Assembly: GCF_003664035.1 (NCBI RefSeq)
Contig: NZ_RCCK01000013.1
Coordinates: 434,001-498,000, forward strand
Source: Pedobacter alluvionis
GTDB taxonomy: Bacteria; Bacteroidota; Bacteroidia; Sphingobacteriales; Sphingobacteriaceae
Direction: 5' to 3'
DNA: 64,000 nucleotides
Shown here: piece after piece, positions 1-64,000 of the stretch
How positions within the stretch are numbered: the first letter of the stretch is position 1
How the letters are laid out: every line of letters starts with the position of its first letter
Made by a program: the position numbers and the translations under genes
Notes under the pieces: model-generated
What the model was told of the DNA's origin: nothing
Database searches by the model: none
The model's input: only the letters and a program-made list of their open reading frames with translations

Positions 1-142
1 ATAAAGTTCAATGACTTTTCTTCACTCATAAAAACCTGTAAATTAGGAATGCAAATGTAAAAAGATTAGTCCAATTCTACTTGTTTTAGTTAATGATTAA
101 TTTGAGAGCCAAAATTGATACATTTACATCAACTTAATATGA

Positions 143-565
143 ATGATGAGCAAAGTATTAAATCGGCCTATCCGCGTTTTAGTAGCTAAAGTTGGATTAG
201 ATGGCCATGACAGAGGGGCTAAAGTAATCGCAACTTCCTTAAGAGATGCCGGCATGGAAGTAATTTATACCGGCCTGCGCCAAACGCCGGAAATGGTGGT
301 GAATACAGCGCTTCAGGAGGATGTTGATGCCATCGGGATTTCTATCCTATCGGGAGCACACATGACGGTTTTTCCAAAGATTATTCATTTTATGAAAGAA
401 AAACAGTTAGATGATGTGTTATTAACCGGCGGCGGGATTATCCCTGAAGCAGATCGGTTAAAACTGGCAGGCATGGGGGTTGGAGAGCTATTTCCTCCAG
501 GTACAACGATGGCCAGTATTGTAGAATATATTCAGAATTGGGTTACAGAAAACAGAAATTTTTAA
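143..565 (+). CDS. Cobalamin-binding subunit of an acyl-CoA mutase (MCM C-terminal / IcmB-like)
   Basis: This 140-residue protein is a stand-alone B12-binding domain of the methylmalonyl-CoA/isobutyryl-CoA mutase family. The base-off signature D20-x-H22-x-x-G25 is visible in GLDGHDRG, with H22 the expected lower cobalt ligand. SILSGAH and a GGGIIPEAD stretch supply the other two conserved pieces of the Rossmann-like fold. In the family it carries adenosylcobalamin and pairs with a separate substrate-binding TIM-barrel subunit, which is not in this window. The start may be the ATG at 143 or the one at 146; another ATG at 139 is out of frame. The enoyl-CoA hydratase begins 3 bases after the stop, so the two are probably co-transcribed in acyl-CoA metabolism. 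Whether the mutase acts on methylmalonyl-CoA or isobutyryl-CoA cannot be told from this subunit. Confidence 0.88.
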
Positions 566-568
566 GCT

Positions 569-1348
569 ATGGCATACCAGAATTTAATCTCAGAAATAAA
601 AGAAAACATTTTATACGTTACTATCAATCGCGAAAGGGCGTTAAATGCCTTAAATAAAGAAACTTTGGCCGAACTGGCAGATGTAATTGCTTATGCAGGT
701 AAAACTGAGGAGGTAAGAGGTGTTATTTTAACCGGAGCAGGTGAAAAAGCCTTTGTTGCAGGGGCTGATATTAAAGAGTTCTCTGATTATAGCGGTAAAC
801 AGGGAGAAGATTTAGCAAAACTTGGTCACGATCAGGTTTTTAATGCCATTGAAAATTCTCCAAAGCCATTTATTGCAGCCATAAATGGATTTGCTTTAGG
901 TGGAGGATTGGAGTTGGCAATGGCATGCCACATGCGCATTGCATCAGATCATGCGAAATTAGGGCTGCCGGAAGTTACTTTAGGGTTGATCCCTGGTTAT
1001 GGAGGTACCCAACGCCTCACCCAATTGGTTGGAAAAGGTAAAGCAATAGAAATGATTACGACCGCAAACATGATTACTGCTTCAGTGGCAGAAAAAATAG
1101 GCCTTGTAAATTATGTTGTTCCACAACCTGATCTGATTAGTAAGGCTGAAGAAATACTAAATGCGATTAAGCAACGTGCACCGCTGGCCGTTTCGGCTGC
1201 AATAAAGGCTGTTGTCTCAGCAGTAAATAACAACAATGGCTACGCTACCGAAATTGAAGAATTTGGTAAATGTTTTGAAACAGCCGATTTTAAGGAGGGC
1301 GTAACGGCGTTTGTTGAAAAGAGAAAAGCAAATTTTTCTGGAAAGTAG
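569..1348 (+). CDS. Enoyl-CoA hydratase/isomerase (crotonase family)
   Basis: A 259-residue crotonase, the normal length for the family, which hydrates trans-2-enoyl-CoA in fatty-acid or branched-chain amino-acid degradation. The oxyanion-hole segment AGADIKEF is near residue 66. NGFALGGGLELAMAC near residues 107-121 and LPEVTLGLIPGYGGTQRL near residues 137-154 supply the two catalytic glutamates of true hydratases, so hydratase activity is expected. The ATG at 569 follows the mutase subunit by 3 bases, implying one transcript. The exact acyl-CoA substrate is unknown. Confidence 0.93.
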   Translation: MAYQNLISEIKENILYVTINRERALNALNKETLAELADVIAYAGKTEEVRGVILTGAGEKAFVAGADIKEFSDYSGKQGEDLAKLGHDQVFNAIENSPKPFIAAINGFALGGGLELAMACHMRIASDHAKLGLPEVTLGLIPGYGGTQRLTQLVGKGKAIEMITTANMITASVAEKIGLVNYVVPQPDLISKAEEILNAIKQRAPLAVSAAIKAVVSAVNNNNGYATEIEEFGKCFETADFKEGVTAFVEKRKANFSGK

Positions 1349-1372
1349 TATCGATGTAGTATTAATTTTACT

Positions 1373-1398
1373 TTTTGCATCACAAAAATGTTGCAAAA
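1373..1398. repeat. Short inverted repeat ahead of the response regulator
   Basis: TTTTGCA (1373-1379) and TGCAAAA (1392-1398) are 7-base arms around a 12-base loop, in the spacer between the hydratase and the response regulator. It could be a regulator site or a weak transcript end. There is no T-run directly after it. Confidence 0.35.
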
Positions 1399-1496
1399 GC
1401 TTTTCAATACAAATTTTTTTGAGTAAATTGTTATTTAATTATTAACCCTTGAGTATTTATCGCTGCATATGGGTTTTTATACTAATAACGCTACTC

Positions 1497-2915
1497 ATGA
1501 AAAAGAAGATACTCATTGTTGACGATGAAATTAGTCTCGGCTTATTGCTTTACAAATTTTTAACTAAAAAAGGATTTCATGTTTCGAATGTAACAACAGG
1601 TAAAAAGGCTTTACAAGCCCTTGAAAAGGAGCGTTTCGATTTGGTATTGTGTGATTATCGCTTGGATGATACAGATGGGAAAGAGATTTTAATCCACCTT
1701 AAGGAGAACTATCCAAACACGGGTGTGATTATTATTACAGGTTACTCTGATATTAAACTTGCCGTAGAATTGATAAAACTGGGGGCTTATGATTATATTG
1801 TGAAGCCGCTCTACCCGGATGAAATTTTAAATACCATAAATAAAGCCCTGGAAACCCATGGAACACTAAAATCACCTAAAAATTTTGAAAGTATTAGTGG
1901 CAATGTCATTTCCGATGCGCTAAATTGCCCGGAGTATATAAATGGGGAGAGCAACGCCTCAGCTTTATTGCTGAAACAAATCCAACTCATTGCGAAAACA
2001 GGTTATACCGTTATTTTAACGGGGAAAAGTGGAACAGGCAAAGAATGCGTTGCTAAAACCATTCACTTAAATAGTTCGCGTAGCGAAAAGCCTTTCATCG
2101 CTATGGATTGCGGCTCTTTAACCAAAGATTTAGCTGCCAGTGAATTTTTTGGACACGAGAAAGGAGCATTTACCGGAGCAGCTTTTACTAAAATTGGTCA
2201 CTTTGAGCAAGCTAACGGTGGTACATTATTTCTTGATGAGATCGGTAATTTGTCTTATGAGATCCAGGCAACTTTACTCAGGGCGGTTCAGGAGCGGAAA
2301 ATAAAGCGCATTGGAAGTACAAAGGAGATTGATCTGGATGTGCGGCTTATTGTAGCTACAAATGAAAATTTAGAGGAAGCGATTTTAAAGGGTGCATTCA
2401 GAGAAGATTTATACCACCGTTTTAATGAATTTTCTATACATGTACCATCACTAAAACACCGGGATAATGATATCCTTATTTTTGCCAGGCACTTTCTGGC
2501 CACAGTAAATAAAGAGCTGAACAAGAATATTAAAGGCTTTTCTGATGAGGTGAAGAAATGTTTACTGGCATACAATTGGCCAGGTAATGTACGCGAGCTG
2601 AAGAATGTGATTAGGCGAATTGCTTTATTAACTGATGGTGATTGCATAGAAACTCATGTTTTACCGTTGGAGCTTGGAAGGACTGATTATGCTAAAACAC
2701 CGCACGAAAAAAAAGCGCCTTTTTTGCCGTTAACATTAAATCATGATCAAGCCCTTAATTTACGAAATGCTGCCAAAGAAGCAGAATATTCTGCTATTTT
2801 AGAAGTGCTAAAAGCGGTTAATTTTAATAAAACCAAAGCGGCAAAAATTTTAAATATCGACAGAAAAACATTATATAATAAAATCAGATTTATTGAGATT
2901 GGTGATGGGCAATAA
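1497..2915 (+). CDS. Sigma-54-dependent response regulator (NtrC family)
   Basis: A 472-residue transcription activator with three parts. The N-terminal receiver domain has the acidic pair D9/D10, phospho-acceptor D53 (LVLCDYRL), T81 and K103. The central AAA+ domain shows a Walker A GKSGTGKE, the sigma-54 contact motif GAFTGA and a Walker B GGTLFLDEIG. A Fis-type helix-turn-helix closes the protein (KTKAAKILNIDRKTLYNKI). I chose the ATG at 1497 because the receiver fold starts there; the same frame runs back to a TTG at 1449 but the extra 16 residues do not fit the family. No histidine kinase is adjacent, so its partner and targets are unknown. The intact GAFTGA motif predicts true sigma-54 dependence. 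Confidence 0.93.
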   Translation: MKKKILIVDDEISLGLLLYKFLTKKGFHVSNVTTGKKALQALEKERFDLVLCDYRLDDTDGKEILIHLKENYPNTGVIIITGYSDIKLAVELIKLGAYDYIVKPLYPDEILNTINKALETHGTLKSPKNFESISGNVISDALNCPEYINGESNASALLLKQIQLIAKTGYTVILTGKSGTGKECVAKTIHLNSSRSEKPFIAMDCGSLTKDLAASEFFGHEKGAFTGAAFTKIGHFEQANGGTLFLDEIGNLSYEIQATLLRAVQERKIKRIGSTKEIDLDVRLIVATNENLEEAILKGAFREDLYHRFNEFSIHVPSLKHRDNDILIFARHFLATVNKELNKNIKGFSDEVKKCLLAYNWPGNVRELKNVIRRIALLTDGDCIETHVLPLELGRTDYAKTPHEKKAPFLPLTLNHDQALNLRNAAKEAEYSAILEVLKAVNFNKTKAAKILNIDRKTLYNKIRFIEIGDGQ

Positions 2916-2979
2916 ATTTTAAATTAGGAAAACAAAATTAGCCATTTCAGCATTTAAAGATTAATCTTATTGCCTAACA

Positions 2980-4029
2980 ATGTCAGTATTCTCTTATAAA
3001 CAACGCAATAACATCAACCTGGTTATTATTATTGCGCTTGGGGTGTTAATTGCATATTCCTTGCAAAGTATTTTTAGTGCCATTTTAAGTACTTTGGTGC
3101 TTTATACAATAATGAGGCCAGCCTATGTCCATTTGGCAGAAAATAAGGGGTGGAACAGAAGAGTTACGGCCATTTTTCTCATCACCATCTCTATCATACT
3201 TATTGTAATGCCTTTTTATGCATTAAGCAGTATGGTTATTAGCAAAATTTCAGAACTGAGGAACAATGAGGTTTTTTTCAAGAATCTACTGGTTAAATTA
3301 CAACACCTCATTCCGGTTAAAATTAACCAGGATGTTATTCAAGATGGATTAAACCGTTTGGGAAATTGGGCTACTCAGCTTTTTCCGTCTTTAATATCGA
3401 GTGCAGTAAATATTATATTAAGCTTACTGGTGATGTACTTTTTACTCTACTTTATGTTAATAGAGCGAGAAAGATTCGAGTTTTCATTGATCAAATATGC
3501 GCCATTCAGGGAGCAGAACGCCCTTCGTTTTGGCGATGAAATGAGAAATACAACTTATGCAAATGTATTAGGACAAGGTCTGATCTGCCTCGTTCAGGGT
3601 TCGCTTTTGAGCCTCTCTTTTTATGTTTTGGGATATAAAGACCCAGTGTTTTGGGGCGTAATTACAACATTTATTTCTTTTGTGCCTGTTTTAGGTCCCC
3701 CTGTTGTCTTTGTTCCTGCTGCGATATTGCAGATTGCAAACGGGAATAATTTTGCTGGCTGGGCCATGCTTATTTTTGGTTTTGTGGTGATTATTAATAT
3801 CGACAACGTGCTTAGGTTCATGATTGCGAAAAAAGTTGGAAACATTCACCCCATAATTACAGTAATTGGCGTAATTATTGGTATCCCTTTATTCGGAATA
3901 TTGGGACTTGTATTTGGTCCGCTGCTGTTATCTTATTTTATATTGCTTGTTAAGATTTACGAAACCAGTACGCTTGCATCAGAAAGATTGGAAAGAATTA
4001 AAACAAATGATGAGCATAGTGAGTTATAA
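2980..4029 (+). CDS. AI-2E family transporter (PerM/YdiK-like membrane protein)
   Basis: A 349-residue polytopic membrane protein with about eight hydrophobic segments, two near the N-terminus and a dense set from residue 140 on. The C-terminal GLVFGPLLLSYFILLVKIYE is typical of the AI-2E/PerM family. Characterised relatives export autoinducer-2 or act as Na+/H+ antiporters, so the substrate should be left open. It lies 64 bases after the sigma-54 regulator on the same strand. Confidence 0.88.
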   Translation: MSVFSYKQRNNINLVIIIALGVLIAYSLQSIFSAILSTLVLYTIMRPAYVHLAENKGWNRRVTAIFLITISIILIVMPFYALSSMVISKISELRNNEVFFKNLLVKLQHLIPVKINQDVIQDGLNRLGNWATQLFPSLISSAVNIILSLLVMYFLLYFMLIERERFEFSLIKYAPFREQNALRFGDEMRNTTYANVLGQGLICLVQGSLLSLSFYVLGYKDPVFWGVITTFISFVPVLGPPVVFVPAAILQIANGNNFAGWAMLIFGFVVIINIDNVLRFMIAKKVGNIHPIITVIGVIIGIPLFGILGLVFGPLLLSYFILLVKIYETSTLASERLERIKTNDEHSEL

Positions 4030-4100
4030 TATAGCTTAACAACAAATAATGTAGTAATTTTATATTGTACATAATTGTTAACCCTTAAAATAAATTGATT

Positions 4101-4367
4101 ATGAATGATAACTCAAAAGTTGTAGTTGCGCTTTTAGCAGGATTAGCTGCCGGTGCAGCCTTAGGAATTTTATTCGCACCGGATAAAGGTGATGAAACCC
4201 GCGATAAACTAAGCCAATCTTTAAAAGATCTGGGCGATTCTATCAAAGACAAAGCTGCAGACGAGATTAATAATTTGGCTAGCCTGAAAGACAAAGTAGT
4301 AAGCTCGATTAAAACCAAATTGAGAAGCGTAGAAGAAGAATATAGCGACGACGTAGAACACGCTTAA
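4101..4367 (+). CDS. YtxH domain protein
   Basis: An 88-residue protein. One N-terminal hydrophobic glycine/alanine-rich segment (VVALLAGLAAGAALGILFAP, about residues 7-26) is followed by a charged helical tail that begins with DKGDETRDKL. This is the YtxH layout, seen in small membrane-anchored stress or envelope proteins. The ATG at 4101 is preferred over an upstream in-frame TTG at 4095. It leads a three-gene group with the holin-like protein and a soluble partner. The function is not known. Confidence 0.82.
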   Translation: MNDNSKVVVALLAGLAAGAALGILFAPDKGDETRDKLSQSLKDLGDSIKDKAADEINNLASLKDKVVSSIKTKLRSVEEEYSDDVEHA

Positions 4368-4382
4368 TAAATAAATATTGCA

Positions 4383-4405
4383 TAGCCGGGTATTTTGTCC
4401 GGCTA
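4383..4405. repeat. Small hairpin between the YtxH and holin-like genes
   Basis: TAGCCGG (4383-4389) pairs with CCGGCTA (4399-4405) around a 9-base loop. No T-run follows, so it may be a processing or stability element inside the three-gene transcript rather than a terminator. Confidence 0.35.
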
Positions 4406-4420
4406 AATCTCATCTGAATT

Positions 4421-4798
4421 ATGCAGGAGAATAAAGATAAAAGTATTGAAGATCTTGTAGACGATGCCAAGGGCTTTTTAGAAGCCAAAGTAGAGTACAC
4501 CAGGCTTTATATTGTAGAAAAAGCATCCAAAATTTTTGCCGATCTGGTAACCAGTACTGCTGTTATAGTTTGCTTTATTTTAGCCTTTTTATTTGGCTCT
4601 GTAACTTTGGCCTTGTATTTATCAGACCTTTTAGGTAGTTATGCAGGAGGCTTTGGCTGTGTTTCCTTTTTTTATATTTTGCTGGCTATAATTGTTTATT
4701 TAACCAAAGACAAATACATTGAAAAAGCAATTATCAATGTAGCGATTAGAAAATACTTTGATAAACTTGCAGATAAGGAGGAAGATGAGAAGCTATAA
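4421..4798 (+). CDS. Phage-holin superfamily III-like membrane protein (Holin-X type)
   Basis: A 125-residue protein with a charged amphipathic N-terminal helix (about 1-40) and two transmembrane segments (about 45-70 and 75-95), then a charged tail. The pattern matches the chromosomal phage_holin_3_6 family of Bacteroidota and Actinobacteria. No phage genes lie nearby, so a lytic role is unlikely; an envelope role beside YtxH is more plausible. The stop overlaps the next gene by 14 bases. Confidence 0.78.
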   Translation: MQENKDKSIEDLVDDAKGFLEAKVEYTRLYIVEKASKIFADLVTSTAVIVCFILAFLFGSVTLALYLSDLLGSYAGGFGCVSFFYILLAIIVYLTKDKYIEKAIINVAIRKYFDKLADKEEDEKL

Positions 4799-5222
4799 AG
4801 ACATCCGAAACTTAGAAGACCTGCAGGCTAGAAAATTAGAACTTAAGGTTGAGTACACGCTTAAGCAGAATATGCTTAAATCAGATACAAAAACTTTCTT
4901 TAAGCAGTTTACGCTTGGTGCATTGATTAAGCGTTATGCTACCCCTAATAACCTATTCAAAGCAGACGAAAAATTAAATATCAGTGGTACGGCCATGTCG
5001 TTGCTTTTACCTATGTTCATGAATAAAACCATTTTCAGAGGTGCTGGATTTTTAACTAAAGCAGCTGTAGGATTGATTTCAGGTAAAGTGGGTAAATCTT
5101 TAGATGCAGAACATTTGTCAGCGATTTTTAACTCGGTTAAAGGTTGGTTTGGCAAAAAGAAAGAAAAAAAGGATAAAAAATTTATCGATTATGGCATCCC
5201 GCCAGATAGTGAAACGTATTAG
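4785..5222 (+). CDS. Conserved hypothetical protein, third gene of the YtxH/holin-like cluster
   Basis: A 145-residue protein with no recognised domain. The first 30 residues are charged and helical, and a moderately hydrophobic stretch lies near residues 65-105. The C-terminus is very lysine-rich (WFGKKKEKKDKK). The ATG at 4785 is chosen because a rare, strong Shine-Dalgarno AGGAGG ends about 5 bases before it; an upstream TTG at 4758 is in frame but less likely. The 14-base overlap with the holin-like gene suggests translational coupling. A peripheral membrane partner of that protein is an inference. Confidence 0.72.
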   Translation: MRSYKDIRNLEDLQARKLELKVEYTLKQNMLKSDTKTFFKQFTLGALIKRYATPNNLFKADEKLNISGTAMSLLLPMFMNKTIFRGAGFLTKAAVGLISGKVGKSLDAEHLSAIFNSVKGWFGKKKEKKDKKFIDYGIPPDSETY

Positions 5223-5277
5223 TTCAATGGTTCATTAGCCATTAGTTCATTCGTTAGCAACGCGTAAAAATGATATC

Positions 5278-5316
5278 ATACAAAGCCTCAGAATTCCAAA
5301 TTCTGAGGCTTTGTAT
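5278..5316. terminator. Perfect 18-bp bidirectional terminator hairpin
   Basis: ATACAAAGCCTCAGAATT (5278-5295) pairs without mismatch with 5299-5316 around a CCA loop. It lies between the converging YtxH cluster and aspS and could end transcription from both sides. The flanks (5221-5262 and 5360-5398) carry ATTAGTTCA/TGAACTAAT-like sequence in opposite orientation, forming a loose outer inverted repeat. Confidence 0.8.
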
Positions 5317-5400
5317 GTTTATTGAACATGTAACACATAGCCTTGTAAATCATGCTATTCTACTCCATGACCAATGAACGAACTAGTGAACTAATTTAAT

Positions 5401-7146
5401 CTACAAATCAGTCTTAATTTTCAATTCTTTCAATTGTTTATCATCAATTGTACTCGGACTATCAATCATTACATCTCTTCCTGAGTTGTTTTTAGGGAAA
5501 GCAATCACATCACGGATGGAATCTAAACCTGCAAAAATTGAGGTTAAACGATCGAAACCAAAGGCAATCCCGCCATGTGGAGGTGCACCGAATTCGAAAG
5601 CATCCATTAAGAAACCAAATTGTTTTTGTGCTTCTTCTGCACTGAAGCCTAAATGTTTAAACATTAAAGCCTGCAATGTACGATCGTGGATACGGATGGA
5701 TCCGCCGCCAACTTCAGTACCGTTGATTACCATATCATAAGCATTCGCCCGTACGTTTTTAGGATCGGTATCTAATAAGGCAATATCCTCTGGTTTTGGC
5801 GATGTGAACGGGTGGTGCATAGCATGGTAACGCTCTGTTTCTTCATCCCATTCTAAAAGTGGGAAATCCAATACCCAAAGGGCAGAGAATGTATTTTTAT
5901 CACGTAAACCTAAACGGTTACCCATTTCTAAACGAAGCTCGTTTAACTGTTTACGTACTTTATCGGTAGAGCCGGCTAAGATCAGTAATAAATCGCCTTT
6001 TTCTGTTCCGAAAGCCTCACTCCACTGCTTAAGATCTTCTTCGTTAAAGAATTTATCTACAGATGATTTAATTGTTCCATCATCATTATGGCGGGCATAA
6101 ATTAAACCTGTTGCACCAATCTGCGGACGTTTAATAAAATCGGTTAATTCATCTAATTGCTTGCGGGTATAGCTTGCAGCACCTTTTGCATTGATGCCCA
6201 CTACCAGTTCAGCATTATCGAAAACGGGAAATCCCTTTCCTTTAACCAGATCATTAAGTTCTACAAACTGCATCGCAAAACGGGTATCGGGTTTGTCAGA
6301 TCCATATAAACGCATCGCATCTGCGTATTGCATACGCGGTACTTCCGGTAAATCGTAATTGCGTACTTCTTTAAACAAAGTACGGATCAGACCTTCAAAA
6401 GTGTTTAAGATATCTTCCTGCTCAATGAATGACATTTCGCAATCGATCTGGGTAAACTCAGGCTGACGGTCGGCTCTTAAATCTTCATCCCTGAAACATT
6501 TTACAATCTGGAAATAACGGTCGAAACCCGAAACCATCAACAATTGTTTAAAGGTTTGCGGCGATTGAGGCAAAGCATAAAACTCACCTTCGTTCATGCG
6601 GCTAGGCACCACGAAATCCCTGGCACCTTCTGGTGTTGATTTAATTAAAACAGGGGTTTCTACCTCGATAAAATCTAATGCATCCAGGTAACGGCGAACC
6701 GATTGTGCCATTTTATGGCGTAAAACCAGGTTATTACGCACCGGATTACGACGTAAATCTAAATAACGGTATTTCATGCGTAACTCATCACCACCATCTG
6801 TTTCATCATCGATCATGAAAGGAGGTAATTTTGCTGCATTTAAAATTTCTAAAGCTGAAACTTTAATTTCTACATCACCGGTTGCCATTTTAGGGTTCTT
6901 GTTGCTTCTTTCTACAACAGTGCCAATTGCTTTGATTACAAACTCACGACCCAACGTACGTGCAGTTTCGCAAAGCACTTTATTATCATCCATGTTAAAA
7001 ACCAACTGGGTAATGCCATAACGATCGCGGATGTCGATAAAAGTCATACCGCCCAAATCTCTTGATTTTTGTACCCAACCACATAACGTAACACTTTCGC
7101 CTAAGTTATTTAGGTTTAATGCACCACAAGTTACTGTTCTTAACAT
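5401..7146 (-). CDS. aspS: Aspartate-tRNA ligase, bacterial type
   Basis: A 581-residue class IIb aminoacyl-tRNA synthetase that charges tRNA-Asp. The N-terminal OB-fold anticodon-binding domain spans about residues 1-105. Motif 2 is seen in [18 protein letters not shown]. The bacterial GAD insertion lies near residues 280-420, and motif 3 in [10 protein letters not shown] close to the C-terminus. The length matches bacterial AspRS of 580-600 residues, and nothing is missing. It is transcribed alone, convergent with the YtxH cluster and divergent from higBA. Confidence 0.97.
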
Positions 7147-7168
7147 ATATATAATCTAAATTGAGCGG

Positions 7169-7176
7169 CAAAAATA
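7169..7176 (-). promoter_or_regulatory. Candidate -7 element of aspS
   Basis: On the minus strand this reads TATTTTTG, a full match to the Bacteroidota -7 consensus TAnnTTTG, about 22 bases before the aspS ATG. I find no convincing -33 TTTG at the expected distance. Confidence 0.4.
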
Positions 7177-7244
7177 CCGATTTTGTTTTAAAGTTAGAGC
7201 TATAGCTGAAGGTTTTTGAGGCTGGATTTTTAGTAAGCTAAAAG

Positions 7245-7275
7245 TTTGCATTTTGAGAACTTTTAGTTACATTTG
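7245..7275 (+). promoter_or_regulatory. Consensus Bacteroidota promoter of the higBA module
   Basis: TTTG (7245-7248), a 19-base spacer, then TACATTTG (7268-7275) match the TTTG-N19-TAnnTTTG consensus exactly. The -7 element ends only 4 bases before the toxin ATG at 7280. Transcription should therefore begin at or beside the start codon and give a leaderless message. Confidence 0.75.
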
Positions 7276-7279
7276 AACA

Positions 7280-7609
7280 ATGAAAATTTTAGTGAAGAAA
7301 ACTATTTTGTATTATGTTAAAGCTTACCCTTTAGCAGAAGTACCATTGTTGGTTTGGTTTCATGAATTTAGCAAGATAAGGTTTGATAATTTCAATCAGC
7401 TTAAAAATGTATATGGGAATGCAAGTATTGTAGCAAACAATCGGGTTATCTTCAACATTAAAGGCAGCGATTTTAGATTGATAGTGTCTGTAAATTTTAT
7501 ACAGCAGGCATGTTATGTGATCTGGTTTGGAACACACAAGGAATATGATAAAATCAATACTGAAACAATCGCCTTTGATACTAAAATTTTAACGTATAAT
7601 GATCTATAG
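7280..7609 (+). CDS. higB: HigB-type mRNA interferase toxin
   Basis: A 109-residue toxin of the RelE/HigB superfamily, which in its relatives cleaves ribosome-bound mRNA. The family pattern is clear: an N-terminal helix with LLVWFHEFSK, then NVYGNASIVANNRVIFNIKG, then RLIVSVNF and the C-terminal IWFGTHKEYDKIN. Toxin-before-antitoxin order is typical of higBA. The antitoxin gene starts 2 bases after the stop. The start codon lies directly behind the promoter -7 box. Confidence 0.9.
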   Translation: MKILVKKTILYYVKAYPLAEVPLLVWFHEFSKIRFDNFNQLKNVYGNASIVANNRVIFNIKGSDFRLIVSVNFIQQACYVIWFGTHKEYDKINTETIAFDTKILTYNDL

Positions 7610-7611
7610 CG

Positions 7612-7968
7612 ATGAATTGGAAAATATTAAAAAGCGAAGCCGACTATAATAGGGCATCAATGAGATTGATGGAAATTTTTCATGCAACACCGAATACACC
7701 TGAAGGTGATGAGTTAGAATTGTTACTTGTTTTGGTAAAAGATTTTGATGAAAAACATTATCAACTGCCTGAGTTGGATGCATTGGAAGTAATTAAATAT
7801 AAAATGAATGAAATGGGTATAAAGGCTAAAGATTTAGAGCCGATTATAGGAAGCAAGGGACATGTATCTGCAATATTGTCAGGAAAAAGAGACATTACTT
7901 TAAAAATGGCTCAAAAACTTAAAAACTATTTTAGCATCCCCTCTGATGTGTTTCTACATTCGGCATAA
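7612..7968 (+). CDS. higA: HigA-type antitoxin, helix-turn-helix protein
   Basis: A 118-residue antitoxin. The N-terminal half is helical and acidic and probably binds and neutralises HigB. The C-terminal half carries an XRE-type helix-turn-helix (about residues 62-112, GIKAKDLEPIIGSKGHVSAI then ITLKMAQKLKNYF) for autorepression. It follows higB by 2 bases, so the pair is one operon. Confidence 0.9.
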   Translation: MNWKILKSEADYNRASMRLMEIFHATPNTPEGDELELLLVLVKDFDEKHYQLPELDALEVIKYKMNEMGIKAKDLEPIIGSKGHVSAILSGKRDITLKMAQKLKNYFSIPSDVFLHSA

Positions 7969-8118
7969 ATTTTTTGCAGAAGATAATACATATCCTAAAT
8001 TTATGCTTTTGATTTCAATCTACTCAAAGTTTCTTGTGGAATATTTAAATAAGAGTCAACATTCCTCCAGGGCATCGCTATGAAAAGCAAAGAGACTTTT
8101 ACCAGTTATCTTCAGTCA

Positions 8119-8523
8119 TTAGTATTTCTCTTCCAGTACAATTTCAAGAGCGATTACTTTCCATTCGCCTTTAATATTTTTCCAGTGGTATATTTCCTCT
8201 GTCTGGATGGTCTGCTTTTTAGAAAAAACAAGCATTTTAGGTTTTAAAAGAACAGATTTACGGGCAATTTTTTCGGTAAAAACTTCATCTTCCATAGATG
8301 ATTTAATCCGGTAATAACTGGAATGGATTTCTTTAATTCCACTAAAATATTTTTTTAAATCGATGGTAAAATCGCGTTTGTTTATGGTTGGTTTTTCAAA
8401 AGGCGTGAAGCTTAAGCCATCATCAAACATAGCTGTATATGCCGTAACATCTTTACTTTCTAGAGCCTGGTTTTCTTTTTGGTGTAGCTCGTTAATTGCT
8501 GAAAGGATTAAATCGGTTTCCAT
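8119..8523 (-). CDS. SnoaL-like/DUF4440 family protein
   Basis: A 134-residue protein with an NTF2-like layout: an N-terminal helix pair (INELHQKENQALESKDVTAYTAMF) and a beta-rich C-terminal half ending in WKVIALEIVLEE. This pattern is common in DUF4440/SnoaL-like proteins, which include small-molecule-binding proteins and enzymes. No catalytic residues can be assigned. It is a single gene with no operon partner. The family call is moderately sure and the function is unknown. Confidence 0.6.
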   Translation of the reverse strand: METDLILSAINELHQKENQALESKDVTAYTAMFDDGLSFTPFEKPTINKRDFTIDLKKYFSGIKEIHSSYYRIKSSMEDEVFTEKIARKSVLLKPKMLVFSKKQTIQTEEIYHWKNIKGEWKVIALEIVLEEKY

Positions 8524-9059
8524 GGCATGAAGTTAATGGTTTGTATCAGGGTTTTCAAATTTATGATGATTAGGGAGCTGATTTTCCACAAAAGGACAGG
8601 ACTGCCCATTTTCTAATAGGTTCATTATTTTTCATTTGGAAATGAAAGGGCAGTATTTCATAGGTATTTCAGGCCCGCCATTCGCTTTATCCCGATGAAA
8701 AATCAGATGTCCGCTCCTGTCGGGTTTATTTAACAAAGGGCCGTTTTCAGGGCACCAAACTTTGTATCTAAACCCGATTGACGGGAAGAGCTTCCGATCT
8801 TTCATCGGAACTCGTACCAAAAAGCGGGACTGAAAATGCCAAAAGCACAGAACCGCTCATTTTCTCTTAATTATAAAATATTTTTCATATTCCGGAAACG
8901 AAAAGGCTGCATTTCATAGCAGGAAATACTTCGCTCCTAAGCATAATAGCCACATTTGATTCTGATCTTAATACTGTATTAACATATTTTAAACTTTTTT
9001 TATACCTTGATGCAACGTTTTAAAATCCCTTATGTCTTATAATCAGAATATTCGAAATT
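8524..9059. other. Non-coding spacer with degenerate repeats
   Basis: No convincing gene. TTTCATTT (8630-8637) pairs with AAATGAAA (8640-8647). A unit around 8624-8669 (ATTTTTCAT...GGAAATGAAAGGGCAGTATTTCATAGG) recurs imperfectly at about 8877-8929. The stretch 8690-8830 contains CCCGATGAAAAATC, GTCGGGTTTATTT and AACCCGATTGACGGG, with inverted relations among them. Similar wording in the opposite orientation occurs at 56640-56900, so a dispersed repeat family is likely. TAAATTTG on the minus strand (8556-8563) could be the -7 box of the DUF4440-like gene. Confidence 0.5.
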
Positions 9060-9617
9060 TTGGAAGCCGTATACATCGATAAAAACCTGGAACTCGTAAA
9101 AAAATGCATGCAGGGTAGCCGCGCAGCACAGTTTGAATTGTATAAACTGTACGCAAAGGCCATGTATAATGTGGCACTGCGCATTTTAAATTATGAGGAA
9201 GAGGCGCAAGATGTTTTACAGGAAGCATTTTTAGATGCGTTTACCAGAATTGTTGATTTTAGGCAGGAAACAACCTTCGGGCTTTGGTTAAAACAGATCG
9301 TGATCAACAAATCCATCAATTACCTGCGTAAGCGCAAGATGGAATTTGTGAGTACAGACGAATTATCGGAAGTACCGGATGAAGATAGTTTTGATGACAG
9401 TGAAGTGCAGTTGCAGGCTGAGGAAATAAGAATAGCCATCACCCAATTGCCAGATGGCTACCGGGTTGTATTGAGTTTATACCTTTTAGAAGGTTATGAC
9501 CATGAAGAGATTGCACACATTTTAAAAATAAGTGAAAATACCAGCCGTACACAGTACATGCGGGCTAAAAAGAAGTTAAAAAGTATTTTAGAAACGAAAG
9601 GGATGAGAGATGAATAA
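9060..9617 (+). CDS. ECF-type RNA polymerase sigma factor
   Basis: A 185-residue group 4 sigma factor. Region 2 is visible around residues 20-90 (ALRILNYEEEAQDVLQEAFLDAF, then TTFGLWLKQIVINKSINYLRKRK). Region 4 with its helix-turn-helix is at about 125-180 (YRVVLSLYLLEGYDHEEIAHIL then TSRTQYMRAKKKLKSIL). The only upstream start in frame that keeps the full region 2 is a TTG at 9060; the next ATG is at 9108. The stop overlaps the next gene by 8 bases, and that gene is the probable anti-sigma factor. Confidence 0.9.
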   Translation: MEAVYIDKNLELVKKCMQGSRAAQFELYKLYAKAMYNVALRILNYEEEAQDVLQEAFLDAFTRIVDFRQETTFGLWLKQIVINKSINYLRKRKMEFVSTDELSEVPDEDSFDDSEVQLQAEEIRIAITQLPDGYRVVLSLYLLEGYDHEEIAHILKISENTSRTQYMRAKKKLKSILETKGMRDE

Positions 9618-10137
9618 TAGATTAGAAACCTTTGTAAAAGAAAACCGTAAAGCTTTCGATATCATGGAGCCATCGGCAGAACTTTGGGCAAAGATTGAAC
9701 AAGGTTTAGACAATAAGAAGAAAAAAAAGCCGGTAAAGCTGTATTTATGGATAAGTACGGCAGCAGCAATAGTGGTAGTTTTCGGTTTAGCTTGGTTGTA
9801 CGTAGGAAAATCGCAAAACAAAGATTTAGAAATAGCCGATGTTAGTAGCTCATATGCCAGAAAAGACATTCATTTTGCTGGTTTAATTACCGAAAAAAGA
9901 GACAGTCTGGCTATTTTTGCCTCAGCAAATCCGGAACTTTATAAAAAATTTACCGCTGATTTGAGAAAGCTTGACGAAGATTACGAAAGGTTAAAAGCAG
10001 AGCTGCCAACCTCGCCCAATCAAACTTTTGTGGTAAAGGCTATGGTAAAAAACCGTGAAATACAATTGCAATTATTAAAACAACAATTATTGATTATTAA
10101 CCAGGTTGACGATTACAAAAGAGTTAACCAGATTTAA
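9610..10137 (+). CDS. Probable membrane anti-sigma factor
   Basis: A 175-residue single-span membrane protein. The cytoplasmic N-terminal part is about 45 residues (MEPSAELWAKIEQGLDNKKKKK). One transmembrane helix lies at about 48-66 (YLWISTAAAIVVVFGLAWLYV). The periplasmic part is helical and ends in a glutamine/leucine-rich helix. The layout and the 8-base overlap with the ECF sigma gene argue for an anti-sigma factor. No zinc-binding HxxxCxxC motif is present, so it is not a ZAS-type protein. Confidence 0.72.
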   Translation: MNNRLETFVKENRKAFDIMEPSAELWAKIEQGLDNKKKKKPVKLYLWISTAAAIVVVFGLAWLYVGKSQNKDLEIADVSSSYARKDIHFAGLITEKRDSLAIFASANPELYKKFTADLRKLDEDYERLKAELPTSPNQTFVVKAMVKNREIQLQLLKQQLLIINQVDDYKRVNQI

Positions 10138-10292
10138 GCTAAAAGTAGCAAAAGCGAAATTATAGTAATAACAGAATCTATCTTGATACCCGATTCACAC
10201 AACTTGATACTAAGAGGGGAGCGCTCACTACATCGAAAGCTTACGGCCAGCCGGCAGGTTTTAAGCGAATAGGTGTTTAAACAATTAACAAC

Positions 10293-11579
10293 ATGAAAAC
10301 ACTAAGAATATTTTTAGCCATTATGGCTTTAATCGCCGTAAAAACAAATGCGCAAGAAGGGGTGATAAATAGCCCTTCAGAGAAAGTAGTTGTAGAAAAT
10401 GTAGAAAAATCATCAATGGTAGCGATGGTTAATACTTCAAGGTATAAACAAACGGGGGGCGATGCCGAACGTTCAAAATCTTTTAGCAAGAGTTTTAATG
10501 TAGACAATAACGATAAGATTAATTTAAACAATCAATACGGATCGATCACTATTAAAACCTGGGACAAAAAAGAAGTACGTGTAGATGTAGATATTAAAGC
10601 TTACAGCAGTTCGGATAATGATGCGCAAAAACTGATTGATGGAATAAGTATTGATGCAACTAAAAACGGCGATGCAGTTACTTTCAGAACGAATATGGGT
10701 GATAGAAGCGGACGTTATGGCCGTGGGGTAAAAAATGGGGTAACCACCTGGCGAAGGGAAGTAAAAGTAAACTATGTGGTGTATATGCCAGCAGTGAACC
10801 CATTAACGGTTTCACAAGAATATGGTAACGTAGAATTGGGTAATTTTTCCGGTCCAACTTATTTAAAGGTGGAATACGGCAATCTGGTGGCTGGCAATTT
10901 AAGCAACGTAAATAACTACATCAATGTTCAATATGGTAAATGTGATATTCAGGACCTGAATGCTGCAGTTGTAAAACATGAATATAATGGTCCGGTAACC
11001 ATTGGCGTCGTAGGTACGTTACAACTTGACGCAGAGTATGTTGCTGTAAACATCAATACGATCAGGAAATCGGCTGATATTAAAGTGCAATACGGCAGGG
11101 GTTTAACCGTTGGCACTATCGGGGGGAACCTGCTTTTAAATGCAGAATATGCAAAAGTAAACATCAATACGGTTAAAGGCAATACGGTGGCTAAACAGGC
11201 TTATGGCGATCTAAATATTGCATCGGCAGGTAAAATTACAGTTAAAGCAGAATATTCAAACGTTACATTAGGCTCAATTAATGGTGATGCAAACATTAAT
11301 ATGGATTATAACCGGTTAAATGTGAGCGAAATTACCCCGGCCTGTAAAAACTTCACCTTCGGAGGCGAATATGTAAGTGTTGGTTTGGGCTTTGCAGATC
11401 GTTATAATGGAAATTTTAATGTCTCTACCTCGTATGCCGGCTTTAAATATGGTTCGAACGTAACATCAAATTTGGTAAGTAAAGATGATGAAACTAAAAA
11501 ATATACTGGCAAGATTGGTAGCGGTGGTGCTGCAAACGTATCCATTAAAACTGAATATGGTTCTGTTACCTTTAAATAA
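10293..11579 (+). CDS. DUF4097-type beta-strand-repeat exported protein
   Basis: A 428-residue protein with an N-terminal signal peptide (MKTLRIFLAIMALIAVKTNA). The body repeats short units such as NQYGSITIKTWDKKEVRVDV, EYGNVELGNFSG, EYGNLVAGNLS, QYGKCDI and EYAKVNINTVKG, about one per 20-30 residues. This is the regular right-handed beta structure of DUF4097/DUF2807 proteins. It follows the sigma/anti-sigma pair by 155 bases and may be a target of that system. The molecular function is unknown. Confidence 0.8.
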   Translation: MKTLRIFLAIMALIAVKTNAQEGVINSPSEKVVVENVEKSSMVAMVNTSRYKQTGGDAERSKSFSKSFNVDNNDKINLNNQYGSITIKTWDKKEVRVDVDIKAYSSSDNDAQKLIDGISIDATKNGDAVTFRTNMGDRSGRYGRGVKNGVTTWRREVKVNYVVYMPAVNPLTVSQEYGNVELGNFSGPTYLKVEYGNLVAGNLSNVNNYINVQYGKCDIQDLNAAVVKHEYNGPVTIGVVGTLQLDAEYVAVNINTIRKSADIKVQYGRGLTVGTIGGNLLLNAEYAKVNINTVKGNTVAKQAYGDLNIASAGKITVKAEYSNVTLGSINGDANINMDYNRLNVSEITPACKNFTFGGEYVSVGLGFADRYNGNFNVSTSYAGFKYGSNVTSNLVSKDDETKKYTGKIGSGGAANVSIKTEYGSVTFK

Positions 11580-11603
11580 GATTTTTTAAACCAAACAAAT
11601 CTT

Positions 11604-11637
11604 AAAGTCCTGCCGTATTGGTGGGACTTTTTTATAT
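11604..11637 (+). terminator. Rho-independent terminator after the DUF4097 gene
   Basis: AAAGTCC (11604-11610) pairs with GGACTTT (11624-11630), extended inward by G.U and C-G pairs, and is followed by a T-rich run. It separates the DUF4097 gene from the frameshifted TlpA-like gene. Confidence 0.75.
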
Positions 11638-11646
11638 TTAGCACTG

Positions 11647-12188
11647 ATGAAGATTTACCTTTTTATTTTGCTCTCTGCTATTTCTTTTACAGCACTGGCA
11701 CAAGAAGTGCCAGTTAAATGGGCTACGCAAGAAACTTTCTTCGAAGATTTAACGGGTAAAGACTTACCCTCATTTATGGTTTAACCGTCAATAAAAAGCT
11801 TTTCTCCAATGCCGATTTAAAAAATCAGGTAGTGGTCATTAACTTTTGGTTCGAAAAATGTCCGCCTTGCATTGCTGAAATGCCAGAATTAAATAATTTG
11901 GTGGCCAAATATGGCAAAAAGGCTATAAGGTTTATCGGCATTACCCATGATGGCCCTGCCAGTGCCGGGCGATTTCAAAAACAGAACGGCTACAAATACG
12001 AAATTGTATCATTGAGCAAAGACGAGATCAGAAAACTAAACATTAATCATGGTTTTCCATCGAATATATTGGTTGGAAAGAATGGAAAGATTATTTATGC
12101 CACAGCCAATATTTCTTTTTCTGACCCACAGTTCAAAGCAAAGTCGATGCTTTTTGAGGAGAAATTAAAAGCTGAATTAAACAATTAG
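11647..12188 (+). pseudogene. TlpA/AhpC-like thioredoxin-fold protein, single-base frameshift
   Basis: The ATG at 11647 opens a frame with a clear signal peptide (MKIYLFILLSAISFTALAQE) and runs into a TAA at 11782. The remaining thioredoxin-like domain continues in another frame through to 12188. It contains VVVINFWFEKCPPCIAEMPE, with CPPC as the redox motif. Adding one T in the T-run at 11773-11775 joins the two frames into PSFYGLTVNKKLF and gives a protein of about 180 residues, typical for periplasmic thiol-disulfide oxidoreductases. The lesion may be a real mutation, a homopolymer sequencing error or ribosomal slippage. If the break is real, the downstream piece would lack its signal peptide. 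Confidence 0.8.
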
Positions 12189-12215
12189 TCGGAATTATGG
12201 AAGCTCCCAAATCGC

Positions 12216-13106
12216 TTAAAGCACATATTCGTTATTTATAGGTTTAACAGGCTCGGGAATCTCGTCTTCTTCGAGCATTTGCAAAAGATTGATCTCTATC
12301 GTCCTGGTGATTTGGTTAAGCGGAACACCTGCCGAATTGTTTTCGAAAGGGTTAACCAGACTCATTCCATTAATCTGCGTGGATACAAATACAAAACCGA
12401 TTAACCAACCTAAAAATATCGCTGCAGGCCCTGCGTCCTGACTGATTACCAAGGTAAATGTTACCACAAATAACCAGATAAATACTTTAGTAAGGTAGGA
12501 ATAAGTAGTAGGGAATATGGTGTTTTTAATGCGTTCGCTCATGCCCATAGAATCGGAAAACCGTGTAAGCATCTCATTGATCTCAATAAAACGGAAACCA
12601 TCGATAACATTTGATTTTGATAACTTTTGTAAATCTCTGGATTGAATATTTAAAATAGCATTGTGTGTATTGTTGTGTTTCGCAATTTCCTTTAAATCTG
12701 CCTCAGTTAAATATTTGGTGTAAATTTCGTCTACCGTTCCTCTCAAATTCGCCTTTAAGGCATATAAAAACGCAATGTGCCTGCAAACCATCCGTTTTAC
12801 ACTTTCATCATCTTCATCAACATAGTTAATCAAAGCCCTTGCAAAGGATCGGGAATCGTTTACCAATGCTCCCCATATTTTACGGGCCTCCCACCACCTA
12901 TCGTAAGCCTGGTTATTGTTAAAGCCAATAAAAAAGGCGATAGCCGTACCTAAAACCGTTGGAATAATGGATGGAATGGAGAAATGGTGGGCAATTAAAT
13001 ACTCGCGCACAAAGTACGCCGCAGTACAAGAGGCAATCATGATCAGATCAATATGCCACGTATTTCTTAAAATTCTACTTAATCTGATGTTTTGTATTAA
13101 AAGCAT
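12216..13106 (-). CDS. Bestrophin-family anion channel
   Basis: A 296-residue membrane protein of the bestrophin/UPF0187 family. The signature NNQAYDRWWEARKIWGALVNDSRSFARAL lies near residues 63-92. Hydrophobic segments appear near 20-60 and 210-250. Bacterial bestrophins form pentameric channels for chloride or small cations. It is transcribed alone, convergent with the TlpA-like gene, with only 27 bases between them. Confidence 0.92.
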   Translation of the reverse strand: MLLIQNIRLSRILRNTWHIDLIMIASCTAAYFVREYLIAHHFSIPSIIPTVLGTAIAFFIGFNNNQAYDRWWEARKIWGALVNDSRSFARALINYVDEDDESVKRMVCRHIAFLYALKANLRGTVDEIYTKYLTEADLKEIAKHNNTHNAILNIQSRDLQKLSKSNVIDGFRFIEINEMLTRFSDSMGMSERIKNTIFPTTYSYLTKVFIWLFVVTFTLVISQDAGPAAIFLGWLIGFVFVSTQINGMSLVNPFENNSAGVPLNQITRTIEINLLQMLEEDEIPEPVKPINNEYVL

Positions 13107-13145
13107 ATAATCTGATGAAAAATAAATTCGTTACGGATGAAAATA

Positions 13146-13153
13146 CAAAACTA
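13146..13153 (-). promoter_or_regulatory. Candidate -7 element of the bestrophin gene
   Basis: Reads TAGTTTTG on the minus strand, matching TAnnTTTG, 39 bases before the start codon. The nearest -33-like TTTG (13178-13181) is 24 bases away, longer than the usual 19-21, so support is weak. Confidence 0.35.
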
Positions 13154-13257
13154 AAGCCGAAATGTTTGGTCGTGTAACAAATTAAATGACAAACGGTACA
13201 GGTTGCCAATTGTCATTCAAATGTTTATCTTGGGAAACCAAATATTCTAAATCACTT

Positions 13258-14781
13258 ATGAGCGACACTTTACCCAGGAACAATATATTTAAAGTTATCG
13301 GTGCATCATCTTTAGGTACACTGATTGAATGGTATGATTTTTATATTTTTGGTAGCCTTGCGGTTATCATTGGCCATCAGCTGTTTCCGGAAGATGCCGG
13401 GGCATCCGCTTTAATCAACACCTTGGCTATTTTCGCAGCTGGTTTTATTGTTCGCCCATTTGGTGCATTGGTTTTTGGCAGGTTGGGCGATTTAATTGGC
13501 CGGAAATATACTTTTTTGCTCACTTTGGTACTAATGGGCGGCTCGACATTTTTTATCGGTTTAATTCCCTCATACAAAAGCATAGGTTATGCTGCACCCA
13601 TTTTGGTTTTAATATTAAGGTTAATTCAGGGTTTGGCTTTGGGTGGTGAATATGGTGGTGCAGCTACTTATGTGGCAGAGCATGCGCCTGAAAACAAACG
13701 TGGTTTTTTTACCAGCTGGATCCAAACTACTGCAACTTTGGGCTTGTTTCTTTCGCTGGGAATTATCGTAATTACAAAGAATATTTTAGGCGCAGAAACT
13801 TTTGGCGATTGGGGTTGGAGAATCCCTTTTCTCTTGTCGATCGTACTGGTTGTAGTCTCGATTTATATCCGCATGAAAATGCACGAATCGCCGATGTTTT
13901 CTAAATTAAAGGCTGAAGGAAATGTCTCAAAAAATCCGCTGAAAGAGAGCTTTAATAACAAAGCGAATTTTAAAATGGTGCTCCTGGCGCTGTTTGGCGC
14001 TACTATGGGGCAAGGAGTAATCTGGTATACGGGGCAGTTTTATGCACAATCGTTTCTAGAGAATACCTGTAAGCTGGATTTTAATGATTCGAGGTATATT
14101 TTACTTTGGGGAATCGCTTTTGCGACGCCATTTTTTGTGGTATTTGGTGCCTGGAGTGATAAGGTTGGCCGGAAATGGATCATGTTAAGTGGTATGCTTT
14201 TAGGTATTCTTTTTTATCGCCCCATCTATCAGCTGTTTTTGGACGATACCGATTATACTAAAATTGAACAGGCTGATATTTTATCTGCTACTCCGGCTCC
14301 TGTATCTTCTGTTTTAATTGCGAATTCTACAGATAGTTTACGGACAGTTTCGACAAAAGTAATGCTTAGAAGTGGAGCTTCCTTTAATAAGGTGCAAATT
14401 GATACGGTTTCTGCAACAAAAGGGATTCTCTTAGGGAAAGAAGTAATAAAAGACAAAGTTTTACCTACGCCAGTATTCTGGAAATTTGTTGGCTTAATCT
14501 TCTTTCAGATTTTGCTGGTAACCATGGTTTATGGGCCAATTGCGGCTTTCCTGGTAGAGTTATTCCCAACTAAAATAAGGTATACCTCTATGTCGTTGCC
14601 TTATCATATTGGTAATGGTGTTTTTGGGGGGCTAGTACCTTTTATTGCGACCTTAATAGCAAGCTTTTCAGGTTCTACACCATTATCAGGACTTTGGTAC
14701 CCGATAGGTATAGCGGCATTGAGCCTGGTTATTGGCACCATTTATTTGTCGAATAAAAGAGACGAAAATATTAACGACTAG
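13258..14781 (+). CDS. MFS transporter, metabolite:H+ symporter (ProP/ShiA-like) type, with a periplasmic insertion
   Basis: A 507-residue major facilitator of the MHS group. ASSLGTLIEWYDFYIFGS opens TM1, GRLGDLIGRKY is the motif in loop 2-3, and WSDKVGRKW is its counterpart in loop 8-9. Between TM9 (GMLLGILFYRPIYQLF) and TM10 (FWKFVGLIFFQILLV) sits an extra 75 or so polar residues, about 327-404, predicted periplasmic and absent from classical members. I start at the ATG at 13258, since the preceding 24 in-frame residues do not resemble the family. Typical substrates are osmolytes, dicarboxylates or shikimate; this one is unknown. The next gene is 11 bases downstream. Confidence 0.87.
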   Translation: MSDTLPRNNIFKVIGASSLGTLIEWYDFYIFGSLAVIIGHQLFPEDAGASALINTLAIFAAGFIVRPFGALVFGRLGDLIGRKYTFLLTLVLMGGSTFFIGLIPSYKSIGYAAPILVLILRLIQGLALGGEYGGAATYVAEHAPENKRGFFTSWIQTTATLGLFLSLGIIVITKNILGAETFGDWGWRIPFLLSIVLVVVSIYIRMKMHESPMFSKLKAEGNVSKNPLKESFNNKANFKMVLLALFGATMGQGVIWYTGQFYAQSFLENTCKLDFNDSRYILLWGIAFATPFFVVFGAWSDKVGRKWIMLSGMLLGILFYRPIYQLFLDDTDYTKIEQADILSATPAPVSSVLIANSTDSLRTVSTKVMLRSGASFNKVQIDTVSATKGILLGKEVIKDKVLPTPVFWKFVGLIFFQILLVTMVYGPIAAFLVELFPTKIRYTSMSLPYHIGNGVFGGLVPFIATLIASFSGSTPLSGLWYPIGIAALSLVIGTIYLSNKRDENIND

Positions 14782-14792
14782 ATAGGGAAAAG

Positions 14793-15044
14793 ATGAATAC
14801 TTTAAAGAAATTTTTAGGCCTGGTTTGGATGGTTTTAGGGCCATTGGCAATGACTTTTTTGTTTTTACAGGCGATTGATAAAGTCGGTTTAACACACACC
14901 GATATCGAACGCACCAATACCATGTTACAATGGGGAATTATCCTGTTTATTTTCCTCCCAATTAGTTTAGGATTGATGATATTCGGCTTTTATGCATGGA
15001 AAGGTGAGTACGATCACTTGCCGGAACGTTCCGAAGGATTATAG
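14793..15044 (+). CDS. Small two-span membrane protein paired with the MFS transporter (DUF6814-like)
   Basis: An 83-residue protein with two transmembrane helices (about 8-28 and 45-70) joined by KVGLTHTDIERTN. Its gene starts 11 bases after the MFS transporter. Small membrane proteins of this shape commonly follow MHS-type transporters in Bacteroidota, so it may be an accessory subunit. The family name is from memory and uncertain. Confidence 0.65.
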   Translation: MNTLKKFLGLVWMVLGPLAMTFLFLQAIDKVGLTHTDIERTNTMLQWGIILFIFLPISLGLMIFGFYAWKGEYDHLPERSEGL

Positions 15045-15071
15045 TTTTTAAAATTGTAATTCATTTCGAAT

Positions 15072-15200
15072 TTGTCACGTTGAGCCTCCTGATGATCCGG
15101 GACAGGTCGTTGAAACGCCTTATAAGACATTTAAAACTGGCCCTTCGACAAGCTACCATAGGCAGAATCCATTATCACGGTCGTCATACCCGCGCAGGCC
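15072..15200. repeat. Dispersed intergenic repeat, copy 1
   Basis: Shares GTCA.GTTGAGC, GAAACGC, CCTTCGACA[A/G], GCTACCATAGGCAGAAT and CGTCAT[A/T]CCCGCGCA, in the same order and spacing, with the stretch at about 56164-56270. Both copies lie downstream of plus-strand genes. Confidence 0.75.
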
Positions 15201-15689
15201 TATCGTGTGGATACATCTTTTTGAGTTTTATTTTTTAGGCGTTTTGCTAGCTTCCTCAAATAACACATTGTTTTAACCGAAGAACGCCGTCAATCCCAAG
15301 GGCCGGAGAAATCAAAAAAACAGGTGCAGAATAGAACAAATAGCATTACCAAACCTAAAACGCAGTGGTTTTGTGTTCATAAACGCTAATTTAAAGTTTT
15401 AAAGAAGTATTGAACACAAAACGAAGTGTCGCTGTTTTTTTGATGTGTATAGGGTTGTGTAAAAGGCTCATTGCTGGATTGACAGAGCGCTTTGGGTACT
15501 TTGGCGCTCCAAAGTACCATGCCACCGTGGCATAGAGCGGAAAAAAATCAACATTTATCTCTAAACTATAGTTTTTAAGATCAAAGTTTGTTATTTACAG
15601 GGAAGATGCTGAAATAAATTACAGCCTCATTTAGCCTTCTGGGTTATCAATAAGATTAAGCTTTTTTATTTTCAGGCAAGCTGATACCA

Positions 15690-15718
15690 TGCAATCGTTC
15701 CCGACATCGTTTGCAACG
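15690..15718. promoter_or_regulatory. Candidate LacI-type operators upstream of the first pectinesterase
   Basis: TGCAATCGTTCCCG (15690-15703) nearly equals TGCAAACGTTCCCA at 40771 in the susC/lacI spacer. CATCGTTTGCAACG (15705-15718) contains a second CG-centred half in the opposite orientation. Both lie 136-164 bases before the pectinesterase ATG. Binding by the LacI-family protein encoded at 40868 is an inference. Confidence 0.5.
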
Positions 15719-15853
15719 TTTAATCTCAAAAAAACTTCTTTCTGATGGATATTAATGTTTAAAATTGTTCATCATATATTTTAAAACACGGCTGCGTTAC
15801 AAAGTTTTATACTTTTACGTGGCCGATTTTAATTTAAGCCTAACCAAATTGAT

Positions 15854-16810
15854 ATGAAAGCAATCATCCTATTCTTACTGACAAGTATTTCATCAGCGGT
15901 TTATGCCTTAGATGTTAAACCCGATTTTGTGGTGGCTGCTGATGGAAGCGGAAATTTTAGAACTGTGCAGGAAGCGATCCACGCGGTGCCGGATTTCAGG
16001 AACAAAACAACCGTAATTTTTATTAAAAAAGGCATTTATAAAGAAAAACTGATCTTGGCGGCCTCTAAAAAGAATGTAAAGTTTATTGGAGAAAGCTTAA
16101 ACGAAACCATTTTAACTTATGATGATTATGCACAGAAGAAAAATATTTTTGGCGAAGAAAAAGGGACTTCCGGCTCTTCCAGTTTTTACATTTATGGCGA
16201 AGGCTTTTCTGCTGAGAACATCACTTTCGAAAATTCGTCGGGCCCGGTGGGGCAAGCAGTGGCCGTTTGGGCCGGTGGCGATAAACTGATTTTCACCAAC
16301 TGCCGGTTTTTGGGTTTCCAGGATACGCTTTATACCTATGGGGGCAATAACCGCCAGTATTATAAAAATTGTTACATTGAAGGTACGGTCGATTTTATTT
16401 TCGGTGCTTCGACAGCCTGGTTTGAAAGTTGCACCATTTTCTGCAAAAAGGCGGGTTATATTACAGCCGCTTCAACTGCTGATACCACAAAATATGGTTA
16501 CGTACTCAACAAATGTAAAATCAAGGGAGATGCTCCTGCCAATAGTTTTTACTTAGGCCGCCCCTGGAGGCCTTATGCTAAAGTTGTTTACCTCAACTGC
16601 GAATTACCTGATTTTATTCATCCTGAAGGTTGGAACAACTGGGGAAAGGAAAGTAATGAGAAAACGGCTTATTATGCAGAATATAAAAGCAAGGGGAAAG
16701 GTGCAGATCCGAAAAACAGGGTAAAATGGTCGCACCAATTAACAGAGATAGAATACCAGACCTATATTTTGGAAAACGTTTTCCGTGGATGGAATCCAGA
16801 GTTGAAATAA
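15854..16810 (+). CDS. Pectinesterase (CE8), exported
   Basis: A 318-residue pectin methylesterase that removes methyl esters from homogalacturonan and releases methanol. A signal peptide (MKAIILFLLTSISSAVYA) leads into a right-handed beta-helix. Family motifs are all present: GQAVAVWAGG, FQDTLY with the acid/base Asp, VDFIFGAS with the nucleophile Asp, and LGRPWRPYAKVV. It has its own terminator and is the first gene of the pectin locus. A second CE8 gene at 32923 is about the same length. Periplasmic or surface location is expected. Confidence 0.95.
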   Translation: MKAIILFLLTSISSAVYALDVKPDFVVAADGSGNFRTVQEAIHAVPDFRNKTTVIFIKKGIYKEKLILAASKKNVKFIGESLNETILTYDDYAQKKNIFGEEKGTSGSSSFYIYGEGFSAENITFENSSGPVGQAVAVWAGGDKLIFTNCRFLGFQDTLYTYGGNNRQYYKNCYIEGTVDFIFGASTAWFESCTIFCKKAGYITAASTADTTKYGYVLNKCKIKGDAPANSFYLGRPWRPYAKVVYLNCELPDFIHPEGWNNWGKESNEKTAYYAEYKSKGKGADPKNRVKWSHQLTEIEYQTYILENVFRGWNPELK

Positions 16811-16830
16811 GGGGTGTAAATCGTTGATAT

Positions 16831-16866
16831 ACAGTCTTTAATTTCGTTTATGGAGACTGTTTTTTG
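16831..16866 (+). terminator. Terminator after the pectinesterase gene
   Basis: ACAGTCT (16831-16837) pairs with AGACTGT (16854-16860), followed by a run of T. The GH28 gene that follows therefore probably has its own promoter. Confidence 0.7.
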
Positions 16867-16876
16867 CCTCGTTTTC

Positions 16877-16890
16877 CGGTAACGATTGCA
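16877..16890 (-). promoter_or_regulatory. Candidate LacI-type operator upstream of the GH28 gene
   Basis: On the minus strand this reads TGCAATCGTTACCG, which differs from the 15690 site at one of 14 positions. It lies after the pectinesterase terminator and 80 bases before the GH28 start, where a control site would be expected. Confidence 0.5.
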
Positions 16891-16969
16891 TAGATTTCTC
16901 TTCTGTTTTAACTGCAAACAACGTACACTTGTTATTACGATAACCAAGTATAATTTAACAGCGCAAATA

Positions 16970-18643
16970 ATGAAACATATTTCTGGTCGTTTATGCCATA
17001 TAAAAGTAGCTCTCGCATGCTTAATTTTATCTTCTGCAGGTTCTGCCATGGCTCAACAAAAGCAAAACTTACCCATTATTCAGCAGGTTAAATTTAAAAA
17101 AGATACCACTAGCATTACCCGCTTTGGAGCAAAAGGTGATGGCATTACCTTAAATACCGAAAGCATTAATAAAACGATTGCCAGCGTTAGCCAAAAAGGC
17201 GGAGGTGTGGTATTAATCCCCTCAGGCTTGTGGTTAACCGGTCCTATCGAGTTAAAAAGTAATGTTAACCTGCACTTAAAACGTGATGCAATACTTCAGT
17301 TTACGGCTGATTTTAACCAGTATAAACTCGTTCAGGGAAATTGGGAAGGTCAGCCTGCATGGCGAAACCAGAGTCCGATTTCGGGTGTAAACCTCGAAAA
17401 TATTGCCATTACCGGAAGCGGGATCATTGATGGCAACGGTGGTGCCTGGCGCATGGTTAAAAAAGATAAACTTACCGAAACACAGTGGAAAACCCTGGTT
17501 GCCTCTGGTGGTGTAGTGAGGGCCGATGGAAAAATGTGGTACCCTTCAGAGAAAACGGTTAAGGGTTCGAATACTAAAAATGCAGGCGTAATTGAGGCGG
17601 GTAAAACAGCAGCAGATTATCAAGATATTAAAGATTTTCTCCGTCCGAACTTATTGGTATTAACGGGTTGTAAAAAAATTCTTTTAGAAGGTGTTACCTT
17701 TCAGAATTCACCAGCTTGGAATTTGCATCCCTTGCTTTGCGAGGATTTAACCTTGAGAAATTTACAGGTGAAAAATCCCTGGTTTGCACAGAATGGCGAT
17801 GGAGTTGATGTTGAATCTTGCAAAAATGTATTGATTGAAGGCAGCACTTTTGATGTGGGAGACGATGGCATCTGCATTAAATCTGGTCGCGATGAAGCTG
17901 GCCGTAAACGTGGTGTACCAACTGAAAATGTAATTGTAAGAAATAATATCGTTTATCATGCACATGGCGGCTTTGTAATCGGTAGCGAAATGAGCGGTGG
18001 TGCAAAAAACATCTGGGTGTACGACTGTTCATTTATCGGTACCGATATCGGTCTGCGTTTTAAAACCACCCGCGGTCGTGGTGGTGTGGTTGAAAATATT
18101 TATATCAACAACATCAACATGATTGATATTCCTGGCGAAGCCATTTTATTCGACATGTATTATGCTGCGGTTGATCCGGTTCCTTTAGCTGGCGAAAAAC
18201 GTGAAGCCATTAAAACGGTTACCGTTCCTGTTACTGAAGCCACTCCACAGTTCAAAAACTTTTACATTAAAGATGTAGTAGCCAATGGTGCTGAAAAAGC
18301 CATATTTTTCAGGGGATTACCAGAAATGAACATCAAAGATGTGCATCTCGAAAACGTAACCATAAAAGCCAAAAAAGGCATCGAAATTATTGAGGCATCG
18401 GGAATTTTTTTGAAAAACGTAAATGTAATTACTGATAATACCAGTCCGGTGGTGATGATTCAGAACGGTTCTAATATCAACATCAGCAACCTTAGCTATC
18501 CAATTAACAGCAAAATTTTATTTGATGTTTCAGGCGAAAAATCAAAGGGGATAAAAATTAGCGGAACCGATGTTTCCAAAGCGAAAACGGCTTCCGTTTT
18601 GAGTACTGAAGTAGATAAAAAAGCACTGGAAATTTCAAAATAA
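16970..18643 (+). CDS. GH28 polygalacturonase (exo-type likely)
   Basis: A 557-residue glycoside hydrolase of family 28, which hydrolyses alpha-1,4-galacturonan. The signal peptide spans about residues 1-29 and ends in GSAMAQQ. The parallel beta-helix carries the catalytic set: QNGDGVDVESC, VGDDGICIKSGRD, AHGGFVIGSEMSGG and RFKTTRGRGG. The length and the presence of SRFG-like N-terminal strands match Bacteroidota exo-polygalacturonases. The ATG at 16970 was chosen because it gives the signal peptide directly; the frame extends 28 residues further upstream without family resemblance. The GH105 gene starts 7 bases after the stop. Confidence 0.94.
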   Translation: MKHISGRLCHIKVALACLILSSAGSAMAQQKQNLPIIQQVKFKKDTTSITRFGAKGDGITLNTESINKTIASVSQKGGGVVLIPSGLWLTGPIELKSNVNLHLKRDAILQFTADFNQYKLVQGNWEGQPAWRNQSPISGVNLENIAITGSGIIDGNGGAWRMVKKDKLTETQWKTLVASGGVVRADGKMWYPSEKTVKGSNTKNAGVIEAGKTAADYQDIKDFLRPNLLVLTGCKKILLEGVTFQNSPAWNLHPLLCEDLTLRNLQVKNPWFAQNGDGVDVESCKNVLIEGSTFDVGDDGICIKSGRDEAGRKRGVPTENVIVRNNIVYHAHGGFVIGSEMSGGAKNIWVYDCSFIGTDIGLRFKTTRGRGGVVENIYINNINMIDIPGEAILFDMYYAAVDPVPLAGEKREAIKTVTVPVTEATPQFKNFYIKDVVANGAEKAIFFRGLPEMNIKDVHLENVTIKAKKGIEIIEASGIFLKNVNVITDNTSPVVMIQNGSNINISNLSYPINSKILFDVSGEKSKGIKISGTDVSKAKTASVLSTEVDKKALEISK

Positions 18644-18650
18644 CAGCATC

Positions 18651-20582
18651 ATGAAGCAATCAATCTTATTTAGAGCAGCTGCACTTATTGGTTTTTCCAT
18701 TTTAACACAAAGTGGATTTGCCCAAAAGAAACTGTCGGAACAGTTAACCCTAACGGCAATGGAACAGCTATGGCAGGATACTACTGTTTTAAAAGGACCA
18801 AAGGGCCCTAGATGGTCGTACGATATGGGAGTGGTTTTGGAAGGTGCTGCATCGGTTTGGCGCAATACTGGCGATGGAAAATATTTCAAATACATCCAAA
18901 GTTCTATGGATGCTTATCTGGATAAAGAGGGAAATATCACCACCTATAAACCAGATGATTTTAATATCGATAACATTAAAAATGGTCGCGCTTTATTGTT
19001 GTTGTACAAAGTTACCGGACAGCAGAAATATCTGTTAGCTGCAACTAAATTATACGATCAGCTGCAAAAACAGCCGCGTACTAAAGAAGGTGGCTTTTGG
19101 CATAAGAAAATTTATCCGAACCAGATGTGGCTGGATGGTTTGTACATGGGCGAACCTTTCTATGCAGAATACGCCAAACTGATGAAAAAAGATGCTGCTT
19201 TTGATGACATTGCCAAGCAGTTTATCCTCATGGAAAAAAACGCCCGTGATGCAAAAACAGGTTTGCTTTACCATGGCTATGATGAAAGCAGAACTGAACA
19301 GTGGGCGGATAAAACAAGCGGGCGATCACCAAACTTTTGGGCCAGGGCAATGGGCTGGTACATCATGGCTTTGGTAGATGTGTTAGATAATTTTCCGGCC
19401 GATCATCCACAAAGGAAAGAATTACTGGCTATTTTAAACCGTACAGCAACAGCGGTGTTAAAGTACCAGGATCCGAAATCGGGTGTTTGGTTTGATATTT
19501 TGGATATGCCAGCCCGTAAAGGAAATTACCTGGAAAGTTCGGCATCGAGCATGTTTGTGTACGGCTTAGCCAAAGGAGTACGTAAAGGTTGGTTGGCACC
19601 TTCGTTTATGGCAGCAGCTAATAAAGGTTATGCAGGTTTAAAGAAAGAATTTATAGAAAAAGCAGGCGATGAAAGGGTAAACTTGACCAAAACCGTTTCC
19701 GTATCTGGTTTAGGCGGAAAGCCTAAATACCGCGATGGCAGCTTCGATTATTATATCAGTGAAAAAGTAATTACCAACGACCCTAAAGGGATGGGCGCAT
19801 TTGTATGTGCCGCTGCCGAAATGGAAGTTGATCAGCTGCCAAAACATGGAAAAGGTTTAACAGTTACAGTTGATAATTTCTTCAACAACGAATACATGAC
19901 CGGTCCAACCGGAGATAAAATCCCTTTCCATTACCTATGGGAAGAAGATGATAACAACGGATTCTCTTTATTCGGTAAAGTATTTAACGATGCTGGTGTA
20001 AAAACCAGGACGCTTAAAACTGCGCCAACAACTTCAAATCTAAAAGGAACCAACATTTACATTATTGTAGATCCAGATACCGAAAAAGAAACGGCAAACC
20101 CGAATTTCATGAATGCTGCATACGCGAAACAGATCAGTGAGTGGGTAAAAGGAGGTGGCGTTTTGGTACTGCTCTTGAACGATGTGGGCAACTGCGAAAT
20201 TTCGAAATTTAATGTACTACCTGAAACGTTTGGAATTCATTTTAATGAAGATAGCCGCAATAAAGTTCAGGGCGCAAATTTTGAACAGGGTGCAATAAAA
20301 ATCCCGGCAGGGAATTCTGTTTTCAAGACGGCCAAAAAAGTGTACATCAAAGAAATTTCGACCATTGTGGCGAAAAATCCCGCTGTTCCTGCTTTAACCG
20401 ATAAAGGAGATGTGATTGTTGCTACTGCAAAATATGGTAAAGGAACAGTTTTCGCGGTGGGCGATCCCTGGTTTTATAATGAATATATCGACGGTAGAAA
20501 ATTACCTGCTGAATTTGAAAATTTTAAAGCTACGAATGATTTGGTGAGCTGGCTGATTAAGCAGGTGCCCGGGAAGAAGTAA
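18651..20582 (+). CDS. GH105 unsaturated (rhamno)galacturonyl hydrolase with a C-terminal DUF4350-like domain
   Basis: A 643-residue exported protein (signal peptide through GFAQKK). Residues of about 30-380 form the (alpha/alpha)6 barrel of GH105, with MWLDGLYMGEPFYAEYA carrying the catalytic Asp and RSPNFWARAMGWYIMALVDV and LESSASSMFVYGLAKG typical of the family. GH105 enzymes remove the 4,5-unsaturated uronate left by pectate lyases. The last 240 or so residues are extra. They contain IIVDPDTEKE, ISEWVKGGGVLVLLLND and GKGTVFAVGDPWFYNEY, the look of a DUF4350/GATase-like fold. Such a tail is not part of the minimal enzyme and may bind sugar or a partner. Confidence 0.9.
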   Translation: MKQSILFRAAALIGFSILTQSGFAQKKLSEQLTLTAMEQLWQDTTVLKGPKGPRWSYDMGVVLEGAASVWRNTGDGKYFKYIQSSMDAYLDKEGNITTYKPDDFNIDNIKNGRALLLLYKVTGQQKYLLAATKLYDQLQKQPRTKEGGFWHKKIYPNQMWLDGLYMGEPFYAEYAKLMKKDAAFDDIAKQFILMEKNARDAKTGLLYHGYDESRTEQWADKTSGRSPNFWARAMGWYIMALVDVLDNFPADHPQRKELLAILNRTATAVLKYQDPKSGVWFDILDMPARKGNYLESSASSMFVYGLAKGVRKGWLAPSFMAAANKGYAGLKKEFIEKAGDERVNLTKTVSVSGLGGKPKYRDGSFDYYISEKVITNDPKGMGAFVCAAAEMEVDQLPKHGKGLTVTVDNFFNNEYMTGPTGDKIPFHYLWEEDDNNGFSLFGKVFNDAGVKTRTLKTAPTTSNLKGTNIYIIVDPDTEKETANPNFMNAAYAKQISEWVKGGGVLVLLLNDVGNCEISKFNVLPETFGIHFNEDSRNKVQGANFEQGAIKIPAGNSVFKTAKKVYIKEISTIVAKNPAVPALTDKGDVIVATAKYGKGTVFAVGDPWFYNEYIDGRKLPAEFENFKATNDLVSWLIKQVPGKK

Positions 20583-20620
20583 GGTTAACCGCAGATGAAA
20601 AGGATGAACACAGATAAATA

Positions 20621-20671
20621 ATGGTTCGTGGAGATACGAACCATGGCGAAGGAGATACGAACCATGGCGAA
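20621..20671. repeat. Perfect 21-bp tandem repeat with a hairpin
   Basis: A 21-base unit (20630-20650) starting GGAGATACGAACC is repeated exactly at 20651-20671. ATGGTTCGT (20621-20629) pairs with ACGAACCAT (20636-20644). The surrounding CCGCAGATGAAAAGG and TCCGTGTTAATCCGTGCCTC sequence has the look of common Bacteroidota intergenic repeats. Confidence 0.65.
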
Positions 20672-20752
20672 TAAAAAAGAAAAGTCCTCCGTGTTAATCC
20701 GTGCCTCCGTGGCAAACAAAAACCATGACATACGGAAACAAAAAGAAAATTA

Positions 20753-20766
20753 GTGGTCTGGACCAC
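20753..20766. repeat. Short palindrome just before the pectate lyase gene
   Basis: GTGGTC (20753-20758) pairs with GACCAC (20761-20766) around TG, 14 bases before the PL10 start. It could be a regulator site or part of the repeat upstream. Confidence 0.35.
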
Positions 20767-20779
20767 GGAACAAACAAAA

Positions 20780-21793
20780 ATGATGAAAATAAAAATATTG
20801 TTCACCCTAATCTGCAGCACTTTATTACTATCGTGTTATGCCCAGCAGCCTACCGATTCTACGGCAGATAAAATGCTTGTTTATCAATTAGGCAATGGTG
20901 GCTGGCCAAAGCAACTGGATGATAAAAGTGTGGTTAACTACGGTGCAGCTTTAACCCCTGAGTTATTGGCCAAAATAAAAGCCACTAAAGATTTACATGC
21001 TACTTTCGATAATAAAGCCACCAGCAGAGAAGTGGTTTACCTGGTAAAAGCCTATAAAAAAACACAGAATAAGGCTTATTTAGCGGCAGCTGAAAAAGGA
21101 TTGGATTATATTTTATCCGCTCAATATGCCAATGGTGGCTGGCCTCAATATTATCCTGATAAAGCTTCGTACCGTTCAGAAATTACTTACAACGATGATG
21201 CGATGATCAATGTTCTGAACATTTTACAGGATATTGCCACGCAAACGAACGATTTCGAAGTGGTAAATCTAGCTTATATTAAAAAGGCAGAAAAAGCAGT
21301 TACAAAAGGAATAGACTGTATTTTAAAAACACAGGTAAAACAGAATGGAACATTAAGCATTTGGGCTGCGCAATACGATAAAGATTCGATGTTGCCTGCA
21401 AAAGCCAGGGCATTTGAGCCGGCCTCATTAAGCACAAGTGAATCGGTGGGTATTGTTCGTTTCCTGATGAGGCTTAAAAACCCATCACCAGAAGTAAAAA
21501 ATGCAATTGCAGCAGCAGTGAAATGGTTTGATACTTATAAAATAGTTGGTTACCGCTTCGATCGGAACAAAAATATTTCAGCTTTAGTCGCGGATCATAC
21601 TGCCAACACCTGGGCGCGTTTTTACGACCTTGATAAAAATACCCCGATTTTCGGCGACCGCGACAATACAATTAAAACAAAATTGGAAGAGTTAAGTCCC
21701 GAAAGGCGCAACGGTTATGCCTGGTACGGTAACTGGGGACAAAAATTAATTGAAAAAGAATACCCGAAGTGGTTAAGCACGAATGGGAAATAA
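20780..21793 (+). CDS. Pectate lyase, PL10 family
   Basis: A 337-residue exported lyase (signal peptide MMKIKILFTLICSTLLLSCYAQQ, perhaps a lipoprotein signal with LLSC). It cleaves de-esterified polygalacturonate by beta-elimination. Family traits are GNGGWPKQ, STFDNKAT-like DATFDNKATSREV, a YANGGWPQYYPD repeat and EPASLSTSESVGIVRFLM. The fold is an all-helical toroid. The unsaturated ends it makes are substrates for the GH105 enzyme upstream. The ATG at 20780 (or 20783) is used; the nine residues before it belong to a repeat-like spacer. Confidence 0.92.
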   Translation: MMKIKILFTLICSTLLLSCYAQQPTDSTADKMLVYQLGNGGWPKQLDDKSVVNYGAALTPELLAKIKATKDLHATFDNKATSREVVYLVKAYKKTQNKAYLAAAEKGLDYILSAQYANGGWPQYYPDKASYRSEITYNDDAMINVLNILQDIATQTNDFEVVNLAYIKKAEKAVTKGIDCILKTQVKQNGTLSIWAAQYDKDSMLPAKARAFEPASLSTSESVGIVRFLMRLKNPSPEVKNAIAAAVKWFDTYKIVGYRFDRNKNISALVADHTANTWARFYDLDKNTPIFGDRDNTIKTKLEELSPERRNGYAWYGNWGQKLIEKEYPKWLSTNGK

Positions 21794-21809
21794 ATAAAAA
21801 AATAAAAAT

Positions 21810-21876
21810 CGTCATTGCGAGGCACGAATCAATCCTACTACTATGGGTGGGAACTCCTTCATTACTTGCAATGACG
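21810..21876. repeat. CGTCATTGC...GCAATGACG hairpin repeat
   Basis: CGTCATTGC (21810-21818) and GCAATGACG (21868-21876) enclose GAGGCACGAATCAATCC-like sequence. The same arms and GAGGCACGAA wording recur at 56461-56555. It lies between the PL10 and uxaB genes. Confidence 0.75.
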
Positions 21877-21890
21877 GAAACTGCAAGAAT

Positions 21891-23402
21891 ATGATTTTAA
21901 ACAAAGAAAATTTAAAAAACATTAACGGCGACAAGGTTACAAAACCTACGGCCGAAATTTTAGCCTTGCCCGAAAAAGTAATCCAGTTTGGAACGGGTGT
22001 TTTATTGCGCGGTCTGCCAGATTATTTTATCGATAAAGCCAATCAAAAAGGTATTTTTAATGGTAGGGTCTTGGTCGTTAAATCTACTTCAAGAGGTGGT
22101 GCTGACGAATTTGCGAAGCAAGACAATTTATATACCCTTTGTGTAAAAGGTATTGAAGATGGTGTTAATGTTGAAGAAAACTCAATCAACGCTTCGATCA
22201 GCCGGGTTTTGTCGGCTTCACAAGATTGGACCGAAATTTTAAAAGCCGCCCATCAGGCAGAAATGCAGGTCGTAATTTCGAATACCACTGAAGTTGGAAT
22301 CGTTAAAAGCGAGGATAAAATTACCGATAATCCGCCACAATCTTACCCGGGCAAATTATTGGCCTTTCTGCATGAAAGATATAAAGCCTTTAATGGTTCA
22401 GCAGAAAGCGGAATGGTGATCGTGCCAACGGAACTCATCAGCGATAACGCCGATAAATTGAAAGAAATTGTACTGGATCTTGCTATCCAGAATAAATTGG
22501 GATGGGATTTCGAAAACTGGTTAAAAACCGCCAATCACTTCTGTAAAACTTTAGTTGATCGGATTGTGCCGGGAAAACTTCCGGAGGCTGAACAAAAAGC
22601 CATCGAAAACGAATTGGGTTACGAAGACGAACTCATGATCATGGCCGAACCTTTCAGGCTTTGGGCAATCGAATCATCAAGCGAAAAAGTGAAAGAAGTG
22701 TTATCCTTCTCAAAAGCAGACAAAGGCATTTTCATTGTTCCTTCCATAGATAAATTTAAAGAACTAAAACTTCGTTTGCTTAATGGAACACATACCATTA
22801 GCTGCGGTTTGGCGATTTTAGCAGGCTTTAATACGGTAAAAGAAGCGATGGCCAATAACGATTTCGCCAGCAACGTATTAAAATTGATGAAGGAGGAAAT
22901 TGCTCCTGTTGTGGTAAATGAAGACATTACTTATGATGAAGCCCTGGCATTTGCCGAAAGTGTGGTCGATCGTTTCAGTAATCCTTTTTTAGAGCACCAA
23001 TGGCAGGCCATTACCTTAAACTTCACTTCAAAAATGCAGATGCGCAACATGCCGCTCATCAGAAAGTATTATGCCTTAAAAAATGAAGTGCCGCAACTTA
23101 CCGCTTTGGGTGTTGCTGCTTATATTCTTTTTATGAATGTAAACAAAGATGGGGATATTTATACGGCCAGCATTAACGGAAAAACCTTCCCTATACAAGA
23201 TGAATTTGCGGAAGTGTTATACGAATACTGGAAACATCCTGAAACCGTTGTAGATAATACCCTTGGCGACAGACGCCTTTGGGATAAAAACCTGAACAAT
23301 TATCCCGGCTTTAACGCAGCCGTAAAATCATACGTTGAATTATTACAAAATAAGGGTGCAAAAGAAACTTTAAGTAACTTGCATTCAGAAAGAACAATTT
23401 AA
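21891..23402 (+). CDS. uxaB: Tagaturonate reductase
   Basis: A 503-residue protein of the mannitol dehydrogenase family that reduces D-tagaturonate to D-altronate with NADH. The Rossmann start is PEKVIQFGTGVLLRGLPDYFIDKAN. The helical domain includes LRLLNGTHTISCGLAILAG and the substrate/catalytic stretch around NFTSKMQMRNMP. I use the ATG at 21891 (MILNKENLKN). An in-frame ATG at 21843 lies inside a hairpin repeat and would add 16 unrelated residues. The altronate dehydratase follows with a one-base gap. Confidence 0.94.
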   Translation: MILNKENLKNINGDKVTKPTAEILALPEKVIQFGTGVLLRGLPDYFIDKANQKGIFNGRVLVVKSTSRGGADEFAKQDNLYTLCVKGIEDGVNVEENSINASISRVLSASQDWTEILKAAHQAEMQVVISNTTEVGIVKSEDKITDNPPQSYPGKLLAFLHERYKAFNGSAESGMVIVPTELISDNADKLKEIVLDLAIQNKLGWDFENWLKTANHFCKTLVDRIVPGKLPEAEQKAIENELGYEDELMIMAEPFRLWAIESSSEKVKEVLSFSKADKGIFIVPSIDKFKELKLRLLNGTHTISCGLAILAGFNTVKEAMANNDFASNVLKLMKEEIAPVVVNEDITYDEALAFAESVVDRFSNPFLEHQWQAITLNFTSKMQMRNMPLIRKYYALKNEVPQLTALGVAAYILFMNVNKDGDIYTASINGKTFPIQDEFAEVLYEYWKHPETVVDNTLGDRRLWDKNLNNYPGFNAAVKSYVELLQNKGAKETLSNLHSERTI

Positions 23403-23403
23403 A

Positions 23404-25050
23404 ATGGTTACTAGAATTTTAAAAATCCACCCTAACGACAATGTTCTTGTTGCCCTGCAAAATCTTGCAAAAGGCGAAACCGTTATCCACGATGGGCAGG
23501 AATATATTTTACAGGATGATATCCAGGCCAAGCATAAATTTTTTATGCAGGATATGAATGCAGGAGATCACATTATGATGTATGGTGTATTGGTAGGAAA
23601 GGCACAACATTTCATTCTAAAAGGTGGGTTAATGGATACCGAAAATACCAAACATGCTTCTGATCCTTACGAATTTCGTCCATACCATTATGAGTGGCAT
23701 GCGCCCGATGTTTCCAAATTTGAAGGCAGAACCTTTAATGGTTATATCCGTAGCGATGGCCGTGTTGGAACTGCCAATTACTGGTTGTTCATTCCTACTG
23801 TTTTCTGCGAAAACCGCAATTTAGATGTTATCCGTGAGGCTTTGCACAATGAATTGGGTTATGCCGTAACCGATAAATATAAATCGTATGCCCATCAGTT
23901 GGTAGAGGCTTATAAAAATGGCGAGATTTTAGAAGAAGCCGATCCAGCTTCTATCGGAATGGCCAATCCATCGGCCAACCGTGTTTTTAAAAATGTTGAT
24001 GGTATTAAGTTTTTAAACCATCAGGGTGGATGTGGTGGCACCCGTCAGGATGCTGCTGTGCTGAGCAAGTTATTGGCCGCTTATGCCGATCATCCCAATG
24101 TTGCTGGTGTAACTGTGTTGAGCCTAGGCTGTCAGAACTTACAGGTGAAAGATTTTATGGACGATTTAAAACAGCGTAGTCCAAATTTCGATAAACCTCT
24201 ATTTATTTTTGAGCAGCAACAATCACAGAGCGAAGAACAGCTGGTTAAGGAAGCCATCCGTAAAACCTTTATCGGTTTAACCGAAATCAATAAAATTGAA
24301 CGTCAGCCTGCGCCGGTAAGTAAACTGGTTTTGGGTGTAAAATGTGGTGGTAGCGATGGTTTTAGTGGTATTAGTGCCAACCCTGCGGTAGGTTATACTT
24401 CCGATTTGTTGGTCGCTTTAGGCGGAACGGTGCTTTTGGCCGAATTCCCTGAACTTTGCGGTGCCGAACAACAGTTAATCGACCGTACAAAAGACGAAAC
24501 CGCTGCCCGCAAATTTATCCAGTTAATGACGGCTTACAACCAGGCTGCGGAAAATGTAGGTTCTGGATTTTTTATGAACCCGTCGCCGGGCAATATTAAA
24601 GATGGTTTAATTACCGATGCGATTAAAAGTACAGGAGCAGCTAAAAAAGGCGGAACTTCACCAGTAGAAGATGTTTTAGACTATACTGAACCGGCCACTA
24701 AACCAGGGTTAAATTTGGTTTGTACACCTGGAAATGATGTAGAGGCTACCACTGGTAAAGCAGCATCGGGTGCAACATTAATCTTATTTACCACAGGTTT
24801 AGGCACGCCAACGGGAAACCCGGTTTGCCCGACCATTAAGGTGTCAACCAATAATGCATTGACAAAACGCATGGGCGATATCATCGATATTAACTGTGGT
24901 CCGGTAATCGAAGGAGAAAAAACCATCGAACAAATGGGAGAAGATATCCTGGAATATTGCATTAAAGCGGCTAGTGGCGAAGTAATCCCTAAGGCAGTGT
25001 TGCTTAACCAGGATGACTTTATTCCATGGAAAAGAGGAGTGAGTTTGTAG
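23404..25050 (+). CDS. uxaA: Altronate dehydratase
   Basis: A 548-residue dehydratase converting D-altronate to 2-keto-3-deoxygluconate. The first 95 residues form the SAF domain (VLVALQNLAKGETVIHDG, GDHIMMYGVLVGKAQ). The large domain has NHQGGCGGTRQDA, LSLGCQNLQ and KCGGSDGFSGISANPA, cysteine- and glycine-rich segments typical of this Fe2+-dependent family, and GLGTPTGNPVCPTIK near the C-terminus. The length matches full UxaA proteins. It is tightly coupled to uxaB. Confidence 0.95.
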   Translation: MVTRILKIHPNDNVLVALQNLAKGETVIHDGQEYILQDDIQAKHKFFMQDMNAGDHIMMYGVLVGKAQHFILKGGLMDTENTKHASDPYEFRPYHYEWHAPDVSKFEGRTFNGYIRSDGRVGTANYWLFIPTVFCENRNLDVIREALHNELGYAVTDKYKSYAHQLVEAYKNGEILEEADPASIGMANPSANRVFKNVDGIKFLNHQGGCGGTRQDAAVLSKLLAAYADHPNVAGVTVLSLGCQNLQVKDFMDDLKQRSPNFDKPLFIFEQQQSQSEEQLVKEAIRKTFIGLTEINKIERQPAPVSKLVLGVKCGGSDGFSGISANPAVGYTSDLLVALGGTVLLAEFPELCGAEQQLIDRTKDETAARKFIQLMTAYNQAAENVGSGFFMNPSPGNIKDGLITDAIKSTGAAKKGGTSPVEDVLDYTEPATKPGLNLVCTPGNDVEATTGKAASGATLILFTTGLGTPTGNPVCPTIKVSTNNALTKRMGDIIDINCGPVIEGEKTIEQMGEDILEYCIKAASGEVIPKAVLLNQDDFIPWKRGVSL

Positions 25051-25095
25051 TCTGAAGTCATGAGTCCGAAGTCGTGAGTCTAAGACCAAATGCCA

Positions 25096-25170
25096 TGGTC
25101 TGTGTCCTCACAGACCACCAATAGATAAAATATAAATTGAGTTCCGGTCTGTGGGGACACAGACCGGGGC
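25096..25170. repeat. Two near-identical hairpins (GGTCTGTG...CACAGACC)
   Basis: The first hairpin (about 25098-25117) has GGTCTGTG and CACAGACC arms around TCCT. The second (about 25146-25165) has the same arms around GGGA. Each is almost the reverse complement of the other. A short direct repeat, GAAGTCATGAGTCC then GAAGTCGTGAGTCT, precedes them at about 25054-25081. They fill the uxaA-uxaC spacer. Confidence 0.75.
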
Positions 25171-25254
25171 TAATATTATCACATAAATAAAAAAATTAAT
25201 AGGTATTCGTTTTGATCAGCTTAAACGATTATCTAATGTCTCAAATCACATAGC

Positions 25255-26655
25255 ATGAAATCTTTTTTAGACGAAAATTTTCTTTTGCAAAGCAAAACAG
25301 CAGAAAAGCTTTACCACAACTTTGCAAAATCATTGCCGATTATCGATTACCATAATCACCTTATTCCGGAGCAGATTGCCAATAATACCCAGTTTGCCAA
25401 TATCAGTCAGGTTTGGCTTGCCGGCGACCATTATAAATGGAGGGCCATGCGTGCCAATGGTGTGGATGAAAAATACATCACAGGTATTGGATCAGATTAT
25501 GAGAAATTTGAGAAATGGGCTGAAACTGTTCCCTTTACTTTGCGTAATCCATTATACCACTGGACACATTTAGAACTTCAGCGATATTTCGGTGTAACAG
25601 ATTTACTGTCGGGCAAAACAGCACAGAAAATTTATGACGAATGTTCTGCAAAACTGCAAACCCCAGAGTATTCGGTACGTGGTTTGCTGGCCAAAATGAA
25701 TGTAGAGGCTGTTTGTACAACCGATGATCCATTGGATAGCTTAAACTTTCACCAGCAGTTGGCAAGAGAGGGTGCAAATTTGAAAATGTTACCTGCTTTC
25801 CGTCCGGATAAAGCGATGAACAGTGACGATATTGAAGGATTGAACGAATATATTAACAAGTTAGAAAGCGTTGCCAATAAAACCATCAGCAGTTTTCAGG
25901 ATTATATCGACGCCTTAAAAAGCCGTCACGATTACTTTGCAGATAATGGCTGTTCAGTTTCTGATCATGGTTTAGAGCAGATTTATGCCGAGGATTATAC
26001 TGAAGCCGAAATCTCCTCGATTTTTGATAAAATTCGCGCTAAACAAGGCATCTCTTACGAGGAAAACCTGAAATTTAAATCGGCCATGCTGGTTTATTTT
26101 GCAGAATGGGATCACGAGAAAGGCTGGGTGCAACAATATCATTTAGGTGCTTTGCGTAACAACAATGCCCGTATGTTAAGACAATTAGGTCCAGATACCG
26201 GTTGGGATTCAATCGGCGATTTTAGCCAGGCCCGTATGCTTTCTAAATTCCTGAACCGTTTGGATAATCAGGATAAACTGGCCAAAACCATTATTTATAA
26301 CCTTAACCCTGCCGATAACGAATTAATTGCCACCATGATTGGTAATTTTAACGATGGTTCGGTTGCGGGTAAAGTTCAGTTTGGTTCGGCCTGGTGGTTT
26401 TTGGATCAGAAAGATGGTATGATCAAACAGTTAAACGCACTATCTAACATGGGGCTTTTAAGTCGCCTGGTAGGTATGCTTACCGATTCGCGCAGTTTCC
26501 TTTCTTTCCCACGCCACGAATACTTCAGAAGGATTGTTTGTAACCTCTTTGGAGAAGATATTGAGAACGGCGAATTGCCTAACGATTTGGAATGGGTGGG
26601 CAAAATTGTTCAGGATATTTCGTACTTTAACGCAAAAAATTACTTTAAATTTTAA
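25255..26655 (+). CDS. uxaC: Glucuronate/galacturonate isomerase
   Basis: A 466-residue uronate isomerase of the amidohydrolase superfamily, converting D-galacturonate to D-tagaturonate. The N-terminal metal site is in IDYHNHLIPEQIA (HxH). Family segments include ISQVWLAGDHYKWRAMRANG, VEAVCTTDDPLDSL and MLTDSRSFLSFPRHEYFRRI with a conserved Asp/Arg. It performs the first intracellular step for imported galacturonate, upstream of uxaB and uxaA. Confidence 0.95.
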   Translation: MKSFLDENFLLQSKTAEKLYHNFAKSLPIIDYHNHLIPEQIANNTQFANISQVWLAGDHYKWRAMRANGVDEKYITGIGSDYEKFEKWAETVPFTLRNPLYHWTHLELQRYFGVTDLLSGKTAQKIYDECSAKLQTPEYSVRGLLAKMNVEAVCTTDDPLDSLNFHQQLAREGANLKMLPAFRPDKAMNSDDIEGLNEYINKLESVANKTISSFQDYIDALKSRHDYFADNGCSVSDHGLEQIYAEDYTEAEISSIFDKIRAKQGISYEENLKFKSAMLVYFAEWDHEKGWVQQYHLGALRNNNARMLRQLGPDTGWDSIGDFSQARMLSKFLNRLDNQDKLAKTIIYNLNPADNELIATMIGNFNDGSVAGKVQFGSAWWFLDQKDGMIKQLNALSNMGLLSRLVGMLTDSRSFLSFPRHEYFRRIVCNLFGEDIENGELPNDLEWVGKIVQDISYFNAKNYFKF

Positions 26656-26698
26656 CCCAAACAGGCTTTAGGAGTGTATTTCATTGGAATCAAATCAT

Positions 26699-26712
26699 TT
26701 CAATCGTTTTCC
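26699..26712 (+). promoter_or_regulatory. Weak LacI-type operator-like motif before kdgK
   Basis: TTCAATCGTTTTCC resembles the TGCAATCGTTMCC sites but differs in the second base and in the MCC part. It is 57 bases before the kinase start. Support is weak without footprinting or a matrix search. Confidence 0.25.
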
Positions 26713-26768
26713 TTCCATTTTCATGCGGTTGCAGAAAACAGCATGAAATATGCCGATAAAATATAAAA

Positions 26769-27824
26769 ATGAGCACCCAAATATTCGCTTCATCAGAAAA
26801 AGGAAAAAAAGTTTTAAGCTTTGGTGAAATCCTGTTACGCATCTGCCCCGATATGGACGGTGCCTGGTTAAAAGAAAACAAACTTCCGTTTTATGTGGGT
26901 GGTGCAGAGCTGAATGTGGCCACTGCACTTGCCCTTTGGAATGTTCCTTCGGCATATTTATCGGCTGTACCAGATAATTCGGTTACCCGCGAAATTGTAG
27001 ATTATCTCTATGCCCGTAATATTGATACCACATCAATGGTTTACCATGGTGAACGTTTAGGTTTATATTATCTCCCGAAAGGAAAAGACCTTAAAAATGC
27101 CGGTGTGATTTACGATCGTGCAAATTCTGCTTATGCAAATTTAAAGGTTGGCCAGATTAACTGGGATGAAGTTTTTGAAGATGTAAGCTGGTTCCATTTC
27201 AGTGCGATATGCCCGGCAATCAACCAATCTATTGCTGATGTTTGTTTAGAAGCTTTAAAGGCGGCAAGTGCAAAAAATATTACCATTTCGCTTGATTTAA
27301 ACTATCGTGCCAAACTTTGGAAATATGGTAAAGATCCCATTGATGTTTTACCAGAACTGGCTCAATATTGTACCCTGATTATGGGGAACGTTTGGGCGGC
27401 CAATAAAATGTTGGGTACTGCGCTTCACGAAGATTTAACGCAAACTGAGGGTTATGCAAAAGAAACGTTACTGCAACAGGCAACAGATACTTCTAAAGAA
27501 ATATTAAGTTTGTTTCCGGCATGTAAAGCGGTGGCCAATACCTTCAGGTTCGATCATGGTAAAGGTATCAGGTATTATACGGCCATTTATACCGATGGTG
27601 AACTAACGGTTTCTGAAGAATATGTTTCTGACGAAATTTTAGATAAAGTGGGTAGTGGTGACTGTTTTATGGCAGGTTTGATTTACGGTTTTTACAACCA
27701 GTTACAGGTCAAAGAAACTTTAAACTTTGCCACCGCAGCAGCTTACGATAAATTATACATTCCAAGTGATGCTACAATCAGTACCGTAGCGGATATAGAA
27801 AAAAGAATAATACGCAATGATTAG
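26769..27824 (+). CDS. kdgK: 2-keto-3-deoxygluconate kinase (PfkB family)
   Basis: A 351-residue ribokinase-like sugar kinase. N-terminal KVLSFGEILLRICPDMDG and FYVGGAELNVATALALW give the first PfkB signature, and DKVGSGDCFMAGLIYGFY near residue 297 gives the second, with the catalytic Asp. The position between uronate genes and an aldolase overlapping its 3' end by 8 bases argues for 2-keto-3-deoxygluconate as substrate, producing KDPG. Confidence 0.92.
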   Translation: MSTQIFASSEKGKKVLSFGEILLRICPDMDGAWLKENKLPFYVGGAELNVATALALWNVPSAYLSAVPDNSVTREIVDYLYARNIDTTSMVYHGERLGLYYLPKGKDLKNAGVIYDRANSAYANLKVGQINWDEVFEDVSWFHFSAICPAINQSIADVCLEALKAASAKNITISLDLNYRAKLWKYGKDPIDVLPELAQYCTLIMGNVWAANKMLGTALHEDLTQTEGYAKETLLQQATDTSKEILSLFPACKAVANTFRFDHGKGIRYYTAIYTDGELTVSEEYVSDEILDKVGSGDCFMAGLIYGFYNQLQVKETLNFATAAAYDKLYIPSDATISTVADIEKRIIRND

Positions 27825-28479
27825 CAACAAGCACAAAATTTTAGATGCCATTTTAGAGCAAGGTATGTTACCGCTTTTTTATCAGGATAGCGAAGCAGGT
27901 AGCGTTGAAATATTACGTACGCTATATAGAGCGGGTGTACGTGTTTTCGAATATACTAACCGCGGTAAATCAGCCCTGTCGAACTTTAAAAAACTAAAGG
28001 AAGTACGCGATGCTGAAATGCCAGATCTTTATTTGGGTATCGGAACCATTAAAACCCCTGCAGATGCAAATGCATTTATCGAAGCGGGAACAGATTTTAT
28101 TGTGGCACCGATCGTAAATCCGGCTGTTGCAGAAATTGCCAACAAAATCGGTATGCTGTGGATTCCGGGCTGTATGACGCCGACTGAAATCAGTGTAGCT
28201 CAAGAGCATAAAGCCATGCTGATCAAAATTTTTCCTGCCAATATTTTAGGGCCTGAGTTTATTTCATCTATCAAAGATCTTTTCGCAGGACAGTTGTTTA
28301 TGCCAACCGGCGGGGTAGAAATTAATGCTGATAACTTGAAAACCTGGTTTAAATCTGGCGTTTGTGCCGTTGGCATGGGCAGTAAATTAATCAGTAAAGA
28401 CGTGATGAGTAAAGGACTTTACGAGGAGTTATTCGACAATACCAAATTAGCGCTTGATCTAATTCAGCAAAGCAAATAA
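27817..28479 (+). CDS. kdgA: KDPG (2-keto-3-deoxy-6-phosphogluconate) aldolase
   Basis: A 220-residue class I aldolase that splits KDPG into pyruvate and glyceraldehyde-3-phosphate. LGIGTIKTPADANAFIEAG and WIPGCMTPTEI are conserved. The Schiff-base lysine lies in MLIKIFPAN, and FMPTGGVEINADNL forms the phosphate loop. It overlaps kdgK by 8 bases, a sign of translational coupling. Confidence 0.94.
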   Translation: MISNKHKILDAILEQGMLPLFYQDSEAGSVEILRTLYRAGVRVFEYTNRGKSALSNFKKLKEVRDAEMPDLYLGIGTIKTPADANAFIEAGTDFIVAPIVNPAVAEIANKIGMLWIPGCMTPTEISVAQEHKAMLIKIFPANILGPEFISSIKDLFAGQLFMPTGGVEINADNLKTWFKSGVCAVGMGSKLISKDVMSKGLYEELFDNTKLALDLIQQSK

Positions 28480-28499
28480 AATTTAATAAACCTAACCAA

Positions 28500-29939
28500 A
28501 TGAACCAACCCAAAACAAGCAAATATAGATGGACCATCTGTTTGCTGTTATTCTTAGCTACGACCATAAATTATTTAGATAGACAGGTCCTTTCTTTAAC
28601 CTGGACAGATTTTATTAAACCGGAATTTCATTGGGACAATAACGACTATGGAAATATAACAGCCCTGTTCTCTATTTTTTATGCCATATCGATGCTTTTT
28701 GCAGGGCGTTTAGTTGATAAACTAGATACTAAAAAAGGCTTTTTATGGGCCATCGGTGTTTGGTCAATTGGAGCCTGTTTACATGCTTTCTGTGGTATTG
28801 CAACTGCAGGTATTATCAATGGCAACTGGTTTGTAGGCTTTGAAGGCGCAAAAGAAATTATTGCCCGTATTAACGATACCGGTTTAGTGGTTTCGGTAAG
28901 TGTTACCCTCTTTATTTTTGCCCGTTTTGTATTGGCGGTTGGTGAGGCAGGGAACTTTCCTGCAGCAATTAAAGCCACTGCCGAATATTTTCCTAAAAAA
29001 GACCGGGCATTTGCAACCAGTATTTTCAATGCTGGTGCTACGGTTGGTGCATTGGCTGCCCCTATTACCATCCCTTTTATTGCGAAAGCTTATGGTTGGG
29101 AAATGTCGTTCATCATTATCGGTGCCTTGGGCTTTGTGTGGATGGGATTATGGGTTTTTGTGTACAACAAACCAGAGTTACATAAACGAGTTAGTCCGGA
29201 GGAACTGGCTTATATCCAGCAGGATGTAATCAACGACCGGAAATTGGCCGATTACGTTGAAGAAACCAAAGAAAAAGTTTCGTTTATCGATTGTTTTAAA
29301 TACAAACAGACCTGGGCATTTGCTTTTGGTAAATTTATGACCGATGGGGTTTGGTGGTTCTTTTTATTCTGGACACCTGCCTACCTGAAATCGGTTTATG
29401 GAATGGATTCTACTCAAAGTGCGCTTCCATTATTTGTGCTTTACATGATTACGCTGCTTTCGATTATCGGAGGATGGTTACCTACTTATTTCGTTGATAA
29501 AAAAGGTATGAATCCTTACGAAGGCAGAATGAGGGCCATGTTAATTTTTGCATTTTTCCCACTGTTGGCTTTGGCGGCGCAACCTTTAGGCCACATTACT
29601 TACTGGATTCCGGTAATCATTATTGGTATTGCAGGTGCAGCCCACCAGGCTTGGTCGGCAAATATATTTTCTACTGTGGGCGATATGTTTCCTAAAAAAG
29701 CCATTGCAACCATTACTGGTATTGGTGGTATGGCTGGAGGTTTAGGCTCTTTCATCATCAATAAAGGCTCTGGTTTGCTGTTCGATTATACGGGCAAAAA
29801 CAAGATCGTTTTTATGGGTTTTAAAGGTGAAGAGGCTGGTTATTTCATTATATTTTCCATCTGTGCGGTATGTTATTTAATCGGCTGGACAGTAATGAAA
29901 TCCTTAGTACCAAAATATAAAGTAATCGAACTAAAATAA
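28500..29939 (+). CDS. MFS hexuronate transporter, ExuT-like (ACS family)
   Basis: A 479-residue twelve-helix permease of the anion:cation symporter family. TM1 reads ICLLLFLATTINYLDRQVLS, followed by ITALFSIFYAISMLFAGRLVD and the loop 2-3 motif GRLVDKLDTKKGF. ARFVLAVGEAGNFPAAIKATAEYF is the family signature. It should import galacturonate or glucuronate across the inner membrane. It starts 20 bases after kdgA, and a hairpin terminator follows. Confidence 0.92.
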   Translation: MNQPKTSKYRWTICLLLFLATTINYLDRQVLSLTWTDFIKPEFHWDNNDYGNITALFSIFYAISMLFAGRLVDKLDTKKGFLWAIGVWSIGACLHAFCGIATAGIINGNWFVGFEGAKEIIARINDTGLVVSVSVTLFIFARFVLAVGEAGNFPAAIKATAEYFPKKDRAFATSIFNAGATVGALAAPITIPFIAKAYGWEMSFIIIGALGFVWMGLWVFVYNKPELHKRVSPEELAYIQQDVINDRKLADYVEETKEKVSFIDCFKYKQTWAFAFGKFMTDGVWWFFLFWTPAYLKSVYGMDSTQSALPLFVLYMITLLSIIGGWLPTYFVDKKGMNPYEGRMRAMLIFAFFPLLALAAQPLGHITYWIPVIIIGIAGAAHQAWSANIFSTVGDMFPKKAIATITGIGGMAGGLGSFIINKGSGLLFDYTGKNKIVFMGFKGEEAGYFIIFSICAVCYLIGWTVMKSLVPKYKVIELK

Positions 29940-29943
29940 ACCA

Positions 29944-29987
29944 GGGGCTGATGTTAAAGAAAGCTTTCTGAACCATCGGCCTTTTTA
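29944..29987 (+). terminator. Terminator closing the uronate catabolism operon
   Basis: GGCTGATG (29946-29953) pairs with CATCGGCC (29974-29981) with one G.U pair, and the loop contains the perfect palindrome AGAAAGCTTTCT. CTTTTT follows. Confidence 0.7.
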
Positions 29988-30050
29988 TACAAACGAATCT
30001 ATACTTAAACGGTAGATTTAACATTAATTTAACCCTAACAACAAATAAAA

Positions 30051-31676
30051 TTGAGTACAACGCTAAACCTCGAAAGTATTTTCGTTGAAGAGAGCCAGAT
30101 TCCAGATGAATTTAGGCTCACGGAAGAAATCAATCAAAAGGAGTTTCTGTCAAATGGAGAAATGAAACCATGGAACGGACCATTTAATGAAGTTTTTTCT
30201 CCGGTATGCGTAAAAACCCCTGAGGGCTTAAAACGGAAGCGTATCGGTAGTTTCCCTGTTTGCACGGAGAAAGAGTCTAGAGAAGCTTTAGATGCAGCTG
30301 TAGCCGCTTATGATAATGGCCGCGGGCAGTGGCCAACTATGAGCGTTGCTGATCGGATTAGCTGCGTGGAAAACTTTACGCATAAAATGATTGAGCAAAA
30401 GGAGATTGTTGCGAAGCTCATTATGTGGGAGATTGGTAAATCTTATGCCGATTCGGTAAAAGAGTTCGATCGTACAGTTGAATATATCTATGCTACGATC
30501 GATGCATTAAAAGATATTGACAGACAGTCATCGCGCTTTGAAATCGAGCAGGGAATTGTGGCCCAGGTACGCCGTTCTCCACTTGGGGTGGTACTTTGTA
30601 TGGGGCCGTTTAATTATCCTTTAAACGAGACTTTTACAACCCTGATCCCGGCTTTGATTATGGGCAATACGCTTTTATTCAAACCACCTAAACACGGTAC
30701 TTTATTACATTACCCTTTATTGGAGGCTTTCCGTTCCAGTTTTCCTAAGGGTGTGGTAAATACGATTTATGGTCGAGGCAATACAATCGTTCCGGGATTG
30801 ATGAAATCGGGAAAAATCAATGTGCTTACCTTAATTGGCTCAAGTAAGGTTGCCAACGAACTTAAAAAACTGCACCCTAAAGTAAACCGGTTAAGGGCTA
30901 TTTTAGGTTTAGATGCCAAAAATGCAGCGATCATCACCAAAGATGCCGACCTGGATTTAGCGGTTTCTGAAACCGTATTAGGTTCACTTTCTTTTAACGG
31001 ACAACGTTGTACAGCCATTAAAATAGTTTATGTACACCGCAGTTTAGCACAGGAATTTTTAAAACGTTTATCTGCAGAGGTAGAAAAACTGAAGTTTGGC
31101 ATGCCGTGGGAAAAAGGCGTAAACCTTACCCCCCTGCCGGAGCTGAACAAACCCGAGTATTTAAAAGAATGTATTGATGATGCCGTTTCGCACGGGGCAA
31201 AAGTGGTGAACAAAAATGGTGGACAAACTTTAGAAACTTTTGTTTATCCTGCCATTGTTTATCCCGTAAACAGTAACATGAAACTGTACCGCGAAGAGCA
31301 GTTTGGACCGATTGTACCTGTTGTGCCTTTTGATGACCTGGAAGAACCTATCGAGTATTTAATTGGCTCGCCACACGGCCAGCAGGTGAGTATTTTTAGC
31401 AACAATGCTGCGGTAATTTCTTCACTGATCGATCCTTTGGTTAACCAGGTAAGTCGTGTAAATATTAATTGCCAATGTCAGCGTGGACCAGATGTTTTTC
31501 CTTTTACTGGGCGTAAAGACAGTGCCGAAGGAACACTTTCTGTGGTGGATGCCCTGCGTTCGTTCTCTATCCGCTCTTTAGTAGCCACTAAGTTTACAGA
31601 GGATAATAAAAAGTTACTTAACGAAATTGTGAGGGGAGATGATTCGAACTTCTTAAGTACGAAGTATATTTTTTAA
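30051..31676 (+). CDS. NADP-dependent glyceraldehyde-3-phosphate dehydrogenase (GapN-like ALDH)
   Basis: A 541-residue aldehyde dehydrogenase of the non-phosphorylating GAPDH group. The nucleotide-binding part has GVVLCMGPFNYPLNETF and LIGSSKVANELKK. The catalytic glutamate is replaced in context by AILGLDAKNAAII, and the catalytic cysteine is in FNGQRCTAIKIVY. The C-terminal RGPDVFPFTGRKDSAEGTLS is diagnostic of GapN-like proteins. The start is a TTG at 30051, with no nearer ATG giving a full domain. KDPG aldolase just upstream produces glyceraldehyde-3-phosphate, so it may oxidise that product to 3-phosphoglycerate and generate NADPH. Substrate is inferred. Confidence 0.85.
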   Translation: MSTTLNLESIFVEESQIPDEFRLTEEINQKEFLSNGEMKPWNGPFNEVFSPVCVKTPEGLKRKRIGSFPVCTEKESREALDAAVAAYDNGRGQWPTMSVADRISCVENFTHKMIEQKEIVAKLIMWEIGKSYADSVKEFDRTVEYIYATIDALKDIDRQSSRFEIEQGIVAQVRRSPLGVVLCMGPFNYPLNETFTTLIPALIMGNTLLFKPPKHGTLLHYPLLEAFRSSFPKGVVNTIYGRGNTIVPGLMKSGKINVLTLIGSSKVANELKKLHPKVNRLRAILGLDAKNAAIITKDADLDLAVSETVLGSLSFNGQRCTAIKIVYVHRSLAQEFLKRLSAEVEKLKFGMPWEKGVNLTPLPELNKPEYLKECIDDAVSHGAKVVNKNGGQTLETFVYPAIVYPVNSNMKLYREEQFGPIVPVVPFDDLEEPIEYLIGSPHGQQVSIFSNNAAVISSLIDPLVNQVSRVNINCQCQRGPDVFPFTGRKDSAEGTLSVVDALRSFSIRSLVATKFTEDNKKLLNEIVRGDDSNFLSTKYIF

Positions 31677-31695
31677 AAGATCAGTTTATAAAAAT

Positions 31696-31740
31696 AAGCC
31701 GCAAAACACAGGTATTAATCTGTGTTTTGCGGCTTTTTGT
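31696..31740 (+). terminator. Terminator after the GapN-like gene
   Basis: A 16-bp perfect stem, AAGCCGCAAAACACAG (31696-31711) with 31720-31735, an 8-base loop and a T-run. The motif TTATAAAAA...AAGCCG...CGGCTTTTTGT recurs at 31911-31953. Confidence 0.85.
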
Positions 31741-31755
31741 TTTGTATTCTTAGCT

Positions 31756-31888
31756 GTCATTCTGAACGCAGTGAAGAATCCCCAAACGATGAAAGGCAGA
31801 ACCCAAATTAAGTTATCTCTTAAAGATTAGATTATTTGAGAGGTTAGTACGCTTAACTAAAAGATCCTTCACTAGCGTTCAGGATGAC
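31756..31888. repeat. Long inverted repeat (GTCATTCTGAACGC type)
   Basis: The left arm 31756-31780 and the right arm 31863-31888 are imperfect reverse complements, separated by about 82 bases. The outer 14 bases (GTCATTCTGAACGC / GCGTTCAGGATGAC) match with one mismatch. Confidence 0.7.
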
Positions 31889-31921
31889 AAACTATGTTTT
31901 TTAAACTGGTTTATAAAAAGC

Positions 31922-31953
31922 AAGCCGTAAATCATGGATTTGCGGCTTTTTGT
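31922..31953 (+). terminator. Second terminator-like hairpin
   Basis: AAGCCGTAAATC (31922-31933) pairs with GATTTGCGGCTT (31937-31948) with one G.U pair, an ATG loop and a T-run. Together with 31696-31740 it looks like a duplicated terminator flanking the inverted repeat. Confidence 0.6.
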
Positions 31954-31960
31954 CTATAGT

Positions 31961-32062
31961 CCTCGTTTTGTAACGAGGATTAGCGAGATCCGCATTTGTA
32001 ATGCGGTATTATGCTATTGGCGATACAATCGCCATTCTCAGGCATCCTCGTTGCAAACGAGG
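31961..32062. repeat. Array of four hairpins with conserved loops and different stems
   Basis: CCTCGTT/AACGAGG (31961-31978), CCGCATT/AATGCGG (31990-32006), GGCGAT/ATCGCC (32019-32033) and CCTCGTT/AACGAGG (32046-32062) start 29, 29 and 27 bases apart. The loops are similar (TTGT, TGT, ACA, GCA inside TT...AA) while the stems differ, each one perfectly paired. Confidence 0.8.
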
Positions 32063-32125
32063 ACGATGATCATATTTATACGCCCAACTCTGTGTACTCA
32101 GTGAATTTTTCGGTGCACTCGGTGG

Positions 32126-32180
32126 TAAAAAATATAGTTGTCATCCTTCACTGCGTTCAGGATGACAACTATATTTTTTA
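32126..32180 (-). terminator. 22-bp perfect hairpin overlapping the acetylesterase stop codon
   Basis: 32126-32147 is the exact reverse complement of 32159-32180, with an 11-base loop. On the minus strand it follows directly and includes the TAA of the CE12 gene at 32178-32180. An A-rich run at 32127-32132 gives a T-run on that strand, so it should terminate the susCD operon. The GTCATCC/GGATGAC core links it to the other repeats nearby. Confidence 0.75.
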
Positions 32181-32918
32181 CTTCAAACTCTTTACCAAAC
32201 TCAATTTCAACTCTTTTATTCCGTTCACTACCAAACCTGCTACCTGTTTAGCGCCCTCCGGACTTAAATGCGTATTGTCTTTTTTGCCTTTAGGATAGTT
32301 TACATTCCCTGAATCAACATAATTGAATAATTTGATTGAAGGTTCATCTCCCAAGCGGATCAGTAAACTTTCCGTTTTCGCCAGCATATCGATTAAAGGA
32401 ACATTCAACGAATCGGCTACCTGGCGGGTTATGCCCGGGTAATCACCATGCGAATCTATCAAAACTCCGTTTTTAAAACTTCTGCGGGAGATTGGCGTCA
32501 GTAAAACCGGGAAAGCTTTTTTGCTCCGGATTTCTTTTACATAATTCACCAGATTGGTCTTAAAATCAGCCAACGAAACACCAACCGCTGGTTTGTCAAC
32601 TTTCTCATCATTATGCCCGAATTCGATAAACACATAATCTTCAGGGTTTAATTGAGCCAATATCGGATCCCAACGTTTTTCGGCCCTGAACGATTTGGTA
32701 CTCCTGCCATTTAAAGCCCGGTTATCAAGCGTAATATCAGTTTTAAAATAAGACTGTAGCACCATTCCCCAACCTGTTTCGGGATAGGCTTTTTCCTCCT
32801 TATTGGCCGCGGTAGAATCGCCGATGATGTACAGCTTTGTTTTCTTTTGAACAAAAGTAAAAGAGAATAAAACGGCCAAGGCCCCTGCCGCAAAAATCTT
32901 AAGGAAATTCGTTTTCAT
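32178..32918 (-). CDS. Rhamnogalacturonan/pectin acetylesterase, CE12 (SGNH hydrolase)
   Basis: A 246-residue exported SGNH esterase that removes acetyl groups from pectic chains. The signal peptide is about 1-24. The catalytic blocks are LYIIGDSTAANKE (Ser), FIEFGHNDEKVD (Asn/His block) and DNTHLSPEGA (Asp-x-x-His). The order and spacing match CE12 enzymes. Its gene starts 4 bases after the upstream pectinesterase stop. Confidence 0.92.
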   Translation of the reverse strand: MKTNFLKIFAAGALAVLFSFTFVQKKTKLYIIGDSTAANKEEKAYPETGWGMVLQSYFKTDITLDNRALNGRSTKSFRAEKRWDPILAQLNPEDYVFIEFGHNDEKVDKPAVGVSLADFKTNLVNYVKEIRSKKAFPVLLTPISRRSFKNGVLIDSHGDYPGITRQVADSLNVPLIDMLAKTESLLIRLGDEPSIKLFNYVDSGNVNYPKGKKDNTHLSPEGAKQVAGLVVNGIKELKLSLVKSLK

Positions 32919-32922
32919 TTAA

Positions 32923-33945
32923 TTAATTTGTGATTGGATTCCATTGATCCGATCCGCTCAGTATATTTTTTAAAGTATAGTTTTTGGCCTCTTTATCAGT
33001 AAGCTGTTTCGTCCAGGCTAATCTTGTTTTCGGCGATGCCCCGTCGCCTTTACTTTTATATTCCGCATAAAAAACGGTTAGTTCCTTATTTGGGAACATC
33101 AGATCGCCTTTCCATGGATTCCAGCCTTCGGGTAAAATATGTTTTCCCAGATCGCAGGTAATAAATACCGTTTTTGCATAAGGCCGCCATGGTCTGCCCA
33201 GATACGCTTTGGTTACAGTTTCATCTGCAATGAGCATACAATTTATGAAAACAAATCCGAATTTTTGCTTTGATGAAGTTGAAGCTGCGGTAACATAAGA
33301 ATCGCTTAAACTTTTAATGGTACAAGTTTGAAAGACTACTGTGGCCTTGCCGAAAATAAAATCGGTTGTGCCTTCGATATAACAGTCCTGAAAGAATTGA
33401 CGGCTGTTTTCGATTGCAGCATAAAGCGTATCCTGGTTGCCCAGAAACCTGCAGTGTTTTGCGATAAAGCGATCGCCTTCTACATGTAAGGCAACAGCCT
33501 GACCGACTCTTCCGGATGAATTGATAATGGTTAAATTTTCGAGGTGGATATCATTGCCCTGAACCAATACCGTGAATGAGGTATAAGTGCTGAATTTGGC
33601 ATTGCCAAAAACATCCCTACCCATCGGGTTTGGTTTTCCTGAATAATCACCACAAGTAATTATGGTTTTTTCGACATCTTCTCCAATAATCGAAATCCTG
33701 ATTTTCCATGAGGGAATAATTAATTTCTCTTTGTATGTGCCGTTTTTAACATGAATTTTAACTTCTTTCTCGCCCAAATCCCTCACCGAATTTACAGCCT
33801 CCTGGATGGTTTTGTAATTTCCGCTGCCATCCTGTGCAACGTTTATTTCTGAAGGATATTTAGGATCCTGGGCATGGAGATAAAAAAAGGGAACGATAAC
33901 TAAGATAAGTACTACAATAAATTTCAGATAGGATTTTCTTTTCAT
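32923..33945 (-). CDS. Second pectinesterase (CE8), exported
   Basis: A 340-residue pectin methylesterase with an N-terminal signal or anchor (FIVVLILVIVPFFYLHAQ). It shows GQAVALHVEGDRF, GNQDTLYAAIENSRQFFQDC, TTDFIFGKATVVF and YLGRPWRPYAKTVF, the full catalytic set. It is a diverged paralogue of the enzyme at 15854. Its place in the SusCD operon suggests it acts where the polymer is captured. Confidence 0.94.
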   Translation of the reverse strand: MKRKSYLKFIVVLILVIVPFFYLHAQDPKYPSEINVAQDGSGNYKTIQEAVNSVRDLGEKEVKIHVKNGTYKEKLIIPSWKIRISIIGEDVEKTIITCGDYSGKPNPMGRDVFGNAKFSTYTSFTVLVQGNDIHLENLTIINSSGRVGQAVALHVEGDRFIAKHCRFLGNQDTLYAAIENSRQFFQDCYIEGTTDFIFGKATVVFQTCTIKSLSDSYVTAASTSSKQKFGFVFINCMLIADETVTKAYLGRPWRPYAKTVFITCDLGKHILPEGWNPWKGDLMFPNKELTVFYAEYKSKGDGASPKTRLAWTKQLTDKEAKNYTLKNILSGSDQWNPITN

Positions 33946-33982
33946 TCTCTTCGATTAATCTAAAGCATAAAGTTCATTAAAA

Positions 33983-34006
33983 AAGGGCAGATTAAAACCT
34001 GCCCTT
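33983..34006 (-). terminator. Hairpin terminator after the beta-helix lipoprotein gene
   Basis: AAGGGCAG (33983-33990) pairs with CTGCCCTT (33999-34006). Read on the minus strand it ends in a T-run (A-run at 33979-33984). It may reduce but not abolish read-through into the esterase genes. Confidence 0.65.
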
Positions 34007-34019
34007 ATCAATTATAAAA

Positions 34020-35585
34020 TTAGTTTCTCCACCTGGGATCGCCGACTCCATTAGTTTTTAAATCTGACTGGCTAATGGTAAAATTGCCAGTTGCAGGTGA
34101 TGTAAAGCCTGGATTTAATGTAGTAGAGGCTCCTGTATCGTATTTAGCCCCTGATGTTGCACTTCCTGATAGGTAAGTTGGTGCATTGAAATAATTATTT
34201 GCGGTAAAATTAGCTGCAACAATATTTGTTAATGCCTGATTTGTTAAAATACCACCAGAGTTTGCCACAATATTTTTCGAAAAGTAAATTTCGTGTTTAG
34301 CTAACCGAACATAAAACAACCTGTTCGCCGTGCCATTACAAATTCCATTAAGTGTATTGGTGGTAACCGTAATTACCGAAGTGATGGCTGGAAAATTTGT
34401 AGAGCCTGTTGGATCCATCCGGAAGAAATCTCTTGCTAAAACTGAAGCATAAACGGTATTATTAGAAAAGTTAAGGGCTTTTGTTAATCCTGATCTAAAG
34501 TCTATAAAATCTCCACCAGTACATTCTATATTACTGATCACATTTCCTTTAATTGATACTGATTCGATAAGTGTTTTCACATTTACATACATCAAACCTT
34601 TAACATAGTTCTTGATTGTGCAATTTTCAACCGTAAGATGGCCATAGGCATTATCAGAAGCCTGATCGTATATAATGGCTTGATTGCCATTTAATGCTCC
34701 TGTACCATCAATTTCCAGATCTTTTAAACCCAGGCCAGCATTAGACTTAAGCCTTACTACCATCCCCTTAATAATTGGCTTATCGGTTGGTTTTGCTCCT
34801 TTTAATGAAATAGAGGCAGTCACAGTTACGTCTGAGTTAATGGTGTATGTGCCAGGGAAAAGTGCAAAAACATCACCAGCTTTAGCATTTGCCATTAATG
34901 TGGCTAAATTATCTGTTGGAGTAACAGCTATGGCACCGCCTAAATCAAGTAGCGTTGTAAAAGTAATAGTACCTCTTATTTTAGCTCCATTAAATAATTT
35001 TGCAGTATATAATGTTTCGCCCGTTAGACCAGTAATTGTTGCTTCGCCAGCAGTAATTTCGGCAGGGGTTAGGGTGTGCGTAATGTTGCCCGGTGTTAGG
35101 GTAATGGTTGTTGCCGTTTCGCCAACAGGCCAATTTAAAACAACAGTGTTGGATGTTAATTTGGCCGCATTTACCGCCTGGAAAATTTGTTCGGCATCTG
35201 TTTTTAATGTTGCCGTAATCCATTTAGAATCAGTAACCCCATCTCCAAGAGCTTTAACCCTAACTGAGTATTGGGTATCGCCGGCTAGTCCTGTAACCGT
35301 GTATGGTAATTGCGCAAAGGTGACATTACTTATTGATTTAGTAGGAGTGCCAGAAAAATCTGCAGTTTCAAAAACCTCAATATTATATGATTTTGCATTG
35401 TTTACTGCTTTCCACGACAATCTTATGCCTGTTTTATTTACAATGCTAGCAGTTAAATCTGTAGGAGAAAAAACCCGGTCAACCTGTAGTTTAGTTACTT
35501 CTTCAAGCTCATTATCTTTACATCCTGAAAACCCAATTAAAGTCATCAGAAAGAAAACGATGATATATATATTATTTCTTTTCAT
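34020..35585 (-). CDS. Surface lipoprotein with fibronectin-III domains and a beta-helix (DUF4957/DUF5123-like)
   Basis: A 521-residue lipoprotein. The signal ends in a lipobox GFSGC at about residue 24. Two fibronectin-III-like domains follow (about 35-130, DLTASIVNKTGIRLSWKAV, and 135-210). From about residue 215 the sequence becomes a right-handed beta-helix, with PGTYTINSDVTV and IKGMVVRLKS, ending in the C-terminal part seen in DUF5123 proteins. The ATG at 35585 is used; a TTG at 35591 is less likely. It sits just after susD, where surface glycan-binding proteins are usually found. It could instead be a pectate-lyase-like enzyme; I see no clear catalytic residues. Confidence 0.75.
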   Translation of the reverse strand: MKRNNIYIIVFFLMTLIGFSGCKDNELEEVTKLQVDRVFSPTDLTASIVNKTGIRLSWKAVNNAKSYNIEVFETADFSGTPTKSISNVTFAQLPYTVTGLAGDTQYSVRVKALGDGVTDSKWITATLKTDAEQIFQAVNAAKLTSNTVVLNWPVGETATTITLTPGNITHTLTPAEITAGEATITGLTGETLYTAKLFNGAKIRGTITFTTLLDLGGAIAVTPTDNLATLMANAKAGDVFALFPGTYTINSDVTVTASISLKGAKPTDKPIIKGMVVRLKSNAGLGLKDLEIDGTGALNGNQAIIYDQASDNAYGHLTVENCTIKNYVKGLMYVNVKTLIESVSIKGNVISNIECTGGDFIDFRSGLTKALNFSNNTVYASVLARDFFRMDPTGSTNFPAITSVITVTTNTLNGICNGTANRLFYVRLAKHEIYFSKNIVANSGGILTNQALTNIVAANFTANNYFNAPTYLSGSATSGAKYDTGASTTLNPGFTSPATGNFTISQSDLKTNGVGDPRWRN

Positions 35586-35596
35586 TACCAATAAGT

Positions 35597-37390
35597 TTAT
35601 AAGCCCAAATTTTTGTTGTTTAACATTCCGTTAGATGAGTCTATAAATACCTGCCAAATAGGCCAGAACTGTTGCTTGTTTGGGTCTTTTGCATATAATG
35701 CATCCCAATAAGTTTGAGTGTCTCCTGTGGCAGACATTGTCCAGGCTTTATTTGAGGTATAACCCAATGCAACACCTTCCGCATCGGTATCGCCAAAGTT
35801 TAACCCGTAAATCTCTACAGTTTCGCCGTTTGCTGCCGTTCTATAATAGATTTTGGCGGGAAGTGCGGCGTATTTACCTTGTCTGGTTTCTAATTGTTGC
35901 AATTTTGTTTTAGCTTCAGCCAACTTCGTACCTAGTAAATTCCAACGGATTAAATCATTTTTTCTTAACATTTCGCCAGTAAATTCTAATGCCCTTTCAT
36001 TTACAATTGCATCAAAAAAGGCTTGTTTAGAAGCGGTTGCTGTTGCCATAAATGTGGTTACTTTTGTGGGATTGGTGGGGAAAGCCCTATCACGTATCAT
36101 TTTAAGGTATGGAGCTGCAGCTGCTGGTCCATCCAACTCGTTAATTGCCTCTGCTGCCATTAAAACAACGTCTGCATAACGCATGTACATCCAATTTAGG
36201 CCATCGTCATTGGTAGAAGTAACACGTCTTTTCATCCATTCGTAACGATATTTACCAAAATATAAGCGGCCTAAAGTGGAAGGAACCTGATAACCTCCTG
36301 TTTCTCCAACTCCACCATCCCATTCGTAAGGAACTATACTTACAGCTTTTCTTACATCATCTCTATCGTACTCATATAACATAATCGGGTTTGGTCCGTC
36401 AGTACCACCTTTATTCTGCCCGGTATATTTATCTGTTTTAAGGTGTTTAACGCCCAAATCAAAAATAACCCTGCCTCTACCTTCGCTAAAAGGAATTTCC
36501 CACATCGATTCCAGCCCTGCGGCACCAGCCTCCTCATTTAATTTTCTAAATACCTCTTCAAAGCCTAATAACCTAAGTTTGTTACTGCCGATTATATCTA
36601 AACATTCCTTTTTAGCAATGGCATACATTTTATCGCGAGATAAATCAGGATCGGTACTTAAACGAACTGTTCCATCCAAACGTTGTGCATAACCACCGGC
36701 AGATAAGGCCAAACGGGCTCTTAAACCTTTTGCAAAGGCTTTAGATACACGCTCCACTTTGGCTGTTTTAGCATTTTCTCCAGGCCATGGTAAATAACCA
36801 GCAGCTTCATTTAAATCGGCCAGTAACTGCTTGTAAATGATATCTCTATCGCTTCTTTCCAAATAGGTGGTTTGGGTTGTAATCGGTTCAAACCGGGCAG
36901 GTACATCTCCCCAGCCTTTAATTAAGTCATTATACAGGACAGCTCTTAAGGTCAAAATTTCACCTAAAATCTGAGCCATTTGAGGGTTACTGCTAATGTT
37001 GCCATATGTTCTTAAGCCCCTTATAGCTAGATTGGCTCTTTCTATGCCTTCATAGAATTTAGCCCAGGCATTATCTAAGGTGTTCATTTGGCTATTATTT
37101 GCATTGCCATCGTAATTAGATAGGTTCGATTTATCGTCAATGGTTTTTAACCCGTTATAAACTTCAGCATCATTGTTAAGTCCATAATAGACTAAGAATC
37201 TTCCGCGGTACGAGTTGGTTTCGCCAAATGATTGAAGTATACCTGGTATCGATCCTTCTGCCAAACCTGGTGTAGAAAAAATAACAGATTCATCTAAAGC
37301 AGATTTTGTTGGAGCATCTAACGTTTTCTTACAGCTGCTTATAAAAGCAAGAAAAGTAATGAAGAACAATATATATGTAATCTTTTTCAT
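35597..37390 (-). CDS. SusD/RagB-family outer-membrane glycan-binding lipoprotein
   Basis: A 597-residue SusD-like lipoprotein with lipobox FISSC at about residue 20. The helical TPR-like scaffold includes YNDLIKGWGDVPARFEPITTQ, LRARLALSAGGYAQR and the C-terminal RYADVVLMAAEAINEL and NERALEFTGEMLRKNDLIRW, which are family hallmarks. It should cap the SusC transporter and bind pectic oligosaccharide at the cell surface. It follows susC by 23 bases. Confidence 0.95.
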   Translation of the reverse strand: MKKITYILFFITFLAFISSCKKTLDAPTKSALDESVIFSTPGLAEGSIPGILQSFGETNSYRGRFLVYYGLNNDAEVYNGLKTIDDKSNLSNYDGNANNSQMNTLDNAWAKFYEGIERANLAIRGLRTYGNISSNPQMAQILGEILTLRAVLYNDLIKGWGDVPARFEPITTQTTYLERSDRDIIYKQLLADLNEAAGYLPWPGENAKTAKVERVSKAFAKGLRARLALSAGGYAQRLDGTVRLSTDPDLSRDKMYAIAKKECLDIIGSNKLRLLGFEEVFRKLNEEAGAAGLESMWEIPFSEGRGRVIFDLGVKHLKTDKYTGQNKGGTDGPNPIMLYEYDRDDVRKAVSIVPYEWDGGVGETGGYQVPSTLGRLYFGKYRYEWMKRRVTSTNDDGLNWMYMRYADVVLMAAEAINELDGPAAAAPYLKMIRDRAFPTNPTKVTTFMATATASKQAFFDAIVNERALEFTGEMLRKNDLIRWNLLGTKLAEAKTKLQQLETRQGKYAALPAKIYYRTAANGETVEIYGLNFGDTDAEGVALGYTSNKAWTMSATGDTQTYWDALYAKDPNKQQFWPIWQVFIDSSNGMLNNKNLGL

Positions 37391-37413
37391 TGTTATAAAA
37401 ATTAATGATGCGT

Positions 37414-40400
37414 TTAAAAATTAACATTTAAACCCAGAAGGAATGATTGGCTTTTTGGATAGGCAGAATAATCTACGCCTGGTGTAAGCGGTGTTCTGCG
37501 GCGTGTCGAAACTTCCGGATCGAATCCGGTATAATTTGTCCACAACCACAAATTATAAGCAGATGCATAAACCCTCAATTTTTTCATTTTTAATTTGGAA
37601 GCAATTTTATCTGGTAAGGTATAACCCAACGTTAATGTCGATAATCTTAAAAAAGACCCATCTTCAACTGCCCAGTCGCTTAATACAAAACTTTTCATGT
37701 AAGGAGACCATAAAGTGGTGTTTGCGTTCATGGCTGACAGCTCAGCAGGATCGTTACTGATTGTGCCGTCAGCACGTAGGTTTGTCCAACGGTTTCCTGT
37801 TGCCATCTCCGAAATCATGTTCCTGGAGTTATATTTACTGGTAGAGGTATATTCTATCTTATTGGCATTATAAATGTCGTTTCCATAACTCCAGTTAAAA
37901 TAAGCACCGATATCGAAATTATAAATCCGGGAATTAATGGAGAAACCTCCCGTATTTAAAGGATTCGCATTGCCGATAATTGTTCGGTCGGATTGATCGA
38001 TTTTACCGTCGCCAGAAATGTCTTCTATCTTCATTGTGCCTGGACGAATTGTTCCCAAAAATGCGCTTCCATCTACTATCCCAGGTTTTAATGTCCAGTT
38101 ACCAGTTGTAGCATTATAGCCTGAAAAATCAGAAACTTCGTATCTGCCTGCGTTGCGGTAACCAAAAATTCTACCCACAGAAGCGTTTTCTTCTACCAGA
38201 TAATCTACACCAATTTCTGTTGAAGCCCATCCAGCCGAGCCATTGATGTTTTTAACAGAACCTAATGAAAGTACCTTATTGCGGTTTATGCTAATATTCG
38301 CATTAAATGATAAATCGAAATTGGTTTTACGTATAGCATTCCAATTCAGGCTAAGTTCTAAACCTTTGTTCTGTGTAGAGCCTATGTTACGATACTGAAA
38401 ATCGTAGCCCGTACCTGCCACGGGAAATGCAATTAACAGGTCTTTGGTTTTGTTTAAGTAGGCATCAACAGTACCTGTAAGTTTAGAGCCCAATAAGGAG
38501 AAGTCTAAACCGATGTTTCTGGTAACCGTAGTTTCCCATTTCAGGTCAGGGTTTGCCATTGTTTTAGAAGCAGCCCAGTAATTACCAAAACCATTTACCC
38601 ATGTAGTAACCGAATTTTGGAGTGATTGGGTCATTTGACCTGGAGGGATGTTGTTATTACCCGCAGTACCATAACTCAATCTTAATTTTAAATCAGATAA
38701 CCAGGATTTTGTACCTTTCATAAAATCTTCCTGAGAGATTCTCCATGCCGCAGAAGCCGAAGGAAAATATCCCCATCTGTTTTCTGGAGAAAATTTGGAT
38801 GAACCATCTGCCCTAAAAGTTGCACTGATTAAATATTTGCCCAAATAATCGTAATTCGCCCTGCCAAAGAATGAAAGTAATTTATCATCAGGAGAAAAAT
38901 TGTTGTCGATTGAATTTGCTTGCCCCTGGGTAGATAAAAATCTGGTATCCTGAAAGGTAAAAGATGTAGGGAATCCATGTACTGTATTGGTTAATACCTG
39001 TAATTCTGTTTTAATATATTCTTGTCCCAACAAAACATTCAAATTGTGTTTTTTATCCAGAATTTTTCCAAAGCTGTAGTTTAGGGTATTTGCATTTCGA
39101 ATACTATTCCTACTTGTATTGGTAAAAATTACCGCAGGTTTATTTTGGTTGGGTCCTGATGGAACATTTCTTACATAATAAGTGGTGTTGCCATAATAAC
39201 GGTCTTGATTGTTTCTAAGATCATCAAAGCCCACTTCAGACTTGAATCTTAAATTATCAATAATATCGTAGCTTAAAGCCCCATTAATATTAAAGGTTTT
39301 GCGCTGAATATACTGATCGTTATCTGAGATTGAAATTAAAGGGCTATATAGATTAAACTCCTCATTAGTTTCAGTTGTTGTAGTTAAACCGACTACCGGG
39401 AAAGGCGGATAAATCATGGCGTTTTTTAAACGCGAATCTGCAGAAGAAACCTCGTTTTGCTCATTCGAACCACCACCTTTGGTTTTAGCATTTGCATACC
39501 TAAAACCAAAATCGAGCGTAAGGCCTTTGTATAGTTTATGGTTTAGCTTAAAGTTTACATTTTGTCTCTCATAGTCAGAAAGCTGCATAATGGCTTTATC
39601 CTTAACATAACTGTGGCTTAAGCTATATTTGGTTTTTTCGCCACCACCATTTATACTTAAATTGGAGTTAAAGGTATTGCCTGTGCGGCCAAATATTATC
39701 TCTTGCCAATCGTTAGCAGCTACGTTCTGGTATAAATCGATGTCCTGGTAGTTACCAAAATACTGCGTGTAATCTGTTAATGATTTATCTAAAAGTGCTC
39801 TTTCATATTGCCAGGTTACATAATCGTATGGAGTTAAAACATCTAGTTTCTTCGCCAGGTTTCTTACGCCGCCAAATACATTTAAGCTAATGGTGGTTTT
39901 ACCGTTTTTACTGTTTTTTGTAGTAACGAGAATTACCCCATTTGCGCCCCTGGAGCCATAAATGGCTGTTGATGAAGCATCTTTTAAAATGTCAATAGAC
40001 TCAATATCCTGTGGTGCAATATCGGCAATAGTAGCTACAGGGAAACCATCTACGATATACAATGGAGAGTTATCTCCTGTAATGGAACCACCACCTCTAA
40101 CTCTTACGGTTAATTCTGCATTTGGCGAACCCTCGGTTGATGAAATGTTAATCCCTGCTACGCGACCTTGAATAGCCTCAAGTGCAGAAGATACCGGAGC
40201 TGCAGCAATAACATCAGCACCTACGGAACCAACAGCACCAGTTAAGTCCTTTTTACGTACCACGCCGTAACCAACATTAACAGTTACTTCTTCAAGATTG
40301 TTGGCATCCTCATCTAAAGTAACTGAAAGTTTCGTTTCGTTTGTTACCGTAACATTTTTGGTTTTATAACCAATGTAGGTAAAAGTTAAAACCGCACCAT

Positions 40401-40602
40401 TTGCCGGGATGCTGATCTTGAAAGTGCCATTAGCATCGGTACTGGTTCCGTTTTTCGTACCAGCAAGGGCAACACTCACGCCAATTAGCGTCTGGCCGTC
40501 TTTTTTGTCTTTCACCGTTCCGGTAAGCTGCCTGTTTTGTGCCTGAGCCAATGATAATCCGATAAAAGAGAGAAATGTAAATAAGAGTAAAACTCTGCTC
40601 AT
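37414..40602 (-). CDS. SusC/RagA-family TonB-dependent outer-membrane transporter
   Basis: A 1062-residue TonB-dependent receptor. The signal peptide is about 1-21. A carboxypeptidase regulatory-like domain spans about 22-105 (LTGTVKDKKDGQTLIGVSVAL). The plug spans about 110-230, with the SusC signature SSTAIYGSRGANGVILVTT. A large beta-barrel ends in SFLLGLNVNF. It imports oligosaccharides with TonB energy, here probably oligogalacturonides. It is the first gene of the minus-strand operon and is divergent from the LacI-type regulator. Confidence 0.96.
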   Translation of the reverse strand: MSRVLLLFTFLSFIGLSLAQAQNRQLTGTVKDKKDGQTLIGVSVALAGTKNGTSTDANGTFKISIPANGAVLTFTYIGYKTKNVTVTNETKLSVTLDEDANNLEEVTVNVGYGVVRKKDLTGAVGSVGADVIAAAPVSSALEAIQGRVAGINISSTEGSPNAELTVRVRGGGSITGDNSPLYIVDGFPVATIADIAPQDIESIDILKDASSTAIYGSRGANGVILVTTKNSKNGKTTISLNVFGGVRNLAKKLDVLTPYDYVTWQYERALLDKSLTDYTQYFGNYQDIDLYQNVAANDWQEIIFGRTGNTFNSNLSINGGGEKTKYSLSHSYVKDKAIMQLSDYERQNVNFKLNHKLYKGLTLDFGFRYANAKTKGGGSNEQNEVSSADSRLKNAMIYPPFPVVGLTTTTETNEEFNLYSPLISISDNDQYIQRKTFNINGALSYDIIDNLRFKSEVGFDDLRNNQDRYYGNTTYYVRNVPSGPNQNKPAVIFTNTSRNSIRNANTLNYSFGKILDKKHNLNVLLGQEYIKTELQVLTNTVHGFPTSFTFQDTRFLSTQGQANSIDNNFSPDDKLLSFFGRANYDYLGKYLISATFRADGSSKFSPENRWGYFPSASAAWRISQEDFMKGTKSWLSDLKLRLSYGTAGNNNIPPGQMTQSLQNSVTTWVNGFGNYWAASKTMANPDLKWETTVTRNIGLDFSLLGSKLTGTVDAYLNKTKDLLIAFPVAGTGYDFQYRNIGSTQNKGLELSLNWNAIRKTNFDLSFNANISINRNKVLSLGSVKNINGSAGWASTEIGVDYLVEENASVGRIFGYRNAGRYEVSDFSGYNATTGNWTLKPGIVDGSAFLGTIRPGTMKIEDISGDGKIDQSDRTIIGNANPLNTGGFSINSRIYNFDIGAYFNWSYGNDIYNANKIEYTSTSKYNSRNMISEMATGNRWTNLRADGTISNDPAELSAMNANTTLWSPYMKSFVLSDWAVEDGSFLRLSTLTLGYTLPDKIASKLKMKKLRVYASAYNLWLWTNYTGFDPEVSTRRRTPLTPGVDYSAYPKSQSFLLGLNVNF

Positions 40603-40643
40603 AATTATTAATTTAGTAGATAAGATTTGGTTTTTTTAAGATA

Positions 40644-40659
40644 GTGCAATCGCTTGCAC
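40644..40659. promoter_or_regulatory. LacI-family operator candidate upstream of susC
   Basis: GTGCAATCGCTTGCAC has 6-base perfect arms (GTGCAA/TTGCAC) around a CG centre, the classic architecture bound by LacI/PurR-type dimers. It is 42 bases upstream of the susC ATG, well placed to block transcription. Confidence 0.65.
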
Positions 40660-40770
40660 ATAGAATATAATTCTATTTCGGAGCGTTATACTTTGTTTAT
40701 ATTTGGTTATTTTTACTTAACAATTTTACAAACTAAAAAGCAATTGAAACCAGATTTAACTAAAAAAGTG

Positions 40771-40784
40771 TGCAAACGTTCCCA
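40771..40784. promoter_or_regulatory. Second LacI-type operator candidate, near the regulator gene
   Basis: TGCAAACGTTCCCA shares 12 of 14 bases with the site upstream of the pectinesterase at 15690. It is 84 bases before the LacI-family start codon, so autoregulation is possible. Confidence 0.5.
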
Positions 40785-40867
40785 AAAACGTTATCTTAAC
40801 GTTTATTAATATTGATGAGTAAATCCACCTTAAGAGATATTTTTTGTAACTTGTACGCAATACGAAT

Positions 40868-41878
40868 ATGAGATTTGAAACATCTACCATAAAAGATATT
40901 GCTAAAGCATTAGGGCTCTCTACATCTACGGTTTCCCGGGCTTTAAGAGATCGTTACGAAATTAGTGAGGAAACTAAAAAGCTGGTTTTAGCCTATGCTG
41001 AAAAGGTAAATTATCGCGCCAATCCGATCGCCAGAAGTTTAAAGGAACGTCGTAGCTATTCAATCGGCATTATTGTAAGTGAAATTGCCAACAACTTTTT
41101 TTCCCAGGTGATAAATGGCATTGAATCAATCGCCTACGATAAAGATTACCATGTAATTATTTCTCAAAGCCATGAATCGTACAAGCAGGAAAAATTAAAC
41201 GTTGAACACCTGGCATCGCGTTCTATTGATGGTTTATTAATTGCGCTTTCCTCAGAAACACAGGATATTGATTATTTAAGACATTTATATGCTAAGGGTT
41301 TACCAATCGTGTTTTTTGATCGCGTACCCCAGGATTTTGAAACCCATAAAGTAATTGCCAATAACTTTAAGGGCGCTTTTGATGCCACGGAACACCTTAT
41401 TTTATCAGGAAAAAGAACTATTGCCCATTTAACGAATTCAGAAAACCTTTCGATAACGAAAGAAAGGTTAGCGGGTTATAAAGCGGCTTTGGTTAAATAT
41501 CATATCGGGTTTAGGCCCGAACTGGTGAAATATTGCCAGCATGGCGGTATGCACAGTGCGGAACTTGAAGAAGCGGTGAAAGAACTTTTGCCACTTAAGC
41601 CTGATGGGATTTTTATCTCGAGCGACCGTTTAACCACAGGTTGTATTATGGCCCTGAAGAAAACCAATCCTGAAGTAGCACATAAAATTGCGATTGCAGG
41701 TTTTACCAATTCCAATCTCGTCGAATTGTTTTCACCATCCTTAACCTCAGTTAAACAGCCTGCATTCGAAATGGGACAGGTGGCTACCGAATTATTGATT
41801 TCGATGATCGAAGCTAAAAGACCCGTTACCGAGTTCGAAACCAAGGTTTTAGATACGGAACTGGTGAAGAAGCGGTGA
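40868..41878 (+). CDS. LacI-family transcriptional regulator
   Basis: A 336-residue regulator. The N-terminal helix-turn-helix reads TIKDIAKALGLSTSTVSRALR, with the hinge helix NPIARSLKERRS at about 54-65. The periplasmic-binding-protein-like effector domain follows, from SYSIGIIVSEIANNFFSQVI on. It is divergent from susC, next to CG-centred operator sites. It probably senses a galacturonate-derived sugar; effector and mode are inferred. Confidence 0.93.
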   Translation: MRFETSTIKDIAKALGLSTSTVSRALRDRYEISEETKKLVLAYAEKVNYRANPIARSLKERRSYSIGIIVSEIANNFFSQVINGIESIAYDKDYHVIISQSHESYKQEKLNVEHLASRSIDGLLIALSSETQDIDYLRHLYAKGLPIVFFDRVPQDFETHKVIANNFKGAFDATEHLILSGKRTIAHLTNSENLSITKERLAGYKAALVKYHIGFRPELVKYCQHGGMHSAELEEAVKELLPLKPDGIFISSDRLTTGCIMALKKTNPEVAHKIAIAGFTNSNLVELFSPSLTSVKQPAFEMGQVATELLISMIEAKRPVTEFETKVLDTELVKKR

Positions 41879-42050
41879 GCGCCAAGCGGTTTGCGTGTGG
41901 CGCGAGGCGTTGAGTGCCCAGCGCTAAGCGTGTGGTGGTTAGCGTTTAACGCTACGTTCAAATAAGCCTCCGATTTAACAGACGGTCTGATATGCGCTTC
42001 GTATGAAACGCTTATCGCTAAGCGCCGAACGCTACTCTCCAAACTAATTA
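41879..42050. repeat. GCGCTAAGCG-rich palindromic spacer
   Basis: Several copies of AGCGC[C/T]AAGCG occur in both orientations (about 41878, 41920 and 42018). A perfect 7-bp hairpin, TAGCGTT-T-AACGCTA, is at 41940-41954. No gene is supported here. Confidence 0.6.
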
Positions 42051-42051
42051 T

Positions 42052-42059
42052 TACCTTTG
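42052..42059 (+). promoter_or_regulatory. -7 element directly before the methyltransferase start
   Basis: TACCTTTG matches TAnnTTTG and ends 4 bases before the ATG at 42064, predicting a leaderless transcript. No TTTG is seen at the -33 position. Confidence 0.5.
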
Positions 42060-42063
42060 CAGC

Positions 42064-43248
42064 ATGGTAGAGATCATATTAAAAAAGGGCAAAGAAAAAG
42101 CGGCATTACAAAGACATCCATGGGTATTTTCCGGAGCATTAGAAAAAGTTAAGGGAAAGCCTGAAGATGGTGATGTGGTTAAAGTTTTTGCTTTTGATCA
42201 TGAATTTCTGGCCTATGGATATTTCAATAGCAATTCGCGTGTTGCTGTTCGCTTGTTAGAATGGGACGAAACACAAACGATTGATCACAACTGGTACCAA
42301 AACCGGTTAAAACAAGCCATTGCTTCGCGTCAATTTATTTTAAGCGAACAGACCAATACCTGTCGTTTAGTTTTTAGTGAAGCCGATTTTCTGCCGGGTT
42401 TAATTATTGATCAATATGCTGATTTTCTTTCTCTTCAGATTTTAAGTTCCGGAATTGAAAAGGTTAAAACAGAGATTGTAGAAATACTAAAAGCAGAATT
42501 AAAACCCAAAGGCATATTCGATAAAAGTGATGCAACCGCACGTACCCACGAAGGTTTACCTATTGAAAACGGATTGATCTGGGGCGAAAATCCACCAGAA
42601 TTTTTGGAGGTAAGAGAAAATGGAATTATTTATCATATCAATATTGCTGAAGGACAGAAATCAGGCTTTTATTGCGATCAGCGCGATAACAGAGGTATTT
42701 TAGCCAGTTATACAAAAGGCAAAAAAGTTTTGGATTGCTTTAGCTATAGCGGAGGTTTTAGTCTAAACAGTTTGGCTAATAACGCGACAAGTGTTACTAG
42801 TGTTGATAGTTCGGCTTTGGCTGTAGAAACCTTAAAGCAAAATGTAGCCTTAAATAAATTCGATGCTGATAAAGTGATAGCCATTCAGTCGGATGTAAAT
42901 AAACAACTCAGGGCTTTTAAAGATTCAGGAGAATTATTTGATGTAATTGTGCTTGATCCGCCTAAATACGCGCCATCGCGTTCAGCGTTAGATCGTGCAG
43001 CAAGGGCTTATAAAGATTTAAATCGTTTAGGCATGTTGTTGCTCGAAAAAGGAGGCTTATTGGCTACTTTCTCTTGCTCAGGGGCAGTTGATATTGAAAC
43101 ATTTAAGCAAATTATTGCCTGGGCAGCACTTGATGCCGGCAAGGAAGTACAGATTATTAAACAATTCTGCCAACCCGAAGACCATCCGGTTCGGATTTCT
43201 TTTCCTGAAGGAGAATACTTAAAAGGACTATTGTTAAGGGTGCTGTAA
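42064..43248 (+). CDS. Class I SAM-dependent rRNA methyltransferase (RlmI-like)
   Basis: A 394-residue protein with an N-terminal PUA domain (about 1-75, RHPWVFSGALEKVKGKPEDGD). An EEHUD-like middle segment and a Rossmann methyltransferase domain follow. KVLDCFSYSGGFSLNSL is the SAM-binding motif I and DVIVLDPPKYAPSR is motif IV with the DPPK signature. E. coli RlmI makes m5C1962 in 23S rRNA, and the whole architecture matches. It appears monocistronic. Confidence 0.9.
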   Translation: MVEIILKKGKEKAALQRHPWVFSGALEKVKGKPEDGDVVKVFAFDHEFLAYGYFNSNSRVAVRLLEWDETQTIDHNWYQNRLKQAIASRQFILSEQTNTCRLVFSEADFLPGLIIDQYADFLSLQILSSGIEKVKTEIVEILKAELKPKGIFDKSDATARTHEGLPIENGLIWGENPPEFLEVRENGIIYHINIAEGQKSGFYCDQRDNRGILASYTKGKKVLDCFSYSGGFSLNSLANNATSVTSVDSSALAVETLKQNVALNKFDADKVIAIQSDVNKQLRAFKDSGELFDVIVLDPPKYAPSRSALDRAARAYKDLNRLGMLLLEKGGLLATFSCSGAVDIETFKQIIAWAALDAGKEVQIIKQFCQPEDHPVRISFPEGEYLKGLLLRVL

Positions 43249-43277
43249 ATTTCCCCCTTTAGTATTTAACTTTAAAC

Positions 43278-43338
43278 CACAAAGACACAAATCACCAGGT
43301 TATTTTAAACATTAACCAGGTGTTATCGTGTCTTTGTG
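43278..43338. terminator. Long stem-loop between convergent genes
   Basis: CACAAAGACAC (43278-43288) pairs with GTGTCTTTGTG (43328-43338), and CACCAGGTTA (43293-43302) with TAACCAGGTG (43313-43322). The wording CACAAAGACAC is common in intergenic repeats of Bacteroidota. It probably ends transcripts from both sides, although T-runs are weak. Confidence 0.6.
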
Positions 43339-43360
43339 ATAAACTGAAAGCGGAATCTAA

Positions 43361-43795
43361 TTATCCAACCATCACTTTAGCGGTAATGGCCAGTCTGTTC
43401 CAGGCATTAATGGTAACTATAGCCATAATTAGCTGTGCTAATTCCTGCTCATTAAAAAAGCTTGCCGCTTTTTGATAAGTTGCATCAGAAACATGGTGGC
43501 TAATTAAGGTTACTTCTTCTGTTAAAGCCAAAACGGCTTCTTCTTTTGCCGTAAATAAGGTTGTTTCTCTCCAGGCATTTAATAAATACAAACGTTGTTC
43601 GGTTTCACCGATTTTACGGGCATCGGTTGAGTGCATATTTAAGCAAAATGCACAACCGTTAATTTGCGATGCACGCATTTTAATCAGTTCTAAAAGAATT
43701 GGATCAAGTTTGCTGGTTGATAAATATTTCTCTAAACCGTACATGGCCTTGTAAGCTGCAGGTTCTACTTTTGGGATATCAATTCTACTTTCCAT
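43361..43795 (-). CDS. Carboxymuconolactone decarboxylase/AhpD-like protein
   Basis: A 144-residue helical protein of the CMD/AhpD fold. The redox motif is in INGCAFCLNMHSTDARKIG, a CxxC followed by the family histidine. Such proteins act as alkylhydroperoxidases or related peroxidase components. It is transcribed alone, opposite the methyltransferase. Confidence 0.9.
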   Translation of the reverse strand: MESRIDIPKVEPAAYKAMYGLEKYLSTSKLDPILLELIKMRASQINGCAFCLNMHSTDARKIGETEQRLYLLNAWRETTLFTAKEEAVLALTEEVTLISHHVSDATYQKAASFFNEQELAQLIMAIVTINAWNRLAITAKVMVG

Positions 43796-44136
43796 TTTAT
43801 TTGTTTTTTGATTACGATGTAAAGTTCAGCATCCCGATCCTGAAAAAACTTAATGTAGTTTAAGAAATGAATTTTCTAACTGCAAAGGCACAAAGACTTT
43901 CGTAAAGTGCGCTAAGTAGGGTTAAAAGTCCTGTTAGTTCGCCATTTAATTTTACTCGATAAATTTATGCGATTCGTCATTTCGACCGTAGTGGAGAAAT
44001 CTATGGGTAATTATTTAATAACAGAACTTACAGATTTCTCCATTCCGCTTCGCTACAGTCGAAATGACGCAAAAACTGTAAACCCACTCTGCATACTTTG
44101 CGTTTATTTCTCTGCGTCCTTTGTGGTCAACAACAA
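43796..44136. repeat. Spacer with nested palindromic repeats
   Basis: A long hairpin has the arms TCGTCATTTCGACCGTAG (43976-43993) and CTACAGTCGAAATGACG (about 44053-44069), with GGAGAAATC and GATTTCTCC as inner arms. Outside it, CTGCAAAGGCACAAAGAC (about 43880) and TCTCTGCGTCCTTTGTGG (about 44110) form a second, looser inverted pair. No gene is supported here. Confidence 0.65.
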
Positions 44137-44706
44137 CTATTTCTTCGCCCTGATTTTACTCAAAAATTCAGGAGTAAAACCCAGATAAGAAGCCAGCATA
44201 TATTGTGGCACACGCTGTACAAATTCAGGGAATAAACTGTTAAAATTGCGGTATCTTTCTTCTGCTGTTTGACTATAAAGAAATTTTATCCTTCGTTGTG
44301 ATGCCTGGTGGTTTTTTTGCAGAATTAATCTGAAGTACCTTTCAAGTTTAGGTAGTTTATGGAACATCTCGTCATAATGATGATGTTCGATAGTGATGAC
44401 TTCGGTAGTTTCAGCCGCCTGGATATAAAATTCAGATCGTTCCTGGAAAAGAAAGCTGGTTAGATCGGTAATCCACCAGTTTTCTATGGCAAATTGAGTG
44501 GTCTGTTCAGCACCCTTTATATCAATGAAATAAAGTCTTAAGCAGCCTTTTACCACGAAATAGTTTGCTCTGCAGGTTTGCTCTTGGGATAATAAAAAAG
44601 CTTTCTTTTTAACGGAAAAAGATTTGAGAAACGGTGCAAGAATTTCCTGTTCATCGTTGCTCAGATCTATAAATTTATTAATATGGCTATAAAGTGCACT
44701 GTACAT
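44137..44706 (-). CDS. Crp/Fnr-family transcriptional regulator
   Basis: A 189-residue regulator with a cyclic-nucleotide-binding-like beta-roll (about 20-115) and a helical C-terminal part with YMLASYLGFTPEFLSKIR as recognition helix. This short form lacks the usual cAMP-binding signature and is abundant in Bacteroidota. No cysteine cluster for Fe-S binding is seen. Its target is unknown; the GLPGLI gene lies 57 bases upstream on the same strand. Confidence 0.88.
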   Translation of the reverse strand: MYSALYSHINKFIDLSNDEQEILAPFLKSFSVKKKAFLLSQEQTCRANYFVVKGCLRLYFIDIKGAEQTTQFAIENWWITDLTSFLFQERSEFYIQAAETTEVITIEHHHYDEMFHKLPKLERYFRLILQKNHQASQRRIKFLYSQTAEERYRNFNSLFPEFVQRVPQYMLASYLGFTPEFLSKIRAKK

Positions 44707-44763
44707 TACTATTCTATTGATTATGCTAAAATAGACATAATTATAAGAATGGAATCTATGGTG

Positions 44764-45546
44764 TTAAAGTGAAAAAGCCTTATATATCGGATGTGCGTAT
44801 TCGCCCCAATTTTTCATCGCACCTAGTAATATGGCTTTTAAACCTTTGTTATCAGTCGGCTTTCCTTTTGTAGGCGGCGCTAAATCTTTCTCTGGCACGG
44901 CAACTTCTGTAACTTTAGTTGCAAACCAGGTTACATTTTCATGAGGCAAAGCTAAACCTAAAATCATTCCAGGTACTCCGGTAAAAGATTCAGGACCACC
45001 AGAAACGGCAATCTGATTACTGTAATAAGCCACCACATAAACCGAATCCATAATGATGGCATTGGCCCTGCGGCATTCGTAACCTGCAATTTCTCTTGTT
45101 TCGTCGGTAATTTTCCAGTTGATTTTACGTATACTGTCTTTAACCAGGTAAGTATCTTCATATACACTTTTTTGTGTGATACTGGTTTGCTGATCGAAAT
45201 TTGTGGCAATGGTATTTTTCAGGTCGGCCAGCACATCAGATGCCAACCAGTTATTGTTTACCGTTTCTTCTACCGTTGGCCATTTGTATAAACTTTTATC
45301 TTTAGTAAAATATAAAGTGCTTTTGGCAACCTTAAATTGGGGATTGTTCTTTTTATACTGCTCAAAAGCCTCATTCAGATAGCTTTCATTGTCTTTGTTG
45401 ATCTTCTTTTGGATCAAAGCATACATATTTGATCTCTTTTCAAACTCAATTATGCCATTTTGTACGAAGTGTATATTCTGTGCAAAAAGATCGCTGCTAA
45501 TGAAAATCACAGCAAAAAGGATGATATATTTTAGTGTAGTTTTCAT
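44764..45546 (-). CDS. GLPGLI-family exported protein
   Basis: A 260-residue protein with a signal peptide (ending SSDLFAQN). It carries a variant of the family motif, GVPGMILGLALPHENVTWFA, near residue 190. GLPGLI proteins in Bacteroidota are usually linked to outer-membrane barrels or TonB receptors, as here: its start lies 2 bases after the stop of the barrel gene. The function is not established. Confidence 0.85.
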   Translation of the reverse strand: MKTTLKYIILFAVIFISSDLFAQNIHFVQNGIIEFEKRSNMYALIQKKINKDNESYLNEAFEQYKKNNPQFKVAKSTLYFTKDKSLYKWPTVEETVNNNWLASDVLADLKNTIATNFDQQTSITQKSVYEDTYLVKDSIRKINWKITDETREIAGYECRRANAIIMDSVYVVAYYSNQIAVSGGPESFTGVPGMILGLALPHENVTWFATKVTEVAVPEKDLAPPTKGKPTDNKGLKAILLGAMKNWGEYAHPIYKAFSL

Positions 45547-45548
45547 AA

Positions 45549-48353
45549 TTATTTCTGTGTTTTAATGCCGCCGCCCATTTTGTTGAAGTCCCATGATACC
45601 GAGAACATTAAATATCGTTGGATGGTGGTGTTACGTGTTTCGCTGATGGTTGTATTGGTTGCCATGCGGTTGAATCCTACATTTTGGTTTAAAATATCGT
45701 TCACCGTTAAAGAGAATTTTAAGCTTTCTGATTTAAAGAATTTTTTACCCAGCGATGCATTCCAGATAAAACGTTCGAAACTTTTGTTAAGCACTTGTGT
45801 TTTGCCGTTATACTGATAATCTCCGTCCGAAGATATTTCGAATTTGGCAGGCAACTGTACATTTCCGTAGAAATATCCAGTATATCCTATACCATCACTG
45901 TTGGAGCCTACGCTTACCCTCGAAATATTATATGTAGGGCCAAAACGGACGTAAAAATTATACTTTTTCTCTTTGTATTTCGAAACGTTTAAACCTCCAC
46001 CATAAGTATAGTTTTTGGTGTTATTTAATACCCTGTTCTGGTTAGTAGTGATGTAGTTGTAGTTAGAATTTCCGTTTGCATCCACATTTAAACCAACATT
46101 CATATCCAGAAACTTAATTTTCCGACCAATCTGTCCGTACAGGTAAAAGTTTGTCTGCATTTTATCCGAAAAATTGATATAAGTGTAAGTACTCTTACCA
46201 GCACCATCGGTATTTACATCACTAATGATCGGGTTTGAGGTAAAACTATAAGAACCACTTAACCAAATGGATTGATTGGTTAACACTTTATAAGAGTTGT
46301 AATTTGTATTAATACTGCTTCTGAATGATGGCCTTAAATCCTGATTTCCTTTAACTACATTAAAAGGGTCATTGTTTACCCTAACCGGCTGTAGCTGATC
46401 GAGTGAAGGCTGGCTGGTATTCCCGTCATAATTGATCCGGAGCGATTTCTGTTGAGAAAAACGATACTGATACGATGCCTGAGGCATATAATTCACAAAA
46501 TTTCTGATGTATGTTCTGTTGTGGTAAACATCATTCTGTTTAAAATTTACTCCGCTAAATTTCGAACCAAAATTGATTACCGTTTTACCCTTTTTATAAT
46601 TGAAAATGGCACCACCCTGATTAATGGTTTGGTTCAGTTCAAAATTGTTACTGTATAGTGTATCCAGCATATCATATCTGCCACTTCCTGATTGATTGAA
46701 CGATCTTCGGTCTGATTTTCCATTCATCAACGTTAAACCATAGTTCAAAATCACCGTTAAGGTTTTAGAGAGCGGTTCGGTATAAGCTGCATTTAATTTA
46801 AACGAATTGTTTGTGATATCGTTTACCTTTAACTGGTTGGTAAGACTATCCAATATTGTCTCTGTTTCTATAATACGTGTTTTATTTTCAGATTTTAAAT
46901 AGCCTTCAGAACTGTTTTTATTAATTGATTGGTTAAGGTTTAAAGATAATGTACGCCCTTTTTTCTTCAGTTTTTTGGTTAACAACAAATTCATGTTGAA
47001 ATTCTGGTCGTCCGCCTCGTTGGTGATCATTCTATCTGATGAATTTAAGAAATAGTCATTTTCTCCATTTGTAGTCGTTTTATAGTGGTTTGAAGTATTG
47101 CTTTTTTTCAAAGCGCCATCTACACTCACTTTCATGGTTAAGGTGGTATCGATTTTTATTTCGTAGGTCGCATCCAATTTTTGCCTGAACATGTCGTTAT
47201 CAAAATCTTCATCTGAAGTGCTAAACTGCGAACCTGATGCTAAATTATTCTGGCTGATCGAATTCCGGCTACCTTTTACCCTGATCGATCCAATTTTATA
47301 ATTCGTATTTAACGATTCTTTATCCTTATTCCATTTGTTATCGAAATGCAAACCACCTGTCCTGGCCATTGGTAAACCCTGACCATTGTACTTGCCATCA
47401 TACGAATCGAAATCATCGCCCCCGCTATAGTTGAAATACATTCCGCCATCATCACTCACCGTTAAGCCACTCGAGCCGCTATATTTATCCCTATCATCCC
47501 AGCCTAAACCTACTGTCCCGTTATTGCCTAAAATGCCATAGGTAGAGAATTTCTTTTTCCCCCAGAATTTATTGAACATGGCCTGTCCCTGGTAAAAATC
47601 TTTGGTGCCATAACCTCCCTGTACTTTACCGAAATAACCGTTCTTTTTATCTTCTTTGAGTTTAATGTTTAGCGTTTTAGTTTTTTCGCCATCATCAATG
47701 CCTGTAAAACTAGCCTGATCGCTGGCTTTATCATAAAGCTGAACAGATTCTACCATATCAGCCCGAAGATTTTTCGTGACCAATGTTGGGTCGTCGCCAA
47801 AAAATTCTTCTCCATCTACCAATACCTTCGGAACCGTTTTACCCTGAGCTGTAATTTTCCCATCCTTATCTACCTGAAAGCCCGGAAACTGTTTAATCAG
47901 ATCCTCTACTTTCGAATTGGGTTCTATATTATATGCCTTTGGATCAAACTCTGTAGTATCACCTTTAATTTTTATGGCTGTTCTGTTTCCTTTAATAATT
48001 ACATCAGCGAGAATTTTGGCCATCCCGGTGAGGTTAATTTTTCCGTAATCTTTAACCTGAGTAGTAGAATCGAGCGTAAAATGATCTACAAAATCTGCAT
48101 ACTTAGGATAAGAAACTAATAAGATAAACTTCCCGTTTTTAATTCCGGTAAGCTCGAATGAGCCATTTTCTGCTGTCCGGGTAAATTTTACCAGAGTAGA
48201 ATCTTTTGCATTTAAAACGGCAATAGAAGTTCCCGATAACAGGGTTGTCGATGCAGTGTCAATCGTTCGGCCCTTAATGGTATGGAGGCCCTGTGCTTTT
48301 GAATAAGTACTTGTAAAAATAAAAAAGAACAATGAGAGTAACAGCGGTTTCAT
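45549..48353 (-). CDS. TonB-dependent-receptor-like outer-membrane beta-barrel protein (OMP_b-brl_3 type)
   Basis: A 934-residue outer-membrane protein. The signal peptide is MKPLLLSLFFFIFTSTYSKAQ. A carboxypeptidase regulatory-like domain follows (GLHTIKGRTIDTASTTLLSG). Then comes a plug-like region with PNSKVEDLIKQFPGFQVDKDG and TVPKVLVDGEEFFGDDP, and a long barrel ending in SVSWDFNKMGGG. I start at the ATG at 48353; the frame runs 35 residues further upstream without signal features. It forms an operon with the GLPGLI gene. The transported or bound substrate is unknown. Confidence 0.9.
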   Translation of the reverse strand: MKPLLLSLFFFIFTSTYSKAQGLHTIKGRTIDTASTTLLSGTSIAVLNAKDSTLVKFTRTAENGSFELTGIKNGKFILLVSYPKYADFVDHFTLDSTTQVKDYGKINLTGMAKILADVIIKGNRTAIKIKGDTTEFDPKAYNIEPNSKVEDLIKQFPGFQVDKDGKITAQGKTVPKVLVDGEEFFGDDPTLVTKNLRADMVESVQLYDKASDQASFTGIDDGEKTKTLNIKLKEDKKNGYFGKVQGGYGTKDFYQGQAMFNKFWGKKKFSTYGILGNNGTVGLGWDDRDKYSGSSGLTVSDDGGMYFNYSGGDDFDSYDGKYNGQGLPMARTGGLHFDNKWNKDKESLNTNYKIGSIRVKGSRNSISQNNLASGSQFSTSDEDFDNDMFRQKLDATYEIKIDTTLTMKVSVDGALKKSNTSNHYKTTTNGENDYFLNSSDRMITNEADDQNFNMNLLLTKKLKKKGRTLSLNLNQSINKNSSEGYLKSENKTRIIETETILDSLTNQLKVNDITNNSFKLNAAYTEPLSKTLTVILNYGLTLMNGKSDRRSFNQSGSGRYDMLDTLYSNNFELNQTINQGGAIFNYKKGKTVINFGSKFSGVNFKQNDVYHNRTYIRNFVNYMPQASYQYRFSQQKSLRINYDGNTSQPSLDQLQPVRVNNDPFNVVKGNQDLRPSFRSSINTNYNSYKVLTNQSIWLSGSYSFTSNPIISDVNTDGAGKSTYTYINFSDKMQTNFYLYGQIGRKIKFLDMNVGLNVDANGNSNYNYITTNQNRVLNNTKNYTYGGGLNVSKYKEKKYNFYVRFGPTYNISRVSVGSNSDGIGYTGYFYGNVQLPAKFEISSDGDYQYNGKTQVLNKSFERFIWNASLGKKFFKSESLKFSLTVNDILNQNVGFNRMATNTTISETRNTTIQRYLMFSVSWDFNKMGGGIKTQK

Positions 48354-48383
48354 AGATAGGATTTGGTTTTGTTTATCGAATTT

Positions 48384-48399
48384 AACTAATATATTAGTT
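48384..48399. promoter_or_regulatory. Perfect 16-bp palindrome before the barrel gene
   Basis: AACTAATATATTAGTT is fully self-complementary and lies 31 bases upstream of the barrel ATG. It may be an operator. No regulator can be named. Confidence 0.4.
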
Positions 48400-48489
48400 G
48401 TTTGTGATAGTTTAACCTTTTTTAACAATTTAAAAATTGAGCTGTAGCCATTAACCATAAAAGATGATATCTTTAATCAAAAAAACCGG

Positions 48490-48634
48490 ATGAAATTACC
48501 TTCTCTCCAACAGCTTTACTATGGTTTTAGAAACGTAATAAAGCGCTTCCCCTTACTACTTATCTGCTTATTAAAAAACTATAAGCTAAATTTCATTCCA
48601 GGAGGCCGGGTTTTAATTAATCCGGCCTTTTTTT
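48490..48634 (+). pseudogene. Truncated 5' remnant of a DUF4153-like gene, with terminator
   Basis: An ATG at 48490 opens MKLPSLQQLYYGFRNVIKRF followed by PLLLICLL. This resembles the N-terminus of DUF4153 membrane proteins of Bacteroidota, as I recall them. After about residue 28 the likeness ends, and the frame goes on as non-homologous sequence to 48678. At 48603-48634 a terminator (AGGCCGG/CCGGCCT plus T-run) sits where the middle of the gene should be. TATCTTTA (48468-48475), one base off the -7 consensus, precedes the ATG. An internal deletion that left promoter, start and terminator fits best. Confidence 0.5.
48603..48634 (+). terminator. Rho-independent terminator downstream of the gene remnant
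   Basis: AGGCCGG (48603-48609) pairs with CCGGCCT (48622-48628) and is followed by seven T residues. No intact plus-strand gene lies directly upstream. Confidence 0.8.
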
Positions 48635-48825
48635 GTTCGTCGATGTTTTCAAAATATGCTGGATTTCGTATAGGTTAATTCGGCGTTCATCTATAAATAC
48701 AAGTGCATGGTATAATAGCCCATAACTGGCTGAAACGTTTTTGCCATACTGCAGTCTTAATTACAAAACCACCTAATAATTAGGGATTTAAAATAAAGAT
48801 TTGTAAAAATAAAAATATTAAAGTC

Positions 48826-49464
48826 ATGAAAACTTCTATCAAAAATTTATTCGCAGCAGCATTGGTAATGGTTACTTTAAGCAGCGCAACAGTTGTAGCA
48901 CATGCAACAGAAAATAATGCCAGCTACACCGCATTAACAAATGTCAGAAACATCAGCAAAATTGTAGTTTCCGGAAACGTAAAACTGGTCCTTGTTCAGG
49001 ATGCTAAAGAAAGTGTTGAGGTTTATAATCAATATTACACCAAAAATGCCCTGGTACAACAGCATGGAGAAGAACTTAGAGTTAGCTCTTTTGATAAAAA
49101 TACCCTAACCGTAATCGTCCGCGTAAATAACTTAACTGCTATCGAAGCTTCAAATACTGCAAGTGTAAGTACTGCCGGAAATTTCAACCTGTTAAGCCTA
49201 AACATTGTTTTAAATGATGAGGCATCGGCAGATATTAAAGCCAACACTGTTAATTTATCAACAAATATTAAAGATGGTACATCCTTAAAATTAGAAGGGG
49301 CTACCGATTTACATCAAGCTGTAATGGGTGTAGCATCCAGAATAAACATGACTGGTTTTACTGCGCTGGAAAGTAGTATCCGATTAACAGGAAAATCTCT
49401 TTTGGCTAACAACAAGTCTCGTTATGATGACATACAGGTTTCTTTATTAGAAAAACTATTCTAA
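48826..49464 (+). CDS. DUF2807 (head GIN domain-like) exported protein
   Basis: A 212-residue protein with a signal peptide (MKTSIKNLFAAALVMVTLSS then ATVVAHA). The repeats KIVVSGNVKLVLVQDAKES, HGEELRVSSFDKNTLTVIV and LTAIEASNTASVSTAG are the beta-helical units of the DUF2807 or head-GIN group. It is a shorter relative in style of the DUF4097 protein at 10293. A terminator follows. The function is unknown. Confidence 0.78.
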   Translation: MKTSIKNLFAAALVMVTLSSATVVAHATENNASYTALTNVRNISKIVVSGNVKLVLVQDAKESVEVYNQYYTKNALVQQHGEELRVSSFDKNTLTVIVRVNNLTAIEASNTASVSTAGNFNLLSLNIVLNDEASADIKANTVNLSTNIKDGTSLKLEGATDLHQAVMGVASRINMTGFTALESSIRLTGKSLLANNKSRYDDIQVSLLEKLF

Positions 49465-49485
49465 CTCCATCATATATTTTACCAC

Positions 49486-49519
49486 AAAGGCGCTGAATTT
49501 TAAGTTCAGCGCCTTTTTT
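49486..49519 (+). terminator. Terminator after the DUF2807 gene
   Basis: AAAGGCGCTGAA (49486-49497) pairs perfectly with TTCAGCGCCTTT (49505-49516) around a 7-base loop, with a T-run. It lies between convergent genes. Confidence 0.85.
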
Positions 49520-49554
49520 AGTCTCTCGTTGGTTGGACAGACCCACAGATTTAA

Positions 49555-51096
49555 TTACAAATCAAATTTTATCCCCTGTGCTAAGGGCAGTGTATTTGAA
49601 TAATTAATGGTATTGGTTTGCCTGCGCATATAAGCTCTCCAGGCATCTGATCCGCTTTCCCTGCCACCACCTGTTTCTTTCTCGCCACCAAAAGCACCGC
49701 CAATTTCTGCACCTGAAGTACCGATATTTACATTTGCGATACCACAGTCAGATCCCTTAGCCGATAAAAACTGCTCTGCCTCTCTTAAATTTAAGGTCAT
49801 AATGGCCGAAGATAATCCTTGCGGTACAGCATTTTGTAAGGCAATGGCCTCGTCTAATGTTTTGTATTTAATTAAGTATAAAATTGGTGCAAACGTTTCG
49901 TGTTGAACAATCTTGAAATCATTCTGAACCTCCGCAATGCATGGCCTTACATAACACCCACTTCTATAGGCATCGCCGGATAAAACGCCACCTTCTACCA
50001 CAAAATTGCCACCCTCTTCCTTACATTTTGCAATAGAATCTAAGTATGCTGCAACCGCATCGGTATCAATCAATGGGCCTACATGGTTATTTTGATCTAA
50101 AGGATCACCAATACGCAATTGTCCGTAAGCTTTAACCAGTTTCCCGGTAAAAGCATCATATACACTTTCGTGGATAATTAACCTCCTGGTAGAAGTACAA
50201 CGCTGGCCTGCGGTACCAACCGCACCAAATACAGCACCAATTAAACTCATGTCTAAATCGGCATGTTCTGAAATAATAATGGCATTATTACCGCCAAGCT
50301 CCAACAAGCTTTTTCCTAAACGCGCACCAACAGCCGCTCCAACTGCCTTGCCCATTCGTGTCGATCCGGTGGCAGAAATTAAAGGGATACGACCATCATT
50401 TGTCATGAGTTCGCCAACTTCCCTATCGCCTAAAACGAGATTACAAACGCCTTCGGCAATATCGTTATCTTTAAAAACCTTTGCAATAATATGTTGGCAG
50501 GCAATGGCGGTTAAGGGTGTTTTTTCTGAAGGTTTCCAGATGCAAACATTACCACAAACCAAAGCCAAAGCAGTGTTCCAGCTCCAAACCGCTACAGGGA
50601 AATTAAAGGCAGAAATAATTCCTACAATTCCCAATGGATGCCATTGTTCGTACATGCGGTGGTTCGGGCGTTCGCTGTGCATCGTTAAGCCATAAAGCTG
50701 CCTCGATAAACCCACTGCAAAATCGCAGATATCGATCATTTCCTGCACTTCACCAAAACCTTCCTGTAAACTTTTTCCCATTTCGTAAGAAACCAAAGTA
50801 CCCAAGGCGTCTTTATGCTCACGTAAAGCATCGCCAAACTGGCGGATAATTTCGCCTCTTTTTGGAGCAGGAACCGTACGCCAATCCGCAAAAGCTGCTT
50901 GTGCCTTTACAACAACAGCATCATAGTCTGCTTTGCCTGCAACTTTTGCCGAAGCGATCAGTTTACCATCAACAGGAGAAAAACTTTCTAGTGTATCGGT
51001 ATTCGATTCGCCTCCCCAATGGTTACCTGTACTATAAGCTGAATTGACCGCTTTTACGCCCAATTTATTTAAAATGGATTGAATATCTGTAGTCAT
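49555..51096 (-). CDS. Aldehyde dehydrogenase, ALDH7-like (aminoadipate-semialdehyde type)
   Basis: A 513-residue NAD(P)-dependent dehydrogenase. Visible features are PLGIVGIISAFNFPVAVWSW, the nucleotide-binding SATGSTRMGKAVG, catalytic Glu in LLELGGNNAIII and catalytic Cys in GTAGQRCTSTRRL. IGGAFGGEKETGGGRESGSD at the C-terminus is typical of the antiquitin (ALDH7) group. That group oxidises alpha-aminoadipate semialdehyde in lysine breakdown, or betaine aldehyde. The substrate is therefore inferred. It is a single gene. Confidence 0.9.
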   Translation of the reverse strand: MTTDIQSILNKLGVKAVNSAYSTGNHWGGESNTDTLESFSPVDGKLIASAKVAGKADYDAVVVKAQAAFADWRTVPAPKRGEIIRQFGDALREHKDALGTLVSYEMGKSLQEGFGEVQEMIDICDFAVGLSRQLYGLTMHSERPNHRMYEQWHPLGIVGIISAFNFPVAVWSWNTALALVCGNVCIWKPSEKTPLTAIACQHIIAKVFKDNDIAEGVCNLVLGDREVGELMTNDGRIPLISATGSTRMGKAVGAAVGARLGKSLLELGGNNAIIISEHADLDMSLIGAVFGAVGTAGQRCTSTRRLIIHESVYDAFTGKLVKAYGQLRIGDPLDQNNHVGPLIDTDAVAAYLDSIAKCKEEGGNFVVEGGVLSGDAYRSGCYVRPCIAEVQNDFKIVQHETFAPILYLIKYKTLDEAIALQNAVPQGLSSAIMTLNLREAEQFLSAKGSDCGIANVNIGTSGAEIGGAFGGEKETGGGRESGSDAWRAYMRRQTNTINYSNTLPLAQGIKFDL

Positions 51097-51264
51097 ATAT
51101 CTAACGATTTACACAAAAAAACAAAAAAATAAAGGAAAGCAGGTATGTTTAGCGCTAATCTTATCACAATTTTGCTAAAACCTTTACTTAATAGAAATAT
51201 CAAATTATTTGTGATTCTTTTTTACACATCACATTGGGTTTAGGTTGAAGTGCAAAACAAAATA

Positions 51265-52377
51265 TTAATTGGATTTTGTAGAGATCTGTCCAAGAACTTT
51301 ATTAAATAGCGCTCCCTCTTCATAGCCTGACCATTTGGAGACGATTTTTCCATCTGGATTGATGAGTACAAAAGTAGGGTAACCTGATATACCATATTTG
51401 ATGATTGTTTCACCATAAAATCCTTTCCCGTCCCAGAGGCTTAGCCAGTTTGTTTGGTCTCTACTTAAGCCTTTCAGCCAGGTTTCTTTCCTGGCATCGC
51501 ATGAAAATGAGACTACTGATAAATTATCACTGAGCTTTTGAGAGATCTCCTTTAACTCTGGAATTGAAGCAATACAAGGCCCACAGAATGTAGATGAAAA
51601 ATCTAGTAATATATATTTGCCCGATAATTCAGATAAAGAATGTTTCTTCCCATCTTTATCGAAAGCATTAAAATTGTAAAAACTATCTCCTTTATCGATA
51701 ATGTCTCCAACCTTTAAATACGTATCAATTCTTTTTGCATATAACGTATTCTTAAAATTTGAATGAAGAGAATTATAAAATTTACGTATTGTATCTCTTG
51801 GAAAATCATTTTTAAGATAGAAAAGAGCATCGAGCGCTTCAAAACTATTTAAATTCTGCCTTACAAAATTCATTCTTGTAATCTTGTCTGTACTATCTAT
51901 CTTCCCAATAACCTTCCATATTGCTTTAGCCTTTAATTTAGCACTATCATCAGTCAGGGCAAAGTATTCCGCTACTAATTTATTCCGTTGCTTATAGCCT
52001 GCTTTAGTCAAGTCTATCATTTTATTATGCATATCCTGCGTTTTTGATCCCGTTATCTTCAGATCAAAAGGAAAATCCTTAATGTCTCCCTTCACATTAA
52101 TTTTTTCATTTCCCATCATTAAGGTAAAGTAATAAAACTCATTTGCTACAGTTGTTTTTACCCATAGCGATTGAGGCGTTTTCCTAAGGGTGCCTTTGAA
52201 ATTTAGAACATTATTTTCGATTATGGCACTATCAATGTCTGTCTCAAGCTCCGAATCGTTTAAGTAAAACTTAGTTCCATTTTCAAAGCCAGTGATTTGT
52301 GCATTAATAATATATTGCTGAGCAGAAACCAGGGTAGTGATGCCAATTGCAATAAGGAGTAAGAGCGACTTTTTCAT
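51265..52377 (-). CDS. TlpA-family thiol-disulfide protein with an N-terminal DUF4369-like domain
   Basis: A 370-residue exported protein (signal ending LVSAQQ). The first half is beta-rich and matches the DUF4369 pattern (INAQITGFENGTKFYLND). The C-terminal thioredoxin domain begins at FNAFDKDGKKHSLSELSGKY and holds the active site SSTFCGPCIASIPE (CGPC), with GYPTFVLINPDGKI later. It likely reduces disulfides in the periplasm. It has no operon partner. Confidence 0.87.
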   Translation of the reverse strand: MKKSLLLLIAIGITTLVSAQQYIINAQITGFENGTKFYLNDSELETDIDSAIIENNVLNFKGTLRKTPQSLWVKTTVANEFYYFTLMMGNEKINVKGDIKDFPFDLKITGSKTQDMHNKMIDLTKAGYKQRNKLVAEYFALTDDSAKLKAKAIWKVIGKIDSTDKITRMNFVRQNLNSFEALDALFYLKNDFPRDTIRKFYNSLHSNFKNTLYAKRIDTYLKVGDIIDKGDSFYNFNAFDKDGKKHSLSELSGKYILLDFSSTFCGPCIASIPELKEISQKLSDNLSVVSFSCDARKETWLKGLSRDQTNWLSLWDGKGFYGETIIKYGISGYPTFVLINPDGKIVSKWSGYEEGALFNKVLGQISTKSN

Positions 52378-52511
52378 ATTTCACCAAAATAAGGATTTGT
52401 ATTTACGAAAACAAGATTTTATGAACGAGCATTTTTCTACGGGCTTAGCGTAGCTTAACTTTAGCATAATTCTTAATATCTTACCCTAATTTTACTCAAC
52501 CCTACTATTCA

Positions 52512-53393
52512 ATGAAAAACTTTAAATTATTATTCATCGCCCTTTTAGGGTTCGGGCTCAGCCTTAACGCACAAACTAAAAAGGCTACTAATACCCTGCT
52601 GTGGGAAATTTCCGGTAACGGATTAAAAAAGCCCTCCTATTTGTTTGGCACCTATCATTTAATCAGTGCAAAATTTGCCGATACCATGCAAGTATTACAA
52701 GAGAAATTGGAATCGGTTGATGCAGTAGTTGGCGAAATTGTAATGGATAGTAGTACGCAAACTAAAATGGCCCCGTTTTTAATAATGAAAGATACTACGC
52801 TGGACAGTTTATTTACGAAAGCAGAGTTTAAAGAAGTCGAAGATTATTTCAAAACCAAACAACCAGGTTTTGAACTAAAACAGATGAATAAGTTTAAACC
52901 TGCAATGATCTCGATAATGATGGTACTTTTTGAAAGTCCGGATATGTTGAATGGTATAAGCGAAGGGATAGATGACAGCTTTCAGAAATATGCCAAAAAA
53001 AACGGGAAGTCGTTATATGGTTTGGAAACTGCCGAATATCAGGGTGCACTTTTATTTGATAGCGATCTGCAAAAACAAAAAAAAGCATTGCTGAAATCAA
53101 TTAGGGAAGCGGATAAAAGCAAACAAAAAATGGAGGAACTAAAAGCTGATTATATCGCTCAGGATATCGATAAATTAACCGATTTTTTTAAGATAGAAGA
53201 TGAGGAAACCAAAGAATTTATGACCGAACTGTTGAAAAACCGGAATAAAAGATGGTTAGATCAGTTACCTGCCTTAATGCAAAACCAGTCGCTGTTTATA
53301 GCTGTTGGAGCAGGTCATTTAGTAGGTGCCGAGGGTTTAATAAAAGGGCTACAGCTTCAAGGTTACATTTTGCAGCCTGTAGCAACCAATTAA
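52512..53393 (+). CDS. TraB/GumN family exported protein
   Basis: A 293-residue protein with a signal peptide (MKNFKLLFIALLGFGLSLNA). It has the family pair YLFGTYHL near residue 41 (GxxH) and FIAVGAGHLVGAEGL near residue 265. The conserved Glu is in VVGEIVMDS. Relatives include Tiki-type metalloproteases and plasmid inhibitors, so hydrolase activity is possible but unproven. An M1 peptidase gene follows with its own promoter. Confidence 0.85.
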   Translation: MKNFKLLFIALLGFGLSLNAQTKKATNTLLWEISGNGLKKPSYLFGTYHLISAKFADTMQVLQEKLESVDAVVGEIVMDSSTQTKMAPFLIMKDTTLDSLFTKAEFKEVEDYFKTKQPGFELKQMNKFKPAMISIMMVLFESPDMLNGISEGIDDSFQKYAKKNGKSLYGLETAEYQGALLFDSDLQKQKKALLKSIREADKSKQKMEELKADYIAQDIDKLTDFFKIEDEETKEFMTELLKNRNKRWLDQLPALMQNQSLFIAVGAGHLVGAEGLIKGLQLQGYILQPVATN

Positions 53394-53404
53394 ATTTTTT
53401 AATG

Positions 53405-53437
53405 TTTGTAAAAACAAAAGAAAGGGAACTACATTTG
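53405..53437 (+). promoter_or_regulatory. Consensus promoter of the M1 peptidase gene
   Basis: TTTG (53405-53408), 21 bases, then TACATTTG (53430-53437) match the Bacteroidota promoter consensus. The start codon is at 53496, leaving a leader of about 50 bases. Confidence 0.7.
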
Positions 53438-53495
53438 CGTTTTAGCTTTGGCACGAATAGCTTGTTTAAAGTGTACTAACCGTAACAACATAAAA

Positions 53496-56006
53496 ATGAA
53501 TAAAAAAATTATTGCCTGTGGTATGATGCTGGCTTCGGCCTTAATGGCTAATCCACTTTTTGCACAGGAACAGCCTGCAGAAAAATCGAACAACTTAAAT
53601 ATTTACCGTGTAACGGCAACCAAAGTTAACGATCTGGTACATACCAAACTCGATGTATCTTTTGATTATGCTAAGCGATCCCTGAACGGTAAAGAATGGG
53701 TTACTTTAAAGCCTCATTTTTATGCTACAGACTCTTTAACCCTTGATGCACAGGGAATGGATATTAAAACTGTTGCATTGGTTGGCGCAAAAGGAAATAC
53801 TCCGCTTAAATATGTTTATAAAGATAATAAGCTGTATATCACCTTAAATAAAAAGTACACGAATACTGAAAAGTACACGGTGTATATCGCCTACACCGCT
53901 AAACCAGATGAATTAAAAGTAAAAGGAAGTGCGGCCATAACCGATGCAAAAGGTTTGTATTTTATCAATCCGGATGGTACCGATAAAAATAAGCCAACAC
54001 AGATCTGGACACAAGGTGAAACGGAATCCTCTTCGGCATGGTTTCCCACTATTGATAAGCCTGATCAGAAAACGACCGAAGAGATTTCAATAACAGTAAA
54101 ATCGAAGTATACCACGCTTTCTAACGGGAAATTGGTGAGCCAGAAAGCCAATACGGATGGAACCCGAACCGATACCTGGAAAATGGATCTGCCACATTCG
54201 CCATATTTGTTTATGATGGCTGTGGGCGAATTCAAAATCACAAAAGATACTTATAAAGGCAAGGAAGTAAATTATTACCTGGAGCCTAAATACGCACCTT
54301 ACGCCAAACAGATTTTTGGTAAAACACCTGAGATGATCCGGTTTTACAGCAATTTGTTAGGGGTGGATTATCCATGGAACAAATATGCACAGGTAGTGGC
54401 CAGAGATTATGTTTCAGGCGCGATGGAAAATACTACCGCTACTTTGCACGGCGAACAGGTACAAAAAACCGATCGTGAGTTATTGGATGAAAATGAAGAA
54501 GGAACCATTGCACACGAACTTTTTCACCAGTGGTTTGGCGATTACGTAACGGCCGAATCGTGGTCTAACTTAACCATGAACGAATCTTTCGCCACGTTTG
54601 GCGAGGTAATCTGGCATGGGCATGATGCAGGTCAGGATGCGGAAGATAAATCGCGTTACGAAAAACTGCAATCTTACCTCGGTTCGACTAAAAAAGGCGA
54701 AAGCCCGGTTTTAGCCCGCTTCTATTATAATGATAAGGAAGATATGTTCGATAATATCAGCTATGCCAAAGGATCTATTATTTTGTATGCCTTAAAAAAT
54801 CAGATGGGTGATGAGGCTTTCTACAAATCGCTTAACCGTTACCTCACTACCAATGCCTTTAAAAACGGCGAAACTCATCAATTGCGCTTAGCGATGGAAG
54901 ATGTTACCGGAAAAGATTGGAGCCCTTATTTTAATCAATGGTATTACAATGGTGGTCACCCGGTTTTAAGTATCGATTATGGTTACGAAAGCGGCAAGGC
55001 AACAATTAAAGTTAAACAAACACAGGATTCGAGCGTACAGACCTTTACGTTGCCTGTAAAAATTGATATTTACGCAGGAGGTAAAAAAATCAGGAAAGAG
55101 ATTCTGATTAATAGCCGTGAGCAAAATTTTAGCTTTGAAGTGAGTTCCAAACCCGATTTAATCGATTTTGATGTGGATAAAATTTTGGTTGGCGAAACCA
55201 ATGACAATAAAACTGCAGAAAACTATTATTTCCAGTACAAAAATGCCCCAAGTTATGCCAATAGAATTGAAGCCTTACAATTCATTATGCAAAGCAAAGC
55301 CAACAGCGGTCAGCAGGTGTTGTTAGAAGGTTTAAAGGATAAATCTGCAGATTTACGCGCTTTAAGTATAGATGGTATTAACTTAGAAGATGCTCAGATT
55401 AAAGCAGCCGCTTTGCCGGTTTTACTGCAGATCGCCAAAACAGATAAAAATACCGAAGCAAGATCAGCTGCAATTGTGAAACTAGCTGCAACCGGCGATC
55501 AGGCTTATAAAACTTTAGTGCTGGAAAGTTTAAAAGATAGATCGTACAAAGTAATTGCTGCCGGTATTGATGGCCTGGCCAAACTGGCACCGCAGGAAAC
55601 CATTCCAGCCATAGCATCGTTAGATGAAGATACAAGAGCACATATTGCGCCTTCAATCGCATCCTTATACATCAACGAACCAAAGGATGATTATCAGGCA
55701 TTTTACGATAACATTATGCTTACAGGCGATAGGAATAAAGTTTTTGGCGTAGTTGGTCAGTATTTTCAGTATCTGAGAGCCAACACTAACCCTGCAGTCA
55801 CCGAGCAAGGTATAACGAACATTAGTAAGGCCATTGAAAGATTAAAATTACAAGCCTATTTAAACAAGCAATTGGCCGGGGCTTATACTGCAACTGCACA
55901 GGGTAAAGCGAAACAGGCAGCTGCTACAAGCGGAGAAGCAAAAGCAAAACTAGACAAACAGGCCGAATTATTTAAAAAAGGTGCAGCGGATTTAGAAAAA
56001 GAATAA
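53496..56006 (+). CDS. M1-family aminopeptidase with C-terminal HEAT-like repeats
   Basis: An 836-residue exported zinc metallopeptidase (signal MNKKIIACGMMLASALMANP then LFAQ). The exopeptidase motif GAMEN lies near residue 308. The zinc site HELFHQWFGDYVTAESW lies near residue 340, with the third ligand in MNESFATFGEV. After the catalytic and beta domains, the last 250 or so residues look like HEAT repeats (LPVLLQIAKTDKNTEARSAA, DRSYKVIAAGIDGLAKL). The ATG at 53496 follows a consensus promoter; the longer reading from 53448 lacks a signal peptide at its start. Confidence 0.93.
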   Translation: MNKKIIACGMMLASALMANPLFAQEQPAEKSNNLNIYRVTATKVNDLVHTKLDVSFDYAKRSLNGKEWVTLKPHFYATDSLTLDAQGMDIKTVALVGAKGNTPLKYVYKDNKLYITLNKKYTNTEKYTVYIAYTAKPDELKVKGSAAITDAKGLYFINPDGTDKNKPTQIWTQGETESSSAWFPTIDKPDQKTTEEISITVKSKYTTLSNGKLVSQKANTDGTRTDTWKMDLPHSPYLFMMAVGEFKITKDTYKGKEVNYYLEPKYAPYAKQIFGKTPEMIRFYSNLLGVDYPWNKYAQVVARDYVSGAMENTTATLHGEQVQKTDRELLDENEEGTIAHELFHQWFGDYVTAESWSNLTMNESFATFGEVIWHGHDAGQDAEDKSRYEKLQSYLGSTKKGESPVLARFYYNDKEDMFDNISYAKGSIILYALKNQMGDEAFYKSLNRYLTTNAFKNGETHQLRLAMEDVTGKDWSPYFNQWYYNGGHPVLSIDYGYESGKATIKVKQTQDSSVQTFTLPVKIDIYAGGKKIRKEILINSREQNFSFEVSSKPDLIDFDVDKILVGETNDNKTAENYYFQYKNAPSYANRIEALQFIMQSKANSGQQVLLEGLKDKSADLRALSIDGINLEDAQIKAAALPVLLQIAKTDKNTEARSAAIVKLAATGDQAYKTLVLESLKDRSYKVIAAGIDGLAKLAPQETIPAIASLDEDTRAHIAPSIASLYINEPKDDYQAFYDNIMLTGDRNKVFGVVGQYFQYLRANTNPAVTEQGITNISKAIERLKLQAYLNKQLAGAYTATAQGKAKQAAATSGEAKAKLDKQAELFKKGAADLEKE

Positions 56007-56025
56007 ATAGTAAATCTCATATAGA

Positions 56026-56060
56026 AAAGAGCTGGCATGGTAACATCGCCGGCTCTTTCT
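56026..56060 (+). terminator. Terminator after the M1 peptidase gene
   Basis: AAAGAGCTGGC (56026-56036) pairs with GCCGGCTCTTT (56048-56058) with one G.U pair, with a short T-rich tail. Confidence 0.75.
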
Positions 56061-56163
56061 CTATGCAATAATGAAGTTTTGATTAATGCTGTTCCAAAAC
56101 GATTATTTTTAGCCTTGTAAATAACGCGATCGTTATGAGGCCGTATTCATATTTGTGATTACT

Positions 56164-56270
56164 TGTCAAGTTGAGCTTATCGAAACGCTTTAAAGGGTGT
56201 TTAAATAGGTCCTTCGACAGGCTACCATAGGCAGAATTCACTAGCACGGCCGTCATTCCCGCGCATGCGG
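56164..56270. repeat. Dispersed intergenic repeat, copy 2
   Basis: Matches the 15072-15200 stretch at GTCAAGTTGAGC, CGAAACGC, CCTTCGACA, GCTACCATAGGCAGAATTC and CGTCATTCCCGCGC, in the same order. Confidence 0.75.
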
Positions 56271-56368
56271 GAATCTTAAAACACTTGCATTACGATTATT
56301 CATAAGTTCCCCTTGTTTCAAAGGCATTCATGAGCACTCCGTGGTTCCCAATCGAGTTGGGAATGACG
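56251..56368. repeat. CGTCATTCCC...GGGAATGACG hairpin repeat
   Basis: CGTCATTCCC (56251-56260) pairs with GGGAATGACG (56359-56368). GCGCATGCGGGAATC lies just inside the left arm and makes a small palindrome, GCGCATGCG. Confidence 0.7.
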
Positions 56369-56460
56369 ATCTCGCGCAGCCTACCATTTGCCAAAAGGAT
56401 CTTTCTTTAATATTGATTTTATGAAATAATTACCCCTACCATTGACAGCCAAAAAAAGGT

Positions 56461-56555
56461 CGTCATTGCGAGGCACGAAGCAATCTTAATGCGCACGCTG
56501 TTAGCGATCGTTGTAAGATTGCTTCGTCGGCTGAAAAGGCCTTCTCGCAATGACG
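56461..56555. repeat. CGTCATTGCGAGG composite hairpin repeat
   Basis: The outer arms are CGTCATTGCGAG (56461-56472) and CTCGCAATGACG (about 56544-56555). The inner arms are CGAAGCAATCTTA (56476-56488) and TAAGATTGCTTCG (56514-56526). It is the same family as 21810-21876. Confidence 0.8.
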
Positions 56556-57302
56556 ATTCCTCACAGTCTAATTACGCCTCAGGATGACAGTTTTATATTT
56601 ATGATACAGGTCAGAGTGACCGCACACTAATAAAGTTTTTTAGAGACTTTGGAAATGAAAGGTTCTGTGCCTATAGTAACTGATAGCCCTGCTATTCCTC
56701 CAAGTCCTTACTCGTTCCTCGCTCCGGGCTTTCCGTTCTATCAGGTTTATAAACAACGATTGGTACATTTTGGCTTATGCAACCCTAAATAATAGCATGA
56801 ACAGTTATTTATAAACGGGATTGAAATGGCAGCTCACGATTGAAAATCGGGACTATAATGTAAAGCCCGACTATCATTAATGGAAGTACAGGCTTTGCTT
56901 TCCTAAAAACAATAATAACTTCATGTAAAGACCATTAGTTACATTTATCTTTCCTCCTTGTATCAATAATATAAACAATCTGCCAATCTTTGTGCAAATG
57001 TGTTTGTAGTAGAATAAAGTAAAAACAGTGAAAAATGACTAATCCTTTCCTGACTTCTTCATTACGTATATGCCATAAATTTATAGTATTTTTGTAAAAG
57101 AAGGGAAAAGGAACCGCGATGTTGCAAAAAAATCTATCGATTATCCACACATCTTAATCACAGTTAATACGCTTTATAATCAGCTGTTTATGCTGCTTTA
57201 ACAGGTTTATGTTAATAATTATTTTTAAAACGGATAATTAAAATTGGTAAACTTATCATGTATTTTTCTGCTAATTGGCACGGTTCTTTAATAGTATAAT
57301 AT

Positions 57303-58706
57303 ATGGAAGAAGAATTCTTTTTTGAATCCAACGAAGATGCACAACGCTCGGTTGAACGTTACGAAGAGATGCTCCGGAACCAGGATCAGTATTTCTTCGA
57401 TGCAGGTGCTTTCGAATACATTGTAGATTTCTACATTGAGAAAAATGATCCGGTCAAAGCTTTGCAGGTAGTTGATTTTGCAATCAGTCAACACCCCTAT
57501 GCAACAGTATTTTTAATTAAACAGGCTCATCTTTACATCCTAACCAATAACAATGAAAATGCTTTTATTGCCTTGCAAAAGGCTGAGCTTTTAGAACCGT
57601 CTGAACCAGATATTTATTTGCTTCGCGGTAATATTTTCCAAAATACCGAACGTTTTGACGAGGCTTTGGAAAATTATGAAAAAGCTTTGGGACTGGCCGA
57701 GAGTACGGATGAGATTTTATTACAGATGGCTTATGTTTACCAGAGCATGAGCGATTATGAAAGCGCCATTACCTATATTAAGCTTAGTTTAGAGCAGAAT
57801 ATGGAGAATCAGGATGGTTTATATGAGTTGGCTTTCTGTTATGATGTATTAGATAAACAAGAAGAAAGTATTAAGTTTTACCAGCAATATATCGATACTG
57901 ATCCGTATTCTTATGCCGCCTGGTATAATTTGGGCAATAGTTTCCACAAGTTGAACCTTTTTGAAAAAGCGATTGACGCTTATGATTATGCAATATTAAT
58001 CAAAGAAGATTTCAGTTCAGCTTATTTTAACAAAGGAAATGCGCTTGTACAGCTGGATAAATACGATGAGGCGATAGAGGTTTATAAACAGACTTTCGAA
58101 TATGAACCGCCTAATGCCGATACTTATTGTGCTATTGGCGAATGTTGCGAGAAACTGGAAAAAATGGACGAAGCCCGTTCTTACTATAAAAAATCGGTAA
58201 AAATGGATCCTAAAATGGCAGATGCCTGGTTTGGGATCGGTGTTACGCTGAACTTTGAAGAACGTTATTTCGAATCGTTGCACTTTTATAAAAAGGCGAT
58301 TGATTTAGAGGCCGAGAACCCTGATTTCTGGTTTGCCATGGCCGATGCTTATTATAAATTAGGCCAGATTGATGAATCGATCGAAGCGTACGAAAAGGTA
58401 TTGGAGTATAATCCTTTGGATATTGAAGCCTGGTTAGATTTTAGTACCGTGCTTTACGAGCAGGGAAAATTACTGGAAGCATCGGAAACAATGGCAGAGG
58501 CGATTAAGAATAATCCGGAAGCAGCAGAACTGTATTACCGGATGGTGGCCTACCTTTTTGCCCAGGGAAATTATAGTGATGCACTTGGATATTTGGAAAC
58601 GGCTTTAACAACCGATCCGGAAAAACACTATATTCTGTTTGAATATTTACCGCAATTGCAGGATAATAGTGCCATTTTGACCGTTATAAACAGATATATA
58701 AGGTAA
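57303..58706 (+). CDS. Tetratricopeptide repeat protein
   Basis: A 467-residue protein made almost entirely of 34-residue TPR units, about ten of them, for example PDIYLLRGNIFQNTERFDEA and AYFNKGNALVQLDKYDEAIE. No signal peptide is seen, so a cytoplasmic scaffold role is likely. The phosphosulfolactate synthase gene follows after 60 bases. The partner proteins are unknown. Confidence 0.9.
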   Translation: MEEEFFFESNEDAQRSVERYEEMLRNQDQYFFDAGAFEYIVDFYIEKNDPVKALQVVDFAISQHPYATVFLIKQAHLYILTNNNENAFIALQKAELLEPSEPDIYLLRGNIFQNTERFDEALENYEKALGLAESTDEILLQMAYVYQSMSDYESAITYIKLSLEQNMENQDGLYELAFCYDVLDKQEESIKFYQQYIDTDPYSYAAWYNLGNSFHKLNLFEKAIDAYDYAILIKEDFSSAYFNKGNALVQLDKYDEAIEVYKQTFEYEPPNADTYCAIGECCEKLEKMDEARSYYKKSVKMDPKMADAWFGIGVTLNFEERYFESLHFYKKAIDLEAENPDFWFAMADAYYKLGQIDESIEAYEKVLEYNPLDIEAWLDFSTVLYEQGKLLEASETMAEAIKNNPEAAELYYRMVAYLFAQGNYSDALGYLETALTTDPEKHYILFEYLPQLQDNSAILTVINRYIR

Positions 58707-58766
58707 CGACCTTGTGGGAAAAATTTAACAAATAAATCTCAAAATTTTTTTCACTTTTGTACGTAT

Positions 58767-59534
58767 ATGAATTATCCATTATTAAACGTTCCCGAACGTC
58801 CAGCTAAACCACGCCAGAAAGGCTTAACAATGGTTATGGATAAGGGATTGAGCCTGCGCCAGGTTGAAGATTTTATTGAAGTTGCCGGCGTACATACAGA
58901 TATCGTAAAATTAGGTTGGGCAACATCACACGTAACACCGAAGCTTAAAGAAAAATTAGCTTTATATAAAAGTGCAGGCATTCCTACCTATTTCGGAGGA
59001 ACACTATTTGAAGCCTTTATTATCCGTAACCAGTTTTCAGATTATCAACGTGTTTTAGATCAATACGGGATGGAATACGCAGAAGTTTCTGATGGTTCTA
59101 TCGAAATTGAGCACGATAAAAAATGTGAGTTTATCCGCGAACTGTCTAAACAGGTAACTGTGATTTCCGAAGTAGGCAGTAAAGATGCTGCTAAGATATT
59201 TGCGCCATATAAGTGGATTAAATTAATGAAGGCTGAAATTGAGGCAGGTTCCTGGAAAGTAATTGCCGAAGCCCGCGAAGGTGGTAATGTAGGTATTTAC
59301 CGTGGAAGCGGCGAAGTTAGGGAAGGGTTGGTTGATGAAATTTTAACCCAGATTCCTGAAGAAACCATTATTTGGGAAGCCCCTCAAAAAGAACAGCAGG
59401 TTTGGTTTATTAAATTAATTGGTAGCAATGTAAACCTTGGTAATATTGCCCCGGCAGAAGTAATTCCTTTAGAAACCATTCGTTTAGGATTACGTGGAGA
59501 CACTTTCGACTTTTTCCTGAACCAGGTAAAATAA
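58767..59534 (+). CDS. Phosphosulfolactate synthase (ComA-like)
   Basis: A 255-residue protein of the ComA family, a TIM-barrel enzyme that in methanogens adds sulfite to phosphoenolpyruvate to give phosphosulfolactate, the first step to coenzyme M. Conserved stretches are GLTMVMDKGLSLRQVEDFIE, VKLGWATSHVTPKLKEKL, GGTLFEAFIIRNQ and VISEVGSKDA. The length fits the family. A bacteroidete is not expected to make coenzyme M, so the product may feed another sulfonate, perhaps sulfolactate or sulfonolipid precursors. That is inference. A near-match to the -7 box, CACTTTTG (58752-58759), precedes the ATG. Confidence 0.85.
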   Translation: MNYPLLNVPERPAKPRQKGLTMVMDKGLSLRQVEDFIEVAGVHTDIVKLGWATSHVTPKLKEKLALYKSAGIPTYFGGTLFEAFIIRNQFSDYQRVLDQYGMEYAEVSDGSIEIEHDKKCEFIRELSKQVTVISEVGSKDAAKIFAPYKWIKLMKAEIEAGSWKVIAEAREGGNVGIYRGSGEVREGLVDEILTQIPEETIIWEAPQKEQQVWFIKLIGSNVNLGNIAPAEVIPLETIRLGLRGDTFDFFLNQVK

Positions 59535-59570
59535 AGACAAAATTCGTCATTGCTAAGCGCATAGTTAAAT

Positions 59571-59603
59571 AAACCTTACAGGTTTCAAAGACCTGTAAGG
59601 TTT
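59571..59603 (+). terminator. Hairpin after the phosphosulfolactate synthase gene
   Basis: AAACCTTACAGGT (59571-59583) pairs perfectly with ACCTGTAAGGTTT (59591-59603) around TTCAAAG. It is probably a terminator. The same ACCTGTAAGGTTT wording is frequent in Bacteroidota spacers. Confidence 0.7.
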
Positions 59604-59618
59604 GCTTATTATATCAAT

Positions 59619-60362
59619 ATGAAAACATACGGCTTAATCGGGTACCCGCTTTCTCATTCTTTCTCGAAAAAATATTTTACAGAAAAGTTTCAAAATGAGG
59701 GCATAGCCGGTCATCAATACGAGCTTTTCCCTATTGTTGATATTAAATCACTGCCCGATCTGCTGAGTGAAAACCCATCATTATGCGGCCTTAATGTTAC
59801 CATTCCGCATAAAGTTAATGTGCTTTGTTATTTAAATGAAGTAGATGAAGCTGCAGAAAAAATCGGAGCCGTAAATTGTATTTCGATCAAAACCTTTGAA
59901 GGTGCAACCTATTTAAAAGGTTATAATACCGATGCGTATGGCTTTGAAGAATCGCTAAAACCATTGTTAAAGCCACAACATACTAAAGCGCTTGTTTTTG
60001 GCGATGGTGGTGCTGCAAAAGCGGTAAAGTACGTTTTAGAAAAGTTAAATATTCAATATCAGGTGGTGGTCCGGACGGCTGTTCCTGGTGCTATTCTATA
60101 TTCAGAAATTACAGCAGAGATTTTAACTTCACACCAGTTATTGGTCAATACCACCCCACTCGGAATGTCGCCAAATGTAGATACCTTTCCAGAAATTGAT
60201 TACAGTTTGCTTGGGTCTGAGTATTTAGCTTACGATTTAGTGTATAATCCGCTGGAGACGGCATTTTTGGCTAAAGCTGCCGAACGTGGTGCAGCAATTA
60301 AAAACGGTTTGGAAATGCTGTACAAACAAGCAGAAAAAGCCTGGGCAATCTGGAATAAATAA
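59619..60362 (+). CDS. aroE: Shikimate dehydrogenase
   Basis: A 247-residue NADP-dependent enzyme that reduces 3-dehydroshikimate in aromatic amino-acid synthesis. The substrate-binding motif is GYPLSHSFSKKYF. The catalytic lysine lies in LNVTIPHKVNV with the following Asn/Asp residues. The nucleotide-binding loop is FGDGGAAKAV, and VNTTPLGMSP is also conserved. This is the compact AroE form common in Bacteroidota. gldD follows after 75 bases. Confidence 0.94.
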   Translation: MKTYGLIGYPLSHSFSKKYFTEKFQNEGIAGHQYELFPIVDIKSLPDLLSENPSLCGLNVTIPHKVNVLCYLNEVDEAAEKIGAVNCISIKTFEGATYLKGYNTDAYGFEESLKPLLKPQHTKALVFGDGGAAKAVKYVLEKLNIQYQVVVRTAVPGAILYSEITAEILTSHQLLVNTTPLGMSPNVDTFPEIDYSLLGSEYLAYDLVYNPLETAFLAKAAERGAAIKNGLEMLYKQAEKAWAIWNK

Positions 60363-60437
60363 TTTAACTTACCGTTTTTGCAGCAGGAACGACAGCCTGC
60401 CCCAACTTTTCGGGGAAACAATCTTCGATAAAATGCT

Positions 60438-61025
60438 ATGAAACTTAAACAACTAATCTGTGTTCCATTTGTACTGCTTTTATTCATAACAGCTTGCCAG
60501 AACCATGATTATAGTCCCAAGCCAAAAGCTTATTTCAGAATCGTATTTCCTAAAAAAGACTACATCAAATTTACCAGGCCTGTTCCCTTTACGTTCAAAT
60601 ACCCTACTTATGCTGCGGTAGAGCAGGATCAAAGCCGTGATGCCCAAAAAAACTGGTACAATTTGCACTTTAAACAGTTTAATGGCTTTTTGCATTTAAC
60701 CTATTATGATGTTTCAGGTAAAGTCGAATATGACGAAATGGTAGAAGATGCACGAAAACTTGCCTTTAAACATACCATTAAAGCCAGTGCAATTGATCAA
60801 AAACTCATCAATTACCCTGATCACAAAGTTTATGGCATTTATTACGCAATTGAAGGGAATACGGCTTCTTCCGTCCAGTTTTTTTTAACCGATAGCGCTA
60901 AACATTATTTCAGAGGAGCGCTATATTTTAATGAGCGGCCACAATACGATTCTATTGAGCCTGTTGTTAAATTTATTAAAAAGGATATTGATACGCTGAT
61001 TTCTACCTTTAGGTGGAAAAAATAA
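60438..61025 (+). CDS. gldD: Gliding-motility lipoprotein GldD
   Basis: A 195-residue lipoprotein with lipobox FITAC at about residue 20. The body opens with SPKPKAYFRIVFPKKDYIKF, and GALYFNERPQYDSIEPVVKFI lies near the C-terminus, both typical of GldD. GldD is needed for gliding in Flavobacterium, yet it is also kept in Bacteroidota not known to glide, so motility should not be assumed. A terminator follows. Confidence 0.9.
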   Translation: MKLKQLICVPFVLLLFITACQNHDYSPKPKAYFRIVFPKKDYIKFTRPVPFTFKYPTYAAVEQDQSRDAQKNWYNLHFKQFNGFLHLTYYDVSGKVEYDEMVEDARKLAFKHTIKASAIDQKLINYPDHKVYGIYYAIEGNTASSVQFFLTDSAKHYFRGALYFNERPQYDSIEPVVKFIKKDIDTLISTFRWKK

Positions 61026-61041
61026 TTTATTATTTTGTTAT

Positions 61042-61066
61042 CCTGCCTTTGAAAGCAGGTTTTTTC
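61042..61066 (+). terminator. Terminator after gldD
   Basis: CCTGC (61042-61046) pairs with GCAGG (61055-61059) and is followed by TTTTTT. The stem is short, so termination may be partial. Confidence 0.6.
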
Positions 61067-61074
61067 TAAAAATT

Positions 61075-61713
61075 ATGATTACAATAAAAACCTTCACCTT
61101 TAACGCTTATAGTGAAAATACCTATGTGCTTTACGATGAAACCAAAGAATGTGTCATTATAGATCCGGGCATGTACGAAGGTTTTGAGCAAAATGAATTG
61201 GCTGCTTTCATTAAAAACGAAGACTTAAAACCTGTTTTATTGCTCAATACACATTGTCATCTCGATCATGTTTTCGGCAATAAATTTGTGTTCGATACCT
61301 ATGGCTTAAAACCACAGTTTCATCAGGGCGAATTGCCAATTTTAAATGCTGTTCCCGGTTATGCACCATCAATGGGTTTTACCCGTTATGAGGTTTCTCC
61401 GCAACCTGATACTTTTTTATCCGAAACAGGAACCATATCATTTGGCGACAGTACTTTAAGCTTAATTTTTGCACCAGGCCACTCGCCCGCACATTTATGC
61501 TTTTACAGTGCTGCCAATCATATTTTGATAGGGGGCGATGTACTTTTTTATGGCAGTATTGGACGTACCGATCTTCCAGGTGGTAACCATCAGCAATTAA
61601 TTCAAAACATTTCCGATAAACTTTTTGTCTTACCTGATGAAACCAAAGTTTATCCTGGCCATGGACCAGCTACCAGCATTGGTTTTGAAAAGCAAAATAA
61701 TCCGTTTTTTTAA
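61075..61713 (+). CDS. MBL-fold metallo-hydrolase (glyoxalase II-like)
   Basis: A 212-residue hydrolase with the metallo-beta-lactamase metal motif NTHCHLDHVFG near residue 60. LIFAPGHSPAHLCFY and ILIGGDVLFYGSIGRTDLPG follow, then VYPGHGPATSIGFE. This is the layout of the YcbL/GloB2-like group. The reaction is probably thioester hydrolysis, though the substrate is not shown. It is a single gene or weakly linked to gldD. Confidence 0.9.
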   Translation: MITIKTFTFNAYSENTYVLYDETKECVIIDPGMYEGFEQNELAAFIKNEDLKPVLLLNTHCHLDHVFGNKFVFDTYGLKPQFHQGELPILNAVPGYAPSMGFTRYEVSPQPDTFLSETGTISFGDSTLSLIFAPGHSPAHLCFYSAANHILIGGDVLFYGSIGRTDLPGGNHQQLIQNISDKLFVLPDETKVYPGHGPATSIGFEKQNNPFF

Positions 61714-61797
61714 TATTAATTATTGTTTTTAAGTTTTTTTTAAGCGTAGAGGCTTACAACCCTATACCTTCTACCTTTAAACCCTCAACCTTTTACC

Positions 61798-61805
61798 TAT
61801 CTTTG
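61798..61805 (+). promoter_or_regulatory. -7 element directly before the LolC-like gene
   Basis: TATCTTTG matches TAnnTTTG exactly and ends 5 bases before the GTG start at 61811. TTTA lies 18 bases upstream in the -33 position. A leaderless transcript is predicted. Confidence 0.5.
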
Positions 61806-61810
61806 CCAGC

Positions 61811-63046
61811 GTGAATACGTCGTTTTATATTGCCAAAAGGTATCTTTTTGCCAAAAAATCAACCAATGCCATTAACCTGATATCGGGCATATCGATGGTA
61901 GGTGTAATGGTTGGTAGCGCTGCTTTGATTATTATACTATCGGTATTTAACGGTTTAGAAACAGTGGTATTGAATATGTTCGATACCATTACCCCACAAA
62001 TTGCCATTACACCGGCTAAGGGGAAAACCTTTGATCCAAATACAAGCTATTTTAATCAGCTCAGAAAAAATAAAGATGTTGCTGCTTTTACTGAGGTGCT
62101 GCAAGAAAATGCTTTGCTAAAATACAACAACAAACAGGCTGTTGGAATGGTTAAAGGGGTAAGTTCAGACTATTTGAAGAACACAAAATTAGATAGTACC
62201 ATTAAGGAAGGCCATTTTATATTACATAATAGGAGTGGCGATAACGCAGTAATCGGTTCTGCTTTACAAAGTTATCTGGCTGTGAATACTGTTGACCCAT
62301 TTACAGAGCTGGAAATTTATTCGCCAAAGAAAGATATCGCAGCAAATACGATAAATCCGGCCGACGATTTTGTGGTAAAGAACATCCGGGTAAGTGGCGT
62401 TTTTGAGGTGCAGCAAGATTTCGACAATGGTATTATCGTTCCACTCGATTTTGCCCGCGAACTGCTCGGAGAAGATCAGAATGTGTCTGCTATTGAGATC
62501 AATCTCCAGCCGGGTGTCGACGTAGACGATTTTAAAAAGGAAATAATCGAAAAGGCTGGTAAAGATTATGAAGTCAGAAATCAGGCCGAACAAAATAAAT
62601 CACTCTACCACATTTTAAATACCGAAAAATGGGCAGTATATATTATTCTTACTTTTATTCTGATTATTGCTATATTTAATATCATAGGGTCGTTAACCAT
62701 GTTAGTAATCGATAAGGTGAAGGATGTTGCCATTCTGAGCAGTTTAGGCGCAGGCAAGAATTTAATCAAACGTATATTTTTATTTGAAGGTATGATGATC
62801 ACCATGTCTGGCTGCGTGTTGGGTTTAATCATAGGGATTGTATTTTACTATTTTCAGCATACCTATGGTTTAATTAAAATGGGCGATGAAGTAAACAAAA
62901 CACTGGTAAGTTCTTATCCGATTGCCCTAAAATGGAAAGATTTTGTTTTAGTTTTTGTTACGGTAGGTATCTTCTCATTTTTGGCATCTGCTTTGTCATC
63001 CAATTTAAGTGTTAAAAAGATAGATCAAATTAATCAAACTATATAA
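61811..63046 (+). CDS. FtsX-like ABC transporter permease (LolC/LolE type)
   Basis: A 411-residue inner-membrane permease with four transmembrane helices: one near residues 25-50 (VGVMVGSAALIIILSVFNGL) and three after residue 275 (AVYIILTFILIIAIFNIIGS and two more). The large periplasmic domain between them is of the MacB/FtsX kind. In the LolCDE system it extracts lipoproteins from the inner membrane; here no ATPase gene is adjacent. The start is GTG at 61811, with no in-frame ATG nearby. Confidence 0.87.
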   Translation: MNTSFYIAKRYLFAKKSTNAINLISGISMVGVMVGSAALIIILSVFNGLETVVLNMFDTITPQIAITPAKGKTFDPNTSYFNQLRKNKDVAAFTEVLQENALLKYNNKQAVGMVKGVSSDYLKNTKLDSTIKEGHFILHNRSGDNAVIGSALQSYLAVNTVDPFTELEIYSPKKDIAANTINPADDFVVKNIRVSGVFEVQQDFDNGIIVPLDFARELLGEDQNVSAIEINLQPGVDVDDFKKEIIEKAGKDYEVRNQAEQNKSLYHILNTEKWAVYIILTFILIIAIFNIIGSLTMLVIDKVKDVAILSSLGAGKNLIKRIFLFEGMMITMSGCVLGLIIGIVFYYFQHTYGLIKMGDEVNKTLVSSYPIALKWKDFVLVFVTVGIFSFLASALSSNLSVKKIDQINQTI

Positions 63047-63047
63047 A

Positions 63048-63428
63048 ATGAAGTTATTTAAGCAAGCAATTGTACTCGTTGTGCTCCTTGGCGTAGCCGT
63101 TACAGCTTGTAGGAACGATAAAGCCGAAGGAGAAAAAAGTAATCTGAAAACTGTTAAAGGTTTGTATAGTTTTGGCCCAGAAGTTAAATCTTTCACTTTA
63201 TGTGAAGATGGGCGTGAATATTGGGTTAAAGACAGTGTAAAAAATCTAGAACTTTCTTATAGCAATTTAGGCTTTGAAAAACCATACGAGCCGGTATATG
63301 TAGAGTTGGAAGGTTATTTTGCGAAATCTGATACCGGTATAGTTTCCAGTGATTTTGATTCTACTTTAGTAGTGATGAAGGTACTTAAAATCAGTAAAGA
63401 AATTCCTGATGGGCCTTGCGCACAATAA
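63048..63428 (+). CDS. Small lipoprotein, possibly related to the NlpE C-terminal OB-fold
   Basis: A 126-residue lipoprotein with lipobox AVTAC at about residue 21. The segment SFTLCEDGREYWVKDSVKNL followed by EPVYVELEGYF recalls the OB-fold found at the C-terminus of NlpE-like proteins. It is only 1 base after the LolC-like gene and so likely shares its transcript. The relationship is tentative and the function unknown. Confidence 0.65.
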   Translation: MKLFKQAIVLVVLLGVAVTACRNDKAEGEKSNLKTVKGLYSFGPEVKSFTLCEDGREYWVKDSVKNLELSYSNLGFEKPYEPVYVELEGYFAKSDTGIVSSDFDSTLVVMKVLKISKEIPDGPCAQ

Positions 63429-63735
63429 TTCATTTCTTTCCCTGGTGTCCTAAGACCAATTTATTGGTCTAATTCTAATCATTTCCTGAAGCGGAATTTT
63501 ATCTGTAGGTTGGTGTGTCTAACCGACTATAATAGCTTCCTAAGCCGCTTCTTGAGGCTAGCCTGTTTAGCGTTGCGCAGAGTATCTCTAAGGTTAACGA
63601 AGAAATCGAGTTTCAACACAATACCTCTAAACAAGTCGCAAACTCTGTTCCATCTATAGCCTATCTATATTCTATCACTGAAATAGATTGTAGTTAAGAT
63701 GGTTGTTTAGGACAACCAGCAAGTAGACGAACAAA
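63429..63735. other. Spacer without a recognised gene; possible small RNA
   Basis: AGACCAAT (63453-63460) and ATTGGTCT (63463-63470) form a tight hairpin after the lipoprotein gene. 63500-63700 has no open frame of note and no match to the repeat types found elsewhere in the window. It contains several short complementary words (GTTTAG/CTAAAC, TTGCG/CGCAA, CAGAGT/ACTCTG). I cannot assign it. Confidence 0.4.
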
Positions 63736-63767
63736 AAAAGGCTCGCAACTTTCATTGCGAGCCTTTT
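63733..63767 (-). terminator. Terminator of the SSS transporter gene
   Basis: AAAAGGCTCGCAA (63736-63748) pairs perfectly with TTGCGAGCCTTTT (63755-63767). On the minus strand it ends in a run of seven T residues, directly after the transporter stop. Confidence 0.85.
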
Positions 63768-63786
63768 GCATATTCTTGATTTAATT

Positions 63787-64000
63787 TTACCAGAAAGTCG
63801 AGTAAAGCGCAATTAAAATTCCGAACACAAGTATCGATCCAACGGCAAACGAAGGATGAACTTTGAACATGCTCGAATCTACTTCTAAACCATTAGATTT
63901 ATCGCCTTTGCTGTTTTCTAACATACTAATGGCAAACATCACTACAATACAGACTACAAATACAATACCCATTCTATCTAAGAAAGGTATTTCATAAATT
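63787..64000 (-). CDS. Sodium/solute symporter (SSS family), C-terminal fragment
   Basis: The last 70 or so residues of a protein whose start lies beyond the window. The frame stays open to the window edge and reads YEIPFLDRMGIVFVV, then a transmembrane helix (CIVVMFAISM), a polar loop (ENSKGDKSNGLEVDSSMFKV) and a final helix ending ALYSTFW. This ending is typical of the Bacteroidota SGLT-type sodium/sugar symporters. The substrate cannot be told from this part. Confidence 0.8.
   Translation of the reverse strand, partial: IYEIPFLDRMGIVFVVCIVVMFAISMLENSKGDKSNGLEVDSSMFKVHPSFAVGSILVFGILIALYSTFW

Follow-up and report, generated by a model that had tools for sequence, protein, structure and literature searches.

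The array of four hairpins described here is in all likelihood one REPIN with REP units of a twin-hairpin type, and part of the REPtron of a 181-aa RAYT (REP-associated tyrosine transposase) from the same genome, that of Pedobacter alluvionis; the element very probably belongs to this RAYT, the gene of which lies elsewhere in the genome. The whole element occupies positions 31956..32067 of the window (the entire 64-kb stretch of DNA that was analysed) and resembles a REPIN, with two twin-hairpin REP units forming an inverted doublet. Both units matched covariance model R1 end to end, with E-values of 5.3e-17 and 3.2e-19, both having belonged to the set from which the model was built.

Anatomy of the array and its surroundings

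Four perfect hairpins with centres approximately 28 bases apart were located at 31960-32063: an 8-bp hairpin with loop TTGT (31960-31979), a 7-bp hairpin with loop TGT (31990-32006), a 7-bp hairpin with loop ACA (32018-32034) and an 8-bp hairpin with loop GCA (32045-32063). This was the sole run of four hairpins within 115 bases in the window (stem of at least 6, loop of 3-4), and no such run was produced in any of 60 dinucleotide shuffles. The four regular, perfectly paired hairpins reported at 31961-32062 by the first-pass annotation are thus real, but the element is longer than the annotated interval, and loop 1 has four bases in the window copy, compared with three in most other copies. 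The annotated difference between stems was confirmed for hairpins 2 and 3, to which it is limited; hairpins 1 and 4 have identical stems, since the unit forming hairpins 1-2 recurs in inverted orientation as hairpins 3-4.

Alignment of 32 units resolved a 50-base unit. It opens with AT, followed by hairpin 1, the 10-bp stem of which has a conserved G-T as its second pair and the loop of which has 3 bases; after three free bases, then GAGA and a single further base, comes hairpin 2, with a 7-bp stem and again a 3-base loop. The start of the unit was sharp (A in 39 and T in 40 of 40 copies), with a weak A/T bias farther out. From this alignment (A1), model R1 and the unit-start profile, unit A (stem 2 of CATT type) was placed at 31956..32006 on the plus strand, and unit B (stem 2 of GCGAT type) at 32018..32067 on the minus strand. 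Hairpin 1 has a 10-bp stem with one G-T pair in both units, closing loop TTGT in unit A (31958..31981, plus) and TGC in unit B (32043..32065, minus), while the GAGA of the linker, conserved in alignment A1, is found at 31985..31988 (plus) and 32036..32039 (minus), respectively. Hairpin 2 reads CCGCATT-TGT-AATGCGG in unit A (31990..32006, plus) and, on the minus strand, TGGCGAT-TGT-ATCGCCA in unit B (32018..32034).

The array sits between convergent genes, a putative aldehyde-dehydrogenase-like ORF ending at 31676 (plus strand) and a putative SGNH-hydrolase-like ORF at 32178-32918 (minus strand), both named from their translations. A terminator-like hairpin with a T-run is present at 31922-31948, ahead of the element on the plus strand, and is similar to a second terminator-like hairpin at 31696-31735 in the same intergenic region. 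In relatives, versions were observed with one such hairpin, followed by either a GTCATT repeat or the REPIN, and in view of these the region in the window looks like two alleles fused. Inverted repeats of GTCATTCTGAACG type were also present (31751-31890 and 32125-32181), including a perfect 23-base inverted repeat by the end of the SGNH gene, and apparently constitute a separate repeat family.

Hairpins in such a position could alternatively act as RNA, by providing the 3' end, a terminator or a stabiliser for the convergent neighbours, and have spread by recombination only. The units are indeed intergenic, the RNA fold of the doublet is very stable (z -9.7 and -8.1), and such a role has been hypothesised for REPs in the text of PMC3733652. 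We nevertheless consider an RNA role improbable, given that the plus strand already carries the terminator-like hairpin and T-run ahead of the element, that no Rfam family was matched at its gathering score, and that such a role predicts neither a RAYT gene within the family nor the tracking of RAYT clades by stems in the genus (see below). As to identity with a known RNA family, this was rejected: the Rfam scores were far under the cut-offs (26.5 versus 44 for JA03, and 24.1 versus 174.8 for BTnc005).

A dispersed repeat family with compensated stems

A BLAST search of 31900-32120 against the P. alluvionis genome gave 32 matches, and model R1 identified at least 42 units at E<=1e-4, a lower bound since 150 candidates were scored. 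Twenty-eight of the 42 form 14 inverted doublets, always with hairpin 1 on the outside, and the other 14 are singles; the family is dispersed over contigs C1-C6. Forty of the 42 units, those at fetched loci, were typed (15 A and 25 B). All 14 doublets combine one A with one B unit, and the remaining 12 typed units comprised 11 B and a single A, which lies 194 bases away from a B unit, the two being oriented as in a doublet. None of 38 units at 18 fetched loci of this genome (the window pair being outside this count) overlapped an ORF of at least 100 aa. The array is a member of a dispersed, intergenic repeat family, and both the inverted orientation of its two REP units and the dispersed, intergenic distribution are traits of REPINs. 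In a comparison aimed at target-site duplications, words shared between flanks averaged 9.4 for own pairs and 5.8 for crossed pairs (largest crossed value 33); as the longest were found at tandemly repeated loci, no duplication is deduced from the difference. At one locus (L023:1000-1200) a CCTCGTT doublet has GGGATT-family hairpins around it, which gives the impression of two repeat families adjoining or nested.

In the 32-unit alignment 96.1% of cells pair, and 69 cells were doubly changed, compared with 22.3 after shuffling. The outer pair of hairpin 1, for example, is paired in all 32 units, as CG (17), AT (8), TA (3), GC (2), GT (1) or TG (1). For two of the five covariation measures, some of the shuffles attained the value observed in this set, namely for the pairs changed on both sides (7 versus 6.0 shuffled, reached by 31 of 500 shuffles) and the further pair types (19 versus 17.5, reached by 125 of 500). 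With relatives included (98 distinct units) all five measures were clear of the shuffles (0 of 500), 94.6% of cells were paired and 239 were doubly changed against 88.4 shuffled, in an alignment that had been fitted to the structure and in which a large share of the stem-2 covariation reflects the A/B split, which has been passed on many times over. When the partner was shifted by 1-3 columns, pairing in the 98 units fell to 32-53%. The retention of pairing while stems change supports selection on structure, as had been proposed from the window alone, and the proposed compensation of stems was upheld as well, the family not being a recurrence of identical stems at many sites. The earlier impression that the array is no simple duplicated repeat was borne out with respect to its varied, compensated stems, but not in the literal sense, as the element is an inverted duplicate of one unit from a dispersed family.

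The G-T pair was kept in 87 of the 98 units, and the opposite strand would carry an A-C mismatch at this position. The pair may accordingly mark the strand, comparable to a conserved mismatch which, according to the text of PMC8266576, is required in the REPs of E. coli.

Many units start with AT-CGTC, which recalls the CGTC-tagged REP superfamily, said to lack a transposase. Membership of that superfamily is highly implausible and was rejected, since the C of CGTC varies (C, A, T or G) and is paired within the stem, with a matching partner base in all 32 units, while the real tag is described as unpaired in the text of PMC3733652; units with two hairpins, and a RAYT gene inside the family, also argue against it.

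The RAYT gene and the repeats across genomes

Seven Y1_Tnp matches were found in the P. alluvionis genome. One of these, a protein of 181 aa (G000:C6, locus L020), has its gene flanked by two full doublets of the same orientation; a worn third repeat copy lies farther out. Two traits of RAYTs were observed for it: the gene is flanked by the dispersed palindromic repeat, with a full doublet on each side, and the product is an HUH/Y1 protein of the REP_Tyr_transpos family (NCBIfam NF047646; 89.2 bits, cut-off 80), its score against Pfam Y1_Tnp being slightly under the cut-off (22.5 versus 23 bits). A phmmer search against PDB sequences yielded nothing up to E 1, so a fold search was needed. The AlphaFold model (pLDDT 94) of a P. 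suwonensis homologue, 87% identical, had PDB entry 4er8, an E. coli RAYT with a REP hairpin, as its best match (E 2.3e-8), followed by the ISDra2 and IS608 transposases. The P. alluvionis RAYT is an open frame in which the HUH and Y motifs are kept (NHIH, WQ, SS and YIHDNP, the last deviating from the printed YIH[QN]NP at one position). By these motifs and by its length, the protein fits TnpAREP subclass 2.6 / RAYT group 5. The search for a RAYT gene advised in the first-pass annotation thus returned one with full copies on both sides, which agrees with its suggestion of a transposase-recognised array; that the RAYT recognises the element is something we infer from association.

Two further transposase loci were noted. 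In the C2:1095277 region of the same genome (L011:1253-2173), a second twin-hairpin REPtron encodes a RAYT of 57% identity, with stems GGGATT/AAGGATT and CCGGATT. At L012:1129-1910, another Y1 transposase gene has GTCAGATG hairpins on its flanks; their loops span 3-4 bases, and they represent a repeat of a different type.

Among 119 genomes of the genus, 61 contained a RAYT homologue and 40 contained R1 matches (both at E<=0.001). At least 20 units were present in all nine genomes with a close RAYT (at least 75% identity over at least 120 residues) and in 5 of the 110 others (Fisher p 2e-10), the R1 counts per relative genome being lower bounds with 50 candidates scored in each. Five genomes without a close RAYT (G049, G072, G091, G109 and G114) held 38 or more units each; G072 is a single contig, so that an assembly gap is an unlikely cause of the absence. 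G094, which has a 46-residue piece of 80% identity and 13 units, was counted as being without a close RAYT, and two of the nine close RAYTs (G020 and G041) appear broken.

When 70 RAYTs of the genus were placed in a tree, each of the repeat families CCTCGTT (8), GCTCGTT (11) and GGGATT/CGGATT-type (16) fell on one side of a branch, the families being labelled by hand and the GGGATT-type group being mixed. At four outside RAYTs (L131, L133, L140 and L152) the double was an isolated one, and these were labelled weak or none; of the 70 loci submitted, L042, L059 and L139 had no RAYT ORF by motif and were left out. Hairpin doubles within 700 bases were found at 36 of 36 RAYTs of the twin-hairpin clade and at 4 of 34 outside it, and with a stricter filter no units were detected at 31 loci of other RAYTs. 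Within the genus, the stem family follows the RAYT clade.

Beyond the genus, agreement between enzyme and repeat was partial. Of 22 loci first fetched by a family search, 15 had a hairpin double (of another form at L174) and 7 had none, the RAYTs of the latter being 46-53% identical. Next to a RAYT from another genus (70% identical), one CCGCGTT unit with both arms changed and GAGA kept was present beside CCTCGTT units. Of 80 named loci, an enriched sample picked by similarity to the twin-hairpin clade, 47 had a hairpin double, in 41 cases with two 3-base loops, and 33 had none, where approximately 1.4 doubles of any form were expected from shuffles; four of the 80 were without an ORF by motif. 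Named hosts with doubles include Pedobacter, Mucilaginibacter, Dyadobacter, Paludibacter, Pontibacter and Phocaeicola. A strict correspondence of RAYT and repeat fails, on account of the unit-rich genomes without a close RAYT and the RAYTs beyond the genus without doubles.

A wider set of 141 RAYT loci (genus, family and named Bacteroidota, mostly picked by similarity to the twin-hairpin clade) was filtered for units in which hairpin 1 has at least 9 pairs, hairpin 2 is shorter and both loops have 3 bases, orientation being assigned by stem length alone. This gave 194 distinct units at 78 loci, with 39 different inner stem-1 7-mers and a commonest geometry of 10 bp, linker 7-9 and 7 bp; T was the first base of loop 1 in 184 and of loop 2 in 189 of the 194. 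Counted per locus, the same filter returned 225 units, spread over 89 of the 141 loci; three shuffled sets yielded none. Applied to the 64-kb window, it found only unit B of the element, unit A failing because of its 4-base loop.

At the window site, 20 relatives were fetched, 17 of which had both anchors (G058, G031 and G093 were unresolved): the element or part of it was present in 8 and absent in 9, and in G034 and G109 the stem of the B unit is CCCGATT, changed in both arms. The flanks were rearranged and the intergenic region mosaic, with no clean empty site or insertion point among the 20 relatives. Altogether, filled and empty alleles were observed at three sites (the window and two others of the P. 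alluvionis genome), with diverged or rearranged flanks and no exact junction fixed. At one of these sites (L028), a single B unit in P. alluvionis corresponds to full doublets in G020, G058, G031 and G072 and to a worn doublet in G068. The element is present there in G058 and G072, which are without a close RAYT, and the site is empty in G004, G176, G041, G011 and G051, which have one; G034 was unresolved, and G109 holds a different insert.

Units that outlive close RAYTs in five genomes, the apparently broken RAYTs of G020 and G041, the single L028 unit as opposed to doublets still complete in four relatives, and the rearranged window site could together indicate that the element is a remnant, once spread by the RAYT and now decaying and inactive. 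Such a history would be compatible with a RAYT-associated REPIN as regards identity, and not as regards present action. We regard it as rather unlikely, since the RAYT of this genome has an open frame with HUH and Y motifs and 94.6% of cells across the 98 units are still paired.

Proposed mechanism and comparison with known systems

For the REPIN and its RAYT we propose that, whenever the locus becomes single-stranded (for example as lagging-strand template), the hairpins would form, and that the RAYT, as an HUH/Y1 single-strand nuclease, would recognise one strand through the two T-first loops. Further recognition marks could be the conserved G-T pair, the TT/AA pairs adjoining the first loop, and the linker with its GAGA, which would potentially take the place of the GTAG foot of classical REPs. 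Cutting and rejoining beside a unit would spread copies as doublets, which would subsequently decay, often to a single unit B. Mobilisation, the cleavage site, the choice of strand and the role of GAGA are all putative.

More tentatively, and with somewhat under an even chance of being correct, Bacteroidota may possess a separate REP class whose transposase reads both hairpins together and whose stems drift with compensation; on this reading, a strand-specific code is retained instead of the GTAG guide known from previously studied RAYTs, namely a T opening each of the 3-base loops, stem lengths near 10 and 7 bp and approximately 7-9 bases of linker, and RAYT lineages would switch stems together with their repeats. 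If the two-hairpin reading is true, these lineages provide a natural series of matched enzyme-substrate pairs. In the published text, the repeats of Bacteroidota RAYTs have so far been atypical structures found by eye, without a GTAG foot. A two-hairpin consensus, a loop rule and natural stem variants would make the substrate of these RAYTs predictable, and GTAG-free recognition and the co-evolution of a domesticated transposase with its repeat directly testable; they also supply a usable search model for such repeats in Bacteroidota genomes.

RAYTs have reportedly been divided into groups by Bertels et al. in 2017, with group 5 said to equal TnpAREP subclass 2.6. According to the main text of Quentin et al. 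2018 (PMC6006769), most Bacteroidota members are in subclass 2.6, with proteins of about 179 aa carrying motifs NH[LIV]H, WQ, YIH[QN]NP and SS, and with flanking atypical structures without GT[AG]G that were found by hand and recur in the genome. The system described here is similar in its Bacteroidota host, protein length, motifs, atypical flanking structures without GT[AG]G and further genomic copies. It differs in that the structures are called weaker in that text, which does not appear to describe two-hairpin units, T-first 3-base loops, compensated stems or A+B doublets, although Table S1 or Fig. 7 of that paper may show some of these.

The REPINs or BIMEs of Pseudomonas and E. coli are likewise inverted, intergenic REP doublets, often of two unit types, with a RAYT between doublets. 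A classical REP consists of one hairpin with an unpaired GTAG foot, whereas the unit described here has two hairpins, no GTAG, and GAGA in the linker. A classical GTAG-tagged REP was ruled out by the conserved start AT followed by paired bases and by the two hairpins. IS608 and ISDra2 (IS200/IS605) share the HUH/Y1 fold and, in the text of PMC8266576, strand-specific hairpin recognition via a loop T; in contrast, the present analysis found no autonomous IS, the units are short non-coding sequences, and most of them lie away from the gene. The text of Di Nocera et al. 2013 (PMC3733652) distinguishes GTAG and CGTC families of REPs, with an unpaired CGTC tag in the second, and the twin-hairpin family is neither of the two as defined there. 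RAYTs and REPINs as a kind, and the association of Bacteroidota members with atypical structures, were known already; measured against the text of this literature, supplements and figures aside, the two-hairpin unit, the loop rule and the compensated stems are added here.
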